Shown here: positions 1 to 64,000 of the stretch, in pieces
Layout: the number at the start of each line of letters is the position of its first letter
Position numbering within the stretch: the stretch's first letter is position 1
NCBI GenBank assembly: GCA_030609325.1
Contig: JAUWCL010000001.1
Location: 104,746-168,745 of the forward strand
Reading direction: 5' to 3'
Source of the DNA: Candidatus Krumholzibacteriota bacterium
Lineage (GTDB): Bacteria > Krumholzibacteriota > Krumholzibacteriia > Krumholzibacteriales > Krumholzibacteriaceae
DNA: 64,000 nt
Notes under the pieces: generated by a model
The model's input: the letters and a program-made list of their open reading frames with translations, nothing else
What the model was told of the DNA's origin: nothing
Databases searched by the model: none
Translations under genes and position numbers: made by a program

Positions 1-1299
1 CCTCATGATCCCGTACTGCAGCTCGAGCTCGGCCGGCGAGAAGACCAGGCCAAGAAAGTCCTTCTTTGCCATCCCTATCCCGTGCTCTCCGCTCAGCGCC
101 CCCCCCATCTCCGCGACTCGCGTGAAGAGCCGATCGACGAATACCATCGCCCTCTTTATCTCCGCACTTCGGCGCCTGTCGGTCATGATGTTGACGTGCA
201 GATTCCCGTCCCCGCAATGCCCGAATATGTAGCAGTCGAGCTCGAGCTCCGAGGCGAGCCGGTGTATCCATGAGACGGCCTCGCCCAACCCACCGAGCGG
301 GAGCGAGATATCCTCGTTGATCTTCGTGATCCCCATGCGTGCCAGACTGGGGCTGACCGATCTGCGCAGTTCCCAGAGGATATCCCTCTCCCCGTCGTCC
401 CGTGCGGTCAGCATCCCGAGCCCGTGATTGTCGCAGAACGACGAGAGAAGGCCGTACTGCGTATCCACATCTTCGGGTGAGCCGTCCATCTCGAAGAAGA
501 GACAGCTGCTCCCCCTGTCGATCCCCGAGAGTTTCCTGTACTCGCTGACACAGCGCATCGTCTTCGAGTCGATAAACTCGAGGACGCTCGGTGTGAATCC
601 GGTCGCGAGGAGCGCCGAGGCGGTGTTCATCGCCTCGCCGTCCTCCCCCGCCGCCACTAGCACGGTCCTGAACACCTCCGGCCTCGGGAGCACCCGCATC
701 CTGACGGAGTAGATCGCTCCGAGCGTGCCTTCAGCGCCGATCAGCAGCGCGGCGGGGCCGCGTTGAGCAGACTCGATCACCTCTCCCCCGGAATCGATCC
801 AGACCATCGACCGCACGTACCGCCTCGTCACACCGTACTTGTAGGCCCTCGGGCCGCCGGCGTTCTCAGCGATGTTACCGCCGATCGTCGAGACCCTGAA
901 GCTCGCAGGGTCGGGCGGATAAAAGAATCCGCGAGGTTCGAGATACTCCTGGAGATCGTTGTTCACTATCCCCGCCTCGACCGTCACGGTCCGTGCCTCC
1001 GTATCCATTTCGAGCACCCTGTTCATCTTCTCGGTCGAGACTACGACTCCACCGCATGGAACCGATCCTCCGGAAAATCCGGTCCCGGCCCCCCTCATGA
1101 AAAGAGGCACGCCGATCCGACGCGCCTCGAAAACCGTCTTCTGCAGATCATCGAGCCCTCGAGGGAAAACTACGGCGTCGCACCACCCCCTTCTGCCAGT
1201 GGCGTCGAAACCGTACGATAACGTGTAGCGTGCCTCCCGGCGAAAGGATATCCCCCGCAGCCTCTTTCCCAGCTCCTTTATTTCGCTTTCGAGCTCCAT
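1..1299 (-). CDS. FAD-binding glycolate/D-lactate dehydrogenase-type oxidase (partial, C-terminus off the window)
   Basis: Flavoprotein of the GlcD / D-lactate dehydrogenase (vanillyl-alcohol oxidase) family, which oxidises 2-hydroxy acids to 2-oxo acids. The ORF track omits it because it runs off the left edge; reading the reverse complement from ATG at 1299 gives 433 codons with no stop. The PP-loop motif GAGTGFSGGS lies near residues 71-80 (FAD_binding_4 domain), followed by PPDPAS and STIGGNIAENAGG. The C-terminal FAD-oxidase domain carries GHCGDGNLHVN near residue 360 and SGEHGIG near residue 403, both family hallmarks. The start abuts the stop codon of the aminotransferase gene, so the two are probably cotranscribed. 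The exact 2-hydroxy acid substrate cannot be told from sequence; glycolate or lactate are the likeliest. Confidence 0.88.
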   Translation of the reverse strand, partial: MELESEIKELGKRLRGISFRREARYTLSYGFDATGRRGWCDAVVFPRGLDDLQKTVFEARRIGVPLFMRGAGTGFSGGSVPCGGVVVSTEKMNRVLEMDTEARTVTVEAGIVNNDLQEYLEPRGFFYPPDPASFRVSTIGGNIAENAGGPRAYKYGVTRRYVRSMVWIDSGGEVIESAQRGPAALLIGAEGTLGAIYSVRMRVLPRPEVFRTVLVAAGEDGEAMNTASALLATGFTPSVLEFIDSKTMRCVSEYRKLSGIDRGSSCLFFEMDGSPEDVDTQYGLLSSFCDNHGLGMLTARDDGERDILWELRRSVSPSLARMGITKINEDISLPLGGLGEAVSWIHRLASELELDCYIFGHCGDGNLHVNIMTDRRRSAEIKRAMVFVDRLFTRVAEMGGALSGEHGIGMAKKDFLGLVFSPAELELQYGIMR

Positions 1300-2490
1300 C
1301 TACGAATAGTCGCTTACGAAGCTCTCGAACCTGTCGAGGGCCATCGTCAGCTGCTCCTCGCCCGCCGCGAACGAGAAGCGGATCATGTTGTCCAATCCGA
1401 ACGGCGCGCCCGGGATCACGAGAAGCCCCTTCTCCTGGAGGAGCTTCTCGCAGAACTCGGCGCTCCCGCTCACCCCGCAGGCGGGATAGAGTGACGAGAC
1501 GTCGGCGAGGAAGTAGAAGGCACCGCCCGGCTCGGGAAAACTGATCCCCGGAATCGCCGCCAGGCGCTCTCCGAACATCTTCTTTCGCTTTTCGAATTCG
1601 ACGCGCATGCGCTCGCGGTCGGCAGCGCCGCTCCGGACCGCCTCGAGAGCGGCCCACTGGGAAATCGCGTTGGGGCACCCCGTCGCGTGGGCCTGGTAGG
1701 CGCCCATCCTGTAGGCGAGCTGTTCCTCGGCGAGCGCGAATCCTACCCTCCAGCCCGTCATCGCGTAGCTCTTCGAGACGCCGGTGACCACGACCGACTG
1801 GTCCTTGAGAGAAGGTAGAAGCTTGACGGGAGAGTGGTGCTCGACACCGTCGAATGTGAGGAACTCGTATATCTCGTCGCTTATCAATGCTATCCCCTCT
1901 TCGAGTAGAACGTTCCCGACAGCCTCGAGCTCTTCTCTCGTATAGACGATCCCCGCAGGGTTGTTCGGCGAGTTGAAGAGCAGTACCTTCGGCTTGCCCC
2001 TGCCGATCTCATTTCTGAGCATCTCAACGGTCATCTTGTACCCCGTCTTCGTCCCGGTCTCGACGATCCTCGGCACCGCCCCGACGAGCTTGACCATCTC
2101 CGGATAGCTGACCCAGTACGGCGTGACGAACATCACCTCATCGCCCGGATCGGTGAGGGCGTAGAGGGAGTTGAATATGGAGTGTTTCGCCCCGTGGGAG
2201 ATGACGACCTCTTTCCAGCCGTAATCGACGCCGAGAAACGCAGTGTATTCCTCGGCCACCGCCTCGCGGAGCTGCCTGATCCCGGCTGCCGGGGTGTATC
2301 GCGTCTTTCCCTCTCTTATCGCCTTTATACCTGCCTCTTTGATGACATCAGGCGTCTCGAAATCGGGTTCACCAGCGGCAAGCCCCACGACATCCTCGCC
2401 CGCCTCCTTGAGGGTGTTGGCCCTCGTGTTGAGGCTGAGGGTCACGGACGGCTCGATTCCTGCCGCCCTCCTGCTGATGAATCCTGACAA
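1300..2490 (-). CDS. Pyridoxal-phosphate aminotransferase class I/II (aspartate aminotransferase type)
   Basis: Fold-type I PLP aminotransferase of 396 aa, a usual length for the Igamma aspartate aminotransferases of thermophiles and Gram-positives. Recognisable pieces are the N-terminal LAAGEPDFETP, the substrate/cofactor motif NSPNNPAGIVY, SDEIYEFLTFDG, and the Schiff-base lysine in TGVSKSYAMTGWRVGF. It most likely moves amino groups between aspartate or other amino acids and 2-oxoglutarate in the cytoplasm. Its stop codon touches the ATG of the FAD oxidase downstream, and coaD begins 16 bases upstream, suggesting one transcript rsmD-coaD-aminotransferase-oxidase. Substrate preference (Asp, aromatic, or prephenate) is not decidable here. 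Confidence 0.9.
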   Translation of the reverse strand: MSGFISRRAAGIEPSVTLSLNTRANTLKEAGEDVVGLAAGEPDFETPDVIKEAGIKAIREGKTRYTPAAGIRQLREAVAEEYTAFLGVDYGWKEVVISHGAKHSIFNSLYALTDPGDEVMFVTPYWVSYPEMVKLVGAVPRIVETGTKTGYKMTVEMLRNEIGRGKPKVLLFNSPNNPAGIVYTREELEAVGNVLLEEGIALISDEIYEFLTFDGVEHHSPVKLLPSLKDQSVVVTGVSKSYAMTGWRVGFALAEEQLAYRMGAYQAHATGCPNAISQWAALEAVRSGAADRERMRVEFEKRKKMFGERLAAIPGISFPEPGGAFYFLADVSSLYPACGVSGSAEFCEKLLQEKGLLVIPGAPFGLDNMIRFSFAAGEEQLTMALDRFESFVSDYS

Positions 2491-2506
2491 TTCGTCCCTC
2501 CCGGCG

Positions 2507-3001
2507 TTATCCGCTCTGCAGCGGCTTCCACTCTTCGAGCCTTTTTACCACGGCTTCCGGAACGAGGCATCCGATATCCCCGCCGAGCCTGTATATCTCC
2601 TTCACCAGAGAGCTGTGAAGGTAGATATATTTCTCGCTCGGCATGAGGAATACGGTCTCGAACTCCGGCCGTAATTTTCTGTTCATAAGTGCGATCATCA
2701 GCTCGTATTCGAAGTCCGAAACGGCCCGGAGGCCCCTGATGACCACATCCACCTCCCTGTTCCTGAACTCGTCGACGAGCAGCCCGTCGAAGGTGACTAC
2801 CTCTACCCGATCGATGCCGGTGAGGCTTTCCTTCACGACCGTCTCGCGCTGCTCGAGCGTGAGAAACGGTCCCTTGTGGTAACCTGCGGCCACCGCTACG
2901 ATGACCTTGTCGAACAGGCCCGAGATCCGCTCCACGAGATCCACGTGGCCGTTCGTGATCGGGTCGAAAGTGCCCGGATAAAGGGCTATCCTGCCTTTCA
3001 T
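2507..3001 (-). CDS. coaD: Phosphopantetheine adenylyltransferase
   Basis: CoaD transfers AMP from ATP to 4'-phosphopantetheine, the penultimate step of coenzyme A synthesis. The 164-aa protein has the nucleotidyltransferase signature YPGTFDPITNGH at residues 8-19, the conserved GLRAVSDFEYEL in the middle and SSLVKEI near residue 130, and matches the normal family length of about 160 residues. Its ATG lies inside the rsmD stop (ATGA, four-base overlap), the very common rsmD-coaD gene pair, so translation is probably coupled. Acts in the cytoplasm. Confidence 0.96.
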   Translation of the reverse strand: MKGRIALYPGTFDPITNGHVDLVERISGLFDKVIVAVAAGYHKGPFLTLEQRETVVKESLTGIDRVEVVTFDGLLVDEFRNREVDVVIRGLRAVSDFEYELMIALMNRKLRPEFETVFLMPSEKYIYLHSSLVKEIYRLGGDIGCLVPEAVVKRLEEWKPLQSG

Positions 3002-3582
3002 TCCTGTCCCTCCGCGCCTGGGCCCTGCGGCCCGTCCTCTCTATATTCGAGATACGTCACTATCGTCTGTCCGAATTTCCTCGTCCTTTTCTTCTCGAGC
3101 GAGCCGCCGGAGGGGATATCATACTCCCCGCCGCTCTCGGTGATCAGCAGACCGCAGATCTTCCTCCCCGCCGAGCTGATCGTTCCGGCGATCCTCTGCG
3201 AGAGCTTCGAGGCGTAGGGCGGATCTACGAAGATTATGTCGAATGTTTTCTTCGATCTGATGAGGCGCTCGAGGTATTTCACAGCGTCTCCGCGCACCAC
3301 CTCGGCCTGATCGGCCACCCTGCACCTGTCGAGGTTGGTCCTCAGCGCCTTGAGGATCTTCTGGTCCTGCTCGACGAATACCACCCTCGACGCCCCCCTG
3401 CTCAATGCCTCGATCCCTATCGAGCCGGAGCCGGCGAAGAGGTCGAGCACCACGGCATCCTGGACCCTGCCGTACAGGGTGTCGAATACCGAACCCTTGA
3501 CGATCTGGGCCGTAGGCCTGAACTGGGGTCCATGTCCGCCCCTGAGGGCGATGCCCCTGCATCTTCCCGTTATTACTCTCAT
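2998..3582 (-). CDS. rsmD: 16S rRNA (guanine966-N2)-methyltransferase
   Basis: SAM-dependent methyltransferase that modifies G966 of 16S rRNA in the small subunit. The 194-aa protein starts MRVITGRCRG, has the SAM-binding loop VLDLFAGSGSIGIEALSRGA near residues 44-63 and the catalytic base-flipping motif FVDPPYAS (an NPPY-type motif) near residue 117. This is the standard RsmD layout. It overlaps coaD by four bases. A possible sigma-70 promoter lies just upstream. Confidence 0.95.
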   Translation of the reverse strand: MRVITGRCRGIALRGGHGPQFRPTAQIVKGSVFDTLYGRVQDAVVLDLFAGSGSIGIEALSRGASRVVFVEQDQKILKALRTNLDRCRVADQAEVVRGDAVKYLERLIRSKKTFDIIFVDPPYASKLSQRIAGTISSAGRKICGLLITESGGEYDIPSGGSLEKKRTRKFGQTIVTYLEYREDGPQGPGAEGQE

Positions 3583-3592
3583 AAGGCATTTC

Positions 3593-3621
3593 AGGATAAA
3601 TAATCAACGGGCGGGCGGCAA
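3593..3621 (-). promoter_or_regulatory. Possible sigma-70 promoter of the rsmD-coaD operon
   Basis: On the minus strand TTGCCG (3621-3616) is followed after 17 bases by TATCCT (3598-3593). The predicted start site would lie only a few bases before the rsmD ATG, so the transcript would have almost no leader. Seen by eye only. Confidence 0.3.
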
Positions 3622-3650
3622 GAGAAAAGGGCTTCCGGCCCGTCCGGCAT

Positions 3651-3687
3651 AAAAAAAGCCCCCGGGGTCAGGGAATCACCCGGGGGC
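3651..3687 (-). terminator. Rho-independent terminator after pilQ
   Basis: On the minus strand, 24 bases beyond the pilQ stop, GCCCCCGGGT pairs with ACCCCGGGGGC around a 9-base loop and is followed directly by seven T. It ends the pilMNOPQ operon and separates it from rsmD. Confidence 0.88.
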
Positions 3688-3711
3688 GCGACGTCCAGTG
3701 GAGGGGCAAGA

Positions 3712-5601
3712 TTATTCCACTATCGTCGGTGTCACGAATATCACGAGTTCCTGCTGCTTGTTTACCTTCGATTTCGAAGAGAAGAACCAGCCGATACCCG
3801 GAATGTCCTTGAGAATGGGAACGCCTCTCACGAACTCGCTCTCGATCTCCTTCATCAGCCCACCGATCACGGCCGTCTCTCCGTTGTTGACTATAACCCT
3901 GGTATCGGCCTCGGTCATGGAGATGATAACTCCGCCCTGGGCGGTAGCCTCGTTCTGGAGGTCGCTGACTTCAGGATGCAGGTCGAGAGTGATGGTCCTG
4001 TCGGCGTTCACATGAGGAATGACCCTCAGCATGATACCGATTTTGGTGAGCTCGGTGATCGGGTTTCCGGCCTCATCCGAGACGATGAGGGGGATCTCCT
4101 TACCGACCAGAATACTCGCCTCGCGGTTGTCCATCGTGGTGATCCGCGGGTTGGAGATCAGTTTCGCCTTGTTGCCCTTCTCGAGAGCCTTGAAGACAGC
4201 GGCGAACTCACCCCAGGACTGGACGGTCCCGTATGTCAGCCTGGTTGCCGCCGCGGCGATGTTCGCCGTGACCTCGGCGCTTCCCGTTCCGTCCAGGGTG
4301 GACGATGCGAGGTTCATGAAGGCCCAGTCAATACCGAGCTCCCTCGAGGCCTCGACGTCGATCTCGACGATCTTGGCGTTGATATCAACCTGGTAGGTCC
4401 TCTTGTCGAGCTCGCGTACCATGCCCTCTATCTTCTCGATATTCTTCTCGATGTCGTTGACGACAAGGGAGTTGCTGCCCTCATCGACGGCGATCATTCC
4501 GCGCTGGCTCACGATATTCTCCAGCGCCATGCGAATCTCTTCGGCGTTCGAGTTGTTGATGAAGATGATCCTGGTGACGAGGGGCAGAAGGTCGTCCTTC
4601 TTCCTCTCGGCCATCTTCTCGTCCAGTTCCTCTTTCATCAGGGCCTGCGTCTCGGCAACCCTGATCATACCGAACTCCTCGCGGTAGCCGTAGCCGTACG
4701 CCTTCAAAAGGATGTCGAGCGTCTCTTCCCATGGTGTGTCCTTGATATGGACGTATACATCGCCCTCCACGTCCTTGCCCGAGACGATGTTTACGCCGGC
4801 AAAGTCCGAGATGGTGCGGAGTACCGTCTTGATGTCGGCGCCCTGCGCGTCCAGCGTGATCTTGCGCCGGCCCATGGCCAGCCCGCCGCCGGCGGCGGGA
4901 GCGCCGCGCACGTAGTTCTGTGTCCAGTCGTTTGCCGCCCTGGCTACCCTGGCAGGAGCCGAGTTGATCTCGGTCTTGATCTCGACCGGCTCGACCTTCA
5001 CCCAAGGATCCTCTTCTACGATTTCTTCCCTCTTTTTCTCGGTCTGCTGCACGGTGACCGGCTTCTCCCCCGGAGTCGTCATCGGCAGTACCGGACCCAT
5101 CGTTGCCCCGGCGACCGGGATGTGCCTCGGCTCGGCAGGCTCGGGCCTGGCGAACGGCTTTATCTCGAGGATCGGGGAGTCGTCGGCCGACGCGGTCCTG
5201 ACCGTGCCCCGGGGCGACAGCTCGACGACCTGGTAGTCGCCGCTCTCATATGTCTTCCAGTCGACCTTCATCTTCAGGTCTACAACGACCCTGCTTATCA
5301 GCACGGGATCGTTCTGATACTGACTCGTTCTGACATTGCTGACTATTCCGTTCTCGGGATAATCATCGACGTTTCTCACATCGTACATTGCGCCTATGCA
5401 ATCCACTACGAGCCTGTCAGGATCGCTCATAGTGAAGGTCCTGAACTGGATGTCCCCGACCTTGCTTATCTCGAGCCTGACCTTTTCACCCTCGGGAACG
5501 ACCTTGACGCCGTTGATCTCCGATACAGCGGCGAGACCGAGACCGGGCAGGACAAGACCCGCGATGATTACCAGGGCGGATCTGCGGATGCTCATCATCA
5601 T
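3712..5601 (-). CDS. pilQ: Type IV pilus secretin PilQ
   Basis: Outer-membrane secretin through which the pilus fibre leaves the cell. The 629-aa protein has an N-terminal hydrophobic signal, an AMIN-like peptidoglycan-binding domain (about 28-130, with VRLEISKVGDIQF and DRLVVDCIGA), a proline-rich linker, an STN-like N0 domain beginning ITLDAQGADIKTVLRTISDFAGVNIV near 250, an N1 domain, and the secretin barrel domain with NPRITTMDNREASILVGKEIPL and the C-terminal VPILKDIPGIGWFF. It has one AMIN domain; many proteobacterial PilQ proteins have two and are longer. Last gene of pilMNOPQ, overlapping pilP by four bases; a strong terminator follows. Three in-frame ATG codons in a row (MMM) leave the exact start open by two residues. 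Confidence 0.95.
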   Translation of the reverse strand: MMMSIRRSALVIIAGLVLPGLGLAAVSEINGVKVVPEGEKVRLEISKVGDIQFRTFTMSDPDRLVVDCIGAMYDVRNVDDYPENGIVSNVRTSQYQNDPVLISRVVVDLKMKVDWKTYESGDYQVVELSPRGTVRTASADDSPILEIKPFARPEPAEPRHIPVAGATMGPVLPMTTPGEKPVTVQQTEKKREEIVEEDPWVKVEPVEIKTEINSAPARVARAANDWTQNYVRGAPAAGGGLAMGRRKITLDAQGADIKTVLRTISDFAGVNIVSGKDVEGDVYVHIKDTPWEETLDILLKAYGYGYREEFGMIRVAETQALMKEELDEKMAERKKDDLLPLVTRIIFINNSNAEEIRMALENIVSQRGMIAVDEGSNSLVVNDIEKNIEKIEGMVRELDKRTYQVDINAKIVEIDVEASRELGIDWAFMNLASSTLDGTGSAEVTANIAAAATRLTYGTVQSWGEFAAVFKALEKGNKAKLISNPRITTMDNREASILVGKEIPLIVSDEAGNPITELTKIGIMLRVIPHVNADRTITLDLHPEVSDLQNEATAQGGVIISMTEADTRVIVNNGETAVIGGLMKEIESEFVRGVPILKDIPGIGWFFSSKSKVNKQQELVIFVTPTIVE

Positions 5602-6065
5602 GATTCTCCTTTGTTCTTACTGCTGCCCTCTATATTGAGGGTTACACTGGTCGTCTGTCCGAACATCGAGATCCTCGCCACCAGCATCCGGTCGCCGACG
5701 GAAACAATGCTTCCGTTACGGATCGGATCGCCGGCCTTGAGAATGTAGGCAAATCCGTTGCTGTCCTCGAGCATCGCGTATTTCTCCATGCCGCCGGTGA
5801 GGACTCCGACGAGTGTCACGGCGTTGATATCGACGAGCTCGAACTCGGACTGTTCGTATTCTCCGACGATGAGGCTCTGGAAGGGATCTCTCCGGTTGAA
5901 CGCCTGGTAGTAATACCTCTTCTCGCGGATGATCTTGCCCTCCACCATCTTTCCGTCCTGCGCGAGGACCGGGAAAAGCGGTAAAGCGGAAAGGAGAAGA
6001 GCGGCACCCGTGAACGCCCAGATCGCCTTCCAGGCTTTCTTATGAACTCTTCTTGACGCTCTCAT
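5598..6065 (-). CDS. pilP: Type IV pilus lipoprotein-like assembly protein PilP
   Basis: Periplasmic link between PilO/PilN and the PilQ secretin. The 155-aa protein has a hydrophobic N-terminal segment (AFTGAALLLSALPLFPVLA), then the PilP/GspC-type motif RRDPFQSLI followed by the homology-region fold VDINAVTLVGVLTGG, YAMLEDSNGFAYILKAGDPI and NGSIVSVGDRMLV. There is no clear lipobox cysteine at the signal end, so it may be a transmembrane-anchored rather than lipidated PilP. It overlaps pilO by 26 bases and pilQ by four. Confidence 0.9.
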   Translation of the reverse strand: MRASRRVHKKAWKAIWAFTGAALLLSALPLFPVLAQDGKMVEGKIIREKRYYYQAFNRRDPFQSLIVGEYEQSEFELVDINAVTLVGVLTGGMEKYAMLEDSNGFAYILKAGDPIRNGSIVSVGDRMLVARISMFGQTTSVTLNIEGSSKNKGES

Positions 6066-6648
6066 CTGTCACCTCCCCACTTTTATTCATCGTGAACGCG
6101 GTCATAGTCATCTCTGCTTCGATGGTAAATCCGCCGGTATTGTCCTTGTCCTTGTAGGGTTTGACCCTCAGGCCGGTCACGTTGATGATCCTGTCGAGGT
6201 TCGCCACCTTCGACAGGAACACGCCGACCTCATGATACTCACCCCGGATCTTCACCTTTACGGGATTCTCAGTTATGAATTCCATCGTGACGGGGAGCTG
6301 CGGCTCGAAGAGCTCGAACCGGACGCCGGACTGGCTTCCCGCCCGCGTCACCTTGCGGAGCAGCTGCGCCACTTCCTTCTCATGGGGCAGGAGGCTCTGG
6401 GCGGCGATCCACTTCTCGTGAAGCCGCTCGTACTCCTCCTCGAGTCTGGCCAGACTGTTCACTGTCTTCCTGGCCTTCTCCAGCTCTGCGCTTAACTTGT
6501 CATACTCCGAATCGAGCGTATTGACGCGCGCCTTCAGCGGCTGAAAGAAGAAAGGCATGAAAGACGTGAAAAAGTACACGTAGCCGACTATGACGAGGAG
6601 TATCCCCACAATAAGCGTCTTCTGTACCTTGGGATCCTTGAAATCCAT
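6040..6648 (-). CDS. pilO: Type IV pilus inner-membrane assembly protein PilO
   Basis: PilO pairs with PilN in the inner membrane to connect the PilM ring to PilP/PilQ. The 202-aa protein has one transmembrane segment (KTLIVGILLVIVGYVYFFTSFMPFFF, about residues 10-36), a coiled coil (roughly 40-95, LDSEYDKLSAELEKARKTVNSLARLEEEYERL) and a ferredoxin-like periplasmic domain with the typical VKIRGEYHEVGVFLSKVANLDRIINVTGL. Sits between pilN (17-base gap) and pilP (overlap). Confidence 0.94.
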   Translation of the reverse strand: MDFKDPKVQKTLIVGILLVIVGYVYFFTSFMPFFFQPLKARVNTLDSEYDKLSAELEKARKTVNSLARLEEEYERLHEKWIAAQSLLPHEKEVAQLLRKVTRAGSQSGVRFELFEPQLPVTMEFITENPVKVKIRGEYHEVGVFLSKVANLDRIINVTGLRVKPYKDKDNTGGFTIEAEMTMTAFTMNKSGEVTDESVKKSS

Positions 6649-6665
6649 TCCATTACCTCTCTTCC

Positions 6666-7220
6666 CTACTGAGGCATCACATTGGCGCTCAGGCTGAATT
6701 TCATCACTTCACGCTTCTTGATCTGCCCCCGCTCCGCGATCTTGAGGTCGACGCTCGTCACGAGCGGCGAATCCTCCAGATTGGAGATCATGTCGGCAAC
6801 GGTGAAGTTGGAGAACGTTATTCCGTCTATCATGAAATTGTTCGGTGAGAGCTCGTTGATATCGGTCAGCCAGCAGTTCACCGGCAGTTTGTAGCTGATA
6901 TCGTTGAGAAACTTCACCCTGTAATACCTGTTTCTGTCGAGCGATGTGATGAGGCTGAGCCTCTTGTTGACTTCCTCCCGCTCCTTGGTGATCTGCTTGA
7001 TCTTGGCCAGCTGCGGGGCGAGTTTTCTGGACTCCTCCTTCGCCACCTCGATCTTCTTTTCAAGGCTTCTGACCCTGTGCCGCTGGATAGTGCCGCTTAT
7101 TGCTATCGAGGCGACAAAGACCACGATCGCCGCGACCACGTACACTGTCGACATCTCGGGAAGGTGCAGTTCCTTCCTCTTGGCCCTGTCTTCCGCTGGA
7201 AGAAGATTTATCCGTATCAT
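6666..7220 (-). CDS. pilN: Type IV pilus inner-membrane assembly protein PilN
   Basis: Single-pass inner-membrane protein whose short cytoplasmic tail binds PilM. The 184-aa sequence starts MIRINLLPAEDRAK, the conserved INLLP motif inserted into a groove of PilM, followed by a transmembrane helix (VYVVAAIVVFVASIAISG, about 26-43), a coiled coil and a Fimbrial-assembly domain ending in NFMIDGITFSNFTVADMISNLEDSPLVTSVDL. Overlaps the pilM stop by one base. Confidence 0.95.
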   Translation of the reverse strand: MIRINLLPAEDRAKRKELHLPEMSTVYVVAAIVVFVASIAISGTIQRHRVRSLEKKIEVAKEESRKLAPQLAKIKQITKEREEVNKRLSLITSLDRNRYYRVKFLNDISYKLPVNCWLTDINELSPNNFMIDGITFSNFTVADMISNLEDSPLVTSVDLKIAERGQIKKREVMKFSLSANVMPQ

Positions 7221-8347
7221 TACTTGCCCGCCTTTCTCAGAGCGAGACCGATGCCGACAGTCAGCAGCGGCGCCAGGCTGTCGAGGTCTTCTTCATATTC
7301 GCCGAATACGCCTTCATCCCATTCGACAGCGTCGAGAGGATTGTGTATGGAGAATTCCATCCCGTGCTTCTCCGAAAGGATCTCCCTGAGGAAAGGTATG
7401 TGTGCCCCTCCTCCGCTCAGTGTGACCTCGTTTATATCCTCGGTGTCTCCCGCGGCCTTCAGAAAAGAAAGGCTGCGCTCGATGCCGAGCGAGAGGTCGT
7501 CGGAGCGCTTCTTTATGATTTCCCTTATCTTCGAACCGTCCAGTTCCCCGGTCTCCCCGTGGATGACCTTCTGGGCCTCCTCGTAATCGAGACCGAGTTC
7601 CTTCTGCAAAGATTCGACGAACTGGTCGGTGCCGACACTGATGTCCCTCGTGAACTGGGGACTGTCCCCCTGTATGATGTTGATGTTGGTAACATCGCTT
7701 CCGATGTTGATCAGGCCAATCGCCTTCCGGCTGCTGTCCGAATGATGATCGTCGAAGTCCTCTTCATCGTCCGAATCGCCGAAGCTTCCTGAGACGGCAT
7801 TCCTGCTCGACTCGAAGCAGTTCTGCACGGCGAATGAATCGACGTCGATTATCGTCGGAGAGAGTCCTGCGTCCCTTATCAGGCTGGCGTGGACGTTTAC
7901 CATGTCCTTCTTCGCGGCGACAAGCAGGACCTCCATCTGGTTGGCCCCGATGTCGTCATTGAGAATCTGGAAATCGAGGCAGACGTCGTCGATATCGAAC
8001 GGCACGTGCTGCTCGGCTTCCCAGAAGATCGCCTCCTGCGCGTCCTCCGGGGTCATCTTGTCCATAACAACCTTCTTGACGATGACCGCGCGGCCCGAAA
8101 CAGCCGACACGACATTGTCGGTCGCTATCCCCGACTGCTCGACGCACTCCCTGATCCCGTCGATCACCAGCCCCCTGTCCATGATCTCGCCCTCGACGAT
8201 CGCCTCGGGCAGTAACCTCGTGCAGCCGAAACGGACGATCTTCGGCGTGCCGCCGGAGTGATCGATCTCGACGATCTTGATCAGGCTCGAACCGATGTCG
8301 AGTCCGACGGTCGAGGATTTCTTGCTGAGAAATGGTAATGAGATCAT
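7220..8347 (-). CDS. pilM: Type IV pilus cytoplasmic actin-like protein PilM
   Basis: Actin/FtsA-fold ATP-binding protein that forms the cytoplasmic platform of the pilus machine and binds the PilN tail. The 375-aa sequence shows the phosphate-1 motif VGLDIGSSLIKIVEI at residues 14-28, the PilM motif FWEAEQHVPFDIDDVCLDFQIL, DVDSFAVQNCFE, and the adenosine motif VTLSGGGAHIPFLREIL. An acidic insertion of about 20 residues (GDSDDEEDFDDHHSDSS) after residue 180 is unusual for PilM. First gene of pilMNOPQ; a sigma-54 promoter lies about 135 bases upstream. Confidence 0.95.
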   Translation of the reverse strand: MISLPFLSKKSSTVGLDIGSSLIKIVEIDHSGGTPKIVRFGCTRLLPEAIVEGEIMDRGLVIDGIRECVEQSGIATDNVVSAVSGRAVIVKKVVMDKMTPEDAQEAIFWEAEQHVPFDIDDVCLDFQILNDDIGANQMEVLLVAAKKDMVNVHASLIRDAGLSPTIIDVDSFAVQNCFESSRNAVSGSFGDSDDEEDFDDHHSDSSRKAIGLINIGSDVTNINIIQGDSPQFTRDISVGTDQFVESLQKELGLDYEEAQKVIHGETGELDGSKIREIIKKRSDDLSLGIERSLSFLKAAGDTEDINEVTLSGGGAHIPFLREILSEKHGMEFSIHNPLDAVEWDEGVFGEYEEDLDSLAPLLTVGIGLALRKAGK

Positions 8348-8733
8348 TCTCGCACCAGCCTTTTAAAATTCCTCTCAACAGGGTGGTCCAGGACCGCGCC
8401 TGTCACCCCTTGCCGACGCATCCGATACGCCGTATCCGATTGAGATAAATCGATAGTTTCTTCCTCGAGTGCCCGATAACGCAACAAATGTGCCAACGCA
8501 TCGATACCCCGGCATCATTCAACTCGTGCATTACCATGTGGTTACAAACTGATATCCCGGGCACCGACGACCGTGTCCACGGTATCTGCAATAAATCCAT
8601 GCAATTCGCCAGAACGAGGGGACATTCCCGTCAACTTTGATGGACGTGGCGCCATTCACGGCCATAAATCGCGCCGATCCGGCAGGAGAGGCACCCCTTG
8701 AGGCGTTAGATGTCGCTGAAAATGTGTATGGAA
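8348..8733. other. 386-base gene-free region between pilD and pilM
   Basis: Holds the sigma-54 promoter of pilM and a 120-base leader. The leader contains an inverted repeat GATAC-ggc-GTATC. The half nearer pilD holds an inverted repeat GGCGC...GCGCC (about 8646-8680) but no clear poly-T terminator. The 65-aa minus ORF here has no convincing coding character. Confidence 0.5.
8481..8495 (-). promoter_or_regulatory. Sigma-54 promoter of pilMNOPQ
   Basis: Minus-strand TGGCACATTTGTTGC, an exact match to the -24/-12 consensus TGGCAC-N5-TTGC. Predicted start near 8469, giving a leader of about 120 bases before pilM. It matches equivalent sites before pilA and pilB and the sigma-54 activator PilR encoded in this window. 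Confidence 0.85.
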
Positions 8734-9498
8734 TCAGAAACGTCCGAAATACCAGGCGAGCAGGGCCGAGCCGAAAACCATGCAAAATGCGGCTGACGGG
8801 GCGAGAAATGAGCCGAAGGCGACAGCCGTCTGCCCGTCGCCGCCCCTGCGCATCAGGGAGATGCCGTACACCGAACCGAAGAAAGAGGCGATCACTATCA
8901 CGGGCAGGATCAGGCCTATCCCGAGAAACGCGCCTATCATCGCCATGAGCTTGACGTCGCCTCCCCCCATCCCCTCGACTTTCCTCATCTTCCTGTAGAG
9001 GATACCGACGAGCCAGAGGCTGCCGCCGCCGGCGAGCGCTCCCGCCGACGACGAGATCAGGCTGAGGCCCGGATTGAAAAAACTCCACACAAGCCCGACC
9101 GCAATAAAGGAGAGACTGATCTGGTCGGGAATGATCCTGTGGTCCCAGTCGATCACCGTTATCGCGAGCAGCGCCATCAGGAACGAGTAGGCAAAAGCGG
9201 CGTTCACCCAGTCGCCGTGGAGGTGCACTGCCAAAACGGCGAGCAGGCCCCCGAGCAGTTCGATCACCGGGTAGCGCGGAGAGATCGAGGCGCCGCAGCG
9301 GCGGCACCTGCCGCGCAGGGTGAGGTAGCTGAGAACGGGGATGTTCTCGTACCAGGAGATCGTCTTCCCGCATCCGGGGCAGAACGACCTGGGCCTGACC
9401 ACAGATCTGCCGAGCGGCATACGGTAGATGACCACGTTGAGAAAACTGCCTGCCATCAGGCCGAATATAAAGACCGGTATTTCCACTATCCAGTTCAT
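8734..9498 (-). CDS. pilD: Prepilin peptidase / N-methyltransferase PilD
   Basis: Inner-membrane aspartic protease that removes the short leader from PilA and methylates the new N-terminal phenylalanine. The 254-aa polytopic protein has the N-terminal methylase domain with SFLNVVIYRMPLGRS and two CxxC pairs (CPGCG ... CRRCG), then about six membrane spans. The catalytic aspartates sit in VIDWDHRIIPD and GGGDVKLMAMIGAFLG, the GxGD signature of type IV prepilin peptidases. Overlaps the upstream TPR gene by four bases. Confidence 0.95.
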   Translation of the reverse strand: MNWIVEIPVFIFGLMAGSFLNVVIYRMPLGRSVVRPRSFCPGCGKTISWYENIPVLSYLTLRGRCRRCGASISPRYPVIELLGGLLAVLAVHLHGDWVNAAFAYSFLMALLAITVIDWDHRIIPDQISLSFIAVGLVWSFFNPGLSLISSSAGALAGGGSLWLVGILYRKMRKVEGMGGGDVKLMAMIGAFLGIGLILPVIVIASFFGSVYGISLMRRGGDGQTAVAFGSFLAPSAAFCMVFGSALLAWYFGRF

Positions 9499-10172
9499 AC
9501 CCCGCCCATCCCCTGCTGCCTTCTCGCCTCGAGCTTCGCGATGTACCTTTCCGCCAGCTCGCTTATGTATCTGTTGTCCGAGCTCTCCGCCATCTCTTTC
9601 CAGAGAACGATGCTCGCCTCGATGTTCCCGCCCTTCGAGGCCGCTTCGGCGGCGAACCTGGCCGCCCTGTTGCCGTCGGCATTGGGCAGCGTGGCTGCTA
9701 CGCGGAAATACTTCTCCGCCTCCCTGTAATCCCTGCCCTCGAGGTAATGGAGCAATCCCATCTCGAAAGTGAGCCAGTAATCGTCGGGGTTGTTCCTCAG
9801 GCCCTTCTCCATGAGATTCTTTGCTGCGGCGAAATTCCCCAGGTCCTCCGTGATCACCAGGGCACTCAGCTTGTAGGCACCGAGGAAATGCGGATCGAGA
9901 TCGGTGATCATCTCGGCGAGATGGTTGAACAGGTGGATGTCGTTCTGGCTGAGCCTGTATCCGCCATAGTACTGCACCGCCCTGAACCAGTAGAGATCGG
10001 CGGCAAGCTCCCTGTAGCCGAGAGAGGCCATTATCATGAAATCGCTCGTGGGCAGGTAAGAGACCTCGATCCCGGCCTTGCCATCGAGAACCGGCTCGAC
10101 CGTCATCGCGGCTCCGACGATCGCGGAGACCGCGAACGCGAAAAAGAAGATCCTGGCAAAGGTCCTTATCAT
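9495..10172 (-). CDS. Membrane-anchored TPR-like protein in the pil cluster
   Basis: 225-aa protein with one N-terminal membrane segment (FFFAFAVSAIVGAAMT) and a body of TPR-like helices (residues about 75-215: LDPHFLGAYKLSALVI, NNPDDYWLTFEMGLLHYLEGRDYREAEKYF, ISELAERYIAKLEARR). It has no catalytic motif. It lies between the PilI-like permease gene (one-base gap) and pilD (four-base overlap), so it is translated with pilus genes. TPR proteins such as PilF/Tgl act as pilotins for PilQ, but those are lipoproteins and this one has no lipobox; a role in pilus assembly is inferred from context only. Confidence 0.8.
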   Translation of the reverse strand: MIRTFARIFFFAFAVSAIVGAAMTVEPVLDGKAGIEVSYLPTSDFMIMASLGYRELAADLYWFRAVQYYGGYRLSQNDIHLFNHLAEMITDLDPHFLGAYKLSALVITEDLGNFAAAKNLMEKGLRNNPDDYWLTFEMGLLHYLEGRDYREAEKYFRVAATLPNADGNRAARFAAEAASKGGNIEASIVLWKEMAESSDNRYISELAERYIAKLEARRQQGMGGV

Positions 10173-10173
10173 C

Positions 10174-10944
10174 TCAGCTAAACTCCCTCCGCCTGAATAC
10201 GAGCCAGGCGAAATAGAGCATGGCGCACGTATATACTACTCCGTACGCCGCCGGCAGGAGGATCTCGGATGCCGAGTACCTCAGGCCGTGGACCGCCTCG
10301 TGACGGAGATTGAATACCTTCAGGTTGGGAAGAATGAAATAGAGCACGTCCGTCACGTAGTTCATCGCTTTCCCGCCGAACTTCTGCGCGAAGAGTCTCA
10401 GGTCGCCGCTCAACGTGCCGGCGACGAATATGCAGATAGTGAAGAAAGACGTCAGAAGGGGCGTCGTGAAGGTGCTGAAGAATATCATCACGGCGATTAT
10501 CAGCCCTATCTCGACGAGAGACAGGCCGACGGCGAGGAATACCGCCGGAGTCAGTGCGGCACCGCCGAGAAGCATCATCACGGCGAGCACGGCCGTCATG
10601 ATCCCGATGAGGACCGCCAGGGACAGAGCAACGCCGGCGAATTTCCCGACGAGATACTCGGCACGCGACACCGGCCTGGCAAGCACCATCAGGACGGCCT
10701 TCTTGTCCACTTCCTTGTGAACGAGGTTGCTGCCTACGATTATCGCCGTCAGGATCCCCAGTATCGAGATTCCGGCCAGCCCGACATCGGTCACGATCTT
10801 CCCCTTCGCCGCCCCGACTGAGAGGGGCGACAGGATGAAAACGCTCACGAGCAGGACCATCGCATATATGATGACGAGGTAGAACAGCTTCTCCCTCGCC
10901 GATTCCCTGAACGTATTCAGCGCAACGCTGTATATCTTTCTCAC
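10174..10944 (-). CDS. ABC-2 type transporter permease (PilI-like)
   Basis: 256-aa integral membrane protein with about six hydrophobic spans, beginning VALNTFRESAREKLFYLVIIYAMVLLVSVFIL and including VLMVLARPVSRAEYLVGKFAGVAL, a motif typical of ABC-2 / NosY-type permeases. Start is GTG at 10944, overlapping the stop of the ATPase gene (GTGA), so the two are translationally coupled. In Myxococcus the pilGHI genes within the pil cluster encode a similar ABC transporter required for pilus assembly; the same placement between pilA and pilD here supports the PilI assignment. Substrate unknown. Confidence 0.85.
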   Translation of the reverse strand: MRKIYSVALNTFRESAREKLFYLVIIYAMVLLVSVFILSPLSVGAAKGKIVTDVGLAGISILGILTAIIVGSNLVHKEVDKKAVLMVLARPVSRAEYLVGKFAGVALSLAVLIGIMTAVLAVMMLLGGAALTPAVFLAVGLSLVEIGLIIAVMIFFSTFTTPLLTSFFTICIFVAGTLSGDLRLFAQKFGGKAMNYVTDVLYFILPNLKVFNLRHEAVHGLRYSASEILLPAAYGVVYTCAMLYFAWLVFRRREFS

Positions 10945-11933
10945 CTCTCACCACCCCCGGTCGCGTGTCCGGCGTAATGCTGAATGCCTGCGCTTTCCCT
11001 CTCTTCCGTTATTTTTCCGTTTATCTCGCTCATGAACACTTCCTCGAGCGACGGATGGTGGTTTGAGACATTGAGCACTTCCGCGCCGCTGTTGTAAAGA
11101 TGCTGAACGACGGTGCGGACAAGCTCCCGCTTTCTCACTACGAGAAATATCTCCTCGCCGTTGACGGCGACCGAATCCATGTACCCCGATACGGGATCGA
11201 GCTCGGAGACCGGGCATCCCCTGGCGGTTATCTCCACCATCCCTTCGCCTATCCGGAAGACCTCGGCCAGGCCTACTGTTCTGATCACTGCTCCGTCCTT
11301 GATGATGCATGCCCTGTCGCAAAGAGCCTCCATATCGGGAAGAATATGCGATGAGAAGAAGATCGTCTTTCCCCTGCCCTTCAGATCGAGAAGGATATCC
11401 TTCACTGTCTTCCTGCCGATCGGATCGAGACCGGAGAAAGGCTCGTCGAGGATCAGAAGATCGGGCTCGTCGAGGATCGCCTGCGCGAGTCCCGCCCTCT
11501 GGAGCATCCCTTTCGAGAATCCCTTCGTCCTCCTGTTCGCATGCTCTTCGAGCCCGAGGAGCGAAGAAACCTCCCGAACCCTCGATGCGGCCACGTTCGC
11601 CGGCACATCGCTCAGATCGGCGCAGAAGCGGAGGAATTCGCTCAGCGTCAGGTGAGGATAGATGTAGGGATTCTCGGGAAGATACCCGACCCTCTTCATG
11701 ACCGACCTGTCGGCGAGAGGTTTTCCGAATATCTGAACCGAGCCTGAATCGGGCCTGAGAAGGCCGAGGATTATCTTTATGGTGGTCGTCTTACCCGCGC
11801 CGTTCGGGCCGAGAAATCCGAGTATCTCGCCTGCGCCCGCCGAGAATGAGACGCCGTGAAGGACCTCGCGCGAGGCAAACGACATATCCCCGCGGAACGA
11901 TTTCTTCACCCCGTCGACCTGTAGAACTTCCAT
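10941..11933 (-). CDS. ABC transporter ATP-binding protein (PilH-like)
   Basis: 330-aa ABC ATPase partner of the permease. The ORF track extends to 12089, but ATG at 11933 is preferred: it has AGAGGGG eight bases upstream, the protein then begins MEVLQVDGVKKSFRG like other ABC ATPases, and the upstream extension reads into the pilA terminator. Walker A GPNGAGKTTTIK, signature FSKGMLQRAGLAQAIL, Walker B LLILDEPFSGLDP and switch FFSSHIL are all present, followed by a C-terminal regulatory extension of about 90 residues. Corresponds in position to PilH of Myxococcus. First gene of pilH-pilI-TPR-pilD. Confidence 0.9.
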   Translation of the reverse strand: MEVLQVDGVKKSFRGDMSFASREVLHGVSFSAGAGEILGFLGPNGAGKTTTIKIILGLLRPDSGSVQIFGKPLADRSVMKRVGYLPENPYIYPHLTLSEFLRFCADLSDVPANVAASRVREVSSLLGLEEHANRRTKGFSKGMLQRAGLAQAILDEPDLLILDEPFSGLDPIGRKTVKDILLDLKGRGKTIFFSSHILPDMEALCDRACIIKDGAVIRTVGLAEVFRIGEGMVEITARGCPVSELDPVSGYMDSVAVNGEEIFLVVRKRELVRTVVQHLYNSGAEVLNVSNHHPSLEEVFMSEINGKITEERESAGIQHYAGHATGGGER

Positions 11934-12086
11934 TGTACCACCCCTCTGCATCCGTTTTTCCGCCTGCGGCCCGTCCAGGGACCGCAAACCGTCAGAAAAC
12001 GTACCACCGGATGTCCTGTAACCGGACATCCGGCCCCTGAATATCCTTCTTCTGTAACAGGTTGCAGATTCCGTACCGGCCGGGCA

Positions 12087-12120
12087 CAAAGAAAGGGGCG
12101 GCCCTCATGAGCCGCCCCTT
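12087..12120 (-). terminator. Rho-independent terminator after pilA
   Basis: Minus strand AAGGGGCGGC-tcatgagg-GCCGCCCCTT followed by TCTTTG, 25 bases after the pilA stop. It isolates the highly expressed pilin from the ABC transporter operon. Confidence 0.87.
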
Positions 12121-12144
12121 GATCGACTTGATCTCTATCGAACT

Positions 12145-12579
12145 CTACTGACCGCTGCTCAGCGTGATGACCAGGACACCGGCATCCTTACCGCAGCCGG
12201 TGATCGTATAGCCAACGTTGACAAGGGCCATGACGATAGGCACGTAGCCTGTCTGGCCGGAGGTCGCCGCGGCGACATCGACCGGCTCGGTAGCAGCCTT
12301 GGTGAAAGGATTCTCAAGAAGCCCTCCGCCGGGGAGCATGGCGGTGATCGTGTCGCCGTTCGGAGCGGCATCGACACCGACGTTAGCCGCGTAAACGCCA
12401 TCGTTCTGGACCGCGAAGTCCTCGGCGGCGAGCTGCACGGTGTGGCAGTTCGACTTGACGGAGGCTTCCTTGGCCCTCGCCTGCATGCTGATGAAGTTCG
12501 GGATAGCGATAGCAGCGAGGATACCGATGATGACCACGACGATCATCAGCTCGATAAGGGTGAAACCCTTGTTATTCAT
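12145..12579 (-). CDS. pilA: Major type IVa pilin PilA
   Basis: Structural subunit of the pilus. The 144-aa prepilin begins MNNKG|FTLIELMIVVVIIGILAAIAIPNF: a five-residue leader ending in glycine, cleaved by PilD before Phe, with Glu at mature position 5 and the long hydrophobic N-terminal helix. Two cysteines (SNCHTVQ and ITGCGKD) could close a disulfide-bounded D-region. Mature size is about 139 residues. A Shine-Dalgarno GGGAGG lies seven bases before the ATG. It is a single-gene transcript, with a sigma-54 promoter and structured leader upstream and a strong terminator downstream. Confidence 0.96.
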   Translation of the reverse strand: MNNKGFTLIELMIVVVIIGILAAIAIPNFISMQARAKEASVKSNCHTVQLAAEDFAVQNDGVYAANVGVDAAPNGDTITAMLPGGGLLENPFTKAATEPVDVAAATSGQTGYVPIVMALVNVGYTITGCGKDAGVLVITLSSGQ

Positions 12580-12604
12580 CTTGCACCTCCCAGGTACAAT
12601 CTGT

Positions 12605-12690
12605 CGAAGCCAGGGGGCTTCGGTCCATCGGTCTTACGGCCGGAAGGCCGTTGATCTCGTCCTTCAGCCCCGCCATCGGAATTCGGGGCT
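12605..12690 (-). promoter_or_regulatory. Structured 5' leader of pilA with three stem-loops
   Basis: Reading the minus strand from the predicted start near 12693: AGCCCC...GGGGCT (12690-12666), ACGGCC-ttcc-GGCCGT (12651-12636, perfect six-pair stem), and CGAAGCC-ccct-GGCTTCG (12622-12605, perfect seven-pair stem), ending 25 bases before the ATG. Could stabilise the pilin mRNA or be regulatory; the function is inferred. Confidence 0.6.
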
Positions 12691-12704
12691 CGGGTCTTTT
12701 TTAC

Positions 12705-12719
12705 GCATCATCCGTGCCA
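12705..12719 (-). promoter_or_regulatory. Sigma-54 promoter of pilA
   Basis: Minus-strand TGGCACGGATGATGC: the invariant GG and GC of the -24/-12 elements are present and the rest matches TGGCAC-N5-TTGC except one base. Predicted start near 12693. pilA control by PilR and sigma-54 is established in Pseudomonas and Myxococcus. Confidence 0.85.
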
Positions 12720-12886
12720 ACCATCGGAAAACATCCATCTTATCCAAACGGTTGTTTTACAGGGAATTACGGCCTCCTCCCGCGCCCTGTAAACGGGCCT
12801 TGATGTTTATATTTGCCCGGTTCCGTTTCAGTTTGCAAGAATTCACCTGTTTCACCGGTAGTTCTCAAATCGCCTTCAAGGGGTAT

Positions 12887-14260
12887 TCAGACCTTCATCA
12901 TCTCGCGCTCGAGACCGTATCTCTGAATCTTCCTGTAAAGAGTCGAGGCATTTATACCGAGTATCGAGCTGGCCTTCTTCTTCTGCCAGTTCGTCTCCTC
13001 GAGGACCGAGATGAGGTACTCCTTCTCCAGTTCCTCGAGTGTCATCTGCGCCGTATCCATGTTGAGGCCGCGTCTGCTGCCGGTCCTGGCCCTGACCTTG
13101 TCAGTAAGGTCCTCGGCCTCGACCAGATCGCCATCCTTCAGGATGACGGCCCTTTCCATGATGTTCTCGAGCTCGCGGACGTTGCCGGGGAAATCGTATT
13201 CGATGAGGAGGTTCATCGCCTCCTTCGATATCGTCTTCTTCTCTCCCGTCTTGGCGGACACCTTCTCGAGGAAATGCTCGACGAGAAGGGGGATATCGTC
13301 GCGCCTCTGGCGCAGGGGCGGGATAACTATGGGGATCACGTTGAGCCTGTAATAGAGATCGGCCCTGAAGGCATCCTCCTGGACCGCTTTCTCCAGATCG
13401 GCGTTTGTGGCGGCGATCAGCCGCGCGTTGACCTTTATCGGCGAGGTCCCGCCCACCGGGATGATCTCGCGTTCCTGCAGGACCCTGAGCAGCTTGACCT
13501 GGATCGCCGGCGAGGTCTCGCCGACCTCGTCGAGGAAGAAGGTCCCCCCGCTGGCCACCTTGAAGAGACCGTCCTTGTCCCTGATCGCGCCCGTGAAGCT
13601 CCCCTTGACATGCCCGAAGAGCTCGCTCTCGAGGAGGTTTTCCGGAAGGGCGCCGCAGTTGATCGAGACGAACGGGCTGGATGCCCGCACCGACCTGTAA
13701 TGTATCGCCCTCGCGATGAGCTCCTTGCCCGTTCCACTCTCCCCGCATACGAGGATCGTGCTTTCGGTGTCGGCCACCTTGTCGACAAGGGTGAATACCT
13801 TCCGGATCCCCTCGCTCTTGCCGATGATCTCCTTGAAATCGTCCTTGCTTCTGAGCTGCTTCTTGAGGAAGGTATTCTCGCTCTTCACGCGGTGGACGTC
13901 GAGCGCGTTGCGGATGACCATCTTGATCTGGTCGTTCTTCGCAGCACGTTTTATCAGATAGTGGAAGGCTCCTCTGTTGAGGGCCTCGATAGCCGTCTTC
14001 TGCGAAGCGTAGGCCGTCATGATAATAACCGGGATACTCGGATCGAACTCCTTGATCGCGGAAAGCAACTCTATCCCGTCCATCCCCTCCATCCGGATAT
14101 CTGTAATCACGACGTCGTAGTTCGAGTCCTTGACCTCGCTGACGGCCTTGTTTCCGCTCGAGGCGGTCTTCACCTTGTACCCTTCCTTTTTAAGCATGAT
14201 CGAAAGGTACTGGCACATACTCTTCTCGTCGTCGACTATCAGGATTTTTTCACCCGCCAT
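12887..14260 (-). CDS. pilR: Sigma-54-dependent response regulator PilR
   Basis: NtrC-family transcription activator that drives sigma-54 promoters when phosphorylated by PilS. 457 aa: receiver domain (1-120) with phospho-acceptor Asp in VVITDIRMEGMDG, AAA+ domain (about 145-370) with Walker A GESGTGKELIAR, the sigma-54 contact loop GSFTGA (usual consensus GAFTGA; the Ser variant occurs in several NtrC-family members), FFLDEVGE and the arginine-finger region, then a Fis-type helix-turn-helix (LGINASTLYRKIQRYGL). Last gene of pilBTCSR, 49 bases after pilS. The promoters it most likely acts on are found before pilA, pilM and pilB. Confidence 0.95.
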   Translation of the reverse strand: MAGEKILIVDDEKSMCQYLSIMLKKEGYKVKTASSGNKAVSEVKDSNYDVVITDIRMEGMDGIELLSAIKEFDPSIPVIIMTAYASQKTAIEALNRGAFHYLIKRAAKNDQIKMVIRNALDVHRVKSENTFLKKQLRSKDDFKEIIGKSEGIRKVFTLVDKVADTESTILVCGESGTGKELIARAIHYRSVRASSPFVSINCGALPENLLESELFGHVKGSFTGAIRDKDGLFKVASGGTFFLDEVGETSPAIQVKLLRVLQEREIIPVGGTSPIKVNARLIAATNADLEKAVQEDAFRADLYYRLNVIPIVIPPLRQRRDDIPLLVEHFLEKVSAKTGEKKTISKEAMNLLIEYDFPGNVRELENIMERAVILKDGDLVEAEDLTDKVRARTGSRRGLNMDTAQMTLEELEKEYLISVLEETNWQKKKASSILGINASTLYRKIQRYGLEREMMKV

Positions 14261-14309
14261 TTAACAATAACCCCCCGTTTTAGCGATGCGGTCCTCCGCC
14301 GGCGGCGGA

Positions 14310-16058
14310 TCAGACCATCGCGAACTCTTCCTCGATTATCATCTCTTCTTCGGTTTCTTCGGTCGCGCAGCGTCGGACGGGCAGGATGACGATGAACTCC
14401 GTCCCTCCGTCGTCCGAACTGCGAACATCTATGAGACCGGAATGGCTCTCTACGATACGCGCGGCGATCGCAAGGCCCAGTCCGGTTCCTCCCTTTCTCG
14501 TGGTAAAGAACGGTTCGAAGACGTGCGGAAGCACCTCTTCCGGAATAGCCGGACCGTCGTTGTGGAAACAGATCTCGATGCATTCCTCGTCGGTCCTGTC
14601 CTCGGAAAGCCGGCGCATGACCCTGCTCGCCGAGAGCGTCAGTTTTCCGCCGCCGCTCATCGCCTCGCAGGCGTTGTTGCCGAGGTTGAGGAATACCTGG
14701 CGGATCTGCTCCTCGTCGACATATATCCTCGAACCCTCCGAATCGCTGTCGATCGTGATCTCCACCCTTTCCCCCGAAGGAGTCGCGTTCCTCAGAAGCA
14801 TCGCGATCTCGCCGAGACATCTGTCGATGTCCGACGGCAAGAACGACGGCTTGCGGAGCCTCGCATACTCGAGGAAATCGGATATGATCCTGTCGAGCCT
14901 CTCCGATTCCCTTATGATAAGATCCATCAACTCGGCGTTGTCGCCGGAAAGGCCCTCTATCTCGCCCTTGAGCATCTCGATCGATCCGCTGATAGACGCC
15001 AGCGGAGCCCGGACCTCGTGCGCGATGGCTGCGGACAGCTCGCCCACGGCGGCCATCCTGTCCGCCTGCCTGATCCTCTTGCGCATCTCCTTGACCTCCG
15101 AAAGGTCCTGGAAGATCGCGATGACCCCTTTTATTTCGTCCTGTTCGTCCTTCAGAAGCGATATGCTTATCCCGAGCTGTACAAGCGTCCCGTCCACCCT
15201 TATTACGTCGATCTCGTGGCGCTGCCTCGGCAGCCCGCTCCGCAGCGCGAGCGTAAGTTCTTCGGCAAGAACGGGCATATAAGAGAAGGCGTCGGTGACA
15301 GGCACCCCCTCGAATCCCATGTTTCTGTCCAGTCCGAGTATCGATTCCGCCGCCGGATTCACCGTGAGTACGGAACCATCCGGATCGGTTACGATCAGTC
15401 CGCTGCTCATGTTCTTCAGAATGCTGTCTGTGTCGAGCCTGATCTGCCTGATTTCCTTCTCCTTGTCGGCGATTTCCTCGTGTTTGTTCTGGAGACGGTA
15501 GGAGACATATCCGCTGACCAGGCCGGTAAAGACGAAGACCGCCATATGGAGGTATCCTCGCAGGATAGTCCTGGCGATGCCCCTGGACGATACGTCGGCG
15601 ACCCATCCCCCGCCTACCGGGTCGACGTAGCCGCCGATCTCGAGAAGTATGTATGTGATGTAGGCCGAGGTCGCCAGGAGGGCCGTTACCAGCCCGCCGG
15701 ACACCTTGAAGTACTCACCGCCCACTATTATCGGCAGGATATAAAGAATGGAAAAGAACGAGCCCGAGCCACCGCTGAAGTGGGAGAGCATCGTGAGCAC
15801 TACTATGTCCACCGCGACGAGGACACGGACGATGACCTTCAGATCGACGCCCGCCCTGAAAGTCAGGTATACGGCGCCGGCGCTGAGATAGATTACCCCG
15901 AGGAGCCCGTACATCGCGGCCACGGAGAGGGCCCGGTCCTCCATCTGCAGCACCATGATCGCCGCTCCGACCATCAGGGTCGAGACGACCAGCCGCAGGT
16001 AGACCAGCCTCCTGGCACTGGACTCGCCAGAATGTGAGAGAGCACGCGGTGTAAACAT
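14310..16058 (-). CDS. pilS: Sensor histidine kinase PilS
   Basis: Membrane sensor kinase partner of PilR. 582 aa: about six N-terminal membrane spans (residues 20-190), a PAS domain (about 215-325, DSILKNMSSGLIVTDPDGSVLTVNPAAESILGL), dimerisation/phospho-acceptor helix with His in AAIAHEVRAPLASISGSIEML, and an ATPase domain with N box NLGNNACEAM and G boxes FFTTRKGGTGLGLAIAARIV. The C-terminus carries an extra acidic tail (EETEEEMIIEEE). In Pseudomonas PilS senses PilA in the membrane; conservation of that here is an inference. Between pilC and pilR. Confidence 0.93.
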   Translation of the reverse strand: MFTPRALSHSGESSARRLVYLRLVVSTLMVGAAIMVLQMEDRALSVAAMYGLLGVIYLSAGAVYLTFRAGVDLKVIVRVLVAVDIVVLTMLSHFSGGSGSFFSILYILPIIVGGEYFKVSGGLVTALLATSAYITYILLEIGGYVDPVGGGWVADVSSRGIARTILRGYLHMAVFVFTGLVSGYVSYRLQNKHEEIADKEKEIRQIRLDTDSILKNMSSGLIVTDPDGSVLTVNPAAESILGLDRNMGFEGVPVTDAFSYMPVLAEELTLALRSGLPRQRHEIDVIRVDGTLVQLGISISLLKDEQDEIKGVIAIFQDLSEVKEMRKRIRQADRMAAVGELSAAIAHEVRAPLASISGSIEMLKGEIEGLSGDNAELMDLIIRESERLDRIISDFLEYARLRKPSFLPSDIDRCLGEIAMLLRNATPSGERVEITIDSDSEGSRIYVDEEQIRQVFLNLGNNACEAMSGGGKLTLSASRVMRRLSEDRTDEECIEICFHNDGPAIPEEVLPHVFEPFFTTRKGGTGLGLAIAARIVESHSGLIDVRSSDDGGTEFIVILPVRRCATEETEEEMIIEEEFAMV

Positions 16059-16090
16059 CTTCTCCCTCCAAAATCAGGCTTCGCCGGATT

Positions 16091-17299
16091 CTAGCCGGCG
16101 ACGACGGTAACGAGCTTGAACATCGGAAGGTACATCGCTACGAGCATCCCTCCAACGACCACTCCCATCACGACGATCATTATAGGCTCGATGGCGGCCG
16201 TAAGCGCCTCGACTGCCGAATCGACCTCGTCATCGTAGAAATCCGCTATCTTGTCGAGCATCTCGTCCAGGGCGCCCGTCTGTTCTCCTACGGAGATCAT
16301 CTGGACGACCATCGGCGGGAACACGCCGCAGGCCTTGAGCGGCTCGGCGATCGTGTTACCCTCGCTGATGCTTTGCCTCGTCTCCATGATGGCCCTCTCG
16401 AGGACCTTGTTGCCGGCCGTTCGGGCCGTGATCTCGAGGCCGTTGAGGATCGGCACACCGCTGGCGATCAGGGTGCCGAGCGTACGGGTGAACCTTGCCA
16501 CGGCGCCCTTGCGGACGACGTTGCCGAGGATCGGTAGATTGAGCATGATCTTGTCGATCCTGTACTGCCCGCTTTCGGTCGCGTAGTACCTCTTCAGTCC
16601 GATGGCGCTTCCCACACCGAATGCGAGGAGCAGCCACCAGTTCGCCCGCAGGAAGTCACTGAGCATCATGACAATCATCGTCGGGAGCGGGAGCTCGCCG
16701 CCGAAATCGCTGAACATCTTGGCGAAGGTCGGGATGATGAACATCAGCATGAACATCGTCGCTCCGGTGGCTACGCAGAACACGATCGTCGGATAGGTCA
16801 AGGCGCCCTTGACCTTGCGCCTCAGGGCGTCTGCCTTCTCGAGATATACGGCCAGACGGTTGAGGATCAGGTCGAGGATACCTCCGGTCTCTCCGGCGTC
16901 GATCATGTTAACAAACAGCTCGCCGAAGCACTTGTGCTTGCGCATCGAGTCGGCCAGCGTCAAACCCGACTCGACGTCCGACATCACGTCGGAGACGACC
17001 TTCTTGAAATTGGGCTTCTCGATCTGGCTCGAGAGGATGTCGAGGCACTGGACCATCGGCAGACCGGCATTGATCATCGTCGCGAACTGCCTCGTGAAGA
17101 TCCCCATGTCCTTGACCGTGATCCTGTTTCCTATGCCGAAATTGATCTGGATATCCTTCGGCTTGTGACGGATCGACGTGATTATGATCTTCCGTTTACG
17201 CAGGTGATTGATCAGTTCCTGCTTGTTTTCACACTCTAAATCACCGGAAAGAACTTCGCCCGTAGGCGTTCTTCCCTTCCACAGAAATGTAGTCGCCAT
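16091..17299 (-). CDS. pilC: Type IV pilus inner-membrane platform protein PilC
   Basis: GspF/PilC platform protein on which the PilB and PilT motors act. The ORF track begins at 17407, but ATG at 17299 is chosen: AAGGGGGAAACCG precedes it and the protein then starts MATTFLWKGRTPTGEVLSG, the normal PilC beginning; the longer form would run back into pilT. 402 aa with two T2SSF repeats (about 70-195 and 270-395), each with FTRQFATMINAGLPMVQCL / FTRTLGTLIASGVPILNGLEI, and three membrane helices. Confidence 0.94.
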   Translation of the reverse strand: MATTFLWKGRTPTGEVLSGDLECENKQELINHLRKRKIIITSIRHKPKDIQINFGIGNRITVKDMGIFTRQFATMINAGLPMVQCLDILSSQIEKPNFKKVVSDVMSDVESGLTLADSMRKHKCFGELFVNMIDAGETGGILDLILNRLAVYLEKADALRRKVKGALTYPTIVFCVATGATMFMLMFIIPTFAKMFSDFGGELPLPTMIVMMLSDFLRANWWLLLAFGVGSAIGLKRYYATESGQYRIDKIMLNLPILGNVVRKGAVARFTRTLGTLIASGVPILNGLEITARTAGNKVLERAIMETRQSISEGNTIAEPLKACGVFPPMVVQMISVGEQTGALDEMLDKIADFYDDEVDSAVEALTAAIEPIMIVVMGVVVGGMLVAMYLPMFKLVTVVAG

Positions 17300-17318
17300 C
17301 GGTTTCCCCCTTACAGAA

Positions 17319-18428
17319 TCACTTCTTGAACTGGTAGTCGCGCGCGTGGAAATCGGCGCCGCTGCCAGGACCCTCGCCGAGCATCTGCTGCAGTTCGACA
17401 GGATCACTGCTCCTTCTCAGAGCTTCTTCCTTCATTATCTTCCTGTCGCAGAAGGCCTGGAACAGGCCCTGGTTCATCGTCTGCATTCCGAATTTATGGC
17501 CGGCCTGCATCAGGCCGTATATCTGGTGGACTTTATCGTCTCGTATCGTCGCCCGGATCGCGGGCGTGCACACCATCACCTCGCAGACCATGACCCGGCC
17601 TTTTCCCGAGGCGTGCGGTATGAGCTGCTGCGTCACGACGCCCTCGAGGACGAACGCGAGCTGGGCTCGGACCTGTCCCTGCTGGGCCGCGGGGAAGGTG
17701 TCGACTATCCTGTTTATAGATTCAAAGGTCGAGTTGGTATGAAGGGTGGCCAGGGCCAGATGGCCCGTTTCGGCGATCGTCAGGGCGGCTGACATAGTCT
17801 CCAGGTCACGCATCTCGCCGATGAGGATGATGTCGGGATCCTGCCTCAGGACGTGCTTCAGGGCCGTGGCGAAGTTTACCGTGTCGGCCTTGACCTCTCG
17901 CTGGTTCACGATGCACTGCTTGTGCTGGTGAATGTACTCGATCGGGTCCTCGATCGTGATCACGTGAGCCTGGCGTTCCTTGTTGATCTTGTCGATCAAG
18001 CTGGCAAGCGTGGTCGACTTTCCCGAACCGGTAGGTCCGGTGATGAGGACCAGGCCTTTCTGCTTCTCGGCAAATGCCTTCACGACGGGCGGAAGGCCGA
18101 GTTCCTCGAAGCTGAGAATCTCGAAAGGGATCTGTCTGATCGCAATGCTGGTGACGCCCCTCTGCTGGAAGACGTTCGCGCGGAACCTCGACAGGCCCTG
18201 TACCCCGAACGAGAAATCGAGCTCCTTCTCGTTCTCGAATCTCTTCTGCTGCTCCTCGGTAAGAACGCTGTAGGCGATCTGCTTGCTGAACTCGGGGGTG
18301 ACGACGGGATGCGATGTCGGGTGTATGATACCGTCGATTCTCAACATCGGCGGTACTCCCGCCGTAATGTGAAGATCGCTTGCCTTTTTCTCTATCATCT
18401 CCTGCAACAGTTCTCTAAGATTCACCAT
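17319..18428 (-). CDS. pilT: Type IV pilus retraction ATPase PilT
   Basis: Hexameric ATPase that depolymerises the pilus for twitching. 369 aa: N-terminal domain with DLHITAGVPPMLRIDG, Walker A GPTGSGKSTTLASL near residue 130, Asp box ITIEDPIEY, Walker B DIILIGEMRDLETM and His box TGHLALATLHTNS. Length and motifs are standard. Lies between pilB (43-base gap) and pilC (19-base gap). Confidence 0.95.
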   Translation of the reverse strand: MVNLRELLQEMIEKKASDLHITAGVPPMLRIDGIIHPTSHPVVTPEFSKQIAYSVLTEEQQKRFENEKELDFSFGVQGLSRFRANVFQQRGVTSIAIRQIPFEILSFEELGLPPVVKAFAEKQKGLVLITGPTGSGKSTTLASLIDKINKERQAHVITIEDPIEYIHQHKQCIVNQREVKADTVNFATALKHVLRQDPDIILIGEMRDLETMSAALTIAETGHLALATLHTNSTFESINRIVDTFPAAQQGQVRAQLAFVLEGVVTQQLIPHASGKGRVMVCEVMVCTPAIRATIRDDKVHQIYGLMQAGHKFGMQTMNQGLFQAFCDRKIMKEEALRRSSDPVELQQMLGEGPGSGADFHARDYQFKK

Positions 18429-18471
18429 ATTTTTCCTTCTTCCCTCCGACGTGATACACGGCCGATGATCG

Positions 18472-20154
18472 TTACTGGTCGGTCGTCTCCCTGAGGATCT
18501 CTTCTGCCGAGGTCCAGCCGGCTTTCAATTTCTCGACACCGTCGGCCCTGAGAGTTAGCATGCCTTCCTTTACGGCCTGCTCGTTGATCTCCGTCGACGA
18601 ACATCTGTTGAGTATCATCTCTCTGATTTCCGGTGATATCGGCATGACCTCGTACAGGCCTGTCCTGCCCTTGTAGCCGGTGTTGCTGCATTTCGGGCAA
18701 CCGACAGGATCGAAGATCTCGAAAGGAGGCTCATCCGGGATGCCGAGCTCGCGCAGTACCTCGGGATGGATCTCCTCCTTCTTCTTGCAGTTCTCGCAGA
18801 GCCGGCGGATAAGCCTCTGCGCCTGGATGAGGTTCGTCGAGCTCGCCACGAGGAACGGCTCGATGCCCATGTCGATCATCCTGTTGATCGTGCTCGCAGC
18901 GTCGTTCGTATGAAGGGTGCTGAGCACGAGGTGGCCCGTAAGCGCCGCCTTGACGGCGATCGATCCCGTCTCGAGGTCACGGATCTCACCGACCATTATG
19001 ATGTTGGGGTCCTGGCGGAGGAAGGCCTTGAGCGCCGCGGCGAAGGTCAAGCCTATCTCCTCGTGCACGTTGACCTGGTTGATCCCTTCGAGGTTGTACT
19101 CGACCGGGTCCTCTGAGGTCATGATATTGTGGTGCGGAAGATTGATCTTGTGAAGAGCGGAGTAAAGAGTGGTCGTTTTTCCGCTACCGGTCGGACCGGT
19201 CACGATCACCATGCCGTAGGGCGATTCGATTGCCTTGAGGAACTTCTCGAGAGCCGCGGGCTGGAATCCGAGCTTGGTCAGGTCTATCTGGAGGTTGCTC
19301 TTGTCGAGGATTCGCATCACGATCTTCTCGCCGTATATCGTAGGCAGGCTGCTGACACGCAGATCGATCTTCTTGGTGCCGATCCTGATCTTGATGCGTC
19401 CGTCCTGCGGCACTCTCTTCTCGGCGATATCGAGCTCGGCCATGATCTTGATTCGCGAGGTTATGGCGCCTTTCATCTTGACCGGGGGCGCCATCATCTC
19501 GTGAAGCTGCCCGTCGATCCTGAAACGGACCCTCATCGATTTTTCGAACGGCTCGATGTGGATATCGCTAGCGCCCTTGTTCACCGCGTCTGATATGAGG
19601 GAGTTGACGAGCTTGACGACGGGAGCGTTCTCGCTCTGCGCCTCGACAAGCCCGAGATCTTCTTCCATATCCTCGACGATCTCGAAGTCCTCGTCCTCGA
19701 TGTCGCGCATTACCTCGGCGAGCGAGTCGGCCGAATCGTAGAACCGGTCGATCGCCCTCTTGATCGCCGTCTCCGTGGCGACTACCGGACACACCTCGAG
19801 ACCGGTGATGAACTTGATGTCGTCGATTGCGAAGATGTTGTCGGGATTGGCCATCGCCAGAGTGAGGACCCTACCCTCCCTGGAGATCGGTACGACCTGG
19901 AACTTGGTCGCAACCTCTGAGGGTATCAGATCGACGGAGTGCTCCTCAGCCTCGAGCTCGTCGAGGTCGACCGCGGGTACCTGGTACTGCTGCGAGAGGA
20001 ACTCGGAGAAGGCCTTCTCCGAGATCGCTCCCGTCTTCACCAGGTTGTAGCCGAGACTGCCGCCGGCCTGTCCCTGCTCGGCCAGAGCAAGTTCTAGCTG
20101 GTCCTGGCTGATAAGACTCGACTCGATCAGCTGGTTGGCTATATTGTCACTCAA
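18472..20154 (-). CDS. pilB: Type IV pilus assembly ATPase PilB
   Basis: Motor ATPase for pilus extension. 560 aa with an N-terminal MshEN/T2SSE_N domain (about 10-150; this domain binds cyclic-di-GMP in some relatives), Walker A GPTGSGKTTTLYSAL, Walker B NIIMVGEIRDLETGSIAVKAALTGHLVLSTLHTND and a zinc-binding tetracysteine (CENC ... CPKC). Start codon is TTG at 20154, supported by GGAGG six bases upstream and by the lack of any nearby ATG. First gene of pilBTCSR, transcribed from the sigma-54 promoter about 125 bases upstream. Confidence 0.94.
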   Translation of the reverse strand: MSDNIANQLIESSLISQDQLELALAEQGQAGGSLGYNLVKTGAISEKAFSEFLSQQYQVPAVDLDELEAEEHSVDLIPSEVATKFQVVPISREGRVLTLAMANPDNIFAIDDIKFITGLEVCPVVATETAIKRAIDRFYDSADSLAEVMRDIEDEDFEIVEDMEEDLGLVEAQSENAPVVKLVNSLISDAVNKGASDIHIEPFEKSMRVRFRIDGQLHEMMAPPVKMKGAITSRIKIMAELDIAEKRVPQDGRIKIRIGTKKIDLRVSSLPTIYGEKIVMRILDKSNLQIDLTKLGFQPAALEKFLKAIESPYGMVIVTGPTGSGKTTTLYSALHKINLPHHNIMTSEDPVEYNLEGINQVNVHEEIGLTFAAALKAFLRQDPNIIMVGEIRDLETGSIAVKAALTGHLVLSTLHTNDAASTINRMIDMGIEPFLVASSTNLIQAQRLIRRLCENCKKKEEIHPEVLRELGIPDEPPFEIFDPVGCPKCSNTGYKGRTGLYEVMPISPEIREMILNRCSSTEINEQAVKEGMLTLRADGVEKLKAGWTSAEEILRETTDQ

Positions 20155-20605
20155 GGACTTCCTCCGCCCGGATATATATACTCACAAACCTGATGCAAAT
20201 CCTCATCCACCTGAAGCGGTCGTGAGCGTTATTCTGCCTTAGAAATACTCCAGCCCGTAATTTCATCCCCCCGACCGCAATAAGCATGCCACGGGTCGGC
20301 CGGGCGGATAACGGGAAGAGGGGCAACGACTTTCATGGGAAAATCGGGGCCTGTGGACCACTTGAGAGGGTCGAACGGAGAAACCCCGACCGTCACGAAA
20401 AGGCCTGCCCACAGGGGATTATCCAAGAATCTCCCGACGCGGCGGCACATCACCGGGGATTCCCGGGCCGGGTGCAGCTTGCAAGCGGATTCGCACAATG
20501 CAAGGCCGGGCGACGGCGCAATACTCCCGTGCCGGTGTCCAGAATCGTTTACCTTCTGTTGGATTTTCTGCCAGCGAAAGAAGTCGTGGAGGTCATCGGA
20601 CGGCG
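20155..20605. other. 451-base gene-free region between the TonB-type receptor and pilB
   Basis: The part next to pilB holds the sigma-54 promoter and a roughly 110-base leader. The remaining 315 bases show an interrupted inverted repeat CCTGTGG...CCACAGG (20350-20420) but no terminator with a T tract and no convincing ORF; the 89-aa minus ORF crosses the promoter and has no recognisable family. Confidence 0.5.
20277..20291 (-). promoter_or_regulatory. Sigma-54 promoter of pilBTCSR
   Basis: Minus-strand TGGCATGCTTATTGC, matching TGGCAC-N5-TTGC with one change at a non-invariant position. Predicted start near 20265. Because pilS and pilR are in this operon, the regulators would control their own synthesis. 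Confidence 0.82.
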
Positions 20606-22471
20606 TCAGTCGAAGAGGCGCCAGTTGATCCCGAAACGGTAGTGCCTGCCCGGCATATACATCCCCGGCACCGTCTCGTACTTCTCGTCGAGGATGTTCT
20701 TCGTCTCGAATTTCACCACGGCCCCGAGCACCGTTATCGACAGGGAGAAATCGAGGAGCGTGCAGCGGCCGAGCTCGGCCCCGGGAAAGAGGCGGCTCCC
20801 CGTCTCCGAGGCATTGAGCCCGATGATGAAAAGCTCGGTCCTTTTGAACGACGGGCGGCTCAGCCAGATCCCTCCCCTGACATGATACTCGGGGACGCCC
20901 GGAGTGATCTCCGCTCTGTCGGCGAACCAGTATCCCGTCAGCTTCCAGCCGTAATCGAAGGATGCCACCCCGGTGGAACCTCCTCCCCTCAGCGCGGCGC
21001 GCAGCCCGATCACGTCGTCCCTGCCGTCGGACATGTAGACGGCCGGATCGGAGCCCTCGAGGGATATCCTGTTCCTTTCGAACCTCACGAAGATATCGGT
21101 CGTCACGGCGGTCCCGTAGCCGAGACCGAGCGAGATCTCGTCGGAGGTCTCGTGGCCCAGGTCAGGATTCCCCGCCGTTCTCAGCTCCGTTCCGTCCGGC
21201 AGTCTCCCCAGCCCGGGCTGATAGAGCTCCTCTGCGGTGGGCGTGCGGACCCGCCTGGCTGCCATGAGCGTCTGGTAGAGCCCGCGTTCATTTCCCCGTG
21301 AGAGCGCCGCCTCGCCGCCGGCGAAGAATCCCGATCCCGTCATCGAGCCTGCCGAGATCCCTCCCCTCCAGCGCAGCGCCCCGGCATCGCCGCCGAGGGT
21401 CAGACCGCCCTCCGCGCGGTCGACGTCGGGCGAGAAAGTCTCTCCCCAGAGACGGTTCTCGAACGCAGCCCTCTCGGCCGAGACGAATCCCTTCACGGCG
21501 GTCGAGCCCGCAAATCCGTGCCATGTGACCGATCCCCCGAACACAAGTCCCGAGGTCCACCCCGCCTTCCTCCTCATCTCGACCAGCCGCTGCCTCAGCG
21601 ATACCTCGGCGCCGCCCCTCACATACCTGATCTCTGAATCGAGGCCGCTGTACCTGACATTCTCGGGGGGCTGCAGCGGATCGCGGTATTCAGGCCGGTT
21701 GCGGGTACCGTTGTACGAATCCTCGAACGTCCGGAGCCGGACGAGAACCCTGTCGCCTGCCTTTCCCCTGAGGGTCAGCTCGAGCATGACCGATCTCGAG
21801 TTGTACTGGCCGACCAGGGCCGACGGTTCGTCGACGACAGACTGTAAATAATCCTGCATGTATTCGTCGTATGTGATCGTTCCGTTGATAAATGCGTCGG
21901 GCGACGAGAACCACGCCTTGCGACACTTGCGGCCCTTCCCGCCCCAAATGAAATCGCCGGCGCTGATTGGCGGCTTCCGACCTCCTTCCTCTACGATGAT
22001 GTTTATCACTCCGCCGGATGCGGCCCTGCCGGTGAGCGACGGCGAGGAACTGTAGATGACCTCTACGCGGCGAACCCTCGATAGTGTCAGGAACCTCGCA
22101 AGCGGATCCTCGTTGTACGGATCGTTATATGGCACACCGTTGACGAGCAGCGTCATTCCCCTTACCGTCCTGCCGTTGACAGTGTAGAGGGTCCTCGATC
22201 CGGGCGGGCCGTTCTGCAGGACGCCGACTCCCGGGAGATGCTCGATGATGTCCTCGATCGTGTTTATATCGAAACGGGCGAGCTCCTCGGCGGTCACGAC
22301 GAAGACCTCGCCGGGAAGGGCGAGGGTGTCGCCCGCCGCGGACAGGTAGGCACCCCCGTAGCGGGATGCCTCCCCCCTGCATTCGGCGGCGGAAACCGCC
22401 GCGATGACGGCAGTCAATATAAGCAATATACCGACGGCGGTGACCGGCAACAGATTCGTCAGACGTATCAT
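20606..22471 (-). CDS. TonB-dependent receptor-like outer membrane protein
   Basis: Outer-membrane beta-barrel with N-terminal plug. Start ATG at 22471 is preferred over the ORF-track start at 22624 because it gives a proper signal sequence (MIRLTNLLPVTAVGILLILTAVIAAVSAA) and the longer form reaches back over the PHP gene end. 621 aa: plug domain (about 45-165) with VFVVTAEELARFDINTIEDIIEHLPGV and RGMTLLVNGVPYNDPYN, then barrel strands with alternating polar/hydrophobic residues up to the last strand HYRFGINWRLF. Similar to vitamin B12/siderophore receptors, but no ligand can be assigned and no TonB/ExbBD genes are in the window. Ribosome-binding site is weak. Confidence 0.85.
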   Translation of the reverse strand: MIRLTNLLPVTAVGILLILTAVIAAVSAAECRGEASRYGGAYLSAAGDTLALPGEVFVVTAEELARFDINTIEDIIEHLPGVGVLQNGPPGSRTLYTVNGRTVRGMTLLVNGVPYNDPYNEDPLARFLTLSRVRRVEVIYSSSPSLTGRAASGGVINIIVEEGGRKPPISAGDFIWGGKGRKCRKAWFSSPDAFINGTITYDEYMQDYLQSVVDEPSALVGQYNSRSVMLELTLRGKAGDRVLVRLRTFEDSYNGTRNRPEYRDPLQPPENVRYSGLDSEIRYVRGGAEVSLRQRLVEMRRKAGWTSGLVFGGSVTWHGFAGSTAVKGFVSAERAAFENRLWGETFSPDVDRAEGGLTLGGDAGALRWRGGISAGSMTGSGFFAGGEAALSRGNERGLYQTLMAARRVRTPTAEELYQPGLGRLPDGTELRTAGNPDLGHETSDEISLGLGYGTAVTTDIFVRFERNRISLEGSDPAVYMSDGRDDVIGLRAALRGGGSTGVASFDYGWKLTGYWFADRAEITPGVPEYHVRGGIWLSRPSFKRTELFIIGLNASETGSRLFPGAELGRCTLLDFSLSITVLGAVVKFETKNILDEKYETVPGMYMPGRHYRFGINWRLFD

Positions 22472-22503
22472 AGAGGGATATTGTGGGGCAGTACGCCCGC
22501 CGG

Positions 22504-23343
22504 TCAAGCCGAAAGTCCCGAGGCGAGACTGCGGAGCGCCGTCACCGAGTCGTACGGCACATCGATCTCCCCGATGCCGGCCTTCCTCGCCTCGTCGAAA
22601 TGATAATCGGAGCCGCCCGTGCATACGAGCCCGCGTCTGCCTGCCTCGCGGACGGCGAGCCTCGTGATCTCCTCAGTGTGGTTGGGATGCCAGGCCTCGA
22701 TGCCTTCGACCCCGCAACCGAAGATCCGGTCCACCAGCCCACGCTTCCTGATGTTCGCTCCGGGATGGGCCCAGACGGCGACGCCCCCCGATTCCTTCAT
22801 GATGGAAACGACGTCCTCGAGCGGAAGGACCTTCTTCGGGACGTGGCACGACGCGCCGTATCCGAGGAACCTGTTGAACGCCTCCTGGAATTCGGCGACG
22901 ATCCCCTTCCTCAGGAGGACCTTAGCCACATGCGGCCTCCCGACCGTCCCCGCGCCGGCGTCGGCCACTATCTCATCGAACGTCACCGGTACTCCGAGGT
23001 CCTGCAGCTTATCGGCGATCCTTTCCGCACGCTCGGCCCTGCCCCTCTCGAGATCCTCGAGGACGGCGGACAGCCTCACGCCCGACAGATCAAAGCAGTA
23101 TCCGAGAATATGGATGTCGAGGTCCTTTTCCATCACGCTGAACTCGATCCCCGTGATTATCTCGATCCCGAGAACGCCGCCGGCCTCGATCGCTTCGGCC
23201 TGTCCCGCGACCGTGTCGTGATCGGCTATCGATATCGCCGAAAGGCCCGCATCGGCGGCCGCGCGCACGATCCCGGCGGGCGACATCGCCCCGTCGGAGT
23301 AGTATGAATGTATGTGAAGATCACAGGAAGAAATGGAATTCAT
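22504..23343 (-). CDS. PHP-domain phosphoesterase (TrpH/YciV type)
   Basis: 279-aa polymerase-and-histidinol-phosphatase family metalloenzyme. Metal-binding motifs are visible: DLHIHSYYSDG at residues 8-18, ADHDT near 40, GRPHVAKVL, VWAHPGA and the C-terminal GGSDYHFD. Length and motif order fit the TrpH/YciV group, which includes a 3',5'-nucleoside bisphosphate phosphatase also active as 5'-3' exoribonuclease on short RNAs. Nine bases downstream of the TPR gene and probably in the hutU-hutI-TPR-PHP transcript. Confidence 0.87.
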   Translation of the reverse strand: MNSISSCDLHIHSYYSDGAMSPAGIVRAAADAGLSAISIADHDTVAGQAEAIEAGGVLGIEIITGIEFSVMEKDLDIHILGYCFDLSGVRLSAVLEDLERGRAERAERIADKLQDLGVPVTFDEIVADAGAGTVGRPHVAKVLLRKGIVAEFQEAFNRFLGYGASCHVPKKVLPLEDVVSIMKESGGVAVWAHPGANIRKRGLVDRIFGCGVEGIEAWHPNHTEEITRLAVREAGRRGLVCTGGSDYHFDEARKAGIGEIDVPYDSVTALRSLASGLSA

Positions 23344-23352
23344 CCGGTTCTT

Positions 23353-24756
23353 TCAGCTTACGGTACTGTACTTCTTCATCTTTTCCGATATTTCACGGAA
23401 AGTCACGTCGACTATGTAGACTTCCTCGAAATGCTCCCTCGCCTTCTCGGCCTCATTCAACGCCTCGTAGGCCAGGCCGAGGTTGTAATGGATACCGAGG
23501 TTGTCTCCGCCTGTCGTCATCGCTATCTCGAGTCCGCGATTGAGCTGCTTTACGGCCAGGCGCGGATTGTTGAGCTGCAGGAAGCAGTGTCCGATCATCT
23601 CGAGACCGCGCAGCTGGAGCTGCTCGGACCTCGCCGATATCTGCAGTTCCCTGATCGCCTCGTTGTAGAGGGCCATCTCGATGTATGCCATTCCGAGATC
23701 GTAGTGGCTCCTGAAATCGTTCTCTTCCACGTCGCTCGTTATTTCCTCTACAAGACTGTTCGTGTCGACGACGGCCGCCTCGTTGGCGGCGTCCTCGACG
23801 TTGAGTATGTTGGAGAGGTCGTCATCCAAAGGAGTGACGCCCGCGTCAGGCTCCTCCGCGGAATCGTTCACAGGAGCTTCGTCGATAACACACTCCTCTG
23901 TGACTTCGGGTGCTGTCGGGGCTTCCTGTTTCTCTTCGGCTTCCCGGGCCGCGGGCTGTGCAGCCGCGGCGGGTGTTTCCTCCACGGCCGGTTCCGGTGA
24001 CGCTTCAGGATCGCTTCCTGCGGATTCCGCGGCTGCGGTCATGTCAATCTCGTCGACGGTCAGATCGGGTTCGTCGTCCGTGTCCCCGTCATCCTCCAGC
24101 TCGAGGCTTTCCGCGAGGATCTCCTCCATGCGGGCCTGCTCATCGGCGGTCAGGGCCTCCCGGAGGAGATCGAGTCTGCCCCGGTAGAAATCGGTCTTTT
24201 CACCGTCACCGCTGCCGACGCTCCGCACGATCAGCCGGGCGAAGACCTCCGCTGCGGAGATTTTCAGGCCGGCATGCGTGAGCACCTCGGCGGCCCTGGC
24301 ATGGAGATCGTCGTCTTCAGGCACGAGTTCGAGGATGGCCTCCACCTTCGGGAGAATATTCTCCCGCATCGGGTCCGCCTCGCCGGCGGATACCAGTTCG
24401 AGATACTGTATGAACATCATCGAGGCCTCGCAGTTGAACTTCTGCTTGGCCTTCAGCTCTCCGAGCTTGTAAATCGATTCTAGCCTGTTGGGAACGACCC
24501 TCAGTATCTTCTTGCATACCGCTACGGCATTATTGTAGAGGGCGACCTTCTCGTAGTTGTCCACGGCCTTCTCGAAAGACGAGACGGCCTGCATCCGGTC
24601 CTCCGCCCTGAGATATATGTCGCCGAGCTCGTTGTAGAGGTTGGGATTGTGCGACTCGACCTGGAGGAGCTTCTTGTACGCCTCTATGGCGTCAGAGATC
24701 TTCCCCTTCTTCAGGTGATTCTGAGCCTTCTGCCTGAGCTGACTGGCCCTGCTCAC
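23353..24756 (-). CDS. TPR-repeat protein with acidic central linker
   Basis: 467-aa soluble protein. Residues 1-110 are TPR repeats (AIEAYKKLLQVESHNPNLYNELGDIYLRAEDRMQAVSSFEKAV), 110-210 further helices, 220-330 a low-complexity acidic Ala/Pro/Glu linker, and 345-460 more TPRs (SHYDLGMAYIEMALYNEAIRELQISA, GIHYNLGLAYEALNEAEKAREHFEEVY). No signal peptide. GTG start overlaps the hutI stop (GTGA). Architecture resembles TPR proteins found beside secretion and pilus genes in deep-branching Gram-negatives; the function is unknown. Confidence 0.82.
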   Translation of the reverse strand: MSRASQLRQKAQNHLKKGKISDAIEAYKKLLQVESHNPNLYNELGDIYLRAEDRMQAVSSFEKAVDNYEKVALYNNAVAVCKKILRVVPNRLESIYKLGELKAKQKFNCEASMMFIQYLELVSAGEADPMRENILPKVEAILELVPEDDDLHARAAEVLTHAGLKISAAEVFARLIVRSVGSGDGEKTDFYRGRLDLLREALTADEQARMEEILAESLELEDDGDTDDEPDLTVDEIDMTAAAESAGSDPEASPEPAVEETPAAAAQPAAREAEEKQEAPTAPEVTEECVIDEAPVNDSAEEPDAGVTPLDDDLSNILNVEDAANEAAVVDTNSLVEEITSDVEENDFRSHYDLGMAYIEMALYNEAIRELQISARSEQLQLRGLEMIGHCFLQLNNPRLAVKQLNRGLEIAMTTGGDNLGIHYNLGLAYEALNEAEKAREHFEEVYIVDVTFREISEKMKKYSTVS

Positions 24757-26051
24757 AGGCCGACCTCGCTTCTCTCCCTGTACCCCTGGAGTTCCCAGAC
24801 CACGGAACCTTCCTTGATAACGACGACGGCGTGATTCTCGCCTGCGCGAGACGGTATCTCGCGGTAGTCCTCAACATCGTATATTACAAAATCAGCCTTC
24901 TTGCCCGCTTCCAGCGACCCGACCTTGTCTTCCATGCCGACGGCGCAGGCGGCGTTGAACGTCGCAGCGACTATCGCCTCGGCCGGCACCATCCCCATCT
25001 GTGAACAGGCTATCGAAACGGCGAGCGGCATCGAGTGCGACGGCGCACTCCCCGGATTGAAATCTGTCGACAGTGCGACTGCGACATTGGAGTCTATCAT
25101 CTCCCTGGCGGGCGCGTAATGCCTCGAAGCGAGCCCGAACGAGGTCGACGGCAGAAGCACCGCTATCGTCGGGCTTCCCGAGAGAGCGGCTATCCCGGTC
25201 GGAGTCACATTCGTGAGGTGCTCCACCGATACGGCGCCCATTTCAACGGCAAGCTCGGTCCCGCCCAGGGCATATATCTCGTCCGAGTGGACCTTGAGGC
25301 CGAAGCCGTGCCGCATACCCGCCTCGAGTATGCGCCTCGTCTCATCCACGTCGAAAACGCCCTTCTCGCAGAAGACGTCGATGTACCTGGCCAGCCCCGC
25401 ATCAGCCACCGCCGGTATCATCTCGCCGATCAGAATATCGACGTACTTTCCGCCGTCCTTCTCGCCGGGCGGCTTGTGATGCGCGCCCATGAAGGTGGCG
25501 ACGACGTCGAGAGGTGTCCCGGCCGCGAGGCGTCCGATCACCCTCAACTGCTTCATCTCGCTCTCGAGCTCGAGCCCGTACCCACTCTTGATCTCGATCG
25601 TAGTTACGCCCTGCTCGAGCATCTTCAGGATGCGGCGCCTGCTTATCTCGAAGAGCCGGTCCTCGTCTGTCTCCCGCAGCTCACTGACGGAACGCTTGAT
25701 CCCACCGCCACGCCCGTCGATCTCGAGGTAGCTGTCTCCCCTGATCCTCGCCTCGTACTCGTCGGCTCGATACCCGGCGAAGACGGCGTGGGTGTGAGGA
25801 TCGACCCATCCCGGCATTACGACCCGGCCGTCGGCGTATATCGTCGATACGACCTCGGATCCGCCGATAGCGGCCCGCACCTCGTCCTCGGTGCCGGCCG
25901 CTATTATCCGTCCGGCGGACACGGCCAGGGCTCCGTCATTCACAAGGCCGGGATCGGCAAGATTTTTCCCCCTGCGTGGTCCCTTTTCGCCACTTCGACA
26001 AGTAACGAGCTGTCCGGCGCCGAGGAGCATCAGATCGACCGTCTCAGGCAA
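24753..26051 (-). CDS. hutI: Imidazolonepropionase
   Basis: Amidohydrolase that opens 4-imidazolone-5-propionate to N-formimino-glutamate, third step of histidine degradation. 432 aa with the metal-binding HTH in WVDPHTHAVFAGYRADEY, substrate loop GGGIKRSVSELRETDE, TFMGAHHKPPGEKDG, VHSDEIY and STDFNPGSAPSHSM, all diagnostic. The start is TTG at 26051 with AAGGAG six bases upstream; the next ATG would cut eight residues. Downstream of hutU. Confidence 0.95.
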   Translation of the reverse strand: MPETVDLMLLGAGQLVTCRSGEKGPRRGKNLADPGLVNDGALAVSAGRIIAAGTEDEVRAAIGGSEVVSTIYADGRVVMPGWVDPHTHAVFAGYRADEYEARIRGDSYLEIDGRGGGIKRSVSELRETDEDRLFEISRRRILKMLEQGVTTIEIKSGYGLELESEMKQLRVIGRLAAGTPLDVVATFMGAHHKPPGEKDGGKYVDILIGEMIPAVADAGLARYIDVFCEKGVFDVDETRRILEAGMRHGFGLKVHSDEIYALGGTELAVEMGAVSVEHLTNVTPTGIAALSGSPTIAVLLPSTSFGLASRHYAPAREMIDSNVAVALSTDFNPGSAPSHSMPLAVSIACSQMGMVPAEAIVAATFNAACAVGMEDKVGSLEAGKKADFVIYDVEDYREIPSRAGENHAVVVIKEGSVVWELQGYRERSEVGL

Positions 26052-26174
26052 GCGCCACTCCTTGCGTAATCGAACCGCACTCCCGCCATTACGCGGGCAA
26101 AATGCATAAATCGTGTGTCGCGAAAGAGGTACCCAGTTTTGAACCGTTCGGGATTTCCAGATGCGGAAGGATAG

Positions 26175-27830
26175 TTATTTCCCCAGCATCGGGATATTGA
26201 GCCCTGCATCTTTCGCTTTTTCAACGGCTATCGCATAGCCGGCATCGGCATGTCTTGCAACTCCTGTGCCAGGGTCATTATTGAGGCAACGCGCTAATTT
26301 TTCACGGCCTTCCGGCGTTCCATCGGCCACCACCGCGATGCCCGCGTGGATGGACAGTCCCATGCCCACGCCCCCCCCGTGATGAACCGATACCCACGCC
26401 GCCCCGTTCGCCGTGTTGAGCAGGGCATTCAGGATCGGCCAGTCGGCCACCGCGTCACTGCCGTCCTTCATACCTTCGGTCTCCCGGTAGGGTGAAGCGA
26501 CCGACCCGCTGTCAAGGTGGTCGCGCCCGATCACGATCGGTGCGCTGATCTCACCTCTGGCAACGAGATCATGCATCGCCAGGCCGAACCTCTCCCTCTC
26601 GCCGTACGAGAGCCAGCAGATCCTTGACGGCAGGCCCTGGAATGCGACCTGTTCGCGTGCCATCCTGATCCACCTGCAGAGCGACTCGTTCTCGGGGAAC
26701 ATCTCGAGCACGAGGTCGTCGGTCCTCCAGATATCCTCCTTCTTCCCCGAAAGGGCGATCCATCTGAACGGCCCCTTGCCGATACAGAACATCGGACGGA
26801 TGAACGCGGGGACGAATCCGGGGAAGTCGAAGGCGTTCTTCAGCCCGCCCTTCTCCGCCTGGCCACGGATGTTGTTGCCGTAGTCGAATACGATCGATCC
26901 CTTTTTCTGGAGGTCGAGCATCGCCCGGACATGGAGGACGATCGACTCTGTCGCTTCCTTGATGTACCTGTCCGGATCGCTCTTCCTCAGCGCAGCGGCC
27001 TCCTCGAGGGTGTAGCCCCTCGGCACATACCCGTTGAGAGGATCGTGCGCGGAGGTCTGATCTGTGACCACGTCGATGACGACGTCCCGCCTGGCCAGTT
27101 CGGGAAAGACATCGGCCGCGTTGCCGACAAGCCCTATGGATAGGGGCTTTTTCGCTTTCACCGCTTCGGCCGCCTTCTCGAGCGCGCGGTCGAGATCGGT
27201 CTCCATCACGTCGCAGTACTTCGTATCGAGTCGCTTCCTGATCCGCTCGTGGTCGACCTCCACTATGAGGCAGACGCCGCCGTTCATCGTGACGGCCAGG
27301 GGCTGAGCGCCGCTCATACCGCCGAGGCCTCCGGAGAGGAGGAACCTCCCCGCGAGGCTTCCACCGAAATGCTGGTTGGCACACTCTGCCAGCGTCTCAT
27401 AGGTCCCCTGCAGGATCCCCTGCGTGCCTATGTACATCCACGAGCCGGCCGTCATCTGGCCGTACATCATAAGGTCTTTCGACTCGAGCTCCCAGAAGTG
27501 CTCCCATGTGGCCCACTTCGGGACGAGAAGCGAATTTGCTATCAGTACCCTCGGCGCACCCTCGTGCGTCTGGAAAACAGCGACCGGCTTGCCCGACTGG
27601 ACGAGAAGGGTCTCGTCGTTTCCAAGACCCTTCAGGGTATCGATGATCGCGTGGTAGCAGTCCCAGTTCCTCGCTGCCTTTCCCCTGCCGCCGTACACGA
27701 CGAGCTCGTCGGGATTCTCAGCGTTCTCGGGATCGAGGTTGTTCATCAGCATCCTCATCGCCGCTTCCTGGAACCATCCCCGGCAGGTGATCTCGCTTCC
27801 GCGGGGAGCTCTGATTACATCCGGACTCAT
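26175..27830 (-). CDS. hutU: Urocanate hydratase
   Basis: NAD-dependent hydratase turning urocanate into imidazolonepropionate, second step of histidine degradation. 551 aa, usual length. Signature pieces are [14 protein letters not shown] near the N-terminus, [20 protein letters not shown] (NAD binding), [32 protein letters not shown], and [20 protein letters not shown]. With hutI it forms part of the hut pathway; histidine ammonia-lyase (hutH) is not in the window. A 150-base gap upstream probably holds its promoter (an AT-rich stretch ACTATAACAGCACGTTA), but no clear -35/-10 pair was found. Confidence 0.96.
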
Positions 27831-27981
27831 TTCCAGCCACCTCCGAACAAGATTTCAACTATTTACGTAACGTGCTGTTATAGTATGCTTTAAATCGCAA
27901 CATCCCTCGGGGCGGAACGGAAAAGACTCTACACCATTCGAGGCTCACTGGCAACCGTAAAGGGCGCCTGGAGCTGTGTAT

Positions 27982-30339
27982 TTACATACTCCCCGTCTCG
28001 AACCAGTCGGCCGCGAAGCCCGCCACCTCGCCGGCCGAAGATACCTGCCTCGCCATCACGGGCAGCGACGTCAGAACGGCCTGGGCGTACGACTTCGTCC
28101 CGAGCCTCGGATCCATCAGGACCACCACCCCGCGGTCGTCCTTCCTCCGTATCAGCCGCCCCACTCCCTGCCTCAGCCTGAGGATCGCCTCAGGCAGGGA
28201 GAGCCTTGCGAAGGGATTGCCTCCCTCGGCCTGCATCCTCTCCGACCTCGCCTCGATGACCGGCTCGGTGGGAACGGGGAACGGGAGTTTCGGGATGACG
28301 AGGATCTCCAGCTCTCCCCCGGGAAAGTCCACTCCCTCCCAGAACGAGGCTACCCCGAGCAGGACCGCTCCCCGGTTCGATCTGAAGATAGAGGCGAGCT
28401 CTTCCCTGCTTCTTCCATCTCCCTGCACGAGGAGGGTCCCGTCGAACCCGAGGCACTCGAGCTCTTTCCCGGTTGCGAGGCACATCCTGTACGAGGTGAA
28501 GAGCGCCATGATCCTCCTCCCTGTCTCTCCGGAGAGCCCGTCTATCATCCGGCCGACATGGCCGGCGAACGACTTGTCGTTCGGGTCCGTCATCTCCTCG
28601 GTCCTCATTATCAGCATGTTCTTTTCGTAATCGAAGGGCGAGCCTGCGACGAGATTGACGGGCTCCTTCCCCGTCAGGCCGATCCCGAGCCGCTCCATCA
28701 CATAGTCGAACGATCCTTTCTCGGCGAGCGTGGCCGATGTGAAGACGGCCGAGACGGTCCTTTCCTCGAGGTAATCGGCGAAGCGCCTGTCGATCTCGAG
28801 GGGCGAACCGCAGATCGCAGCGACCTCGCCACCACCGGTCCATTCGATCCAGAAGACGCCGTCTGGATCGTCCGCATCCTGGAGGTACCTCACAGACTCG
28901 GAGAGTGCCTCAAGCTCCTCGTCGACGAAACGAAGCTCGTTCTGCAATACGGTCATCGACTGGGGCACCCGTGCTTCACAGAAAAGTTTAAGTATCTCCC
29001 GTAATTCAATGTTATTAAGATAGAAGCGGATGAACGTATCTTCAGGTCCGGAGAACTTTCCTTCGCCGTATCGGGTCCTCGTCCCGGCTGTCTCGCCGGC
29101 GGATGTCGATGCCGCCGCCGTGAAGATCGAGGCGAAAGCGGCCTCGAGCTCGGTCTTCTTCGCCGCGAGCATCTGCACCTTCCCGGCCCAGCCGTCCCTC
29201 CCGTTTCCGCGCCCGGCCGACTCGAGCTCGAGCGAGAAGAGCTTCCATCTCTCGTCAAGCGGGGAGACCGGCTCGACCTGGTCGAATATCCTCTCGAGTG
29301 TCTTTATCGAGATCGTTATGGAGAGGTTGTCCATCACGCACCGCTCGAGATGGTGCGCCTCGTCGAATATGACGCGGCTGTACGGCCCGAGCACCGTCCC
29401 TCCCTGCCTGTGGTCGGTCATCAGCAGGGCGTGGTTCACAAACAAGATAGCCGCTTCGGCCGCTCTCTTCCTCGCACCGAGCAGGGGACAGCCGACGGCA
29501 TGGGAGCAGGCCTTCATCAGGCACCGCGGCGGGGCGCAGATAGATCGCACGGGAAAGGGTTTCACGCTCGAGGGTATCGACTCGGCCGTTCCCTCGGATG
29601 CGAGGGCCGCGGCGAGCCCGAGACGCAACGCCGCATCCGGATCGTCGCCCGAGAGCCTGACCGTTCGGGAAACGAGCTTTCTCGAGCAGATGTAGTTCTC
29701 CCTCCCCATGAGCCTCTCGACGGGCAGGTCGTACCCGTTGAGGACGCGAAGCGCCGGGAGCTCCTTCTCGAGAAGCTGCTGCTGGAGGTTTCTCGTGTGG
29801 GTGGAGACTACTACCCGCTCCCCCGTGGCGGAGGCGAAGATCGCCGACGGGACGAGGTAGGCTAGAGATTTCCCGGTCCCGGTACCCGCTTCCACGAAAG
29901 AGATCTCGTCGCGCGCCAGCGCCGTCATCACGGTCCTCGCCATCGCGGCCTGGCCCTCGCGCCTCTCGCCGAGGGCTTCCTGGACCCGCGCGATGTCGCG
30001 CTCGACGGCCTGTTCGAGAGCGCCGGGCTCGATGTCGTCACGCGGGGACGCGGGCCGGGATCTGTCGTCCGCAGCGGCTTCTTCCACGGGGCCTTCGAAG
30101 AGATCGCCCTTTCCCGAGGCCGAGATAACGGCCCTTTCCAGTATCGGGATTCCGGGGAAACCGGTCTCGCGAGCGAAGCGCAGGAGCAGAGCGGGAGGCA
30201 CAGGGCCGGACGCTATGGCGCGGCAGAGACGCCCATCGGCCCCCGGCTCTTTCAGCGATTCCCTGTCGTTGTGGGGAACCAGATCGAGAAATGCCCCGAC
30301 GCCGGTGTCGGGCGTATCGTATCCATTACAGGCGGGCAT
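27982..30339 (-). CDS. ATP-dependent DNA helicase, DinG/XPD type (iron-sulfur)
   Basis: 785-aa superfamily 2 5'-3' helicase. N-terminal roughly 120 residues are poorly conserved; the helicase core has Walker A EAGTGTGKSLAYLVPSA, motif II VIFDEAHHLE, and C-terminal motifs FTSYRM, GVASFWEGVDFPG and QGVGRLIRRKDDRG. Four cysteines in the Fe-S region (ICAPPRCLMKACSHAVGCPLLGARKRA) would hold a 4Fe-4S cluster as in DinG and XPD. Likely resolves R-loops or DNA structures during repair. Ends 20 bases after the region opposite thiC's end; thiC is upstream-adjacent on the other side with a 21-base gap, so the two may be cotranscribed. Confidence 0.9.
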   Translation of the reverse strand: MPACNGYDTPDTGVGAFLDLVPHNDRESLKEPGADGRLCRAIASGPVPPALLLRFARETGFPGIPILERAVISASGKGDLFEGPVEEAAADDRSRPASPRDDIEPGALEQAVERDIARVQEALGERREGQAAMARTVMTALARDEISFVEAGTGTGKSLAYLVPSAIFASATGERVVVSTHTRNLQQQLLEKELPALRVLNGYDLPVERLMGRENYICSRKLVSRTVRLSGDDPDAALRLGLAAALASEGTAESIPSSVKPFPVRSICAPPRCLMKACSHAVGCPLLGARKRAAEAAILFVNHALLMTDHRQGGTVLGPYSRVIFDEAHHLERCVMDNLSITISIKTLERIFDQVEPVSPLDERWKLFSLELESAGRGNGRDGWAGKVQMLAAKKTELEAAFASIFTAAASTSAGETAGTRTRYGEGKFSGPEDTFIRFYLNNIELREILKLFCEARVPQSMTVLQNELRFVDEELEALSESVRYLQDADDPDGVFWIEWTGGGEVAAICGSPLEIDRRFADYLEERTVSAVFTSATLAEKGSFDYVMERLGIGLTGKEPVNLVAGSPFDYEKNMLIMRTEEMTDPNDKSFAGHVGRMIDGLSGETGRRIMALFTSYRMCLATGKELECLGFDGTLLVQGDGRSREELASIFRSNRGAVLLGVASFWEGVDFPGGELEILVIPKLPFPVPTEPVIEARSERMQAEGGNPFARLSLPEAILRLRQGVGRLIRRKDDRGVVVLMDPRLGTKSYAQAVLTSLPVMARQVSSAGEVAGFAADWFETGSM

Positions 30340-30360
30340 CGAGATCCTCCTCCGCCCTTC

Positions 30361-31635
30361 CTATTCCCTGCTGCGCCTTGTCCCTCTTATCGCGCAGAAC
30401 TCCCCGCACATCGTGCAGAGGTTCTCCGAACCGGCTGGGCTCGCGTCGAACATCTCCCTCGCCCTGGCCGGATCGATGCTCGAATCGAGCACCGTCTCCC
30501 AGTCGAGCTCCGCCCTCGCACGGGATATCTTGCGGTCCCAGTCACTCGCCCCGTGCACACCCTTGGCGATGTCTCCGGCGTGGGCGGCTATTCTCGTGCT
30601 GATCACCCCGTCGCGGACGTCGGCGACCGAAGGGAGCCTGAGGTGCTCGGCGGGGGTGACGTAGCATAGGAAGTCCGCGCCGTGCCAGGCGGCCACCGCT
30701 CCGCCGATCGCCGCGGTGATGTGATCGTATCCCGGCGCGACGTCCGTCACGAGCGGGCCGAGGACGTAGAACGGCGCGCCCCCGCAGACCTTCTTCTGCA
30801 GGATCATGTTCGACGGGATCTCGTGTATCGGCACGTGGCCCGGGCCCTCGACGAACACGCTGACTCCGGCCTTCCTCGCCCTGTCGACCAGCTCCCCTAT
30901 GACAAGGAGTTCGCCGACCTGCGGCCGGTCGGTCGAGTCGGCTATCGCGCCTGGACGCAGCCCGTCGCCGAGGCTCAGTGCAAAATCGTACTGATGGGCG
31001 ATCTCGAGGAGCTCGTCGAAATACTCGTAGTACGGGTTTTCCCTGCCGTTCTTCACGATCCACTGGAGGAGGAAGCACCCCCCGCGGCTGACGACGCCGG
31101 CCGTCCTGCTCCCGGCGACCTCTCCTGTGAATCTGCGCACGAGGCCGCAGTGGATCGTCATGAAATCGACGCCGTCCTTCGCCTGCCGTTCGACGACGCC
31201 GAGGAAATCCTCCTTCGTGCAGTCGGCGATCTCCCCACCCCTCTTAATCACCTCTACGACCGCCTGGTATATCGGTACAGTACCCACGGGCACAGTGCAT
31301 CTGTCGAGTATGGATCGCCTGATCGCGTCGATGTCTCCTCCCGTCGAGAGGTCCATCAGCGCGTCGGCCCCCGCGTCGACAGCAACGTCGAGCTTCTGCA
31401 GCTCGATCCCCGGATCGTCGTGGTCGGGACTCGTGCCGATATTGGCATTAACCTTCGTGCTCAGGCCTTCCCCGATCCCTATCACCCGGCTGTGAGCGCG
31501 CGCATACCCGGTGATCACGGCCCTGCCGTCGGCGACGAGGGCCCTGAGTCTTTCGGTGTCGATCCCTTCGAACTGCGCGACTTCCTTCAGCGCGGAGCTT
31601 GTCTCGCCCGCCCTGGCCTTTTCGATTTCCGTCAA
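30361..31635 (-). CDS. thiC: Phosphomethylpyrimidine synthase ThiC (or close paralogue)
   Basis: Radical-SAM enzyme converting aminoimidazole ribotide to hydroxymethylpyrimidine phosphate for thiamine synthesis. 424 aa, the short form lacking the long N-terminal domain of proteobacterial ThiC. NANIGTSPDHDD, DLSTGGDIDAIRR, GGCFLLQW, EGPGHVPIHEI and the C-terminal cluster motif CTMCGEFC (CX2CX4C) are present. The start is TTG at 31635 with AGGAGG six bases before it; the track shows M but no ATG exists there. No other thiamine genes and no TPP riboswitch are nearby, so the related 5-hydroxybenzimidazole synthase BzaF (cobamide pathway) cannot be excluded. Confidence 0.88.
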   Translation of the reverse strand: MTEIEKARAGETSSALKEVAQFEGIDTERLRALVADGRAVITGYARAHSRVIGIGEGLSTKVNANIGTSPDHDDPGIELQKLDVAVDAGADALMDLSTGGDIDAIRRSILDRCTVPVGTVPIYQAVVEVIKRGGEIADCTKEDFLGVVERQAKDGVDFMTIHCGLVRRFTGEVAGSRTAGVVSRGGCFLLQWIVKNGRENPYYEYFDELLEIAHQYDFALSLGDGLRPGAIADSTDRPQVGELLVIGELVDRARKAGVSVFVEGPGHVPIHEIPSNMILQKKVCGGAPFYVLGPLVTDVAPGYDHITAAIGGAVAAWHGADFLCYVTPAEHLRLPSVADVRDGVISTRIAAHAGDIAKGVHGASDWDRKISRARAELDWETVLDSSIDPARAREMFDASPAGSENLCTMCGEFCAIRGTRRSRE

Positions 31636-31728
31636 GCGGAGCCTCCTCTCTTTATCCGTTCAATGGCATTTAATTATAATCGACAGGTCCCGCCCTTGCT
31701 ACCCCGATTTTACGGATTTTACGGATGG
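31636..31728 (-). promoter_or_regulatory. thiC upstream region with TATAAT box
   Basis: 93 bases between the Omp85 gene and thiC. A perfect TATAAT lies on the minus strand (31678-31673), but the -35 position has no good match. A direct repeat CCGTAAAAT CCGTAAAAT sits just upstream. Too short for, and lacking the conserved motifs of, a TPP riboswitch. Confidence 0.35.
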
Positions 31729-33492
31729 TCAGAAGTTCTCGATGAGCGAGATGTGGATGAGCATACCATCGAGGGCGATCCTGTCCCCCATGCCGAAACT
31801 CAGCGCCACGGTGCCCAGCTTCGAGGAGGACATCATGCCGAACCCGAGCCCGTCGCGGAAGTCCCAGCCGATGTCCCTCCTGTAGCAGGCCCCCGCGTCG
31901 TAGAAGAGGAATATCCTCGACGCGCCGCCGAACCTGTACTCGAGGTTGGCCCAGGCTATCTTCTCGCCGCGGAACTGGTTCTCCCTGTAGCCCCTCAGGC
32001 TCCTCACCCCTCCCAGCGGATAGGTCTCGGCCGCCTTTACGTCGCCGGTCGAGAAGACGCCCTCCGAGACGAGCCTCATGAAGATCGACTGCCTCGTGAA
32101 AGCAGGAATCTCGACGTCTCCCTCGAAACGGTAGAGAAGCTGCCTGTCGCTGTCTGTACCGCCGGCGGCGTATTCCTTCCTCAGGGCACCCTCGACCCTG
32201 AGGACGAGTGCGGCCCGCCCCGGCGGCCAGAGCGTCCTGATGCCTGCCCTGAACCTGTGCCTGACGCTCCTGTCGAAAAGGAGATCGTTCTGCGGGACGT
32301 TGTTGTCCCAGGTGTAGCCGGCGAGCAGCTCGCTGCCGGGCCCGGCGTCGAGGCTCATGTCAAAGCCGACCAGCGTGTAGTCGTACAGGGTATCGTAGAC
32401 ATCCTGTCTCAGCTCCGCGTCAAATCCCATGGGCAGGGAGAAGAAGAAATCCTCCGAGTACCTGAACTGCAGCGTCCGATAACTCACACCGTCATTGAGC
32501 CACCTGAAATCGACGTCCCTGCCGCTGCCACCTATGTTTCTCAGCGTGATATCGACCGATCCGTTGGTGATGTAACCTTCCTTTTCCTTCTTCGCGAAGC
32601 CGAAGATCCCCTGTATCGAATTACACCGTTTGGCCTCCTCGACCGGGATCCTCACATCGACCCTGCCGGGGCCGAGCCTGCGGACCTCGACCTGCCCCAC
32701 ACCGGCGAAGAGGCCCGAGACAGAGAGGTAGCGCTGTGCGCGCGGCAGTTTCTCCTCGTCGAAACGCTCCCCCGTCACGAGCCTCGACGTCCTCAGTGCC
32801 AGCGACGTATCTGTCTTCGTTAAGCCGTCGAAGACAACCGTCTCGATAATCGACTCCTCCCCCCCGTATACGGCGAAGGTCAGGTCCACGGCGTTCGTCT
32901 CCGAGTCGTATTCGAACCCGGTCATCCAGACCTGCGCATAGGGGTATCCCGAACGGTTGAGCTCCTCGAGGAGACCGGTCATCGAACTCTCGAGCGCCAC
33001 CGGGTCGAACCATGCCCCGGCAGAGACGCCGAGCCTGCCGGCGAGCTCCTCCCCGGGGATGACCTCGGATCCGCTGATCGTCACCTTGCCCGTCTTCGCC
33101 CGGCTTCCCTCGGAGATCAACAGCGTGATCTCCACCGCCTCTCCCCTCATCGTCGTGTCGACGGCTGCACGAGCACCGAGAAGGCCGGCGGTGAAGCAGA
33201 GGGAATCTATCCGTCCAAGCTCCAGATCAACGAGTGAATCGCTCAGCTGCTCGCCCGCACGGAGGTGACTGCCGCGTTCGATAGCGCCGGCGTCGAGAAG
33301 GTCCAGCCCCTCCCATTGCACCTTCGATATCCACGGACGGCCTGTCCCGAGGGTATCGCCGACCTCCCGGGCGGGAGCGGGGCTGCCCGCCTCAGACACA
33401 CCTCCCCACGGGGCGGAGAGGACCGCCGTGACGATCAGCGCGGCCGCCAGGGCCGCGCTAGAAGTAAGCGCGGCTCTCCAGCTTGAAAGCAT
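31729..33492 (-). CDS. Omp85/BamA-TamA family outer membrane protein
   Basis: 587-aa outer-membrane assembly or translocation protein. Signal peptide (residues 1-36), about three POTRA-like domains (45-290; ISKVQWEGLDLLDAGAIERG, KTGKVTISGSEVIPGEELAGRLGV, IETVVFDGLTKTD), then a 16-strand-type barrel with the Omp85 lid-lock motif LRGY in YPLGGVRSLRGYRENQFRGEKIAWANLEYRF near residue 500, ending in a strand with C-terminal F (LIHISLIENF). BamA usually has five POTRAs; three suits TamA-like or accessory Omp85 proteins. Overlaps the preceding 1136-aa barrel gene by 35 bases, implying coupled synthesis and perhaps a joint function. Confidence 0.88.
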   Translation of the reverse strand: MLSSWRAALTSSAALAAALIVTAVLSAPWGGVSEAGSPAPAREVGDTLGTGRPWISKVQWEGLDLLDAGAIERGSHLRAGEQLSDSLVDLELGRIDSLCFTAGLLGARAAVDTTMRGEAVEITLLISEGSRAKTGKVTISGSEVIPGEELAGRLGVSAGAWFDPVALESSMTGLLEELNRSGYPYAQVWMTGFEYDSETNAVDLTFAVYGGEESIIETVVFDGLTKTDTSLALRTSRLVTGERFDEEKLPRAQRYLSVSGLFAGVGQVEVRRLGPGRVDVRIPVEEAKRCNSIQGIFGFAKKEKEGYITNGSVDITLRNIGGSGRDVDFRWLNDGVSYRTLQFRYSEDFFFSLPMGFDAELRQDVYDTLYDYTLVGFDMSLDAGPGSELLAGYTWDNNVPQNDLLFDRSVRHRFRAGIRTLWPPGRAALVLRVEGALRKEYAAGGTDSDRQLLYRFEGDVEIPAFTRQSIFMRLVSEGVFSTGDVKAAETYPLGGVRSLRGYRENQFRGEKIAWANLEYRFGGASRIFLFYDAGACYRRDIGWDFRDGLGFGMMSSSKLGTVALSFGMGDRIALDGMLIHISLIENF

Positions 33493-36400
33493 GGACTGTC
33501 CTTACCTCTCCGCTGAAATCCTTTTCCCTGTGCCCGTTGTAATTTATTCCGAAACTGATGAACTTCGTGAACCTATACTGCCCCACGACGTTCCAGTCCT
33601 CCCTCAGTCCCTGCTCGAGGAAGAAGAGGGGCTTGCCATCGCTCGACTTCTCGTCGGTCCAGGTGAGTTTGAGCAGGGCGTTGAGATGGATCTTCGTCCC
33701 TATGGAAGCGTCGAACGACGGCGTGACGAATATCGAGACCTGCTCCGCCAGCGATACGGCGTCCTTCCTGTTCTCCGCTCCCCCATCGATGGCAAGCTTG
33801 ACCGACGGCCTCAGCTTCCACGCGAGTCTCGTCGAGCCCCGCAGGCTCTCGACCCTGTACATCTGGCCCGCCGCACCCGACACCATGCGCGAGCTCAGCG
33901 AGGTCTGTCCCTGGAATGTCAGCGTCAGCGATCTGGCAGGAATCAACTCGAACCTCCCCTGGATCTCCCTCGTGTATCTCTCGACCGAGACGTCCTCGCT
34001 GCGGTTGTCCTCCTCGTCCTCCCTGAAGAAGATCAGCCTGATGTTGTACCCTTTCACGTCCCCGAGGAATCCCCACTCGGTCCTGAAACTGTTCTTCCCG
34101 TAGAGCGTCCATTCGTCCCTCTGCAGGAGGGACGGATCGAGCAGATAGAGCCTCGCCAGCTCATCGGTTCGCGACCTCTCTACGACCGAGAAGAAGTTGT
34201 CGACCGATACGTTCCTACTGATCCAACGCCACATGCCGGTATCGGACGACGGTGTGAGCGACAGGCCGCGGACGCCGCTGCCGATGCTGAGCCTCCATGA
34301 GAGCTCTACCGTGCGGACGGGGACCGCGTCCTCGGCGGGAAGAAAGATGACCATGTAATCCCCTCTGTTCTGCCCGACCTCGTTTCCCTCCTCGTCGTAG
34401 TCGCCCTGGTTCTCGCCGACGTATACGACCGCCTTCTCGAGTCTCCTGTCGACTCCCGAGCTGATCCTGTAGCTCACGTCGTTCGTGACGGCGCCGGTCC
34501 ACCAGGCGTCCCTGTACCTCAGCCTTCCGAGGTCGTGCCTCCCCGAAGCTCCCGTATCCCTGTACTTCGTGTTCCTCCTGCTCGCGATCACCTCTACTAT
34601 CGCCTCGCCCGAGCTGTATCCTCCATCGAGCCTGATCTCGTCGTTCTCTCTCGCCCTGAACCATCCGCCCCCCCCGGCCTCCATCCTGTCGGTGTTCCTC
34701 ATAGTGTACGACAATGTCCCCCTGAAACTTCCCGCCTTCCTCTTCGAGAGCGAGAAGATGTTCTGGTAGTAAAACCTGCCCGTATCGGGGGCGTCCGCAT
34801 TGAACGACCTGTACCTCTCGGTGTCGAAAACGACCCGCGGCAGGAGCTCCCAGAAGCCGAACGCACCCTCGGCGTGCAGACAGCGCCTGTCGCGGCCGAG
34901 GTCGTTCTTCGAATCGTACCCGGCCGCCTCGATCCCGCGGTCGGCCTTGTCCCCGAGCGCGAGGGACGCCTCGGTCTTCCGCGCCCCCGGACCACCCGTC
35001 CTCTGCAGCCTGTTGTAGCTTCCACCGAGCTTCCAGAGCTTCTCCCCCTCCCAGGTCAGGGTGAGGCCCGAAATCTTCTCCGTCCCCTCGAGCGGCACGT
35101 CGGTCAGGTTCCAGTTCCTGTAGAAATAGGCGTCCCTCACCTTGTCGGGCGCGCGGAACCTCTCCTCGAGAGATGAATACCCGGCGAGCAGCGACAGCCT
35201 GCTCGCGCCGACCGCCTGGTTCTTCATCCCGCCGCTGAATCTCAGCGCTCCGCCCCGATTGTCCTCGTCTCCTGCGCCCGAGAGGACGTTGGCGTCAAAG
35301 AGCGACAGGTTTCCCTCGGCCGAGAGAAAGAGGCTCCCCTTCGCCGCGTCGAATCCGAGGGAGAAGACCTCCTTGCGCTCCGGCAGCAGAAGCGGCTTTC
35401 CGACGAGGTGGGTTCCCTCACCTGCTCCGTTGTACCTGTATTTGATCCCGCCGCGTCTCGTGAATCCATCAGTGACGTAGTCGCCCTTCCCCTCTCCGGC
35501 ATCGAAAAAGTCGACGAGGAAGTCGCCCCCCTCCTCGACGAACTCAAAATGCTCGGGGACCGTATCGGCAGGGACGAGGATGTAGGCGTCGAGTACGTCC
35601 TCGACCGGCATGATGCCGGGGGCCACCGCCTTCGAAGGATCGTCGCCGGCCCCGGCGAGGATGTCCCTCTCCTCGTCAGTCATCACACCGCGCACCGGGT
35701 CGTCGGGATCGTCCGATTCCCTGAAGTAGAATCCCTTAAGCGTCGCCGCGCCTCCGGCCAACGGCGACGTCCAGCCGCCTGTCAGAGTCGTCCTGCCGTA
35801 TCCGTCCTCACCGCTCTGGTAATCGACGACGATCTCCGAGTCGGATGTTATCGTCACCCGCTCCGTAAAGGTAATCGTCCCCCTGCCGTAGTCTATGACA
35901 TAGTGGTTCTCCGCGCCGCGCCGCATCCGGCGGCCGTCGAGGTAGACGACCTCGGTTCCCGGCAGGATGATGACCCCGTTGAAGCGCCTCGCGTCGAGGA
36001 GCTCGTACGGCCCCTGGACCCCCTCTGTCCCGAAGAACCTCGCCGTCTTAAACCTGCCCTTCGTGATACCGCCTCCGGCGAAGAGCTCCTGGTTCCATGC
36101 GTTCACCTTCACCGAGGCGCCCCTCAGCTCCCGCTCGAATCTCGAGAAGCTCGACCAGTCCTGCCCGCCGGCGAAATCGCCGAAGTTCGTCTCGGTATGC
36201 CTGCTCCTGACCTGCACGGCGACCTTGTCGAGATGCTTCAGCTCCTCCGTGTTCCCCTGCGGCTGAACGGGAAGGTTGTCGTCGGTAAGATATGCCCTCA
36301 CCTCGAGGTCCTTCGCCAGCTTTCCCATCATCGTCACCTTGAGGCTCTGGTCTATCCCGAGGTCCTTACCCGAGCCGACCGAGAATCCCACCGTCTTGTT

Positions 36401-36868
36401 GCCGGAGAGCCTCAGCCTGTACGGGCTGGCCGCCTTATCCTTCCCCGGCTCCGTCGAGGAGAGAGCCGGCATGGTGACCTGGTGCCGGGGCGCCTCACCG
36501 GGGAATCTCGAAGCGAATACCGGGGCGAAGGCGAAAGGGTACCTCTTCCACCGGACGTCCAGTATCTCGCCGCCGACCGGGCGCTCGACGAGTATCAGCG
36601 TACCCTTGAGTATGTTTATCCTGTAATCCGTTTCCCTCTGAAGGGGCAGGCCGTCGAGGACGACCGAGTCGCTCCCGGCGATGATGAACGACACGCCGAG
36701 ATCGATACGGGTCTCGCCCTCCGAGAGCGCGATCCTCCTCGACTCGACGTAATGGTCCCGCACTGGCGCCATCACGCGGAGGTTCTCTCCCTCACCGGCC
36801 TCGAGCAGTCCGGCGGCCAGGATCGTAAGGAGAGCGGCTGCCTGGAGTCGAAAGGAGATCATGGTCAT
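33458..36868 (-). CDS. Very large outer-membrane beta-barrel protein (SprA-like strand repeats), unknown function
   Basis: 1136 aa with a signal peptide (AALLTILAAGLLEAGEG). The N-terminal part holds two copies of a unit seen in SprA-like proteins: VVLDGLPLQRETDYRINILKGTLILVERPV and VVYLDGRRMRRGAENHYVIDYGRGTITFTERVTITSDSEIVVDYQ, in which a short hairpin defines an interface. The rest is a long series of amphipathic beta strands rich in Arg, Tyr and Glu, ending HAFKLESRAYF with terminal Phe as in outer-membrane barrels. It is half the length of SprA, the T9SS translocon, so identity with SprA is not claimed. Start overlaps the propeller gene stop (ATGA); its end overlaps the Omp85 gene by 35 bases. 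Confidence 0.75.
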   Translation of the reverse strand: MTMISFRLQAAALLTILAAGLLEAGEGENLRVMAPVRDHYVESRRIALSEGETRIDLGVSFIIAGSDSVVLDGLPLQRETDYRINILKGTLILVERPVGGEILDVRWKRYPFAFAPVFASRFPGEAPRHQVTMPALSSTEPGKDKAASPYRLRLSGNKTVGFSVGSGKDLGIDQSLKVTMMGKLAKDLEVRAYLTDDNLPVQPQGNTEELKHLDKVAVQVRSRHTETNFGDFAGGQDWSSFSRFERELRGASVKVNAWNQELFAGGGITKGRFKTARFFGTEGVQGPYELLDARRFNGVIILPGTEVVYLDGRRMRRGAENHYVIDYGRGTITFTERVTITSDSEIVVDYQSGEDGYGRTTLTGGWTSPLAGGAATLKGFYFRESDDPDDPVRGVMTDEERDILAGAGDDPSKAVAPGIMPVEDVLDAYILVPADTVPEHFEFVEEGGDFLVDFFDAGEGKGDYVTDGFTRRGGIKYRYNGAGEGTHLVGKPLLLPERKEVFSLGFDAAKGSLFLSAEGNLSLFDANVLSGAGDEDNRGGALRFSGGMKNQAVGASRLSLLAGYSSLEERFRAPDKVRDAYFYRNWNLTDVPLEGTEKISGLTLTWEGEKLWKLGGSYNRLQRTGGPGARKTEASLALGDKADRGIEAAGYDSKNDLGRDRRCLHAEGAFGFWELLPRVVFDTERYRSFNADAPDTGRFYYQNIFSLSKRKAGSFRGTLSYTMRNTDRMEAGGGGWFRARENDEIRLDGGYSSGEAIVEVIASRRNTKYRDTGASGRHDLGRLRYRDAWWTGAVTNDVSYRISSGVDRRLEKAVVYVGENQGDYDEEGNEVGQNRGDYMVIFLPAEDAVPVRTVELSWRLSIGSGVRGLSLTPSSDTGMWRWISRNVSVDNFFSVVERSRTDELARLYLLDPSLLQRDEWTLYGKNSFRTEWGFLGDVKGYNIRLIFFREDEEDNRSEDVSVERYTREIQGRFELIPARSLTLTFQGQTSLSSRMVSGAAGQMYRVESLRGSTRLAWKLRPSVKLAIDGGAENRKDAVSLAEQVSIFVTPSFDASIGTKIHLNALLKLTWTDEKSSDGKPLFFLEQGLREDWNVVGQYRFTKFISFGINYNGHREKDFSGEVRTVHAFKLESRAYF

Positions 36869-37785
36869 TTACCGGGGTAGTCGAGTCGGTACACGAGGAT
36901 CGACCTCGTCTTCAGGTCGGCGATGTACAGGCGGTAGTCCCACGAGGCCGCAACGGCGGAGGGCCTGATCTCCTCTCCCCCGCCTATCGTCAGCACGTGA
37001 GCGAGAGAGGGCGTGAAAGCGTAGACGAGACCCGTTCCCGGATCGGCGACGAATAGATAGCCGTCGAGCCCGCCGCACACATATCGCGGGGATTTCATCT
37101 CCCCTCCGCCGGAGAGGGCGGCATAACCTTCGAAGCCTCCCGCGCCGCCGAGGATCTGTACGCGCGAGTTCCCGAACTCTGCCACCGCGATCCTCTCGTC
37201 GCCGAAAAGGGCCGCCTTCACCGGCTTCTCGAAGCTTCCATCGGCCCAGCCGTACTCGCCCGTCCTTATCTCCACATCGAGGAGAGGCGACCATACCGTT
37301 ATCTCGTGATTCTCGATGTCGGTCGTCAGCAGCCTTCCGCCTGCGCTGCTAGTGAGGGAAGCGGGCCTCATCCGCTCGAAGAGCGAGAAGTCGAGGAGCA
37401 CGTCGAGCCACGCCCCCTTGTATTCGTACCTCAGCATCCTGTTTCCTGCGTAATCGAGGACGTACACGAACGTGCCGTGCGCGGCCACGTCTATCGGATA
37501 GAACCCCGCGTCAAGACCGGGCACCTCGAACTCGAGAGAGGCGCCGTCCTGCGAATACCTGTATACCTTTCCCGCCATCGCATCGGCGACGAGGACGAAT
37601 CCCCTGTCGTCAACGGCGAGCCCGAGGGGTTCCCTAAGCTCTCCGGCGCCGAGGACGATGTCGAGCCGTTCGGCCCGGAGAACATCTTCGGTGACGGTCG
37701 ATGTGGAATCCTCCTGCGCATGCAGACCCACCGGGAAGACGGCGATGCACAGCAGAATGCTTATGAGAATAGATGGGATTTTCAT
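36865..37785 (-). CDS. Exported NHL/beta-propeller protein
   Basis: 306 aa. Start ATG at 37785 (nine codons inside the ORF-track start) gives a clean signal peptide MKIPSILISILLCIAVFPVGLHAQ and avoids overlap with the upstream gene. The mature part has NHL-type blades: LREPLGLAVDDRGFVLVADAMAGKVYRYSQDG, PIDVAAHGTFVYVLDYAGNRMLRYEYKG, LLTTDIENHEITVWSP, GEYLFVADPGTGLVYAF-like and AVAASWDYRLYIADLKTRSILVYRL. No catalytic motif; such propellers bind proteins or sugars. Lies between the DUF5683-like gene (four-base gap) and the giant barrel gene (four-base overlap), suggesting a periplasmic partner of the barrel. Confidence 0.8.
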   Translation of the reverse strand: MKIPSILISILLCIAVFPVGLHAQEDSTSTVTEDVLRAERLDIVLGAGELREPLGLAVDDRGFVLVADAMAGKVYRYSQDGASLEFEVPGLDAGFYPIDVAAHGTFVYVLDYAGNRMLRYEYKGAWLDVLLDFSLFERMRPASLTSSAGGRLLTTDIENHEITVWSPLLDVEIRTGEYGWADGSFEKPVKAALFGDERIAVAEFGNSRVQILGGAGGFEGYAALSGGGEMKSPRYVCGGLDGYLFVADPGTGLVYAFTPSLAHVLTIGGGEEIRPSAVAASWDYRLYIADLKTRSILVYRLDYPGK

Positions 37786-37789
37786 CTCG

Positions 37790-38581
37790 TCAGAACGGCC
37801 TGTTGACCGCAAAGTAGAATCCGCCGGGCCTCGGTCCCACCTCGAACCTTACGGGAATGTTCGACGAGGTGTCGACGTCATTCGTCGACCTCCTGGCGAT
37901 GTATACCGCGTCGACGGAGCTGACGACCCTGAGCGCGAAGAGATAAAAGGCCGCGTAGAGGGCGTTGCGACCGGCATTCTCGCTGTCGCCCCTGAGAGTG
38001 TTGAAGTTGTGCTGGGCGTCGGTCGACGTCCACCTCCATGCCATCTCCGACGAGACGTAGTTCTCGAGGTAGTAGGCGTCCATCGCGGTCTGGTCGGGGT
38101 AGTACAGGTCGCGGGCCTCTCGCCTGACGTATTCATTGTATCCTCCGGGGCCGTCGCTGCTGATCCACCTGCCCACGTTCTCGTAATAGCCCTGATCGTG
38201 TCCCGTCCCGCCGACTCCGGCGTAGGCCGCCGCATAATCTATATACGCGCTCTCTTTTGAGCTCGACCTCCACAGCGACGTACCTAGGGTTATCCACCCG
38301 GCGGTTTCGAGGGTCCAGTAAACGTAAGCTCTTGTCTTACTCCCCATGCGGTACTGGCCGAGGCCTGGGAGCAGGAAGCTCAGGCCGCCCTCCTTCGCGG
38401 GGGAATACGTGCCCACCGCGATAGTTCCCGTCTCGTCCTGCGCGAATCCCTCCGACGCGAGATGCCAGGCGTATCCTCCCGCGGGCGCGTCCGACGGGAG
38501 CCGGGTCGAGAACGGCTTCGCCGCCATCGCTCCGTGGGAGGCTGTCACGATTACGAGCAGAAATACTGTCAGCTTTCTCAT
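37790..38581 (-). CDS. Exported DUF5683-like protein (paralogue 2)
   Basis: 263 aa with signal peptide (MRKLTVFLLVIVTASHGAMAA). The segment LSFLLPGLGQYRMGSKTRAYVYWTLETAGWITLGTSLW is the short motif and membrane hairpin of DUF5683-type envelope proteins, followed by a Tyr/Asp-rich soluble stretch (YENVGRWISSDGPGGYNEYVRREARDLYYPDQ) and a second hydrophobic helix NALYAAFYLFALRVVSSVDAVYIARR. The gene 5' to it (307 aa) has the same layout, so they are diverged duplicates. Function unknown; context suggests the envelope secretion cluster. Confidence 0.75.
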   Translation of the reverse strand: MRKLTVFLLVIVTASHGAMAAKPFSTRLPSDAPAGGYAWHLASEGFAQDETGTIAVGTYSPAKEGGLSFLLPGLGQYRMGSKTRAYVYWTLETAGWITLGTSLWRSSSKESAYIDYAAAYAGVGGTGHDQGYYENVGRWISSDGPGGYNEYVRREARDLYYPDQTAMDAYYLENYVSSEMAWRWTSTDAQHNFNTLRGDSENAGRNALYAAFYLFALRVVSSVDAVYIARRSTNDVDTSSNIPVRFEVGPRPGGFYFAVNRPF

Positions 38582-38591
38582 GATCCTCCCC

Positions 38592-39515
38592 CTAGAAACG
38601 ATAGCTCAGCCCGATAGACGACGATTCGAAGCCCGGCCTGAAGTCGAGAGTCCATCCGCCGTCGTCGTAATCGCCCCTGTTGTAACGGTAAGCCAGCCAT
38701 CCGGCGTCGAGCATCGAGACGACATGGTTGATGATAAGGGCCATCACGTATCGGTCCGCCCTGAGGAGATAGTCGTCGCTCTCCGTGCGCATCGCCCAGT
38801 AGGCGGTCCTGTTCGGGGTCCACGGCTCGAAATCGTCGTAGTTCCCGTTCCAGTCGTCCCATCCGAATGAGAAGGCGTCGTATTTGCCCATGTTCTCGTA
38901 ATATTCCTCGCGATCGAGATGTCGCGGTATGTAAACGAAGTAGTCGGCGCTACCCTTACCTTCCTCGTTGTACTGCTCCCAGCTGTCGCAGCCTTCGGGC
39001 CCGAGTCCGGTGCAGTATGGATGCTGCAGAAGGAACCTCTCCTCGCTCCAGTGCTCGTCGCCGAACATCTCGTATTCGGTCTTCACTTCCTTGCCCTTGT
39101 CGTAGTTATCCCGGTAAGAGTACCAGAAAAATATTTCCATACCCAGGAAGACCGGGACCCTTAGGTAGTGGGAGACCTTCTTCGAGCCGGTAGCCACGTA
39201 GAGCTCTCCCATTCCGGGAAGGACGGCCGAGGCGATCACTGCGGCGGCAATGTTTCTCTTCGGCCTCGCCGATACGAACGAGCCCGCTTCCTGGAAGCCG
39301 GCTCTCTGCGCTTCGAGCTCCTCGCGCGTGACGATCGGCGTCTCGAGCTTCCTGCCGGTCAGCCTCAGCGTCTCGTTCATCCTGTAACGCTCGAGGTCGA
39401 ATGTCTTGCCGCCGGTCTCTTTTGCGGCGGCTGCGTGCGTGGTTGGAGCGGCGGAGACCTGTATAGCGAGGCCCGTGAGAAGCAGCGCAAGCAAGCAGCT
39501 GACGACAAAACGCAT
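38592..39515 (-). CDS. Exported DUF5683-like protein (paralogue 1)
   Basis: 307 aa. Signal peptide (LLALLLTGLAIQVSA), a basic/polar stretch, then IAAAVIASAVLPGMGELYVATGSKKVSHYLRVPVFLGMEIFFWYSYRDNYDKGKEV, matching the LPGxGxxY-and-hairpin layout of its neighbour. A Tyr/Asp/Trp-rich soluble insert (YYENMGKYDAFSFGWDDWNGNYDDFEPW) is followed by a second helix YVMALIINHVVSMLDAGWLAYRYNRG. C-terminal SIGLSYRF looks like an outer-membrane strand end. No enzymatic motif. Ten bases before paralogue 2, sixteen after the M6 protease gene. Confidence 0.75.
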   Translation of the reverse strand: MRFVVSCLLALLLTGLAIQVSAAPTTHAAAAKETGGKTFDLERYRMNETLRLTGRKLETPIVTREELEAQRAGFQEAGSFVSARPKRNIAAAVIASAVLPGMGELYVATGSKKVSHYLRVPVFLGMEIFFWYSYRDNYDKGKEVKTEYEMFGDEHWSEERFLLQHPYCTGLGPEGCDSWEQYNEEGKGSADYFVYIPRHLDREEYYENMGKYDAFSFGWDDWNGNYDDFEPWTPNRTAYWAMRTESDDYLLRADRYVMALIINHVVSMLDAGWLAYRYNRGDYDDGGWTLDFRPGFESSSIGLSYRF

Positions 39516-39531
39516 CGATATCCTCCGGTTG

Positions 39532-42500
39532 TTAATTTACAATAGCGAATTTTCTGGTCGTCTCCACCGTCCTGCCGCCCGACCTGACGACGATGCGACA
39601 GAGATAGACGCCCGACGCCCGGCCGGTCATCTCTACGGCAAACTCGGCCTGCCCCCCCGAGAGGGACATGCTCCTCTCGAGGACCCTCTCCCCTTCGAGT
39701 GTCAACACGTCGAGCTTCGCCTCCCCCTCGTCAGGCGCGGTGAAATGGAAGGCCACCCTTTTGCCGGTCGAGGGATTGGGATATATCACGAGGTTCCTGT
39801 CGAGATCGGCCCACTGCGGCTGCTCGACGTCGAATCCCGAAGACGGCAGGATATACGAGTCCCTGTCTGCGCCGCCGTATACCGACGTCCACGAAGCCGA
39901 CATGTCGAAGTCCCCGAAGGGGACCCTGTGCCACCTGGCTCTGCCTCCCTCGGGCCTCCACTGCCCGAAACCGCTTTCTTCCGAGTTGAAGACGAGATCG
40001 AACCATGATATGAACCCGTCCCCTGACACGGCGGTGAGATCGACGGGCTCGATGAAGGAACCGGCCGTTTTTCTCGGCCATCCTGGTACGAGGTCGCCTT
40101 TATGGTCGAACACATACATGATGCCCGCGTCGGTACCCGCCAGGACCCACGCACCGTCGGCGCCGGCGGCGGTCACGATCGGCACGGAGATGTTCACCAC
40201 GACGGGAAGGACGTAGACGCGGTTTATGTCTCGCGGCCACCCGGTGACGTTCGCTCCCGACGGATCGATCGCGTATATCGTGCTGCCGTCTGTGTAGACG
40301 AGATCGAGGCGTCCGTCGCCGTTGAGGTCCTGGATCGCGGGCGGGAAGGGTATCGCAATGCCTTCGCGTCTCTCGCTGATCCTCCCCTCGCTTCTGTAGA
40401 GGACGATCTTACCTGTCGCCGCGGCGATTATCCATATCTCGCTTCCCGCGCTGCCGGGAACAATATCCCCGCCGGTAAGAAAAATCTCTCCCGAAAGGTC
40501 GGACGCCGAAAGGGAGACTTCGACGGCGAACGATCCGTCATGAATGAGTCCCCCGGATGTTATCCAGTAGCTCTCCAGCATGGCGCCGCCGCTTCCGTCG
40601 GACGGGACGGTGAGCGCGAACACCGCGTTCGCTTCATCGCTGGCGTCCTTCTCGACGACGAGGTTGCCGGTGAAGCGGCAACCCGCCTCAGGAGATGCCG
40701 GCGTGCCGGCAGCGAGCCCGTCGGTCCCGATCAGGTGAAGCGGGCCGGTCTTTTCGGCGGCCACCACGTAGACTCCATGCGAGGTATGAACAGGCACGGG
40801 GAATGTCGCGAGCGTCGTATCGAGCGTCACGGGCCAGGAATGACACTGGGTCCAGTCGTCCTCGCTGAACGCGTAGATCGTTCCGTCGATACCGGCTACT
40901 ATGACCACATCCTCAGCGGGGCCGCCGCAGTCGGTGAAGCCGGAGATACAGGCAGCCGGAGTGAGCGCCGGGCCGCCGATGTCGAATACCGGAGCGGAAT
41001 GTCCTGCCATCCAGCCCTTCCCGTCCTCGTCGATCATCAGGGCGTCATGCAGCCCGCCCAGGGGGATCACACCGAATTTCGAGGGCGAAATGCCGCCGGG
41101 AATCATCTTCGTAGCAACCCGCTCCCTGCAGCCCGCAGCGAAGGTCATCAGCGTGTCCCTGCCTGAGACAGACTCGAGACGAAGGCCGCTCTGGACCTGC
41201 CAGTTGCTCCAGGCCGGCGGCAGCGTCGAATCGTTCATCTCTACGGCGTTCCCCTCGTAGAACGCGTCGTCGTACCATCCCAGCCCGAATCTCGACGTGG
41301 GATCGCCGAGATCGACGACGCCGTTCGCCTCGATGAGCGAGACGCCGAAGGGCCAGCGCGAGTTGACCTCGTTCGCCTCCCACCTGCGCTCGATGAAGAA
41401 CTCGTCGACGTGCCACACGAGAATGCCCGGTCCCCAGTCCGGTCCCGGCCACGGTGATTCGGTGGGAAGCAGGTAGTCGTACCCGTTGGTGAATTCCCAG
41501 TCTATGACGTCGGGTATCCCGCTCCCGCAGTTCATACAGTTGCCCGGCCCGAGTATCACGCCGGTGACCTCGTCGGTCACAAAGCCGGTGATCAGCCCGT
41601 CGAGCTCGGCCGCCCTGTTCTCGATCAGCCAATACTCGTCGGCCGATATCTCGACCCTCACGCCCCTGGACGGGCATTTCCCCGAGGCGGAGAGGGCGAC
41701 GGCATCCTCGAAGGTGCCGATAGTGTCTACATCCAGCCAGCCGAGAAAATATTTCGACCAGGCGCAGAGGCCGCCGGGTACGAACCCTTCGGCGTAGTGC
41801 TCGCCCCCCTCTTCGTCGACGATGATCGCGCCGAGCTGCCCCCCGCTGTCCATGTTGTCGAAGACGCCTATTGCGGAAGAATTCGTGTAGATGTCGTAGA
41901 GGTCGCAAAGGCCGAGCTGGTGCCCGAACTCGTGCGCCAGTACGGCGGCGATCCCGCCGTTGTAGCCGTCCTGGATCGATGTTTCCGGAATGACGGAGAG
42001 CTCGGTGATGACGTTCCCGCCCTCCACGACGATCTCGTCGCCGTCGCCGAGTATCGCATAGAATGAAGGGACATCGTTGGGGCTGTTGCCGAGCACGTCG
42101 GACTGTAGATTTGCCCCGGCGTGCGCCACCACTATCGCGTCGAAGTCGCTCAGCCTGACGGGGTATCCGTCCGACTGAAGCGAGTCGTCGCAGACGGCGA
42201 CCGCGTCCTGCACGAACTTCACCAGCATCTCGGTCGTCCACCGTCCCGATTTTCCCGGACCGTAGTCGGCCAGGTCGGTGAGTCTGTAGCTTTCGTTCTC
42301 CCCGGCGGGAAGTATATCCCACGTTATCTCGGCGGCGCCGCACGACTGAAAATCGTAATACCGGGCCATCGCTTCCATATGTGAATCGAAATAGGCTTTG
42401 TTGTGAGGGGTCGGGTCGATCACGGATGTTCCGATCGAGTCGAAGTCGAAGTCGCCCCCCGTCCTTATGCTCGTCAGGCTGCCCGACCTGTCAGACCGGA

Positions 42501-42807
42501 AGGATATCCGCACAACGACGACGTTCCACATAGCGGCAGGGGCGGCGGGACCCTGGAGCATCCTGGACGCCGAGGCCTCCCTCGTGCGGCGCAGGCCCCT
42601 GAGCGAGGGCCTGTCGAAGCCGAATATCCTCGCTCCCGTCATGGCTCCGTCGGGTACAGGAGCCTCGCGCCCGGTGTGGTACAGCCCCCCCGCCCGTCTC
42701 TCGAGAACGGGAACGGGATGTCCGTCTGCGGCGAGCGCGCCCGTCTGCAGGACGGCGAGCAGAAAAAATATGATTACACCGGCAGGCTTGCAAATGCGAT
42801 CAGCCAT
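39532..42807 (-). CDS. Secreted M6-family metalloprotease with T9SS type A sorting domain
   Basis: Large exported peptidase of about 1091 aa with signal peptide (GVIIFFLLAVLQTGALA). The zinc motif HEFGHQLGLCDLYD (HExxHxxGxxD) near residue 310 is that of immune-inhibitor-A/M6 peptidases. A middle part with integrin-like VSGDG/FxxG repeats (IQDLNGDGRLDLVYTDGSTIYAID) forms a propeller. The last 85 residues (LVIYPNPSTGKRVAFHF ... ASGVYLCRIVVRSGGRTVETTRKFAIVN) are a typical type A sorting domain that directs export through the type IX system. Neighbouring PorV and PorU fit that route. The ORF track starts at a TTG (42819); ATG at 42807 is preferred but not proven. Confidence 0.9.
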   Translation of the reverse strand: MADRICKPAGVIIFFLLAVLQTGALAADGHPVPVLERRAGGLYHTGREAPVPDGAMTGARIFGFDRPSLRGLRRTREASASRMLQGPAAPAAMWNVVVVRISFRSDRSGSLTSIRTGGDFDFDSIGTSVIDPTPHNKAYFDSHMEAMARYYDFQSCGAAEITWDILPAGENESYRLTDLADYGPGKSGRWTTEMLVKFVQDAVAVCDDSLQSDGYPVRLSDFDAIVVAHAGANLQSDVLGNSPNDVPSFYAILGDGDEIVVEGGNVITELSVIPETSIQDGYNGGIAAVLAHEFGHQLGLCDLYDIYTNSSAIGVFDNMDSGGQLGAIIVDEEGGEHYAEGFVPGGLCAWSKYFLGWLDVDTIGTFEDAVALSASGKCPSRGVRVEISADEYWLIENRAAELDGLITGFVTDEVTGVILGPGNCMNCGSGIPDVIDWEFTNGYDYLLPTESPWPGPDWGPGILVWHVDEFFIERRWEANEVNSRWPFGVSLIEANGVVDLGDPTSRFGLGWYDDAFYEGNAVEMNDSTLPPAWSNWQVQSGLRLESVSGRDTLMTFAAGCRERVATKMIPGGISPSKFGVIPLGGLHDALMIDEDGKGWMAGHSAPVFDIGGPALTPAACISGFTDCGGPAEDVVIVAGIDGTIYAFSEDDWTQCHSWPVTLDTTLATFPVPVHTSHGVYVVAAEKTGPLHLIGTDGLAAGTPASPEAGCRFTGNLVVEKDASDEANAVFALTVPSDGSGGAMLESYWITSGGLIHDGSFAVEVSLSASDLSGEIFLTGGDIVPGSAGSEIWIIAAATGKIVLYRSEGRISERREGIAIPFPPAIQDLNGDGRLDLVYTDGSTIYAIDPSGANVTGWPRDINRVYVLPVVVNISVPIVTAAGADGAWVLAGTDAGIMYVFDHKGDLVPGWPRKTAGSFIEPVDLTAVSGDGFISWFDLVFNSEESGFGQWRPEGGRARWHRVPFGDFDMSASWTSVYGGADRDSYILPSSGFDVEQPQWADLDRNLVIYPNPSTGKRVAFHFTAPDEGEAKLDVLTLEGERVLERSMSLSGGQAEFAVEMTGRASGVYLCRIVVRSGGRTVETTRKFAIVN

Positions 42808-42837
42808 CGGTCGGACCAAGTGCCTTTCCCAGGGGTA

Positions 42838-43833
42838 TCAGAAGGTGACGCCGATGGACCAGCGGTGGACCCTCGCGAGGTCCTTCGACTGCGGGATGCT
42901 GGCCCAATCTATTCTTACCGTGTTATTGATTACGAATCCGAGACCATAGGTCGCCGACTCGATATTTCCATCCTTGTCGTAGACGTACCCGAGACGCAGG
43001 GCGATCAGGTCAGAGTACAGGAATTCGGTCCCGGCGTGATACGTGTTGGAGCGCTCGAACTCGACCATCGGCCTGTTGATCTCTCCTATGATGTACAACC
43101 TGGCCAGGTCACTCCATACCGGAGCCCACGCAAAGCTTCCCTTGAGGTTCCTCGGCAGGGGGGCCGCCTGGTCTACGTTCATGAATGTGATCGACGGCCC
43201 GAGGTTCGAGACGGCGAGGCCGAGGCTCATCCTCCTGATCATAAAGCTGCTTATGCCGAAATCGGGGATCTTCCACAACGCGCCGAAATCGACGGCGACA
43301 GAGCTTCCCGTTCCCGAAGTGCCCTCGAGCGTGGCCCATGCCGGCGCGAGGCTTATGTATACGAACTTCAGGTTCATTCCGAGTGAGATCTGGTCGCCCA
43401 GCTTCACCGCGCCGCCGATCATCGGGGAGACCTCCCACGCCGACGCGGTTCCCAGCTCCTCGGGCGTCGTGCCGGTCACCGTATACTCGCCGTAGGTCAG
43501 GTACTGTATTGCGAATCCGACCGTTCCTATGCCCTTTATCTTGTAGATACCGCCTATATAATCGAAGAAGACGTCTGAGGCGAGATCAGGGACGAGCTGC
43601 GAGTGCATCAGGTCTATGGCAATATTGTCGACGAACGCCATCCCGGCGGGGTTCCACCACATCGCGGTCGCGTCATCTGCGATCGCCCCGAAACTCTGGC
43701 CCATCCCGTTGGCTCTCGCTCCGGGAGGGATTATGAGGCTGCCCGCTCCCGCTTCTCCCTGTGCGAACGCCGTGGAAGAGGCAGCAGCAATAATGAACAA
43801 TGAGATTGTGATCAGCCTTCCCGTTCTTGCCAT
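42838..43833 (-). CDS. porV: PorV/PorQ family outer membrane protein (UPF0164), type IX secretion
   Basis: FadL-like outer-membrane barrel of 331 aa. Signal peptide ends at AFA|QGEAGAGSLIIPPGARANGMGQSFGAIADDATAMWWNPAGMAFV, the hallmark N-terminus of PorV/PorQ, with the ANAMGxAxxAxxDDxxAxxxNPAGLA pattern. C-terminal strand WSIGVTF ends in Phe. PorV carries T9SS cargo from the translocon to the PorU sortase. Placement next to a C25 peptidase with sorting-type C-terminus is the Bacteroidota porU-porV arrangement. Good Shine-Dalgarno AAGGAG ten bases before ATG. PorQ rather than PorV cannot be fully excluded. Confidence 0.85.
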   Translation of the reverse strand: MARTGRLITISLFIIAAASSTAFAQGEAGAGSLIIPPGARANGMGQSFGAIADDATAMWWNPAGMAFVDNIAIDLMHSQLVPDLASDVFFDYIGGIYKIKGIGTVGFAIQYLTYGEYTVTGTTPEELGTASAWEVSPMIGGAVKLGDQISLGMNLKFVYISLAPAWATLEGTSGTGSSVAVDFGALWKIPDFGISSFMIRRMSLGLAVSNLGPSITFMNVDQAAPLPRNLKGSFAWAPVWSDLARLYIIGEINRPMVEFERSNTYHAGTEFLYSDLIALRLGYVYDKDGNIESATYGLGFVINNTVRIDWASIPQSKDLARVHRWSIGVTF

Positions 43834-43871
43834 GATTCAGGTTCTCCTTTTTGTTGGCCTTCTATAAGTGA

Positions 43872-43899
43872 ATTAAGTATCTGAAAACTTCCCGGTCAA
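43872..43899 (-). promoter_or_regulatory. Possible sigma-70 promoter before porV
   Basis: Minus-strand TTGACC (43899-43894), 16 bases, CTTAAT (43877-43872), in the 127-base gap between porU and porV. The -35 match is good, the -10 only fair. Confidence 0.3.
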
Positions 43900-43960
43900 G
43901 CATTTTGCCTCTGTCGGAAAACGCTTTCCCGCCGTTATAAACATTTTTTTTGACAAACGG

Positions 43961-46900
43961 TTATCTGAGATGTACCGCCTTCCCACTGACCGTCTCGCTG
44001 CGGTTGAAGGAATCCCTGAAGGATACCTCGAGGACATAGATGTACGTGCCGTTCGCGATCCGGTCACCGATATAATCCCTTCCCTCCCAGTAAATACTGT
44101 TGAATCCCTCTTCCGCCGCCAGCTCGGCGTTCCATATCTCGACGCCGGAGAGGTTGTACACGTGCAGAAGGACGTCGGCCCTGCTGCTCAGCTGAAACAC
44201 GAAATTCGTCGATTCCGTGAACGGGTTGGGCATATTGAATACGTCGCTCACCATATAGAGGCCCTCTTCGACGACCTCGAAGACGAGGGTGTCGGTCGCC
44301 GATTCGCCGAGGTTGTCGAATGCCCTGACTATCACGGAGTGCTCGCCGGGCGCGAAACCGGAGTGAAGGGGGTACTCGACGCACCCGGTCGTCGAGGAAC
44401 CGTGCTCATATTCGAAGTATTCCGTCACGAATATCGGATAGCCGCTGCGATCGAACTCGAAGAAGATCGAGCTCTGCGGCTCGGTGCCGAGGATGGCGAT
44501 CCCGTCGTCGTCCGATATCTCTGCCACGAGGATAGCCCCCCTCTTCACCTTCGTCGCCTGGCCGGAAAAGTAGAGGTCTATATCGGGCGGGGCCTCGTTC
44601 GGCGGAACGGTCCCTGACGGGACGATCGCCAGTGTGTCGGTGGCGCCGACACCGTCGGCCCCCGCCTCGCTGACGTACGAGCGGACCCTCGCCCTCGACC
44701 CGTTCCTGCACCTGACCGGTATCACGAAGTCGAGATCGAACCTGCCGGCGGTAACGTCGACCGAGCCCCTGAATATGTCCTTGCCGGGGAGCCTGTATTC
44801 GAGTTTCTTCTCGATGCCCCAGTGGATGATATCCTCGCTGATCATCTCCATCGATTCCTGGACCACGATCTCCGCCGTGCCGTTGAAGGTCGAGAGGAGT
44901 TCTCCTCCCTCCGTCACGCGGCCGATCAGCGTATACCTGTTCCCTGTTTTCATCGTGTCTATGACGGCGATATCGTGCTCGACCATATGCCCCGGAAGGG
45001 CGAGCGTGAGTGCGGGATCGCCGAGCAGGGTGTACTTGGCGTTGTTGCTCGTGTACATATATGTCTTGTCGTCGATCTTGGCCATCATCAGTGCGGTACC
45101 GATCGGCTCCGTCGCCGTGCTGTCCCCGCCTGTGAAAAGATAGTCGAAATAGATATAGTTCAGCTCCCTGTTCGGGAACAGTCTCGTCGGAGCGACCCCC
45201 GCGATCACTGCTATGGCCCCACCGTTGTCGAGGACGGAGATCTCCTGCCCCATGCTCCTGTGATAGGGAAATTCCAGGTCGCCCACGGAGCAGGAGAATG
45301 CGAGGAAAAGGGGCTGCTTCGTTCCGTTCATCAGGGAATACAGGTCGGACATCTGCATCACTCTCTCGTCGGCGAGCTGCTTAGGGGATCCGTGCCCCGC
45401 GTAGTTGACCACGAGGGCGCCGCACGACCATTCCTCGAGCAGGTCGCTGGTCGCGCCGGGCTTGAGGTCCCCGACGAATGGATAGTGATGCAGGTATATC
45501 TTGCTGTAGTCGATGAATCTCGGAATCGGGCCGTCATCGGCCGTCATCCATTCGGCGTCCCACGTAAAGTAGAAATCGTTGTCGGTGTTCGTCGAGTACT
45601 CGTCGTCAGCGACGATGATCACCCTGTTTCTCCAGGTCCCCATGTCGATGCCTGATTCGTGCCTGATCACGCGATCTATCCAGATGTCGGCGTCCCTGCG
45701 CGTGAGCACAGGCATCCTGCCGATAGCAACATCGACTAACCTGTCATAGCCCGTATCGAGCTTGGCGAGGAAATCGTCGTCTTCAACTCCCTCGTCCTCG
45801 TAGTTTACGTTGATGTAGACCGGAACGAAATCGTTCGACCGGCCGAGTATGTCCCTCGCGTCGTAGGTGCAATTTCCGATGAGCAGCGCGTAATCGATCA
45901 CCGGCGCGCCGCCGTCGCTGAAATTGTCGTAGAGAAACTTCAGGTAGTTCCTGACGGCCAGCGGATCCTTCATCCCTCCGGAGAAGTTGTTGTAGACGTC
46001 CTCGATATCGACCGCTCTCACGACAGGATCGCTCGAATAGGGCAGGTTGTTCCTGCGGTGGGACGCGAGGCGGTTCGCCGCGTCCCGGAAATTGCGGTGA
46101 TAGATTATGATCATATCGGGAGGGGTCTCGTCCCTCAGCGAGGGGAGCACTCCCGGCGACATGCTCTCGATCGCGATCGACGGGGTGAGCAGGCCCGACG
46201 CGGCGGAAGCGTGGTAGTGCAGCGGGACCGTATCGAGCATGTCCTCGAAGACTACCTCGCCCTCGTTGTTCTGCCATCCGGTCAGCCGTACCGGTCCGGT
46301 ATGGGCGGTTACGTCGAACAGGAACAGCTCCTCCGTCGACTGGAACCCACTCATCGTGACAGCGGCGGTGCGCATATCGGACGGCGCGAAGAAATCGAGT
46401 CTCCCGTCGATCGGCCTCAGATACCTGTCGTAGAATATCTCGTACCAGAGGACGTACATCACGTCGTCGGAGATCTTGGTGAACCTGAAGTTGTTCGCCC
46501 CTTCCACGATCGAGCTCACGGCCGCCTCGATAGTGTCCGGCCTGAAATCGGAATTGACTATCCAGTTCATGTGACCCGCGTACTCGGCGTTCACGTAGCA
46601 GTCGGCGTCGTTGAGATTGTTGTTGTATATGTAGGGGCCGTAGCCGAGAGTCCTGACCATCCCGGCGCCGCCGGCGACGTCGACGCACCGGAACTCGTCG
46701 TTGAAGACCGTCGTGCCCACATTCAGGCGCCTCCAGTACCAGAAGTCGTCGGTGTGTATCGGATCGTAGAGCACGTCCCGCTCGACATGTATGCGGTGAC
46801 GGCAGGTCGTGACGTAGAGGTCCGGCGAGCCGGACGGAGAGACATCCCTGCTCTGCACCCTTGCCGGCTCTCCCTCGAACGAACCGCCCCAGCTCATCCA

Positions 46901-47926
46901 GTATACGCTGTTGCCGGAATATTTATGCTTGTAGAAGCGGATATCGTCGGCCGAAGGATCGAGATGGTCGGTCCATCCGCGTATCCCGAGACCGTAGAAT
47001 ATGAAATACTCGCCGGGCATCATCGAGCCCGTATTGTCTCCCGAATATTTGAGATCGACCTCGGAGAGGTGGTACTCCTCCTCGAAGCTCCCGCCGTGTC
47101 TCGTGCTGTCGGGCTGCTGATGCGGGCCGGCGGTGAATATGCGGACGGTCGCCGGATCGATGTCCTGTGGATTGACGCCGGCCCTGGTCAGGTCCTCGTA
47201 CGAGATCCTGTACAGTCCCGTGCCCTCCATCGTCAGCTTCAGCCACTTGTCGGAGATGGCGAACTCGAAAGGGGTCCTCTGGCCCGGGGCCTCGAGCGCC
47301 GGCCTTTCCTCGACGGCGGTCCACCTGCCCGCTCCGATGACGTAACGGTCCTCGGGCCTCGGTGCCCGGCGCTTGCCGGAGGCCGGCCGCACGGGAGCCC
47401 AGGACAGCCTGACGACTATCCTCTCGGCGTGGAACAGGCGCCCGTTCTCCGGATCGGTGAGAACTGGATATATGTCGACAAGCGCCAGCCTTCTCTTCCT
47501 CAGTATCTCCACCGACGCAAGCATGGCGAAATCCCTGGACGCTGCAGGGGCGGTCTCCTTCGCCGCTTTCCCGGCGCCGGCGGCGGGATCGCCGCCGCCG
47601 GACCAGACTTCAGGCACAGCGCCTTCTACCGGCACGGTTCGACTGTCCAGAACCTGAAGCCTGATTCCGCGGTCAGCCGGCACTTCAATGAGAAATCTCT
47701 TGACGGGCAGCACGGGCAGGCCCGGTATCCTCTCCAGCGTGAATCCGGGTATCCGGATGATCGCGTCCCCGCCATCCTCCCCTCCCGTAAACGAAACGGC
47801 GGGACGGCCGGTGGTGAACTCGACGGTGACTCCGGCATCGTCCTCTGAGACGATACGCCAGTGTCCCGCCCCGGCGGCGGCCGGAACGAGCATGGCGATC
47901 AGAAGCAATATCGGGATCCTCTTCAT
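43961..47926 (-). CDS. porU: C25 gingipain-like cysteine peptidase, PorU-type sortase candidate
   Basis: 1321-aa exported peptidase. ATG at 47926 is chosen over the track start because AGGAGG lies five bases upstream and it gives the signal peptide MKRIPILLLIAMLVPAAAGAG. N-terminal pro-domain (about 20-330), then a gingipain fold (about 550-950) with the Asp-rich DYALLIGNCTYDARD, catalytic His in VVNYAGHGSPKQL and catalytic Cys in FLAFSCSVGDLEFP. After Ig-like domains the C-terminus (FNMPNPFTESTNFVFQ ... GTYIYVLEVSFRDSFNRSETVSGKAVHLR) is a FlgD/T9SS-type domain. PorU is the only C25 peptidase usually encoded next to porV, and it removes sorting domains and attaches cargo to A-LPS. It could instead be an ordinary C25 cargo protease. 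Confidence 0.82.
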   Translation of the reverse strand: MKRIPILLLIAMLVPAAAGAGHWRIVSEDDAGVTVEFTTGRPAVSFTGGEDGGDAIIRIPGFTLERIPGLPVLPVKRFLIEVPADRGIRLQVLDSRTVPVEGAVPEVWSGGGDPAAGAGKAAKETAPAASRDFAMLASVEILRKRRLALVDIYPVLTDPENGRLFHAERIVVRLSWAPVRPASGKRRAPRPEDRYVIGAGRWTAVEERPALEAPGQRTPFEFAISDKWLKLTMEGTGLYRISYEDLTRAGVNPQDIDPATVRIFTAGPHQQPDSTRHGGSFEEEYHLSEVDLKYSGDNTGSMMPGEYFIFYGLGIRGWTDHLDPSADDIRFYKHKYSGNSVYWMSWGGSFEGEPARVQSRDVSPSGSPDLYVTTCRHRIHVERDVLYDPIHTDDFWYWRRLNVGTTVFNDEFRCVDVAGGAGMVRTLGYGPYIYNNNLNDADCYVNAEYAGHMNWIVNSDFRPDTIEAAVSSIVEGANNFRFTKISDDVMYVLWYEIFYDRYLRPIDGRLDFFAPSDMRTAAVTMSGFQSTEELFLFDVTAHTGPVRLTGWQNNEGEVVFEDMLDTVPLHYHASAASGLLTPSIAIESMSPGVLPSLRDETPPDMIIIYHRNFRDAANRLASHRRNNLPYSSDPVVRAVDIEDVYNNFSGGMKDPLAVRNYLKFLYDNFSDGGAPVIDYALLIGNCTYDARDILGRSNDFVPVYINVNYEDEGVEDDDFLAKLDTGYDRLVDVAIGRMPVLTRRDADIWIDRVIRHESGIDMGTWRNRVIIVADDEYSTNTDNDFYFTWDAEWMTADDGPIPRFIDYSKIYLHHYPFVGDLKPGATSDLLEEWSCGALVVNYAGHGSPKQLADERVMQMSDLYSLMNGTKQPLFLAFSCSVGDLEFPYHRSMGQEISVLDNGGAIAVIAGVAPTRLFPNRELNYIYFDYLFTGGDSTATEPIGTALMMAKIDDKTYMYTSNNAKYTLLGDPALTLALPGHMVEHDIAVIDTMKTGNRYTLIGRVTEGGELLSTFNGTAEIVVQESMEMISEDIIHWGIEKKLEYRLPGKDIFRGSVDVTAGRFDLDFVIPVRCRNGSRARVRSYVSEAGADGVGATDTLAIVPSGTVPPNEAPPDIDLYFSGQATKVKRGAILVAEISDDDGIAILGTEPQSSIFFEFDRSGYPIFVTEYFEYEHGSSTTGCVEYPLHSGFAPGEHSVIVRAFDNLGESATDTLVFEVVEEGLYMVSDVFNMPNPFTESTNFVFQLSSRADVLLHVYNLSGVEIWNAELAAEEGFNSIYWEGRDYIGDRIANGTYIYVLEVSFRDSFNRSETVSGKAVHLR

Positions 47927-48363
47927 CCGTTCCTCCTGATCATCCACACGATGACGACCGCCGTGAAGGCGACCTGAAGGACGATGCTCCACGTGCCGGT
48001 CTCTCTTCCGTGCCTGATCAGTCCCTTCCTGTGCCCGGGAAATATCTTCTGGTCGTCACGGATCTTTCCCGTCTTCCAGAGCAGGTTTTCGAGATCCGGC
48101 AGGACGGCGAAGAGCCCGCACAGCACTATGGCCGTACTGTACGCCCCGCCGGCGAACAGGATGATCATCGTGACGATCCACAGGACGATCTCCAGACGGT
48201 AGTCCTCAAAATCCCTGTGAGGTATCATATCGAGCAGCAGGTGACTGCCCAGACCAACGAACGGAGCCGCGATCGGATTAGGAATAAGCGAACCGGCAAG
48301 CGCTCCGGCGGCAAAATGAGTGAACACGCTCACGGACTGTGCCTCCGCGGGGGAATCAGTCAT
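47923..48363 (-). CDS. Small integral membrane protein, metal-dependent hydrolase-like (YdjM/DUF457 type)
   Basis: 146 aa with about three or four hydrophobic helices (FTHFAAGALAGSLIPNPIAAPFVGLGSHLLLDMIPH, LEIVLWIVTMIILFAGG, AIVLCGLFAVLPDLENLL, SIVLQVAFTAVVIVWMI). The pattern H..G...G, SHLLLDMIPH, LPDLENLLW and a late GHRKGLIRHG resembles the YdjM/DUF457 membrane-bound hydrolase family, in which His and Asp bind metal. Overlaps porU by four bases and the Trm112-like gene by eight, so all three are translated together. Actual activity unknown. Confidence 0.75.
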   Translation of the reverse strand: MTDSPAEAQSVSVFTHFAAGALAGSLIPNPIAAPFVGLGSHLLLDMIPHRDFEDYRLEIVLWIVTMIILFAGGAYSTAIVLCGLFAVLPDLENLLWKTGKIRDDQKIFPGHRKGLIRHGRETGTWSIVLQVAFTAVVIVWMIRRNG

Positions 48364-48526
48364 CGAGAGGTTGTGCGCGCTCGACGAGCATTATGGGAAT
48401 ATCCTCTTCCACGGGATATTTCACTGCGCAGCTCTCGCAGATCAGCCACCCACCGTCCTCGCTGAGGCAGACCCTCTCCTTGCAGCGGGGACAGGCAAGA
48501 ATATCGAGCAGATCCTGTCTGACCAT
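48356..48526 (-). CDS. Trm112-family zinc-ribbon protein (56 aa, missing from the ORF track)
   Basis: Too short for the supplied track. Reading from ATG at 48526: MVRQDLLDILACPRCKERV ... GWLICESCAVKYPVEEDIPIMLVERAQPLDD. The four cysteines CPRC and CESC, the LLDILACP start and the YPVEEDIPIML end are those of the bacterial Trm112/UPF0434 (YcaR) family. In eukaryotes and archaea Trm112 activates several methyltransferases; the bacterial role is less clear. GGGGAAG lies upstream of the ATG. First gene after the promoter-leader-terminator unit at 48541-48685, overlapping the next gene by eight bases. Confidence 0.9.
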   Translation of the reverse strand: MVRQDLLDILACPRCKERVCLSEDGGWLICESCAVKYPVEEDIPIMLVERAQPLDD

Positions 48527-48540
48527 CGTACTCTTCCCCT

Positions 48541-48590
48541 CAAAGAAAAATCCCTGATAAAGACGGGAAACTCCAACTTCCCATCAGGGA
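48541..48590 (-). terminator. Terminator-like hairpin just before the Trm112-like gene (possible attenuator)
   Basis: Minus strand TCCCTGAT (48590-48583) pairs with ATCAGGGA (48558-48551), enclosing GGGAA-loop-TTCCC, followed by TTTTTCTTTG. It lies 60 bases downstream of a strong promoter and ends 14 bases before the Trm112 start codon, so it would stop transcription before the operon unless prevented. It could also end accA transcripts. Confidence 0.8.
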
Positions 48591-48649
48591 CCTGCAGCAC
48601 AGAAGCAATTTTCTTGCGGGTATCATCGCTCCCCGCTCCTCAAGCTGGC
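48591..48649 (-). ncRNA. Candidate leader RNA or small RNA ahead of the Trm112-porU operon
   Basis: From the predicted start near 48649 to the terminator the minus strand can fold as CAGC...GCTG enclosing GCGGG-gagcgatgata-CCCGC and GCAA-gaaaa-TTGC, then the terminator. A promoter, compact fold and terminator within about 110 bases look like a regulatory leader or a separate small RNA. It does not match a riboswitch class I know. Confidence 0.4.
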
Positions 48650-48655
48650 TGTATA

Positions 48656-48685
48656 ATTATAAGAAAAAACAGGCCTTCAGGTCAA
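48656..48685 (-). promoter_or_regulatory. Strong sigma-70 promoter of the Trm112-porU operon
   Basis: Minus-strand TTGACC (48685-48680), 18 bases, TATAAT (48661-48656), 49 bases beyond the accA stop. The best sigma-70 type promoter in the window. Confidence 0.75.
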
Positions 48686-48733
48686 GCCGATAATCGGCAT
48701 TTGGTGGCATTTGGTCGGCATTTGGGCTCTCTG

Positions 48734-49687
48734 TCACTCCTCGACAGCCCCCATCTCGGAGAATCTCTGCCTGCGGCGTTCGAGCAGGAGATCGGCCTGG
48801 AGGGCCTCGATCCGTTCCAGCTCGGCCAGGACCTCGCCGCGGACGCGCTGAGCGATCCCCTCCGGGTCCCTGTGGGCCGCCCCGCGGGATTCCTCGATTA
48901 TCCTGTCTATCACCTTGAGCCTGAGACAGTCCCCGGCGGTGAGCCGCAGGGCCTCCGCGGCATCGGGAGCCTTCTCCCTGCTCTTCCACAGGATCGCGGC
49001 GCACCCTTCGGGAGAGATCACGGAGTATATCGAATGCTCCAGCATCAGCACGCTGTCCCCGACGGCGAGCGCCAGCGCTCCCCCGCTGCCCCCCTCGCCG
49101 ATTATCACGACGACGACGGGGGTATCTATATCAAATGCCTGCTGCAGGTTGTCGGCTATCGCCCTGGGCTGGCCCCTCTCTTCCGCCTCGACACCGGGGT
49201 AGGCGCCGGGGGTATCGACGATCGAGAGTATCGGCATCCTGAACTTCTCGGCGGTCTTCATCAGCCGCAGCGCTTTCCTGAATCCTTCGGGGTTGGCCAT
49301 CCCGAAGTTCCGCGACAGCCTCTCCCTCGTGCTGCGGCCCTTTTCGTGACCGACGATCATGATCCTGCGGCCTCCCATCGAGGCAATCCCGCCGACCACG
49401 GCCGGATCGTCCCTGAAGATACGGTCGCCGTGGAGCTCCTCGAACTCCTCGCACATCAGCCTGATGTAATCGACGGCCGTCGGACGCATCGGATGCCTGG
49501 CGAGCTGGACCTGCTCCCACGCGGAAAGTTCCCTGTAGACCTTTCCCTCGATGTCGGCGAGCCGCTTCTCGAGGCCGGCTATCTCACCGGCGGAGGTCTT
49601 TCCCTCCTTCTTGAGCCGGTCGATCCTCCCCTGGAGCTCGTAGACCGGCTTCTCGAATCCGAGGATCCTCGCGTTGCGCTGTTCCAT
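48734..49687 (-). CDS. accA: Acetyl-CoA carboxylase carboxyltransferase subunit alpha
   Basis: Alpha subunit of the carboxyltransferase that makes malonyl-CoA for fatty acid synthesis. 317 aa: N-terminal helices FEKPVYELQGRIDRLKKEG, then the crotonase-type fold with LARHPMRPTAVDYIRL, ELHGDRIFRDDPAVVGGIA, DTPGAYPGVEAEERGQ (CoA pocket), GEGGSGGALALAVGD and LEHSIYSVISPEGCAAILWK, all diagnostic for AccA. AccD and the biotin carboxylase are elsewhere. A C-terminal tail after residue 290 is basic. Sits between the Trm112 operon promoter and a barrel-protein gene 40 bases upstream. Confidence 0.96.
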   Translation of the reverse strand: MEQRNARILGFEKPVYELQGRIDRLKKEGKTSAGEIAGLEKRLADIEGKVYRELSAWEQVQLARHPMRPTAVDYIRLMCEEFEELHGDRIFRDDPAVVGGIASMGGRRIMIVGHEKGRSTRERLSRNFGMANPEGFRKALRLMKTAEKFRMPILSIVDTPGAYPGVEAEERGQPRAIADNLQQAFDIDTPVVVVIIGEGGSGGALALAVGDSVLMLEHSIYSVISPEGCAAILWKSREKAPDAAEALRLTAGDCLRLKVIDRIIEESRGAAHRDPEGIAQRVRGEVLAELERIEALQADLLLERRRQRFSEMGAVEE

Positions 49688-49727
49688 CCGATCACATCTT
49701 TCCGGCCCGCTTCGCAGCGGGACCGAT

Positions 49728-50501
49728 CTAGAACCAGTTCAGATACACGATCTCCAGCGAACGAGCCACACCGCTCTCCGGAATATAGTTCCCGAGAAGG
49801 TCCCTGAACAGGAGCCTCATCCTGAGGTTCTCTCCGTAATCTATCCTGATCCCGCAGTTGAGATATCCCTTGCCCCTCGTCCTGGTCGTCGGGACGTCGG
49901 GATCGTCGTCGTCGAAAGCCGCGTCGTAATCGAGCAGCAGCGTCAGACCCGGAATGATCGTAAAGGAGGTGCCGGCGAAGAGGTCTATGCCGTTCTCGTC
50001 CCGGTTCTCGAATGAATAGCTGATGCCGCCGTGCAGCCCTATGTTGATGCGGGCGTCGAAGTTCCTGCTCACTACGGCGTAGGCGCCGAGCGATTTCCAT
50101 TCGTATCTCTCATCATCGTCGAGGTAGTACCCGTCGCCCTGCGTGTCTATACCGAGGGCGAACGCGGGCCCGGCGAGACCCTCCTCGATCACCCTGAGCC
50201 TCAGCAGGAAACCGGGCAGGTTGTTCGCCTCGATCTCTCCCCGGCCTATGAAATTCTGGAGTCCGAACGACACGCCGATCATGAGCCTGTCGTGGAACCC
50301 GACCCCGATGCCGAAGAGGAGGTCGTTGCCCGGGCCGATCCTGCCCTCGAACATATACGCCCCATGCCCGATAAGGCCCGCCGTCGGCGTCGACACCACC
50401 TTGAGGTCCTCGAGCAGCTGCGCTCCCGCGCCGCCCGCGGCCAGCATCACCACCGTGATCACCGCGACAGACAGGACGACCGGCCTACGAGACTTCCACA
50501 T
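49728..50501 (-). CDS. Exported outer-membrane barrel protein of unknown function
   Basis: 257 aa, signal peptide VVLSVAVITVVMLAAGGAGAQ. The mature part alternates amphipathic beta strands and Gly/Asp turns (GHGAYMFEGRIGPGNDLLFGIGVGFHDRLMIGVSFGLQNFIG, INIGLHGGISYSFENRDENGIDLFAGTSFTII) and ends IVYLNWF with terminal Phe, as in outer-membrane barrels of the YjbH type. Its start overlaps the dnaE stop by 17 bases, so it follows dnaE on the same transcript. No ligand or enzyme motif. Confidence 0.78.
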   Translation of the reverse strand: MWKSRRPVVLSVAVITVVMLAAGGAGAQLLEDLKVVSTPTAGLIGHGAYMFEGRIGPGNDLLFGIGVGFHDRLMIGVSFGLQNFIGRGEIEANNLPGFLLRLRVIEEGLAGPAFALGIDTQGDGYYLDDDERYEWKSLGAYAVVSRNFDARINIGLHGGISYSFENRDENGIDLFAGTSFTIIPGLTLLLDYDAAFDDDDPDVPTTRTRGKGYLNCGIRIDYGENLRMRLLFRDLLGNYIPESGVARSLEIVYLNWF

Positions 50502-53500
50502 ATTCCACCCCCGATATCTTCTTTAGTTCTCCGATCAGCTCGAGGCTGGGAGAGACTCCCATAGCCCTCGGCCTGACCTTCCTCTCGCCGTCTCCGTTGA
50601 GCTTTACGTGAAGCACCACCTGTTTCTCGCCCGAGTAGCGTGATATGGCGTTCCTCAGCCGCTCGAGCTCCGCGTCACCGAGTTTCTCTCCCTCTACCCT
50701 CAGATGAATCGCGCGGGTCAGGTACCTCAGCGCCTCGTCTATAGTGTAGACCTTGTCGGCGATCACCTTCGTCTCGGTCCCGTCCCTGATCGTGACCTTC
50801 CCCGGGATGACGACGAGACTGTCCTTCTCGAGCCTCTCCCGGTTCGTCCGGAAAGAGCTGGCAAAGACGATCACCTCGTATGAACCGTTGAAATCCTCCA
50901 CCGTGACAAAGGCCATCGCCTGACCTTTGCGGTCGTTTATCACCCTCCGATCGATGACCATACCGACAAGGATGACCTGCTCCTTGTCCTTCTTGTCCTG
51001 CAGTGTCGTGCTGTCGACCGACAGCAGCGGCCTCAGTATATCACGGTACTTGTCGAGGGGATGGCCGGAGAAGTAGAATCCGAGCGATTCCTTCTCCCAG
51101 TGAAGCCGTTCGCTGTCATCCCATGGGGGAACATCGTCGAGCGGCGCCGTCTCCCACTCGGGAGAGCCGTCGCTGAAGCCGAGGAACGTCTGCCCCTTGT
51201 CCTTCTCAGCCTGTCTTCGCTGCGCGCGCGTTATAATCCGGTCCAGCGAGGCCATCTTCGGCGACCTCGTACCGGGCAGGGAATCCATCGCCCCGCTCTG
51301 GATAAGGCTCTCGATGACGCGGCGGTTGACCTGTCTCAGGTCGATGCGGTCGCAGAAATCGAACAGGTCGCGGAACGGGCCGTTCTGCTTTCTTTCCTCG
51401 ACAACGCCTCCGACCGCCTTCTCGCCTACGTTCTTGATTGCGGCGAGCCCGTACGTTATCGCCCCGCCGGCCAGCCCGAAGCTGGTTCTGCCCGAATTGA
51501 TGTCTGGCGGGTCGACGAGCAGGTCGAGGTTCCTGCATTCTTCGAGAAGCACGATCAGACGGTTCGTGTCTCCCATGTCGCTCGTCATCGCAGCGGCCAT
51601 AAATGCCGCCGTATGATGCGCCTTGAGGTATGCCGTCTGCATCGAGACCATCGCGTAGGCCGCCGAGTGCGACTTGTTGAACCCGTACCCGGCGAAATGA
51701 GCCATCAGCTCGAAGACCTTCTTCGCCGTCTTCTGCGGGATGTCGCGCTCGACCGCCCCCTCGATGAAGGCCTTGCGCTGCTTCTCCATCTCCTTGACCT
51801 TTTTCTTCCCCATCGCGCGCCGCAGTATGTCGGCCTGTCCGAGGCTGAAGCCGGCCATGTCGCTCGCTATGCGCATGACCTGCTCCTGGTAGAGGATCAC
51901 GCCGTACGTCTCCTCGAGGATCGGCTCGAGAAGATCGTGGTCGTACCGAATCTTCTTGCGCCCGTGCTTGCGCTCTACGAAGTCGGCCACCATCCCGCTG
52001 CCCAGCGGGCCCGGCCTGTAAAGAGCGTTGACGGCAATGACGTCGCCGAAGACGGTCGGCTCGATCCTGCGCAGGAGATCCCTCATGCCCGAGGACTCGA
52101 GCTGGAAAAGGGCCACAGTGCGTCCCTTTTTGAGAAGCTCGAAGGTCTCCGGGTCGTCGATCGGTATCTCGTCGATATCCAGTTCGACACCTTCGTGTTC
52201 CTTTATCAGGGCCAGCGTTTTCTCGAGATGTGAAAGGGTCTTCAGCCCGAGGATGTCTATCTTCAGCAGGCCTATGCTCTCGAGGATCTTCATCTCGTAC
52301 TGAGTGGTCACCTCGCCCTTTGTCGAGCAGTAGAGAGGAACGTGGTCCACAAGTCTCGTCGGAGTTATGACGACCCCGGCGGCATGCGTCGATGCGTGAC
52401 GGGCCAGCCCCTCGAGCCGCAGCGAAAGGTCGACGAGGCGCTTTATCTGCGGGTCGCTGTCGTAGCGTTCCTTCATCTCGGACACCGACTCGAGCGCCGA
52501 CGTCAGGGTCGTACCCGGCGCTGCGGGGATCATCTTGGCCAGCTTGTCGACATCGCCGTAGGGGATCTTCAGCACCCTGCCGACATCCCTTACGGCCGCC
52601 CTCGCAGCCATCCTCCCGAAGGTGATTATCTGGCAGACGTTCTCCTTGCCGTACTTCTCGACGACATGATCGATGACTACCTGACGTTTCTCGTCGCAGA
52701 AGTCTATATCTATATCCGGCATCGAGATACGCTCAGGATTTAAAAATCTTTCGAAGAGAAGGCCGTGTTCGAGAGGGTTGATGTTCGTGATGCCGAGAAC
52801 GTAGCAGACGAGGCTTCCAGCCGCCGATCCCCTTCCCGGCCCGACGGGGATTCCCATCTCCTTGGCCGCGTGTACGATATCCCAGACGATGAGAAAATAA
52901 CCGGCAAAGTTCATCTTGTTGATCACGTCGAGCTCGTATCGGATCCTCTCCCGGGCCTCTGGAGTCGATTCGTGAAGACGCTTCGGGAGGTACTCGTCCA
53001 CGAGATGCCCGAGGTATTTCTCGGGGCTCTCATACGGCTCGGGGATCGGGAAGATCGGAAGCTGCGTCCCCCTGTCTGTCAGCTCGAGCTCGCACTTCGC
53101 CGCGATCTCGAGCGTGTTCGACAGCGCCTCGGGATAATCGGCAAACAGCCTGTGCATCTCTTCGGGAGACTTGAAGTATGTCTCCGGGTGCGAGCGCATC
53201 CCCCTCGCCGGATCGTCGAGATCCTTGCCCGTCTGCAGGCAGAGCAGGACGTCGTGCGCCTCGTGGTCTTCCGCCCTGCAGAAGTGACAGTCGTTCGTCG
53301 CTACGATCGGAAGATCGAGCTCCCGGGCCAGCTCGACGAGCATCGGGATCAGCTTGATCTCATCCGGAATACCGTGATTCTGCAGCTCTATGTAGAAGTC
53401 GCCCGGCGCGAAGATCGAGGCGAACCTCCTCGCGAGTCCGGCCGCCTCTTTCCTGCGCCCGTCCCTGAGAAGCTTCGGGATGCTGCCCTGAAGGCAGGCG

Positions 53501-53916
53501 CTCAGGCCGATCAGGCCTTCGGCTCTCTTCTCGAGAAGCTCGAGATCTATCCTCGGCTTGTAGTAGAAGCCTTCCGTATATGCGATCGACGAGAGCTCGA
53601 GCAGGTTCCTGTAACCAGTCTCATTCTTCACGAGGAGGACGAGATGCTCGTTCTTCGCCTGGCCCCGAATGGCCGTCTTCTGCGTGTGGCCGCCCCTGGC
53701 GACATAGGCCTCCATGCCGATGATCGGCTTGATCCCCGCCGCCTTCGCCTCGCGGAAGAACGGTATCGCGCCGAAGAGATTGCCGTGGTCGGTGAGCGCG
53801 ACGGCGCTCATCCCCATATCCACCGCGGTGGATACGAGGTCCTTGATACGAAGCGCACCATCGAGAAGGCTGTACTCCGAATGGTTGTGAAGATGAAGAA
53901 AACCTGCGCCGGCCAT
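50485..53916 (-). CDS. dnaE: DNA polymerase III subunit alpha
   Basis: Replicative DNA polymerase catalytic subunit. 1143 aa, DnaE1 length. N-terminal PHP domain (LHLHNHSEYSLLDGALRIKDLV ... ALTDHGNLFG), palm with the catalytic aspartates in MPDIDIDFCDEKRQVV and GRGSAAGSLVCYVLGIT, fingers VNALYRPGPLGSGMV and YQEQVMRIASDMAGF, the tandem helix-hairpin-helix with GYGFNKSHSAAYA, and a C-terminal OB fold (VILVGMVIDRRVINDRKGQAMAFVTVEDF). The gene follows the M23 peptidase gene by 22 bases. Confidence 0.97.
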   Translation of the reverse strand: MAGAGFLHLHNHSEYSLLDGALRIKDLVSTAVDMGMSAVALTDHGNLFGAIPFFREAKAAGIKPIIGMEAYVARGGHTQKTAIRGQAKNEHLVLLVKNETGYRNLLELSSIAYTEGFYYKPRIDLELLEKRAEGLIGLSACLQGSIPKLLRDGRRKEAAGLARRFASIFAPGDFYIELQNHGIPDEIKLIPMLVELARELDLPIVATNDCHFCRAEDHEAHDVLLCLQTGKDLDDPARGMRSHPETYFKSPEEMHRLFADYPEALSNTLEIAAKCELELTDRGTQLPIFPIPEPYESPEKYLGHLVDEYLPKRLHESTPEARERIRYELDVINKMNFAGYFLIVWDIVHAAKEMGIPVGPGRGSAAGSLVCYVLGITNINPLEHGLLFERFLNPERISMPDIDIDFCDEKRQVVIDHVVEKYGKENVCQIITFGRMAARAAVRDVGRVLKIPYGDVDKLAKMIPAAPGTTLTSALESVSEMKERYDSDPQIKRLVDLSLRLEGLARHASTHAAGVVITPTRLVDHVPLYCSTKGEVTTQYEMKILESIGLLKIDILGLKTLSHLEKTLALIKEHEGVELDIDEIPIDDPETFELLKKGRTVALFQLESSGMRDLLRRIEPTVFGDVIAVNALYRPGPLGSGMVADFVERKHGRKKIRYDHDLLEPILEETYGVILYQEQVMRIASDMAGFSLGQADILRRAMGKKKVKEMEKQRKAFIEGAVERDIPQKTAKKVFELMAHFAGYGFNKSHSAAYAMVSMQTAYLKAHHTAAFMAAAMTSDMGDTNRLIVLLEECRNLDLLVDPPDINSGRTSFGLAGGAITYGLAAIKNVGEKAVGGVVEERKQNGPFRDLFDFCDRIDLRQVNRRVIESLIQSGAMDSLPGTRSPKMASLDRIITRAQRRQAEKDKGQTFLGFSDGSPEWETAPLDDVPPWDDSERLHWEKESLGFYFSGHPLDKYRDILRPLLSVDSTTLQDKKDKEQVILVGMVIDRRVINDRKGQAMAFVTVEDFNGSYEVIVFASSFRTNRERLEKDSLVVIPGKVTIRDGTETKVIADKVYTIDEALRYLTRAIHLRVEGEKLGDAELERLRNAISRYSGEKQVVLHVKLNGDGERKVRPRAMGVSPSLELIGELKKISGVEYVEVS

Positions 53917-53938
53917 TCTGCCTCTACCTCCCGGCCGC

Positions 53939-56203
53939 CTATTCTAGCATAAATCCGAATTCGCCGACACTCCTGTTTCCTGCGCGATCGCTGACCACCA
54001 CGGAAAGCACCGTACGGCCCACGGAAAACGACGCGGGTACGGGGATGACGAGCCTCTTTCTGAACGCGTCCCACTCGCAGACGACCCTCTCTCCCCCGAG
54101 CCAGGCCTCGGCGGTCCACGGATCGACGCCGGTCCCCTCCTCGGTGACGGGGACGGCACAGAAATAAGGCTTGAAGAATCCGCTTCCCGCGTGACTCTTC
54201 TCCACCGCTACATGCTCGATCACCGGCGGAATGCCGTCACTGAAGAACATGTACGTGCCCGGCCTGCCGACCGATACGTACCCGCCCTCCATGGCCGGGA
54301 CGCCGACGCATTTCCATCCCTTTCCCTCCTTCCAGATGAAGAGCCCCGTCTTCCCGCCCGGCTCGCAGTGGAGCCTCATCGGTTTCGACAGGTTCTCAAC
54401 GGGGAAGTCGAGGTCGAAAGGTCCGCTGACCGGAGTCAGTCCCGCGGGGACGGGCCCGCGCATCGGGACCTCGGTGATCGCGAGCGGCGTGGTCCCGCGA
54501 AGGGAAGGCGCTTCCATCCTCGCGCCGATCGAATCTGAGAGGGTGAACCGGGCGCTGCCGCCGGAGCGCAGCGCGAATATCCTCGAGGCTTTCGCGGCGA
54601 AGACAGGGAATCCCCTGTAATCGACACCCGAGAATGTAAAGACCGCGTCGCCCGGGCCGAACGCCTCGGTCACGGCGATTGCGACATACTCCAACGGGGC
54701 CGTCTGGTAGACGGGCAGCGGGCTGTCCTCCCCCACGGCTATCCCGGGCATCGAGGCAAGGACGGCATCGGTTCTCACATGGAGGAAGACGCCCTCGTCG
54801 AAGGTCCCCGGAAGGAGCGACGCGAAGACCATGTCCCGCACCGCCGAGACCTGCGGCGAGGCGAACCATCTGCTGACCTCGGCGCCCTCATCGTCGACCA
54901 CATCGATCCTGTAGACAGCTCCGGCACGGTCGGTCACCACCGCCCTGTAATACTCCCCCACGCGCTCCGGTGCCAGCTCGCTCCAGGTACCTCCCCCGTC
55001 GAGAGATTCAAAGAGCCTGACGATCACATCGCCGCCGTCCGGATCCCCGGCCGCTACGACGACCTCCGCCGCCGCCTCGAGCCTGTGCGCCGTTGTAATC
55101 ACGGGAAAGTCATGTATTGCGAAATGGAATATGGCGCTCGAGGAGTTCCCCGAGGCGTCCCTGACCGTCAGGAGCCCTACGTGGAGCCCCTTCTGGAGGG
55201 CGACCCCGGATTCCCTCTGCCCGGTATGCACAACTCCCGGACCGGACCTATCGGTCCTCGTGCCTCCCCGGACGGGATAGAGCCTCAGGTAGCGGCCCGC
55301 CGGCCCTTCTCCCCTGACACGGTACTCGGCCGATATCTCGCCCGCCTGCGAATATGAAAAGACCTCGTTTCTCACCGAATAGACCGTCTTCCCGTCGACC
55401 GCCAGTTCGATCGACACGGGAGCCATCCTGTACCTCCCGTACCCCTGCTCGTCCCATGTGGATAGCCCGAAGCCGAACACCCCGTCGAGATGCAGGATGT
55501 CGGGCAGTATGAACCGCGACGACCCGGACGCCCTGAAATGCCTGACTATCGGCAGGGGGCCCTCCTCCGTGACGCTTCCGCGACCGAGAGGGACGATCTC
55601 GAGACCCGAGATGATCGGCGGCGCACAGTCGGGCACTGTATAGATATCGACGAGGGGATTGACCGGCCTCCCGGCCCCGTCGCGCAGCTCGAAATGCAGA
55701 TGCGGCGCGCTCGTCCCCGTCTCGCCGGAGAAGGCAACCGTATCGCCGGCCTCGAACCGGTACGCACCGCCAGGCAGACGGAAGTCGCACCAGTTCGTCT
55801 CCCTCTGCACCCTGTAATGCCAGGCGAGGGAGTCGACCGTCCTGTCGAACTGGTCGAGATGAGCGTAGACCGCCGTGCTGCCGTCGGTGAGCTTGAGGTA
55901 AAGCGCCTTCCCGTACCCGGCGGCGGCGACCCTCACCCTGACAACGCGGCCTTCCGCTACGGCGAGGCACGGGAGGCCGACCGCCCCGTACGAACGGAGA
56001 TCTATCCCCGCATGATAGTGACCGTTCCTGTATTCGCTGAAACTGGAACTGAGGCGCCTTTTGCCGTGCATCGGCCACAGGTAGACCTCGCCGCGCGCCC
56101 CGGTGGGGGATGCGGGAAGCAGCGCTACCGCCAGAACGGCGGCCGCGGACAGCCGGGCGAGCGACCGGCTGCGGGACGTATTCCGAATTCTCTTTTTATA
56201 CAT
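53939..56203 (-). CDS. Exported M23-family peptidase with long C-terminal extension
   Basis: 754 aa with signal peptide (LSAAAVLAVALLPASPTGARG). M23/LytM domain at about 40-200: HYHAGIDLRSYGAVGLPCLA and APHLHFELRDGAGRPVNPL give the HxxxD and HxH zinc ligands, so it may cut peptidoglycan crosslinks or regulate those that do. The remaining 550 residues are Ig/fibronectin-like beta domains (RAGAVYRIDVVDDEGAEVSRWF; TVLSVVVSDRAGNRSVGEFGFMLE). Such long extensions are common in FCB genomes. First gene of the M23-dnaE-barrel(-accA) run; its ATG lies about three bases from the predicted transcription start, so the mRNA may be leaderless. Confidence 0.85.
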   Translation of the reverse strand: MYKKRIRNTSRSRSLARLSAAAVLAVALLPASPTGARGEVYLWPMHGKRRLSSSFSEYRNGHYHAGIDLRSYGAVGLPCLAVAEGRVVRVRVAAAGYGKALYLKLTDGSTAVYAHLDQFDRTVDSLAWHYRVQRETNWCDFRLPGGAYRFEAGDTVAFSGETGTSAPHLHFELRDGAGRPVNPLVDIYTVPDCAPPIISGLEIVPLGRGSVTEEGPLPIVRHFRASGSSRFILPDILHLDGVFGFGLSTWDEQGYGRYRMAPVSIELAVDGKTVYSVRNEVFSYSQAGEISAEYRVRGEGPAGRYLRLYPVRGGTRTDRSGPGVVHTGQRESGVALQKGLHVGLLTVRDASGNSSSAIFHFAIHDFPVITTAHRLEAAAEVVVAAGDPDGGDVIVRLFESLDGGGTWSELAPERVGEYYRAVVTDRAGAVYRIDVVDDEGAEVSRWFASPQVSAVRDMVFASLLPGTFDEGVFLHVRTDAVLASMPGIAVGEDSPLPVYQTAPLEYVAIAVTEAFGPGDAVFTFSGVDYRGFPVFAAKASRIFALRSGGSARFTLSDSIGARMEAPSLRGTTPLAITEVPMRGPVPAGLTPVSGPFDLDFPVENLSKPMRLHCEPGGKTGLFIWKEGKGWKCVGVPAMEGGYVSVGRPGTYMFFSDGIPPVIEHVAVEKSHAGSGFFKPYFCAVPVTEEGTGVDPWTAEAWLGGERVVCEWDAFRKRLVIPVPASFSVGRTVLSVVVSDRAGNRSVGEFGFMLE

Positions 56204-56212
56204 ATCCCGTGG

Positions 56213-56242
56213 AAATTACCACCGCCGCGCGAATGGTGTCAA
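56213..56242 (-). promoter_or_regulatory. Probable promoter of the M23-dnaE operon
   Basis: Minus-strand TTGACA (56242-56237), 18 bases, TAATTT (56218-56213) preceded by TG at the extended -10 position. Predicted start falls next to the ATG at 56203. Confidence 0.45.
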
Positions 56243-56256
56243 CGCCGTTAAAATAT

Positions 56257-56285
56257 TTGCAAGCGGACATCTTATTTGCTAGTTT
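56257..56285 (+). promoter_or_regulatory. Possible promoter of the ppiD-like gene
   Basis: TTGCAA, 17 bases, TAGTTT, about 65 bases before the ATG and divergent from the M23 promoter. Both elements are fair matches only. Confidence 0.35.
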
Positions 56286-56349
56286 AATGGATTATGACTG
56301 AATGATTTCTGAGTATTCGACATGTTTCGAAAGGACAGGGTAGCGCCAG

Positions 56350-58152
56350 ATGCTTAAACAATTGCGCGAAAACACGAAAACGATCCTGTGGGTCGTCGTG
56401 GTGGCGTTCGTGGTCTCCATATTCGCCGTCTGGGGAATGAACATTGGTAGCGGCGGCAGGCGGCCGGGTGAAGGGAGCAACGTGATCGGCTCGGTCGACG
56501 GTATCGAGCTCAGCAGGCAGATGTACGCCAACACTTTCCAGGAGCTGTACAACAATCTAAAGATGCAGCGCGGAGAAGATTTCAGGCTGAGCAACACAGA
56601 GTCGTACATGCTCAACGAGCAGGCCTGGGAAATGATGATCCAGAAGACGATCATCGCGAAGGAGATCGAGAGGCTCGGGATCACCGTCACCGACGGCGAG
56701 CTCGTCTCGTTCCTGCGCCGGAACCCCCACCCCACCCTCAGGCAGATGTTCACCGGCGAAGAGGGCAACTTCGACTACCAGGCATACCTGCAGGCCCTTT
56801 CGAATCCCGACGCCGACTGGATAGAGCTGGAGAGATGGGGACGCTCCATCCTCCCCGAGCTCAAGCTGGAGATTATGCTCTCCTCACAGGTACACGTCTC
56901 GGAGAGACAGATCCGCAACAGGTTCCAAAGGCAGAATACGAGGATAAAAGCCCGTTACGTAAAGGTCCCGTTTTCTGACGAGGACCCGCCTTACGAGCCT
57001 GCCGACGCCGAGATACGGGCCATGTACGAGGAAAAACGGGAAGACTTCAAGGCCCCCGAGAAGAGGGCGATCAGGATGGTCAGGCTCGAGAAGGCCCCTA
57101 CCGACCTCGATGAGCTCGACGTCTTCGAGAGGATTAACGATCTTCGCGGCGAGATCCTTGCGGGTCTCGATTTCGCCGAGGCGGCCAGGCAGGAATCTGA
57201 CGATTACATGACCGCGCAGAAGGACGGCGACCTGGGATTCTTCGGCCGCGGCGTCATGGACACCCTCTTCACCGAAACGGCCTTCGCGCTCGAACCCGGA
57301 GAGATCAGCGAGCCGGTGAGGACGACCTTCGGATACCACCTCATAAGGACGGAAGAAAAGACTGTCGAGGAAGGCGAAGAGAAGGTCAGGGCGAGCCACA
57401 TACTGATGCGGGTCGAGCCCGGTTACGACACGATCGATTCGCTGAGAACGATGCTCACAAACCTGCGGGAGGCGATCACCGACAAGGGCCTCCCGGCCGC
57501 CGCCGCCGACTTCGGCCTCGAGATCACCGAGCCGGAGCCGTTCGTAGAGGGATCGTTTATCAAGGATCACGGCTATCTTCCGCGCGTCGTGAATTTCGCA
57601 TTCAACAACGGCGTAGGCAAGATCAGCGGGACAATGGAGAACGAGCAGTACATCTACATAGTCGAGGTCATACAGGTCATCGGCGAATCGACGATGCCGC
57701 TCGAAGAGGTAAGGCCGCAGCTCGTCGAGAGGATAAAGGCGGAACGCTTGGCAAACACCGCTCTCGAAACGGCCAGGGAGCTTCGCGCCAGAGCCGTCAC
57801 CGGGGGCGACCTCGAGGCGGCCGCCCATTCGTTCGAGCTCGAAGTGACCGAGACGCCCCCCTTCATAATCGATTCGTCCATCCCTGAGATAGGCATGGGA
57901 ACGGGATTCGCCGCTGCCGCGTACGAGCTGCAGACCGGCAGGATCGGGCCTCCCGTCAAGGGCCAGAACGAGTGGTTTATAATCCAGGTCGTCGACAGGG
58001 TACCCGGAGAAACGTCCGAACTGATCGCCCAGAAGGAAGCGATCCTCCAGCAGCTCAGGCAGGAGAGCGCGTCGCGCTTCCTCGCCCTCTGGTACGACAA
58101 GCTGCGCAAGGACGCCAAGGTCGTCGACCACCGCGAACAGACGCTGAACTGA
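56350..58152 (+). CDS. ppiD: Membrane-anchored peptidyl-prolyl isomerase (PpiD/SurA type)
   Basis: Periplasmic foldase of 600 aa held by one N-terminal helix (ILWVVVVAFVVSIFAVWGM, residues 14-32). SurA-N-like helical domain about 45-200 (IGSVDGIELSRQMYANTFQELYNNL). A parvulin domain about 225-345 holds GDLGFFGRGVMDTLFTETAFALEPGEISEPVRTTFGYHLI, a second partial parvulin starts at VRASHILMRVEPGYDT, and a C-terminal helical part follows. Likely helps fold the many outer-membrane barrels encoded here. It is the only clear plus-strand gene in the window, transcribed divergently from the M23-dnaE operon, and its 3' end marks the edge of the cassette array. Confidence 0.88.
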   Translation: MLKQLRENTKTILWVVVVAFVVSIFAVWGMNIGSGGRRPGEGSNVIGSVDGIELSRQMYANTFQELYNNLKMQRGEDFRLSNTESYMLNEQAWEMMIQKTIIAKEIERLGITVTDGELVSFLRRNPHPTLRQMFTGEEGNFDYQAYLQALSNPDADWIELERWGRSILPELKLEIMLSSQVHVSERQIRNRFQRQNTRIKARYVKVPFSDEDPPYEPADAEIRAMYEEKREDFKAPEKRAIRMVRLEKAPTDLDELDVFERINDLRGEILAGLDFAEAARQESDDYMTAQKDGDLGFFGRGVMDTLFTETAFALEPGEISEPVRTTFGYHLIRTEEKTVEEGEEKVRASHILMRVEPGYDTIDSLRTMLTNLREAITDKGLPAAAADFGLEITEPEPFVEGSFIKDHGYLPRVVNFAFNNGVGKISGTMENEQYIYIVEVIQVIGESTMPLEEVRPQLVERIKAERLANTALETARELRARAVTGGDLEAAAHSFELEVTETPPFIIDSSIPEIGMGTGFAAAAYELQTGRIGPPVKGQNEWFIIQVVDRVPGETSELIAQKEAILQQLRQESASRFLALWYDKLRKDAKVVDHREQTLN

Positions 58153-58194
58153 GGTATTAATCGTACTTCTGAAGCAAGTAGTTAGAACACTTGC

Positions 58195-58270
58195 GTGCAA
58201 CTGATGCGCGTGGGGGGGCTCTGCAGCCCGCGTGACACCGCAGCGTGTCGGCTGCATGCGCTAATTGGGC
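58195..58270 (-). repeat. attC-like site A, after the NAD synthase-like gene
   Basis: Minus strand from GCCCAAT (58270-58264, near RYYYAAC) to GTTGCAC (58201-58195, near GTTRRRY). Contains the 33-bp block GCAGCC...GGCTGC (58223-58255) shared with sites B and C. Begins 25 bases after the gene's stop. Degenerate outer boxes would suit the terminal site of an array. Confidence 0.55.
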
Positions 58271-58294
58271 GCCCAGCCTCTTGCTCGCACGGCT

Positions 58295-59275
58295 TTAATC
58301 ACCTATCCGTAGCCCCCCACTTCGACCACCGTCCACAGGGAATGGCTCCGACATTCCCCGCCGTTTCCACCGCGACAGCTCCTTCATCTCCCCGACCCGC
58401 CGAAGCCCCTCCTCCGTCACGCCTGCCGCTCTCATCATCCCTCTGCTCAACCCCCCCGTCAGATAGTCTAGCCCTATGTCGATCTCGCTGTAGCTCATCC
58501 CCAGCGCATACTCATCGCTGATCCCTCTCATCATGTCCGGTGATGGCGCTTGCTGTCGAATCTGATCCGGCACCCCGAGGTACCGGGCAAGCTGTCGCAC
58601 TTGCGTCTTGTACAGCCCAATCAGCGGCTGGTATGGAAGATCATCCACTCCATCCTTCACGAACCAGCCTACCTCCCATTCGGACCGGTTGGCCCCTCCG
58701 AGTAGTAGCCAGTTCTGGGCTCTGGCCTTTGACTCCAACACCTCACGGCGATAGCGATGCCTGGCGTAGAACAACTCTTCTGCGTATCGGTTGACAAACC
58801 TGAGTACTGAGCCCCGAGGTCTGCGGTCTCCGACCTCACCTCCCCCCGCTCGCAGCGACGACACAAACGGGGTTTCCCCGGCCATCAAGTGATACGATCT
58901 GTACATGAACCGGTTGATGAATGGTGACAGTCGTGTTATCCGCATCCCCCACGAAGTATAGATGCCCCCTTCCCTCCTGCCCGGTTCGATACTCTCAGTC
59001 TCCAGTTCGATTCCCAGCCAGTGCGCTACTTGTCCAGCATTGGATCCTTGACCTCGCTCACTGTCCCGATCGTAGAGATACATCGCATGAACGGAGCTTT
59101 CACCCAATGACCGTGTAGCCAGAGCCACAAGTACGGCAGAATCGACCCCTCCACTCAGCCCAGCCAGAACACCTCTCGCCGAATGCCGTGCGCAGAGGTG
59201 ATGCAGGTACTCGGCCACAGCCTTGACCGCGCGTTCTTCATCGATCCTCAAGAGTGCACTTGCTGTTATCATCAT
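58295..59275 (-). CDS. NAD synthase-like ATP pyrophosphatase (cassette gene)
   Basis: 326 aa of the NAD synthase / N-type ATP pyrophosphatase family, which adenylates a carboxylate and transfers ammonia. The P-loop SGGVDSAVLVAL (about 42-53), LLLGGANRSEWEVGWFVKDGVDDLPYQPLIGLYKTQVRQLARYLGVP and the end GVTEEGLRRVGEMKELSRWKR follow the NadE pattern, but the usual GTGNKSE and GDG motifs are changed to GGANRSE and DGVDD. An extra segment (about 95-160) is absent from ordinary NadE. No glutaminase domain. It lies in the cassette array, followed by an attC-like site, so it may act on another substrate than deamido-NAD. Start could be the second ATG. Confidence 0.75.
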   Translation of the reverse strand: MMITASALLRIDEERAVKAVAEYLHHLCARHSARGVLAGLSGGVDSAVLVALATRSLGESSVHAMYLYDRDSERGQGSNAGQVAHWLGIELETESIEPGRREGGIYTSWGMRITRLSPFINRFMYRSYHLMAGETPFVSSLRAGGGEVGDRRPRGSVLRFVNRYAEELFYARHRYRREVLESKARAQNWLLLGGANRSEWEVGWFVKDGVDDLPYQPLIGLYKTQVRQLARYLGVPDQIRQQAPSPDMMRGISDEYALGMSYSEIDIGLDYLTGGLSRGMMRAAGVTEEGLRRVGEMKELSRWKRRGMSEPFPVDGGRSGGLRIGD

Positions 59276-59315
59276 CTGGCTTGTACTCGGTGTCAGGCTT
59301 TTCTCTCCCTCAATT

Positions 59316-61004
59316 TTATTTTTCCTCTGGTACTAGAAACCATTTTCCTTTCTCTTTATAATACAGGCCGGTATCCAATTTCTCATCATCACGATAGAGT
59401 ATATAATCTACATACCACTCGCTTGGGCCTTTGATCTTCGAACCGGCTCCGATCAGATCTTCTGGTCTATTTGCAACGCACAAAGTAAAAGGCAGCTTCT
59501 TATTGAATGGGTTCGGCATACAGGAGATCAAAAATATTCCTTCACCCTCATATCTTTTCTCTCCAAATTCTATTGCATTTTCACGAAACCTCAACGGAAT
59601 TCCGATTTTTAATTGTCCCAAAAATAAGTTGTCCTTCGGATTGCCGTAAATAAAACTGGCTTTATTTTGCCAATCGATCTCCAGAGCCTTTTTATCGCTT
59701 ATAAGTATAGGTTCTATTCGCGCCGAAGATAGAAACCCGGCAAAATTTTCCAGATCTCTCTTAACCTTGTTGATTGACTCATTATCAATAGCAGTCGGAT
59801 ATATGAGATAGATGCAATCGGTGCGAGCGAAGATAGCATCTAAGGGGCCTCTAAAGGCAGTTATCCTCTCTGGTAGATCCTCAACGGAAATTTGATTGAG
59901 TCTATTAGCGATAACCGGCACAAATTGGCCGAAGGTCGGATATTGCTCTCGGTGGGTTTCATAAACGTCCAGCAGGCTGTCAATATAGCTAATGTACCAG
60001 AACCCCTTTCCTTCGTGGTATTCCAGAGATTTCTCCTTCTTGAAATCTTTGTTGGTTTTAGCTCGAAGATGAATCTCGCCACAAGCACGCACTAAGTGCT
60101 CATAAAGAGTAACCCTCCAATTGGGATAAGCCTGCCTTTGCATCATTCTTTTGATAGGCTCAAACAAAGCAATAGATTTCATAAAAAGTTCATAGTTTTG
60201 GTCCACCAGGGGATTCACAAAAGGATGGCTCCATTCGTGTAGTGTTATACTTTCAAGATAATTAAGACAAGCAAAGGTTGTGCGCTTCCCCCTAATTGAG
60301 CAAGGGCCGATTACAGCATAGAGATCATATCCTTCTTCGGTCTTTATTGGTATCCCATAGTTTCCTGAAAATAGTGGCGAGAGAATAAGATTAAAGCTAT
60401 TCCTCGATTCACCGTAAAAATCTTCAAGGGTTTGAACATAATTATTCCCTTCAAATAATGAGTCCACCTCGGCAATCAAAGTGTCATACAGAGGCTTATG
60501 AGCATTATAGAACCGCATAAAGTCTGTACTGCGTGCAAAATCTCTGAGTTTATCGGCAAATTCCATCAGATTTTCATCACCATCTGCTCTTTTAATCAAG
60601 TAGTCTGAATACGGAGCTTTTTGAACAAGTTCTGGGGGATCATCATGATAGAGCATGAACTGAACTGGCGCATCGTAAGCAAAATTAGCGTCAATCAAAC
60701 TTTCAGCATAAGTTACAGCCGGATGATCTTTAAACTCTCCGAAATATTGGTCAATGTCATACTTGTATGCAGTCTTGCTCTTTATATGCCCTTTTTGAGC
60801 CCAGGAAGTGAAGTGCTGAACTACAGCCAATAACTCAATCTGGGAGTCAACGGTAATAGAAAACCTTTTTTGTGAAGGCTTTTCTACTTTACCAATTGCT
60901 TCCTCAGTTTCGATTACTTTCTGCGCAGTGACTGAGCCGACAAGCCCTATCACCATCAACCCTGCACAGGCTACTGTCACAAATATTTTGTAAATGTTTC
61001 TCAT
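59316..61004 (-). CDS. Exported DUF4932-like putative metalloprotease, AT-rich
   Basis: 562 aa with signal peptide (IFVTVACAGLMVIGLVGSVTAQ). The region LNYLESITLHEWSHPFVNPLVDQNYEL has a HExxH zinc motif (HEWSH), preceded by FNLILSPLFSGNYGIPI and GRKRTTF-type strands as in DUF4932 proteins, which are predicted peptidases. A C-terminal domain ends with KGPSEWYVDYILYRDDEKLDTGLYYKEKGKWFLVPEE. Codons are markedly AT-rich compared with every core gene in the window, and the Shine-Dalgarno GGAGGG is strong. These are signs of recent transfer. No attC separates it from the NAD synthase-like gene, so the two may form one cassette. Confidence 0.78.
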   Translation of the reverse strand: MRNIYKIFVTVACAGLMVIGLVGSVTAQKVIETEEAIGKVEKPSQKRFSITVDSQIELLAVVQHFTSWAQKGHIKSKTAYKYDIDQYFGEFKDHPAVTYAESLIDANFAYDAPVQFMLYHDDPPELVQKAPYSDYLIKRADGDENLMEFADKLRDFARSTDFMRFYNAHKPLYDTLIAEVDSLFEGNNYVQTLEDFYGESRNSFNLILSPLFSGNYGIPIKTEEGYDLYAVIGPCSIRGKRTTFACLNYLESITLHEWSHPFVNPLVDQNYELFMKSIALFEPIKRMMQRQAYPNWRVTLYEHLVRACGEIHLRAKTNKDFKKEKSLEYHEGKGFWYISYIDSLLDVYETHREQYPTFGQFVPVIANRLNQISVEDLPERITAFRGPLDAIFARTDCIYLIYPTAIDNESINKVKRDLENFAGFLSSARIEPILISDKKALEIDWQNKASFIYGNPKDNLFLGQLKIGIPLRFRENAIEFGEKRYEGEGIFLISCMPNPFNKKLPFTLCVANRPEDLIGAGSKIKGPSEWYVDYILYRDDEKLDTGLYYKEKGKWFLVPEEK

Positions 61005-61038
61005 TTTTACTTCCCTCCTTTATGTTTGTATCGCCAAG

Positions 61039-61082
61039 CAAAATTTAGCCATCGCTGTAGAACCGCCAGTTACCCAACGGCA
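61039..61082 (-). mobile_element. Second group II intron 3'-end remnant
   Basis: Minus strand GTTGGGTAACTGGCGGTTCTACAGCGATGG matches the 3' end of the intron at 63653-63682 in all but two of about 32 bases. No domain V precedes it here, so only the last part (domain VI and end) remains. Confidence 0.6.
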
Positions 61083-61102
61083 CATCCCTTTGGCCACGAT
61101 TC

Positions 61103-61273
61103 TCATCCTTGCCAGATTGCCTTCGTGACTACCGAGCTGATCATCGCGAGGAGCATGCTGAGGAGGTTTCCGACCAAGAAGTGCGTGTTCGATATCTCCG
61201 ATCCTTGTTCGGTGTGAAGACGTGTGCCCAGCTTCATGGCGCCAAAGGCGATAAGCATCTGGGGGATAGCCAT
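61103..61273 (-). CDS. Possible small membrane protein or gene fragment in the array
   Basis: 56 aa from ATG: MAIPQMLIAFGAMKLGTRLHTEQGSEISNTHFLVGNLLSMLLAMISSVVTKAIWQG. The last third is a plausible membrane helix. No family recognised and no good ribosome-binding site. It lies between a partial attC and the intron 3'-end remnant. An overlapping longer ORF in another frame is less convincing. Confidence 0.3.
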   Translation of the reverse strand: MAIPQMLIAFGAMKLGTRLHTEQGSEISNTHFLVGNLLSMLLAMISSVVTKAIWQG

Positions 61274-61316
61274 GAATGAGCGCGGTATACAGCACGAGTC
61301 GCTCAAGGGGAGCCGT

Positions 61317-61355
61317 CAGCTGCAAGTGATAGATCATAAAAGCCCTTAGTTATGA
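61317..61355 (-). repeat. Partial attC-like site E, after the PIN fragment
   Basis: The PIN stop codon is followed by a box TCATAAC/TAA (61355-61346) and then ATCTATCACTTGCAGCTG, nearly the same as ATCCATCACTTGCAGCTA in site C. The matching second half was not found. Confidence 0.45.
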
Positions 61356-61495
61356 AGTACATCTTCAAGAAACTCTCGAGGTGTCATCACTTTGATACCC
61401 TTATACCCTGACACTTTTCGAAGAAGTTTATCGCCGCTAATAATTATCGCATCCACCTGCCAAAGCGCAAGCCAGAAACTTGTCGTCCTTCAGGC
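61346..61495 (-). pseudogene. PIN-domain toxin remnant, truncated and frameshifted
   Basis: Minus strand encodes DDKFLACALAG in one frame and, after a one-base shift, VDAIIISGDKLLRKVSGYKGIKVMTPREFLEDVLHN to a stop. Together they form the last 45-50 residues of a VapC-type PIN ribonuclease, including the late acidic residues (DDKF, SGDK). The N-terminal two thirds are missing: the sequence beyond 61500 is unrelated. A shift plus truncation makes a working toxin very unlikely, and no VapB-like antitoxin is seen. Confidence 0.7.
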
Positions 61496-61499
61496 ACGT

Positions 61500-61640
61500 T
61501 AACACCCTGGCCGTCTGCTTCTTCGCTTTGACGAGGCTGTATCAAGCTTCAGGGAGTGCGGTCTCCCCTTCGGCCTACATGGTTCCCTGGGTACGCTTCA
61601 CACGGCTCGTTCGGCCTCAGGCCTCCTCCCCGTGCGCAAG
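61500..61640. other. Unidentified inserted block in the array
   Basis: About 140 bases between the PIN remnant and site B. Plus strand CAAGCTTCAGGGAGTGCGGTCTCCCCTTCGGCC-type sequence has several short self-complementary stretches (GGCCTCAGGCC). It codes for nothing convincing and interrupts the PIN gene, so it is probably a mobile-element fragment. Confidence 0.4.
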
Positions 61641-61645
61641 CAGCC

Positions 61646-61687
61646 AGCGTGACAGCCAAGCTCGTCGGCTGCATACGCTAGTTATGT
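61646..61687 (-). repeat. attC-like half-site B, after the PsbP-like gene
   Basis: Box ACATAAC (61687-61681) overlaps the last codons and stop of the PsbP-like gene, followed by AGCGTATGCAGCC...GGCTGTCACGCT, which contains the 33-bp shared block (61640-61672). The second outer box is absent, apparently lost with the insertion beyond 61640. Confidence 0.55.
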
Positions 61688-62295
61688 GGCACTGCCTTGG
61701 GATCTCCCTCCGTGTTCCCGGTCGGGAGTATCCTCAAGGTCGACGTAATCCTGTGATAGACGTCCTCATGCTCGCGGAACGCCGGATCGTTGGAGTTGTG
61801 CGCGTCGTGCAGTACATGGACTGCGCCCTGAGACACCACCAGCAGATACTCCCGCACGAGCGACTCGTGGGTCCACCGAACCCATGTCTTCGCCTCCTGG
61901 CCTGCCACGATACTGTCCGATGCAGTCCCGTTCCAGAGATCCGACAGATCGAACTGCGAGTAGTAGGCATCCAGATCGAGGGTGTCCGGATTCGCAAGAA
62001 CCCTGATCTCATATCGCCCGGGCCAGAACGCTTCGGACCCCTCAATGAACACTACCCTATGAATCTCACCCTCCTCAAGGACCGCAGTACCTAGCGCAAC
62101 GTCACTCGCCTTCGGCTCCACGGCAACAACAGCACTCCAATCTACTGGGTACGAAATCTCAATTCCGGCACGATCGTTGCGATACACCTTCCAGTCAGCG
62201 CCCGGCGAATCCACATCGCTGCTCGCTGACCCGAGGGCTGCCCCAAGCGACGCCGCAAGAACAACAGGGATCAATGTGCGACCGAGTCGACTCAT
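61678..62295 (-). CDS. Exported PsbP/DUF1795-like protein (cassette gene)
   Basis: 205 aa. ATG at 62295 is preferred to the track's TTG at 62304. Signal peptide LIPVVLAASLGAALGSASS, then a single domain WKVYRNDRAGIEISYPVDWSAVV ... ALGTAVLEEGEIHRVVFIEG ... TWVRWTHESLVREYLLVVSQGAVHVLHDAHNSNDPAFREHEDVYHRITSTLRI, the pattern of PsbP-like / DUF1795 surface proteins (an N-terminal YxxPxxW strand and a late Y-x-I-x-x-S-x-R helix). Function of this family outside plastids is mostly unknown. The start lies 25 bases after a GTTATGT junction and the stop is inside the next attC box, so the gene fills a whole cassette. Confidence 0.72.
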   Translation of the reverse strand: MSRLGRTLIPVVLAASLGAALGSASSDVDSPGADWKVYRNDRAGIEISYPVDWSAVVAVEPKASDVALGTAVLEEGEIHRVVFIEGSEAFWPGRYEIRVLANPDTLDLDAYYSQFDLSDLWNGTASDSIVAGQEAKTWVRWTHESLVREYLLVVSQGAVHVLHDAHNSNDPAFREHEDVYHRITSTLRILPTGNTEGDPKAVPHN

Positions 62296-62316
62296 AGCAT
62301 CCAATCTGGCAGTGCC

Positions 62317-62414
62317 ACATAACGTCTCACTTCAGCTGCGGGCGCCATTCTGGCGCGGCGGGTGCTCCGCAGCCGCCGTGACAGCCAAGACCTCTAGCTG
62401 CAAGTGATGGATGT
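62317..62414 (-). repeat. attC-like site C
   Basis: Minus strand from ACATCCA (62414-62408) to GTTATGT (62323-62317). The arms ATCACTTGCAGCT and AGCTGAAGTGAGAC pair with a single bulged G, the asymmetry used by integron integrases. The interior holds the shared 33-bp block (62369-62401) and a GGCGCC hairpin. Size 98 bp is within the attC range. Confidence 0.7.
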
Positions 62415-62594
62415 GGCCCGTTCTGTTCAGCACCTCAAATCTCTCGAGTCCTCAAAGGGTGAGCGGGACACAATGGATGTCGGCGTTCCTGAAAACAGGA
62501 TCTCAGCTTCGAAAAACTCGTCCTGACGCCCCGGGGCAAAGACATCTATCCCGGTACTTGGATTCGTGGTCTCCGCTCACCCACAGTAAAGTCA

Positions 62595-62909
62595 TCAGTG
62601 CCTGCTGCGTCGACTCTTGTCCCACATTGTGCCAATCCATCCAGTAATATAACCGTTGTCTCCACACATGGGACACACCCATCGAATCGTCTCATCATCA
62701 TCTCGAAGAACGCACGATGAAATCACGCCCGAACATCGTTTGTGCCCCGGCCGACGACGACATGATACCTGGGCGCGCCCTCCTGTCGTGAACTCGATGA
62801 TACCCCCAATATGCTTCGCCAGATTCTCGGCAGGCTTCGGCAGATCAGATGGGAGCGAACCATCCTCTGCCAGAAAGTGTCGGATATTCGTGATCCAAGT
62901 ATCTCCCAT
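62595..62909 (-). CDS. Zinc-ribbon-like hypothetical protein (cassette gene)
   Basis: 104 aa from ATG at 62909 (GGGAGA eight bases upstream; 19 bases after the GTTATGT junction). N-terminal helix WITNIRHFLAEDGSLPSDLPKPAENLAKHIGGIIEFTT, then CRRRPGHKRCSG and VCPMCGDNGYITGWIGTMWD, four cysteines in two pairs that suggest a zinc-binding knuckle. The C-terminal motif CPxCGDxGxIxGWxGTxWD recurs in many short hypothetical proteins in my memory, but I know no function. 180 untranslated bases separate its stop from attC site C, longer than usual for a cassette. Confidence 0.65.
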   Translation of the reverse strand: MGDTWITNIRHFLAEDGSLPSDLPKPAENLAKHIGGIIEFTTGGRAQVSCRRRPGHKRCSGVISSCVLRDDDETIRWVCPMCGDNGYITGWIGTMWDKSRRSRH

Positions 62910-62927
62910 TCTCAAAATCTCCCGTAC

Positions 62928-63026
62928 ACATAACGGCAACGCTCAGCGACGAGCGGCGCAAACGCGAGCGTTGTTATTCTCTTGGGGGGCGGAGCGCCGA
63001 TCGCCAGCTGCAGCGGGATGTTAGGT
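62928..63026 (-). repeat. attC-like site D, after the MazF-like gene
   Basis: Best site: ACCTAAC (63026-63020) overlaps the MazF stop codon, GTTATGT closes it at 62934-62928. Arms CGCTGCAGC and GCTGAGCG pair with one bulged G, and CGGCGC pairs with GCGCCG. Total 99 bp. Confidence 0.75.
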
Positions 63027-63359
63027 TCCGATAATCTCGTTCAGTCCCTCAACCACTAATGCCAACTCTTCTGGAGTTGCCTTGCCAATTATTTTTCCTA
63101 TTCGTTCAACCGAGAGGGTTCTGATTTGACTGATCTTCGCCCAGGATCGCTTGGGCAATTTCGTAGAATCTAACTCTAATGTAAGCGGAAAGCCCGCTCG
63201 CTGAGACTGGCTTGTAAGAGCAATAGCTATCACAGTACCAGATCGCTCATTGAATACATCTTGACTCAGGATCAGTACAGGTCGCAGACCAGCCTGTTCC
63301 CTTCCACGAACTGGATTCAAATCAGCCCAGCGAATCTCGCCCCTCAGTATTCGGGCCAT
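63021..63359 (-). CDS. MazF/PemK-family mRNA interferase toxin
   Basis: 112 aa of the MazF/PemK growth inhibitor family, ribosome-independent endoribonucleases. N-terminal LRGEIRWADLNPVRGREQAGLRPVLILSQDVFNERSGTVIAIALTS has the family's GxxxWxdLxPxxGsEQxGxRPvlvlS pattern with the conserved Arg and Thr/Ser catalytic residues; SWAKISQIRTLSVERIGKIIG completes the fold. Overlaps the antitoxin gene by 16 bases. Its stop codon lies in attC site D, so the toxin-antitoxin pair is one cassette. Confidence 0.9.
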   Translation of the reverse strand: MARILRGEIRWADLNPVRGREQAGLRPVLILSQDVFNERSGTVIAIALTSQSQRAGFPLTLELDSTKLPKRSWAKISQIRTLSVERIGKIIGKATPEELALVVEGLNEIIGT

Positions 63360-63586
63360 TCAGACAAAACCTCCGCAAGCCCTTCTTCTGCCAACGCTTT
63401 CTCGAATTGAGGATCGAGCTTCGAGCATTCAATAGCCAACCGTCTATGCTGCAAACGATTAAGTTTTTCCTCAAGTGCAGCTTGAATTGCTTGGCTGCGA
63501 TTGGGAAACACTTTGCTTCTGATAAGACGATCTAGCTGGCTTAACAGGTTTTGCTCTATTGTGATAGCAATTTTTGAACGAGCCAT
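63344..63586 (-). CDS. Ribbon-helix-helix antitoxin
   Basis: 80 aa from ATG at 63586 (AGGTGG six bases upstream; the track's GTG at 63595 overlaps the ribosome-binding site). N-terminal RHH DNA-binding fold SKIAITIEQNLLSQLDRLIRSKVFPNRSQAIQAALEEKL, then a C-terminal tail that would bind MazF. Antitoxins of this type repress their own promoter; a palindrome overlapping the -10 box is found upstream. Confidence 0.85.
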   Translation of the reverse strand: MARSKIAITIEQNLLSQLDRLIRSKVFPNRSQAIQAALEEKLNRLQHRRLAIECSKLDPQFEKALAEEGLAEVLSEWPEY

Positions 63587-63598
63587 AATTACCACCTG

Positions 63599-63617
63599 GT
63601 ATGATAATATGTCATAC
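63599..63617. promoter_or_regulatory. Palindromic operator of the toxin-antitoxin pair
   Basis: GTATGA-taatatg-TCATAC, perfect six-base arms, overlapping the -10 box of the promoter below and 13 bases from the antitoxin ATG. Likely binding site of the RHH antitoxin. Confidence 0.6.
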
Positions 63618-63633
63618 TCTTCAATTCTGTCAA
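63604..63633 (-). promoter_or_regulatory. Sigma-70 promoter of the toxin-antitoxin pair
   Basis: Minus-strand TTGACA (63633-63628), 18 bases, TATTAT (63609-63604). Own promoter inside a cassette, as usual for integron toxin-antitoxin genes. Confidence 0.65.
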
Positions 63634-63652
63634 GAGCTTTTTATCCGTGAAC

Positions 63653-64000
63653 CATCGCGGTAGAACCGCCAGTTACCCAACGTCCCCCGCACAGATCCCG
63701 GCGTGCGGAATTACCGCACCGGGCTCCTCAGTGATTCTCGCTTCCGCAGCAAGACTCAGCATGCAGCCTTGTTCGCTATCCCCTGCAGGGAGGTTGACAG
63801 GTGCTTATCCGGTCCTACATGCCCGGAACCTGTTTCCTTTGCAGGCTGCAAATCACTGTCCACCGCTTCCCCCTGTGGTCGGCCCTACCGCCTCTGAGTA
63901 CTATCAGTGGATCTGACTCCCGAAAGATCATCGGCGCTCCTCCCGGAACAACCTACCTGGTGCAATCCAGGAATCTCTCGGGTCTCCCAAGTTCTCGACG
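63653..64000 (-). mobile_element. Group IIC intron remnant with deleted reverse transcriptase (runs off the window)
   Basis: Minus strand reads toward the left: upstream part with GATAGTACTCAGAGGCGGTAGG-type intron sequence, a 36-codon stub (63863-63756) ending HLSTSLQGIANKAAC-stop that resembles the N-terminus of group IIC reverse transcriptases, then almost directly domain V and the 3' end CTGGCGGTTCTACCGCGAT near 63654. The whole body of the reverse transcriptase (about 400 codons) is absent. Group IIC-attC introns insert at integron attC sites, which agrees with its position next to the cassette array. Recognition is from memory of intron sequences, not alignment. Confidence 0.68.
63693..63726 (-). 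ncRNA. Group II intron domain V
   Basis: 34 bases, GAGCCCGGTGCGG-TAAT-TCCGCACGCCGGGATCT as a hairpin with a small internal bulge (CG against the 5' strand), the exact length and shape of group II domain V, the catalytic core. One base pair near the base of the stem is a G-A mismatch. Confidence 0.72.

Follow-up and report, generated by a model that had tools for sequence, protein, structure and literature searches.

A recently ORF-deleted class E group II intron in an integron cassette array, probably dependent on the reverse transcriptase of a sister copy

A group II intron at the end of a contig from a Candidatus Krumholzibacteriota genome (G000) retains its domain V (DV) and 3' end and lacks 413 codons of the reverse transcriptase (RT) gene carried by a sister intron in the same genome. 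We consider it probable that this copy is a resident class E intron that recently lost its ORF, that its kind targets the attC core by base pairing, and that it is now non-autonomous and depends on the RT of a sister. The stretch of DNA analyzed here (the window, 64,000 nucleotides, G000:C10:104746-168745) carries the 3' part of the intron (Table 1). Contig C10 stops exactly at window position 64000, and domain I (DI) of this copy and its 5' exon therefore lie off the contig.

The Rfam model Intron_gpII (RF00029) matches minus-strand positions 63654-63728 with 35.4 bits (E 6.3e-4), which is below the family gathering score of 40. Over its last 119 nt, the intron shares 97% identity with the 3' terminus of the RT-bearing intron on contig C22, so the DV match is not a chance hit. 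A preliminary description made from the sequence alone had reported a retained 34-base domain V and intron 3' end, and the Rfam model that it suggested as a check thus upholds this reading. DV begins with GAGCC and follows the pattern GAGCCC...GGGATCT, as in IIB-type introns with an AGC triad. The intron ends at 63654 with ...CTACCGCGAT|GG, and the 3' exon starts with GGT.

Table 1. Features of the window copy and of the neighboring cassette array (window coordinates).
Feature	Coordinates	Strand	Basis
3' part of ORF-less class E (IIB-like) group II intron	63654..64000	-	Rfam DV match; 97-99% identity to RT-bearing C22 sister on either side of deletion
DIII motif GGGAGTCAGATCCACTGATAGTACTC	63896..63921	-	conserved in all aligned relatives, ORF-less and RT-bearing
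RT stub ORF: GTG start, 35 codons, stop codon that of the sister RT	63756..63863	-	translation and match to C22 RT
DIV basal stem, 5' strand, CAGTGATT	63851..63858	-	pairs with 63729-63736
Deletion junction, a single AAGGC where C22 has two; 1,239 bp missing relative to C22	63766..63770	-	alignment to C22
DIV basal stem, 3' strand, AATCACTG	63729..63736	-	pairs with 63851-63858; fold
Domain V, 34 nt, AGC triad, identical to C22 copy	63693..63726	-	Rfam match and comparison with C22
Domain VI and intron 3' end	63654..63692	-	Rfam alignment; fold
Antitoxin (RHH_1) of following cassette, same strand as intron	63344..63595	-	Pfam PF01402
PemK/MazF toxin of following cassette	63021..63359	-	Pfam PF02452, 100.6 bits
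DI fragment of second, broken copy, EBS1 TAACGT at 61496-61501	61488..61639	-	95% identical to C36
3' end fragment of second, broken copy	61048..61081	-	97% identical to C22 3' end

Compared with C22, the window copy lacks exactly 1,239 bp (413 codons), which lie between two copies of AAGGC. The reading frame is preserved across the deletion: before it, the frame is that of the N-terminus of the C22 RT, and after it the frame is that of the last codons and stop of the same protein. The resulting stub is VDSDLQPAKETGSGHVGPDKHLSTSLQGIANKA-AC*, ending ...SLQGIANKA-AC*, which agrees with the earlier picture of an RT cut to a short N-terminal piece and joined directly to the 3' part. The two copies differ at 4 of about 190 aligned positions. 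Because these differences flank the junction on both sides, the window copy represents its own allele rather than a self-chimera of C22. The deletion spared the DIV basal stem, the ORF start, DV and DVI, and the ORF was thus removed with the ends of DIV kept, as in TeI3 of Thermosynechococcus elongatus. In known group II introns, the ORF start in DIV is the place of the RT-binding DIVa.

The junction lies 230 bp from the end of a MAG contig, in multicopy sequence and with only 5 bp of microhomology, and each of these features would suit a chimeric join at the contig end, with no ORF-less intron at this locus. We regard such an artefact as very unlikely. The differences on both sides exclude a self-chimera of C22, 5 bp would not suffice to join sequences in an assembly graph, similar ORF-less copies occur in the interior of contigs from two other genomes (G266 and G144), and an analogous AAGGC junction is present in a third (G020).

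The preliminary description had proposed looking for a full-length relative whose protein could act in trans, and a full-length relative with an open RT is present in the same genome. The sister intron at C22:112604-114028 matches the window copy in two blocks, 119 bp (97%) at the 3' end and 72 bp (99%) at the RT N-terminus. Its RT frame is open over 439 codons, with its 5' end at the contig end, and profile searches gave 348.6 bits for TIGR04416 and 112 bits for RVT_1. The protein is full length for the RT and maturase regions and has no endonuclease domain. As for TeI3, a related RT is therefore encoded in the genome of the ORF-less copy itself. Two 5' halves are also present, one, from another copy, running into the end of contig C36 and the other at the beginning of contig C6. 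Each begins with GTGCGCC, and an attC core immediately precedes it: ...ACGTTA| in C36, ...CCGTTA| in C6. The C6 and C22 parts most likely belong to a single full-length intron inserted on the bottom strand of an attC, because their joined flanks read as an unoccupied site in which R'' (GCCTAAC) is perfect and the interrupted cassette gene regains its TAA stop. The C36 copy sits on the attC top strand, in cassette orientation. We also asked whether C36 supplies the 5' half that the window copy lacks and rejected this pairing, since the overlap is just 85% identical over 39 bp and the sequences diverge beyond it.

These 5' halves show how the family could recognize its target. The DI of C36 matches RF02005 with 106.1 bits, and its EBS1, placed by register, reads TAACGT (UAACGU), which is complementary to the attC core ACGTTA. 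The same register gives six of six pairs in R478 (ACTGTT/AACAGT), in Halomonas (TCAATT/AATTGA) and in both S. meliloti and M. lotononidis (TGACGT/ACGTCA), and five of six in Acidithiobacillus. In the copy from G266, the 5' exon is CCGTTG, with core GTTG instead of GTTA, and EBS1 is CAACGA, with CAACG replacing TAACG; the change in EBS1 compensates the change in the exon core, which supports the proposed EBS1-IBS1 pairing. When 5' exons were compared with shuffled sequences for hairpin formation, those of C36, C6 and G298 scored better (z -2.5, -4.2 and -2.3), and the Anaerolineae sites in G144, G266 and G459 were no better than shuffles. For the latter three, the attC context accordingly rests on the CGTT core and on partial similarity between sites. 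The earlier suggestion that attC targeting would fit the location is borne out by the EBS1 of a sister and by the restored R'', and fails in so far as it relied on the intron being a group IIC-attC element.

The intron family belongs to class E (IIB-like) and not to group IIC, as had been proposed. Phylogenetic analysis of RTs placed the C22 protein together with S.me.I4 (support 87/98), an intron labeled class E (PMC5894124) that we recognized by its plasmid (pRmeGR4b) and disrupted frame. Trees that constrained the C22 RT to group with class C (p-AU 0.0035, about 0.003) or class D (p-AU 0.0008) were rejected. It could still be argued that the window copy is a IIC-attC intron that lost its RT, since it lies in a cassette array, its sisters are inserted at attC cores and the sister RT has no endonuclease domain. 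We find this extremely improbable. The C22 RT is just 30% identical to that of the labeled IIC-attC intron Kl.pn.I3, and the class C grouping is rejected. The RNAs differ as well: the 5' domains of the sisters match RF02005, whereas Kl.pn.I3 matches RF02001 and RF01998, and DV starts with GAGCC (AGC triad) in the window copy versus GAACCGCC in Kl.pn.I3, so that neither the CGC triad nor the RNA models of a known IIC member are found here. Finally, EBS1 and IBS1 are 6 nt long and the sister sites read GTTA|GG, against TTGT|T for IIC-attC introns (PMC7923331).

The cassette that follows the GGT of the 3' exon encodes a CopG/PemK toxin-antitoxin pair, and the intron shares its orientation, which confirms the cassette-array setting noted previously. 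The second copy of the intron in this array is in pieces (61048-61639), and about 400 bp of unrelated cassette sequence, including the end of a toxin-like gene, separates its two fragments. Directly past the 3' end of this remnant, as if in the next cassette, is a gene for a 562-aa DUF4932 protein (59316-61004, minus strand). On C22, an integron integrase gene (C22:110173-110885) lies just before the array, on the strand of the following cassettes, and is split into two frames with an internal stop. This gene is probably broken, and cassette shuffling in this integron may therefore have stopped.

The shredded copy makes decay a serious rival to our interpretation. The window copy could be dying, having lost its ORF by chance, and would then neither splice nor move and would erode as its neighbor 2 kb away has done. 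The deletion is recent and private to the window locus, which fits this reading. Nevertheless, every ribozyme part on the contig is retained, DV is the same as that of the sister, and the frame and the DIV stem are intact. We judge decay to be a real but somewhat unlikely explanation, in part because of what the ORF-less relatives in other genomes look like.

We scanned 84,980 species genomes, excluding G000, for an N-terminal stub joined to DV and obtained one true match, in the Anaerolineae MAG G020. A match in Rickettsiella had no domain V and was taken as chance. The same pattern had no match in viral contigs; 4,177 plasmid records matched in BLAST searches, none of them over 80% of the ORF-less query; and 20 genomes of the same family held no DNA relatives outside G000. 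The G020 junction also runs through AAGGC and has a different right end, for which reason it looks like a separate event. The left breakpoint common to both copies partly reflects the scan itself, because a match required the QGIANKA motif to be intact. Searching the DNA of 396 genomes from the class of G020 led to more ORF-less copies in G266, G144, G459 and G366, bringing the total to five other MAGs. The sequences from GTGCGCC to the 3' end are spanned in G266 (835 nt), G144 (789 nt) and G459 (534 nt), and DI-DIV of G144 scores 106.6 bits, level with C36. In some ORF-less copies, folding predicts a short hairpin in place of the ORF.

DIII and the 3' region lie 167-174 nt apart in each of the six ORF-less copies, compared with 1,343 nt in the RT-bearing copy of G210, and such near-equal spacing argues against random decay. 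The DIV basal stem is 97.9% paired across the six copies, with two-sided changes in 4 of its 8 pairs, and three more pairs with two-sided changes are found in DVI; part of this covariation may be older than the loss of the ORF. In the tree, G266, G144 and G366 form one clade (96/86), the window copy groups with C22 (100/100), and G020 joins the RT-bearing G208 loosely. These placements mean that the family lost its ORF at least twice. The losses in G266, G144 and G366 could themselves be independent if the clade has unsampled RT-bearing members.

In G144, a single deletion junction is common to three loci (C216, C359 and C103), and the genome also has an RT-bearing copy (C289). Repetition of one deletion at several sites, a property of TeI3, is thus seen in G144 and not in G000, with its one ORF-less copy. 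The C216 copy is complete, C359 has no DI and an interrupted DV, and C103 is truncated at its 5' end, as incomplete reverse transcription would give. Judging from these comparisons, the ORF-less clade appears to have persisted, and there is support for the view that the family makes ORF-less forms that spread, at least in relatives in other genomes. Such persistence and spread count against the decay reading. Truncated relatives are also frequent (G020 C55, G088 and G224), as the decay reading would have it.

Two side observations concern such degraded copies. Within 11 kb of G224 (G224:C11:19000-34500) there are four copies of the intron 3' end, at offsets of about 2264, 3451, 4502 and 13135. 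In two or three of them, domain V is interrupted by about 35 nt of GC-rich sequence. The copies are fused to another dispersed repeat of 115-161 nt, and the genome has no RT match; these copies look like MITE-like debris. In the Anaerolineae copies G144:C359 (segment 1483-1900) and G228:C82 (segment 58-393), short repeats resembling CCTGCCC...TTCAC...TCAGGGC are inserted in DI and DV, and a second small repeat family thus seems to land in these introns.

Together, these results are best accommodated by the following model. The EBS1 of the family (UAACGU, read from the sisters) pairs with ACGTTA, which places insertion at GTTA|GG, either at R' on the attC top strand or at R'' on the bottom strand. 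Deletion between the two AAGGC copies took the 413 RT codons in frame and left the DIV basal stem, the ORF start, DV and DVI. In its most likely working state, the RNA would need the RT of the full-length sister (C22 and C6) for splicing or movement. The model supposes that DI of the window copy is intact beyond the contig end, that this copy sits in an attC, of which the GGT of the 3' exon is the part seen, and that the C22 RT acts on it in splicing or mobility. Several observations count against it: G000 has a single known ORF-less copy with no sign of movement after the deletion, the array also holds a copy that is clearly in shreds, and an in-frame deletion has a one-in-three chance of occurring anyway.

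Each element has precedents: introns without an ORF, class E introns within cassette arrays, and IIB introns that follow attC sites (PMC2882425, PMC7923331). As far as the literature searched shows, the combination is new: a class E lineage with an EBS1 complementary to the attC core, insertion on either attC strand and repeated loss of the ORF. We tentatively propose, as a possibility that falls short of our main conclusion, that the EBS1 of this lineage is adapted to the near-universal attC core (CGTT[A/G]|GG), that its members lose the RT again and again, and that the resulting short, non-autonomous introns spread through attC sites with the RT of a sister, in the manner of MITEs but as integron-borne introns. 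An attC-directed family that has made ORF-less introns at least twice, with one lineage multicopy beside RT-bearing sisters in one genome, offers natural material for studying how a group II intron comes to rely on an enzyme shared with others, which has been proposed as a stage in the emergence of spliceosomal introns. It also represents a second intron route to integron cassette junctions, based on base pairing, besides that of the group IIC-attC introns.

Bacterial group II introns that lack an ORF nearly always share their genome with related introns (PMC4424553), and work on T. elongatus showed that the RTs of sister introns move such copies (PMC2882425). The window copy fits this pattern, because its RNA parts are kept, its RT is lost and a near-identical sister RT is available. 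Like TeI3 (PMC2882425), it lost its ORF from within DIV, keeping N- and C-terminal ORF remnants, and has RT-bearing sisters in the same genome, and several ORF-less copies per genome are found in its relative G144. It differs in lineage (TeI4h lies apart from the C22 RT in the tree), in its target, the attC core, and in the loss of the ORF at least twice in its family; moreover, trans mobility was shown experimentally for TeI3, whereas the present family is known from sequence. H.ha.F1 and H.ha.F2, from a cassette cluster of Halorhodospira halochloris (PMC7923331), resemble it in their class E RTs, toxin-antitoxin cassettes and upstream attC-like structures. Unlike the present family, they are 5'-truncated with broken RTs, and neither EBS1-attC pairing nor a clean ORF deletion was described for them (PMC7923331). 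UHB.I2 (CL1/IIB1, PMC7923331) is likewise an IIB-type intron right after attC in cassette orientation, but it has an RT, of another class, and its exon sequence is not conserved. The IIC-attC introns S.ma.I2 and Kl.pn.I3 share attC insertion and the missing endonuclease domain, and differ in their class C RTs, RNA models and TTGT|T site, and as a rule in using the attC bottom strand only (PMC7923331). The RT clade (87/98), RF02005 RNA and EBS1 register are shared with the class E introns of R478, Acidithiobacillus and rhizobial plasmids, which carry their RTs and have other EBS1 sequences and sites, such as that after AACAGT in R478.
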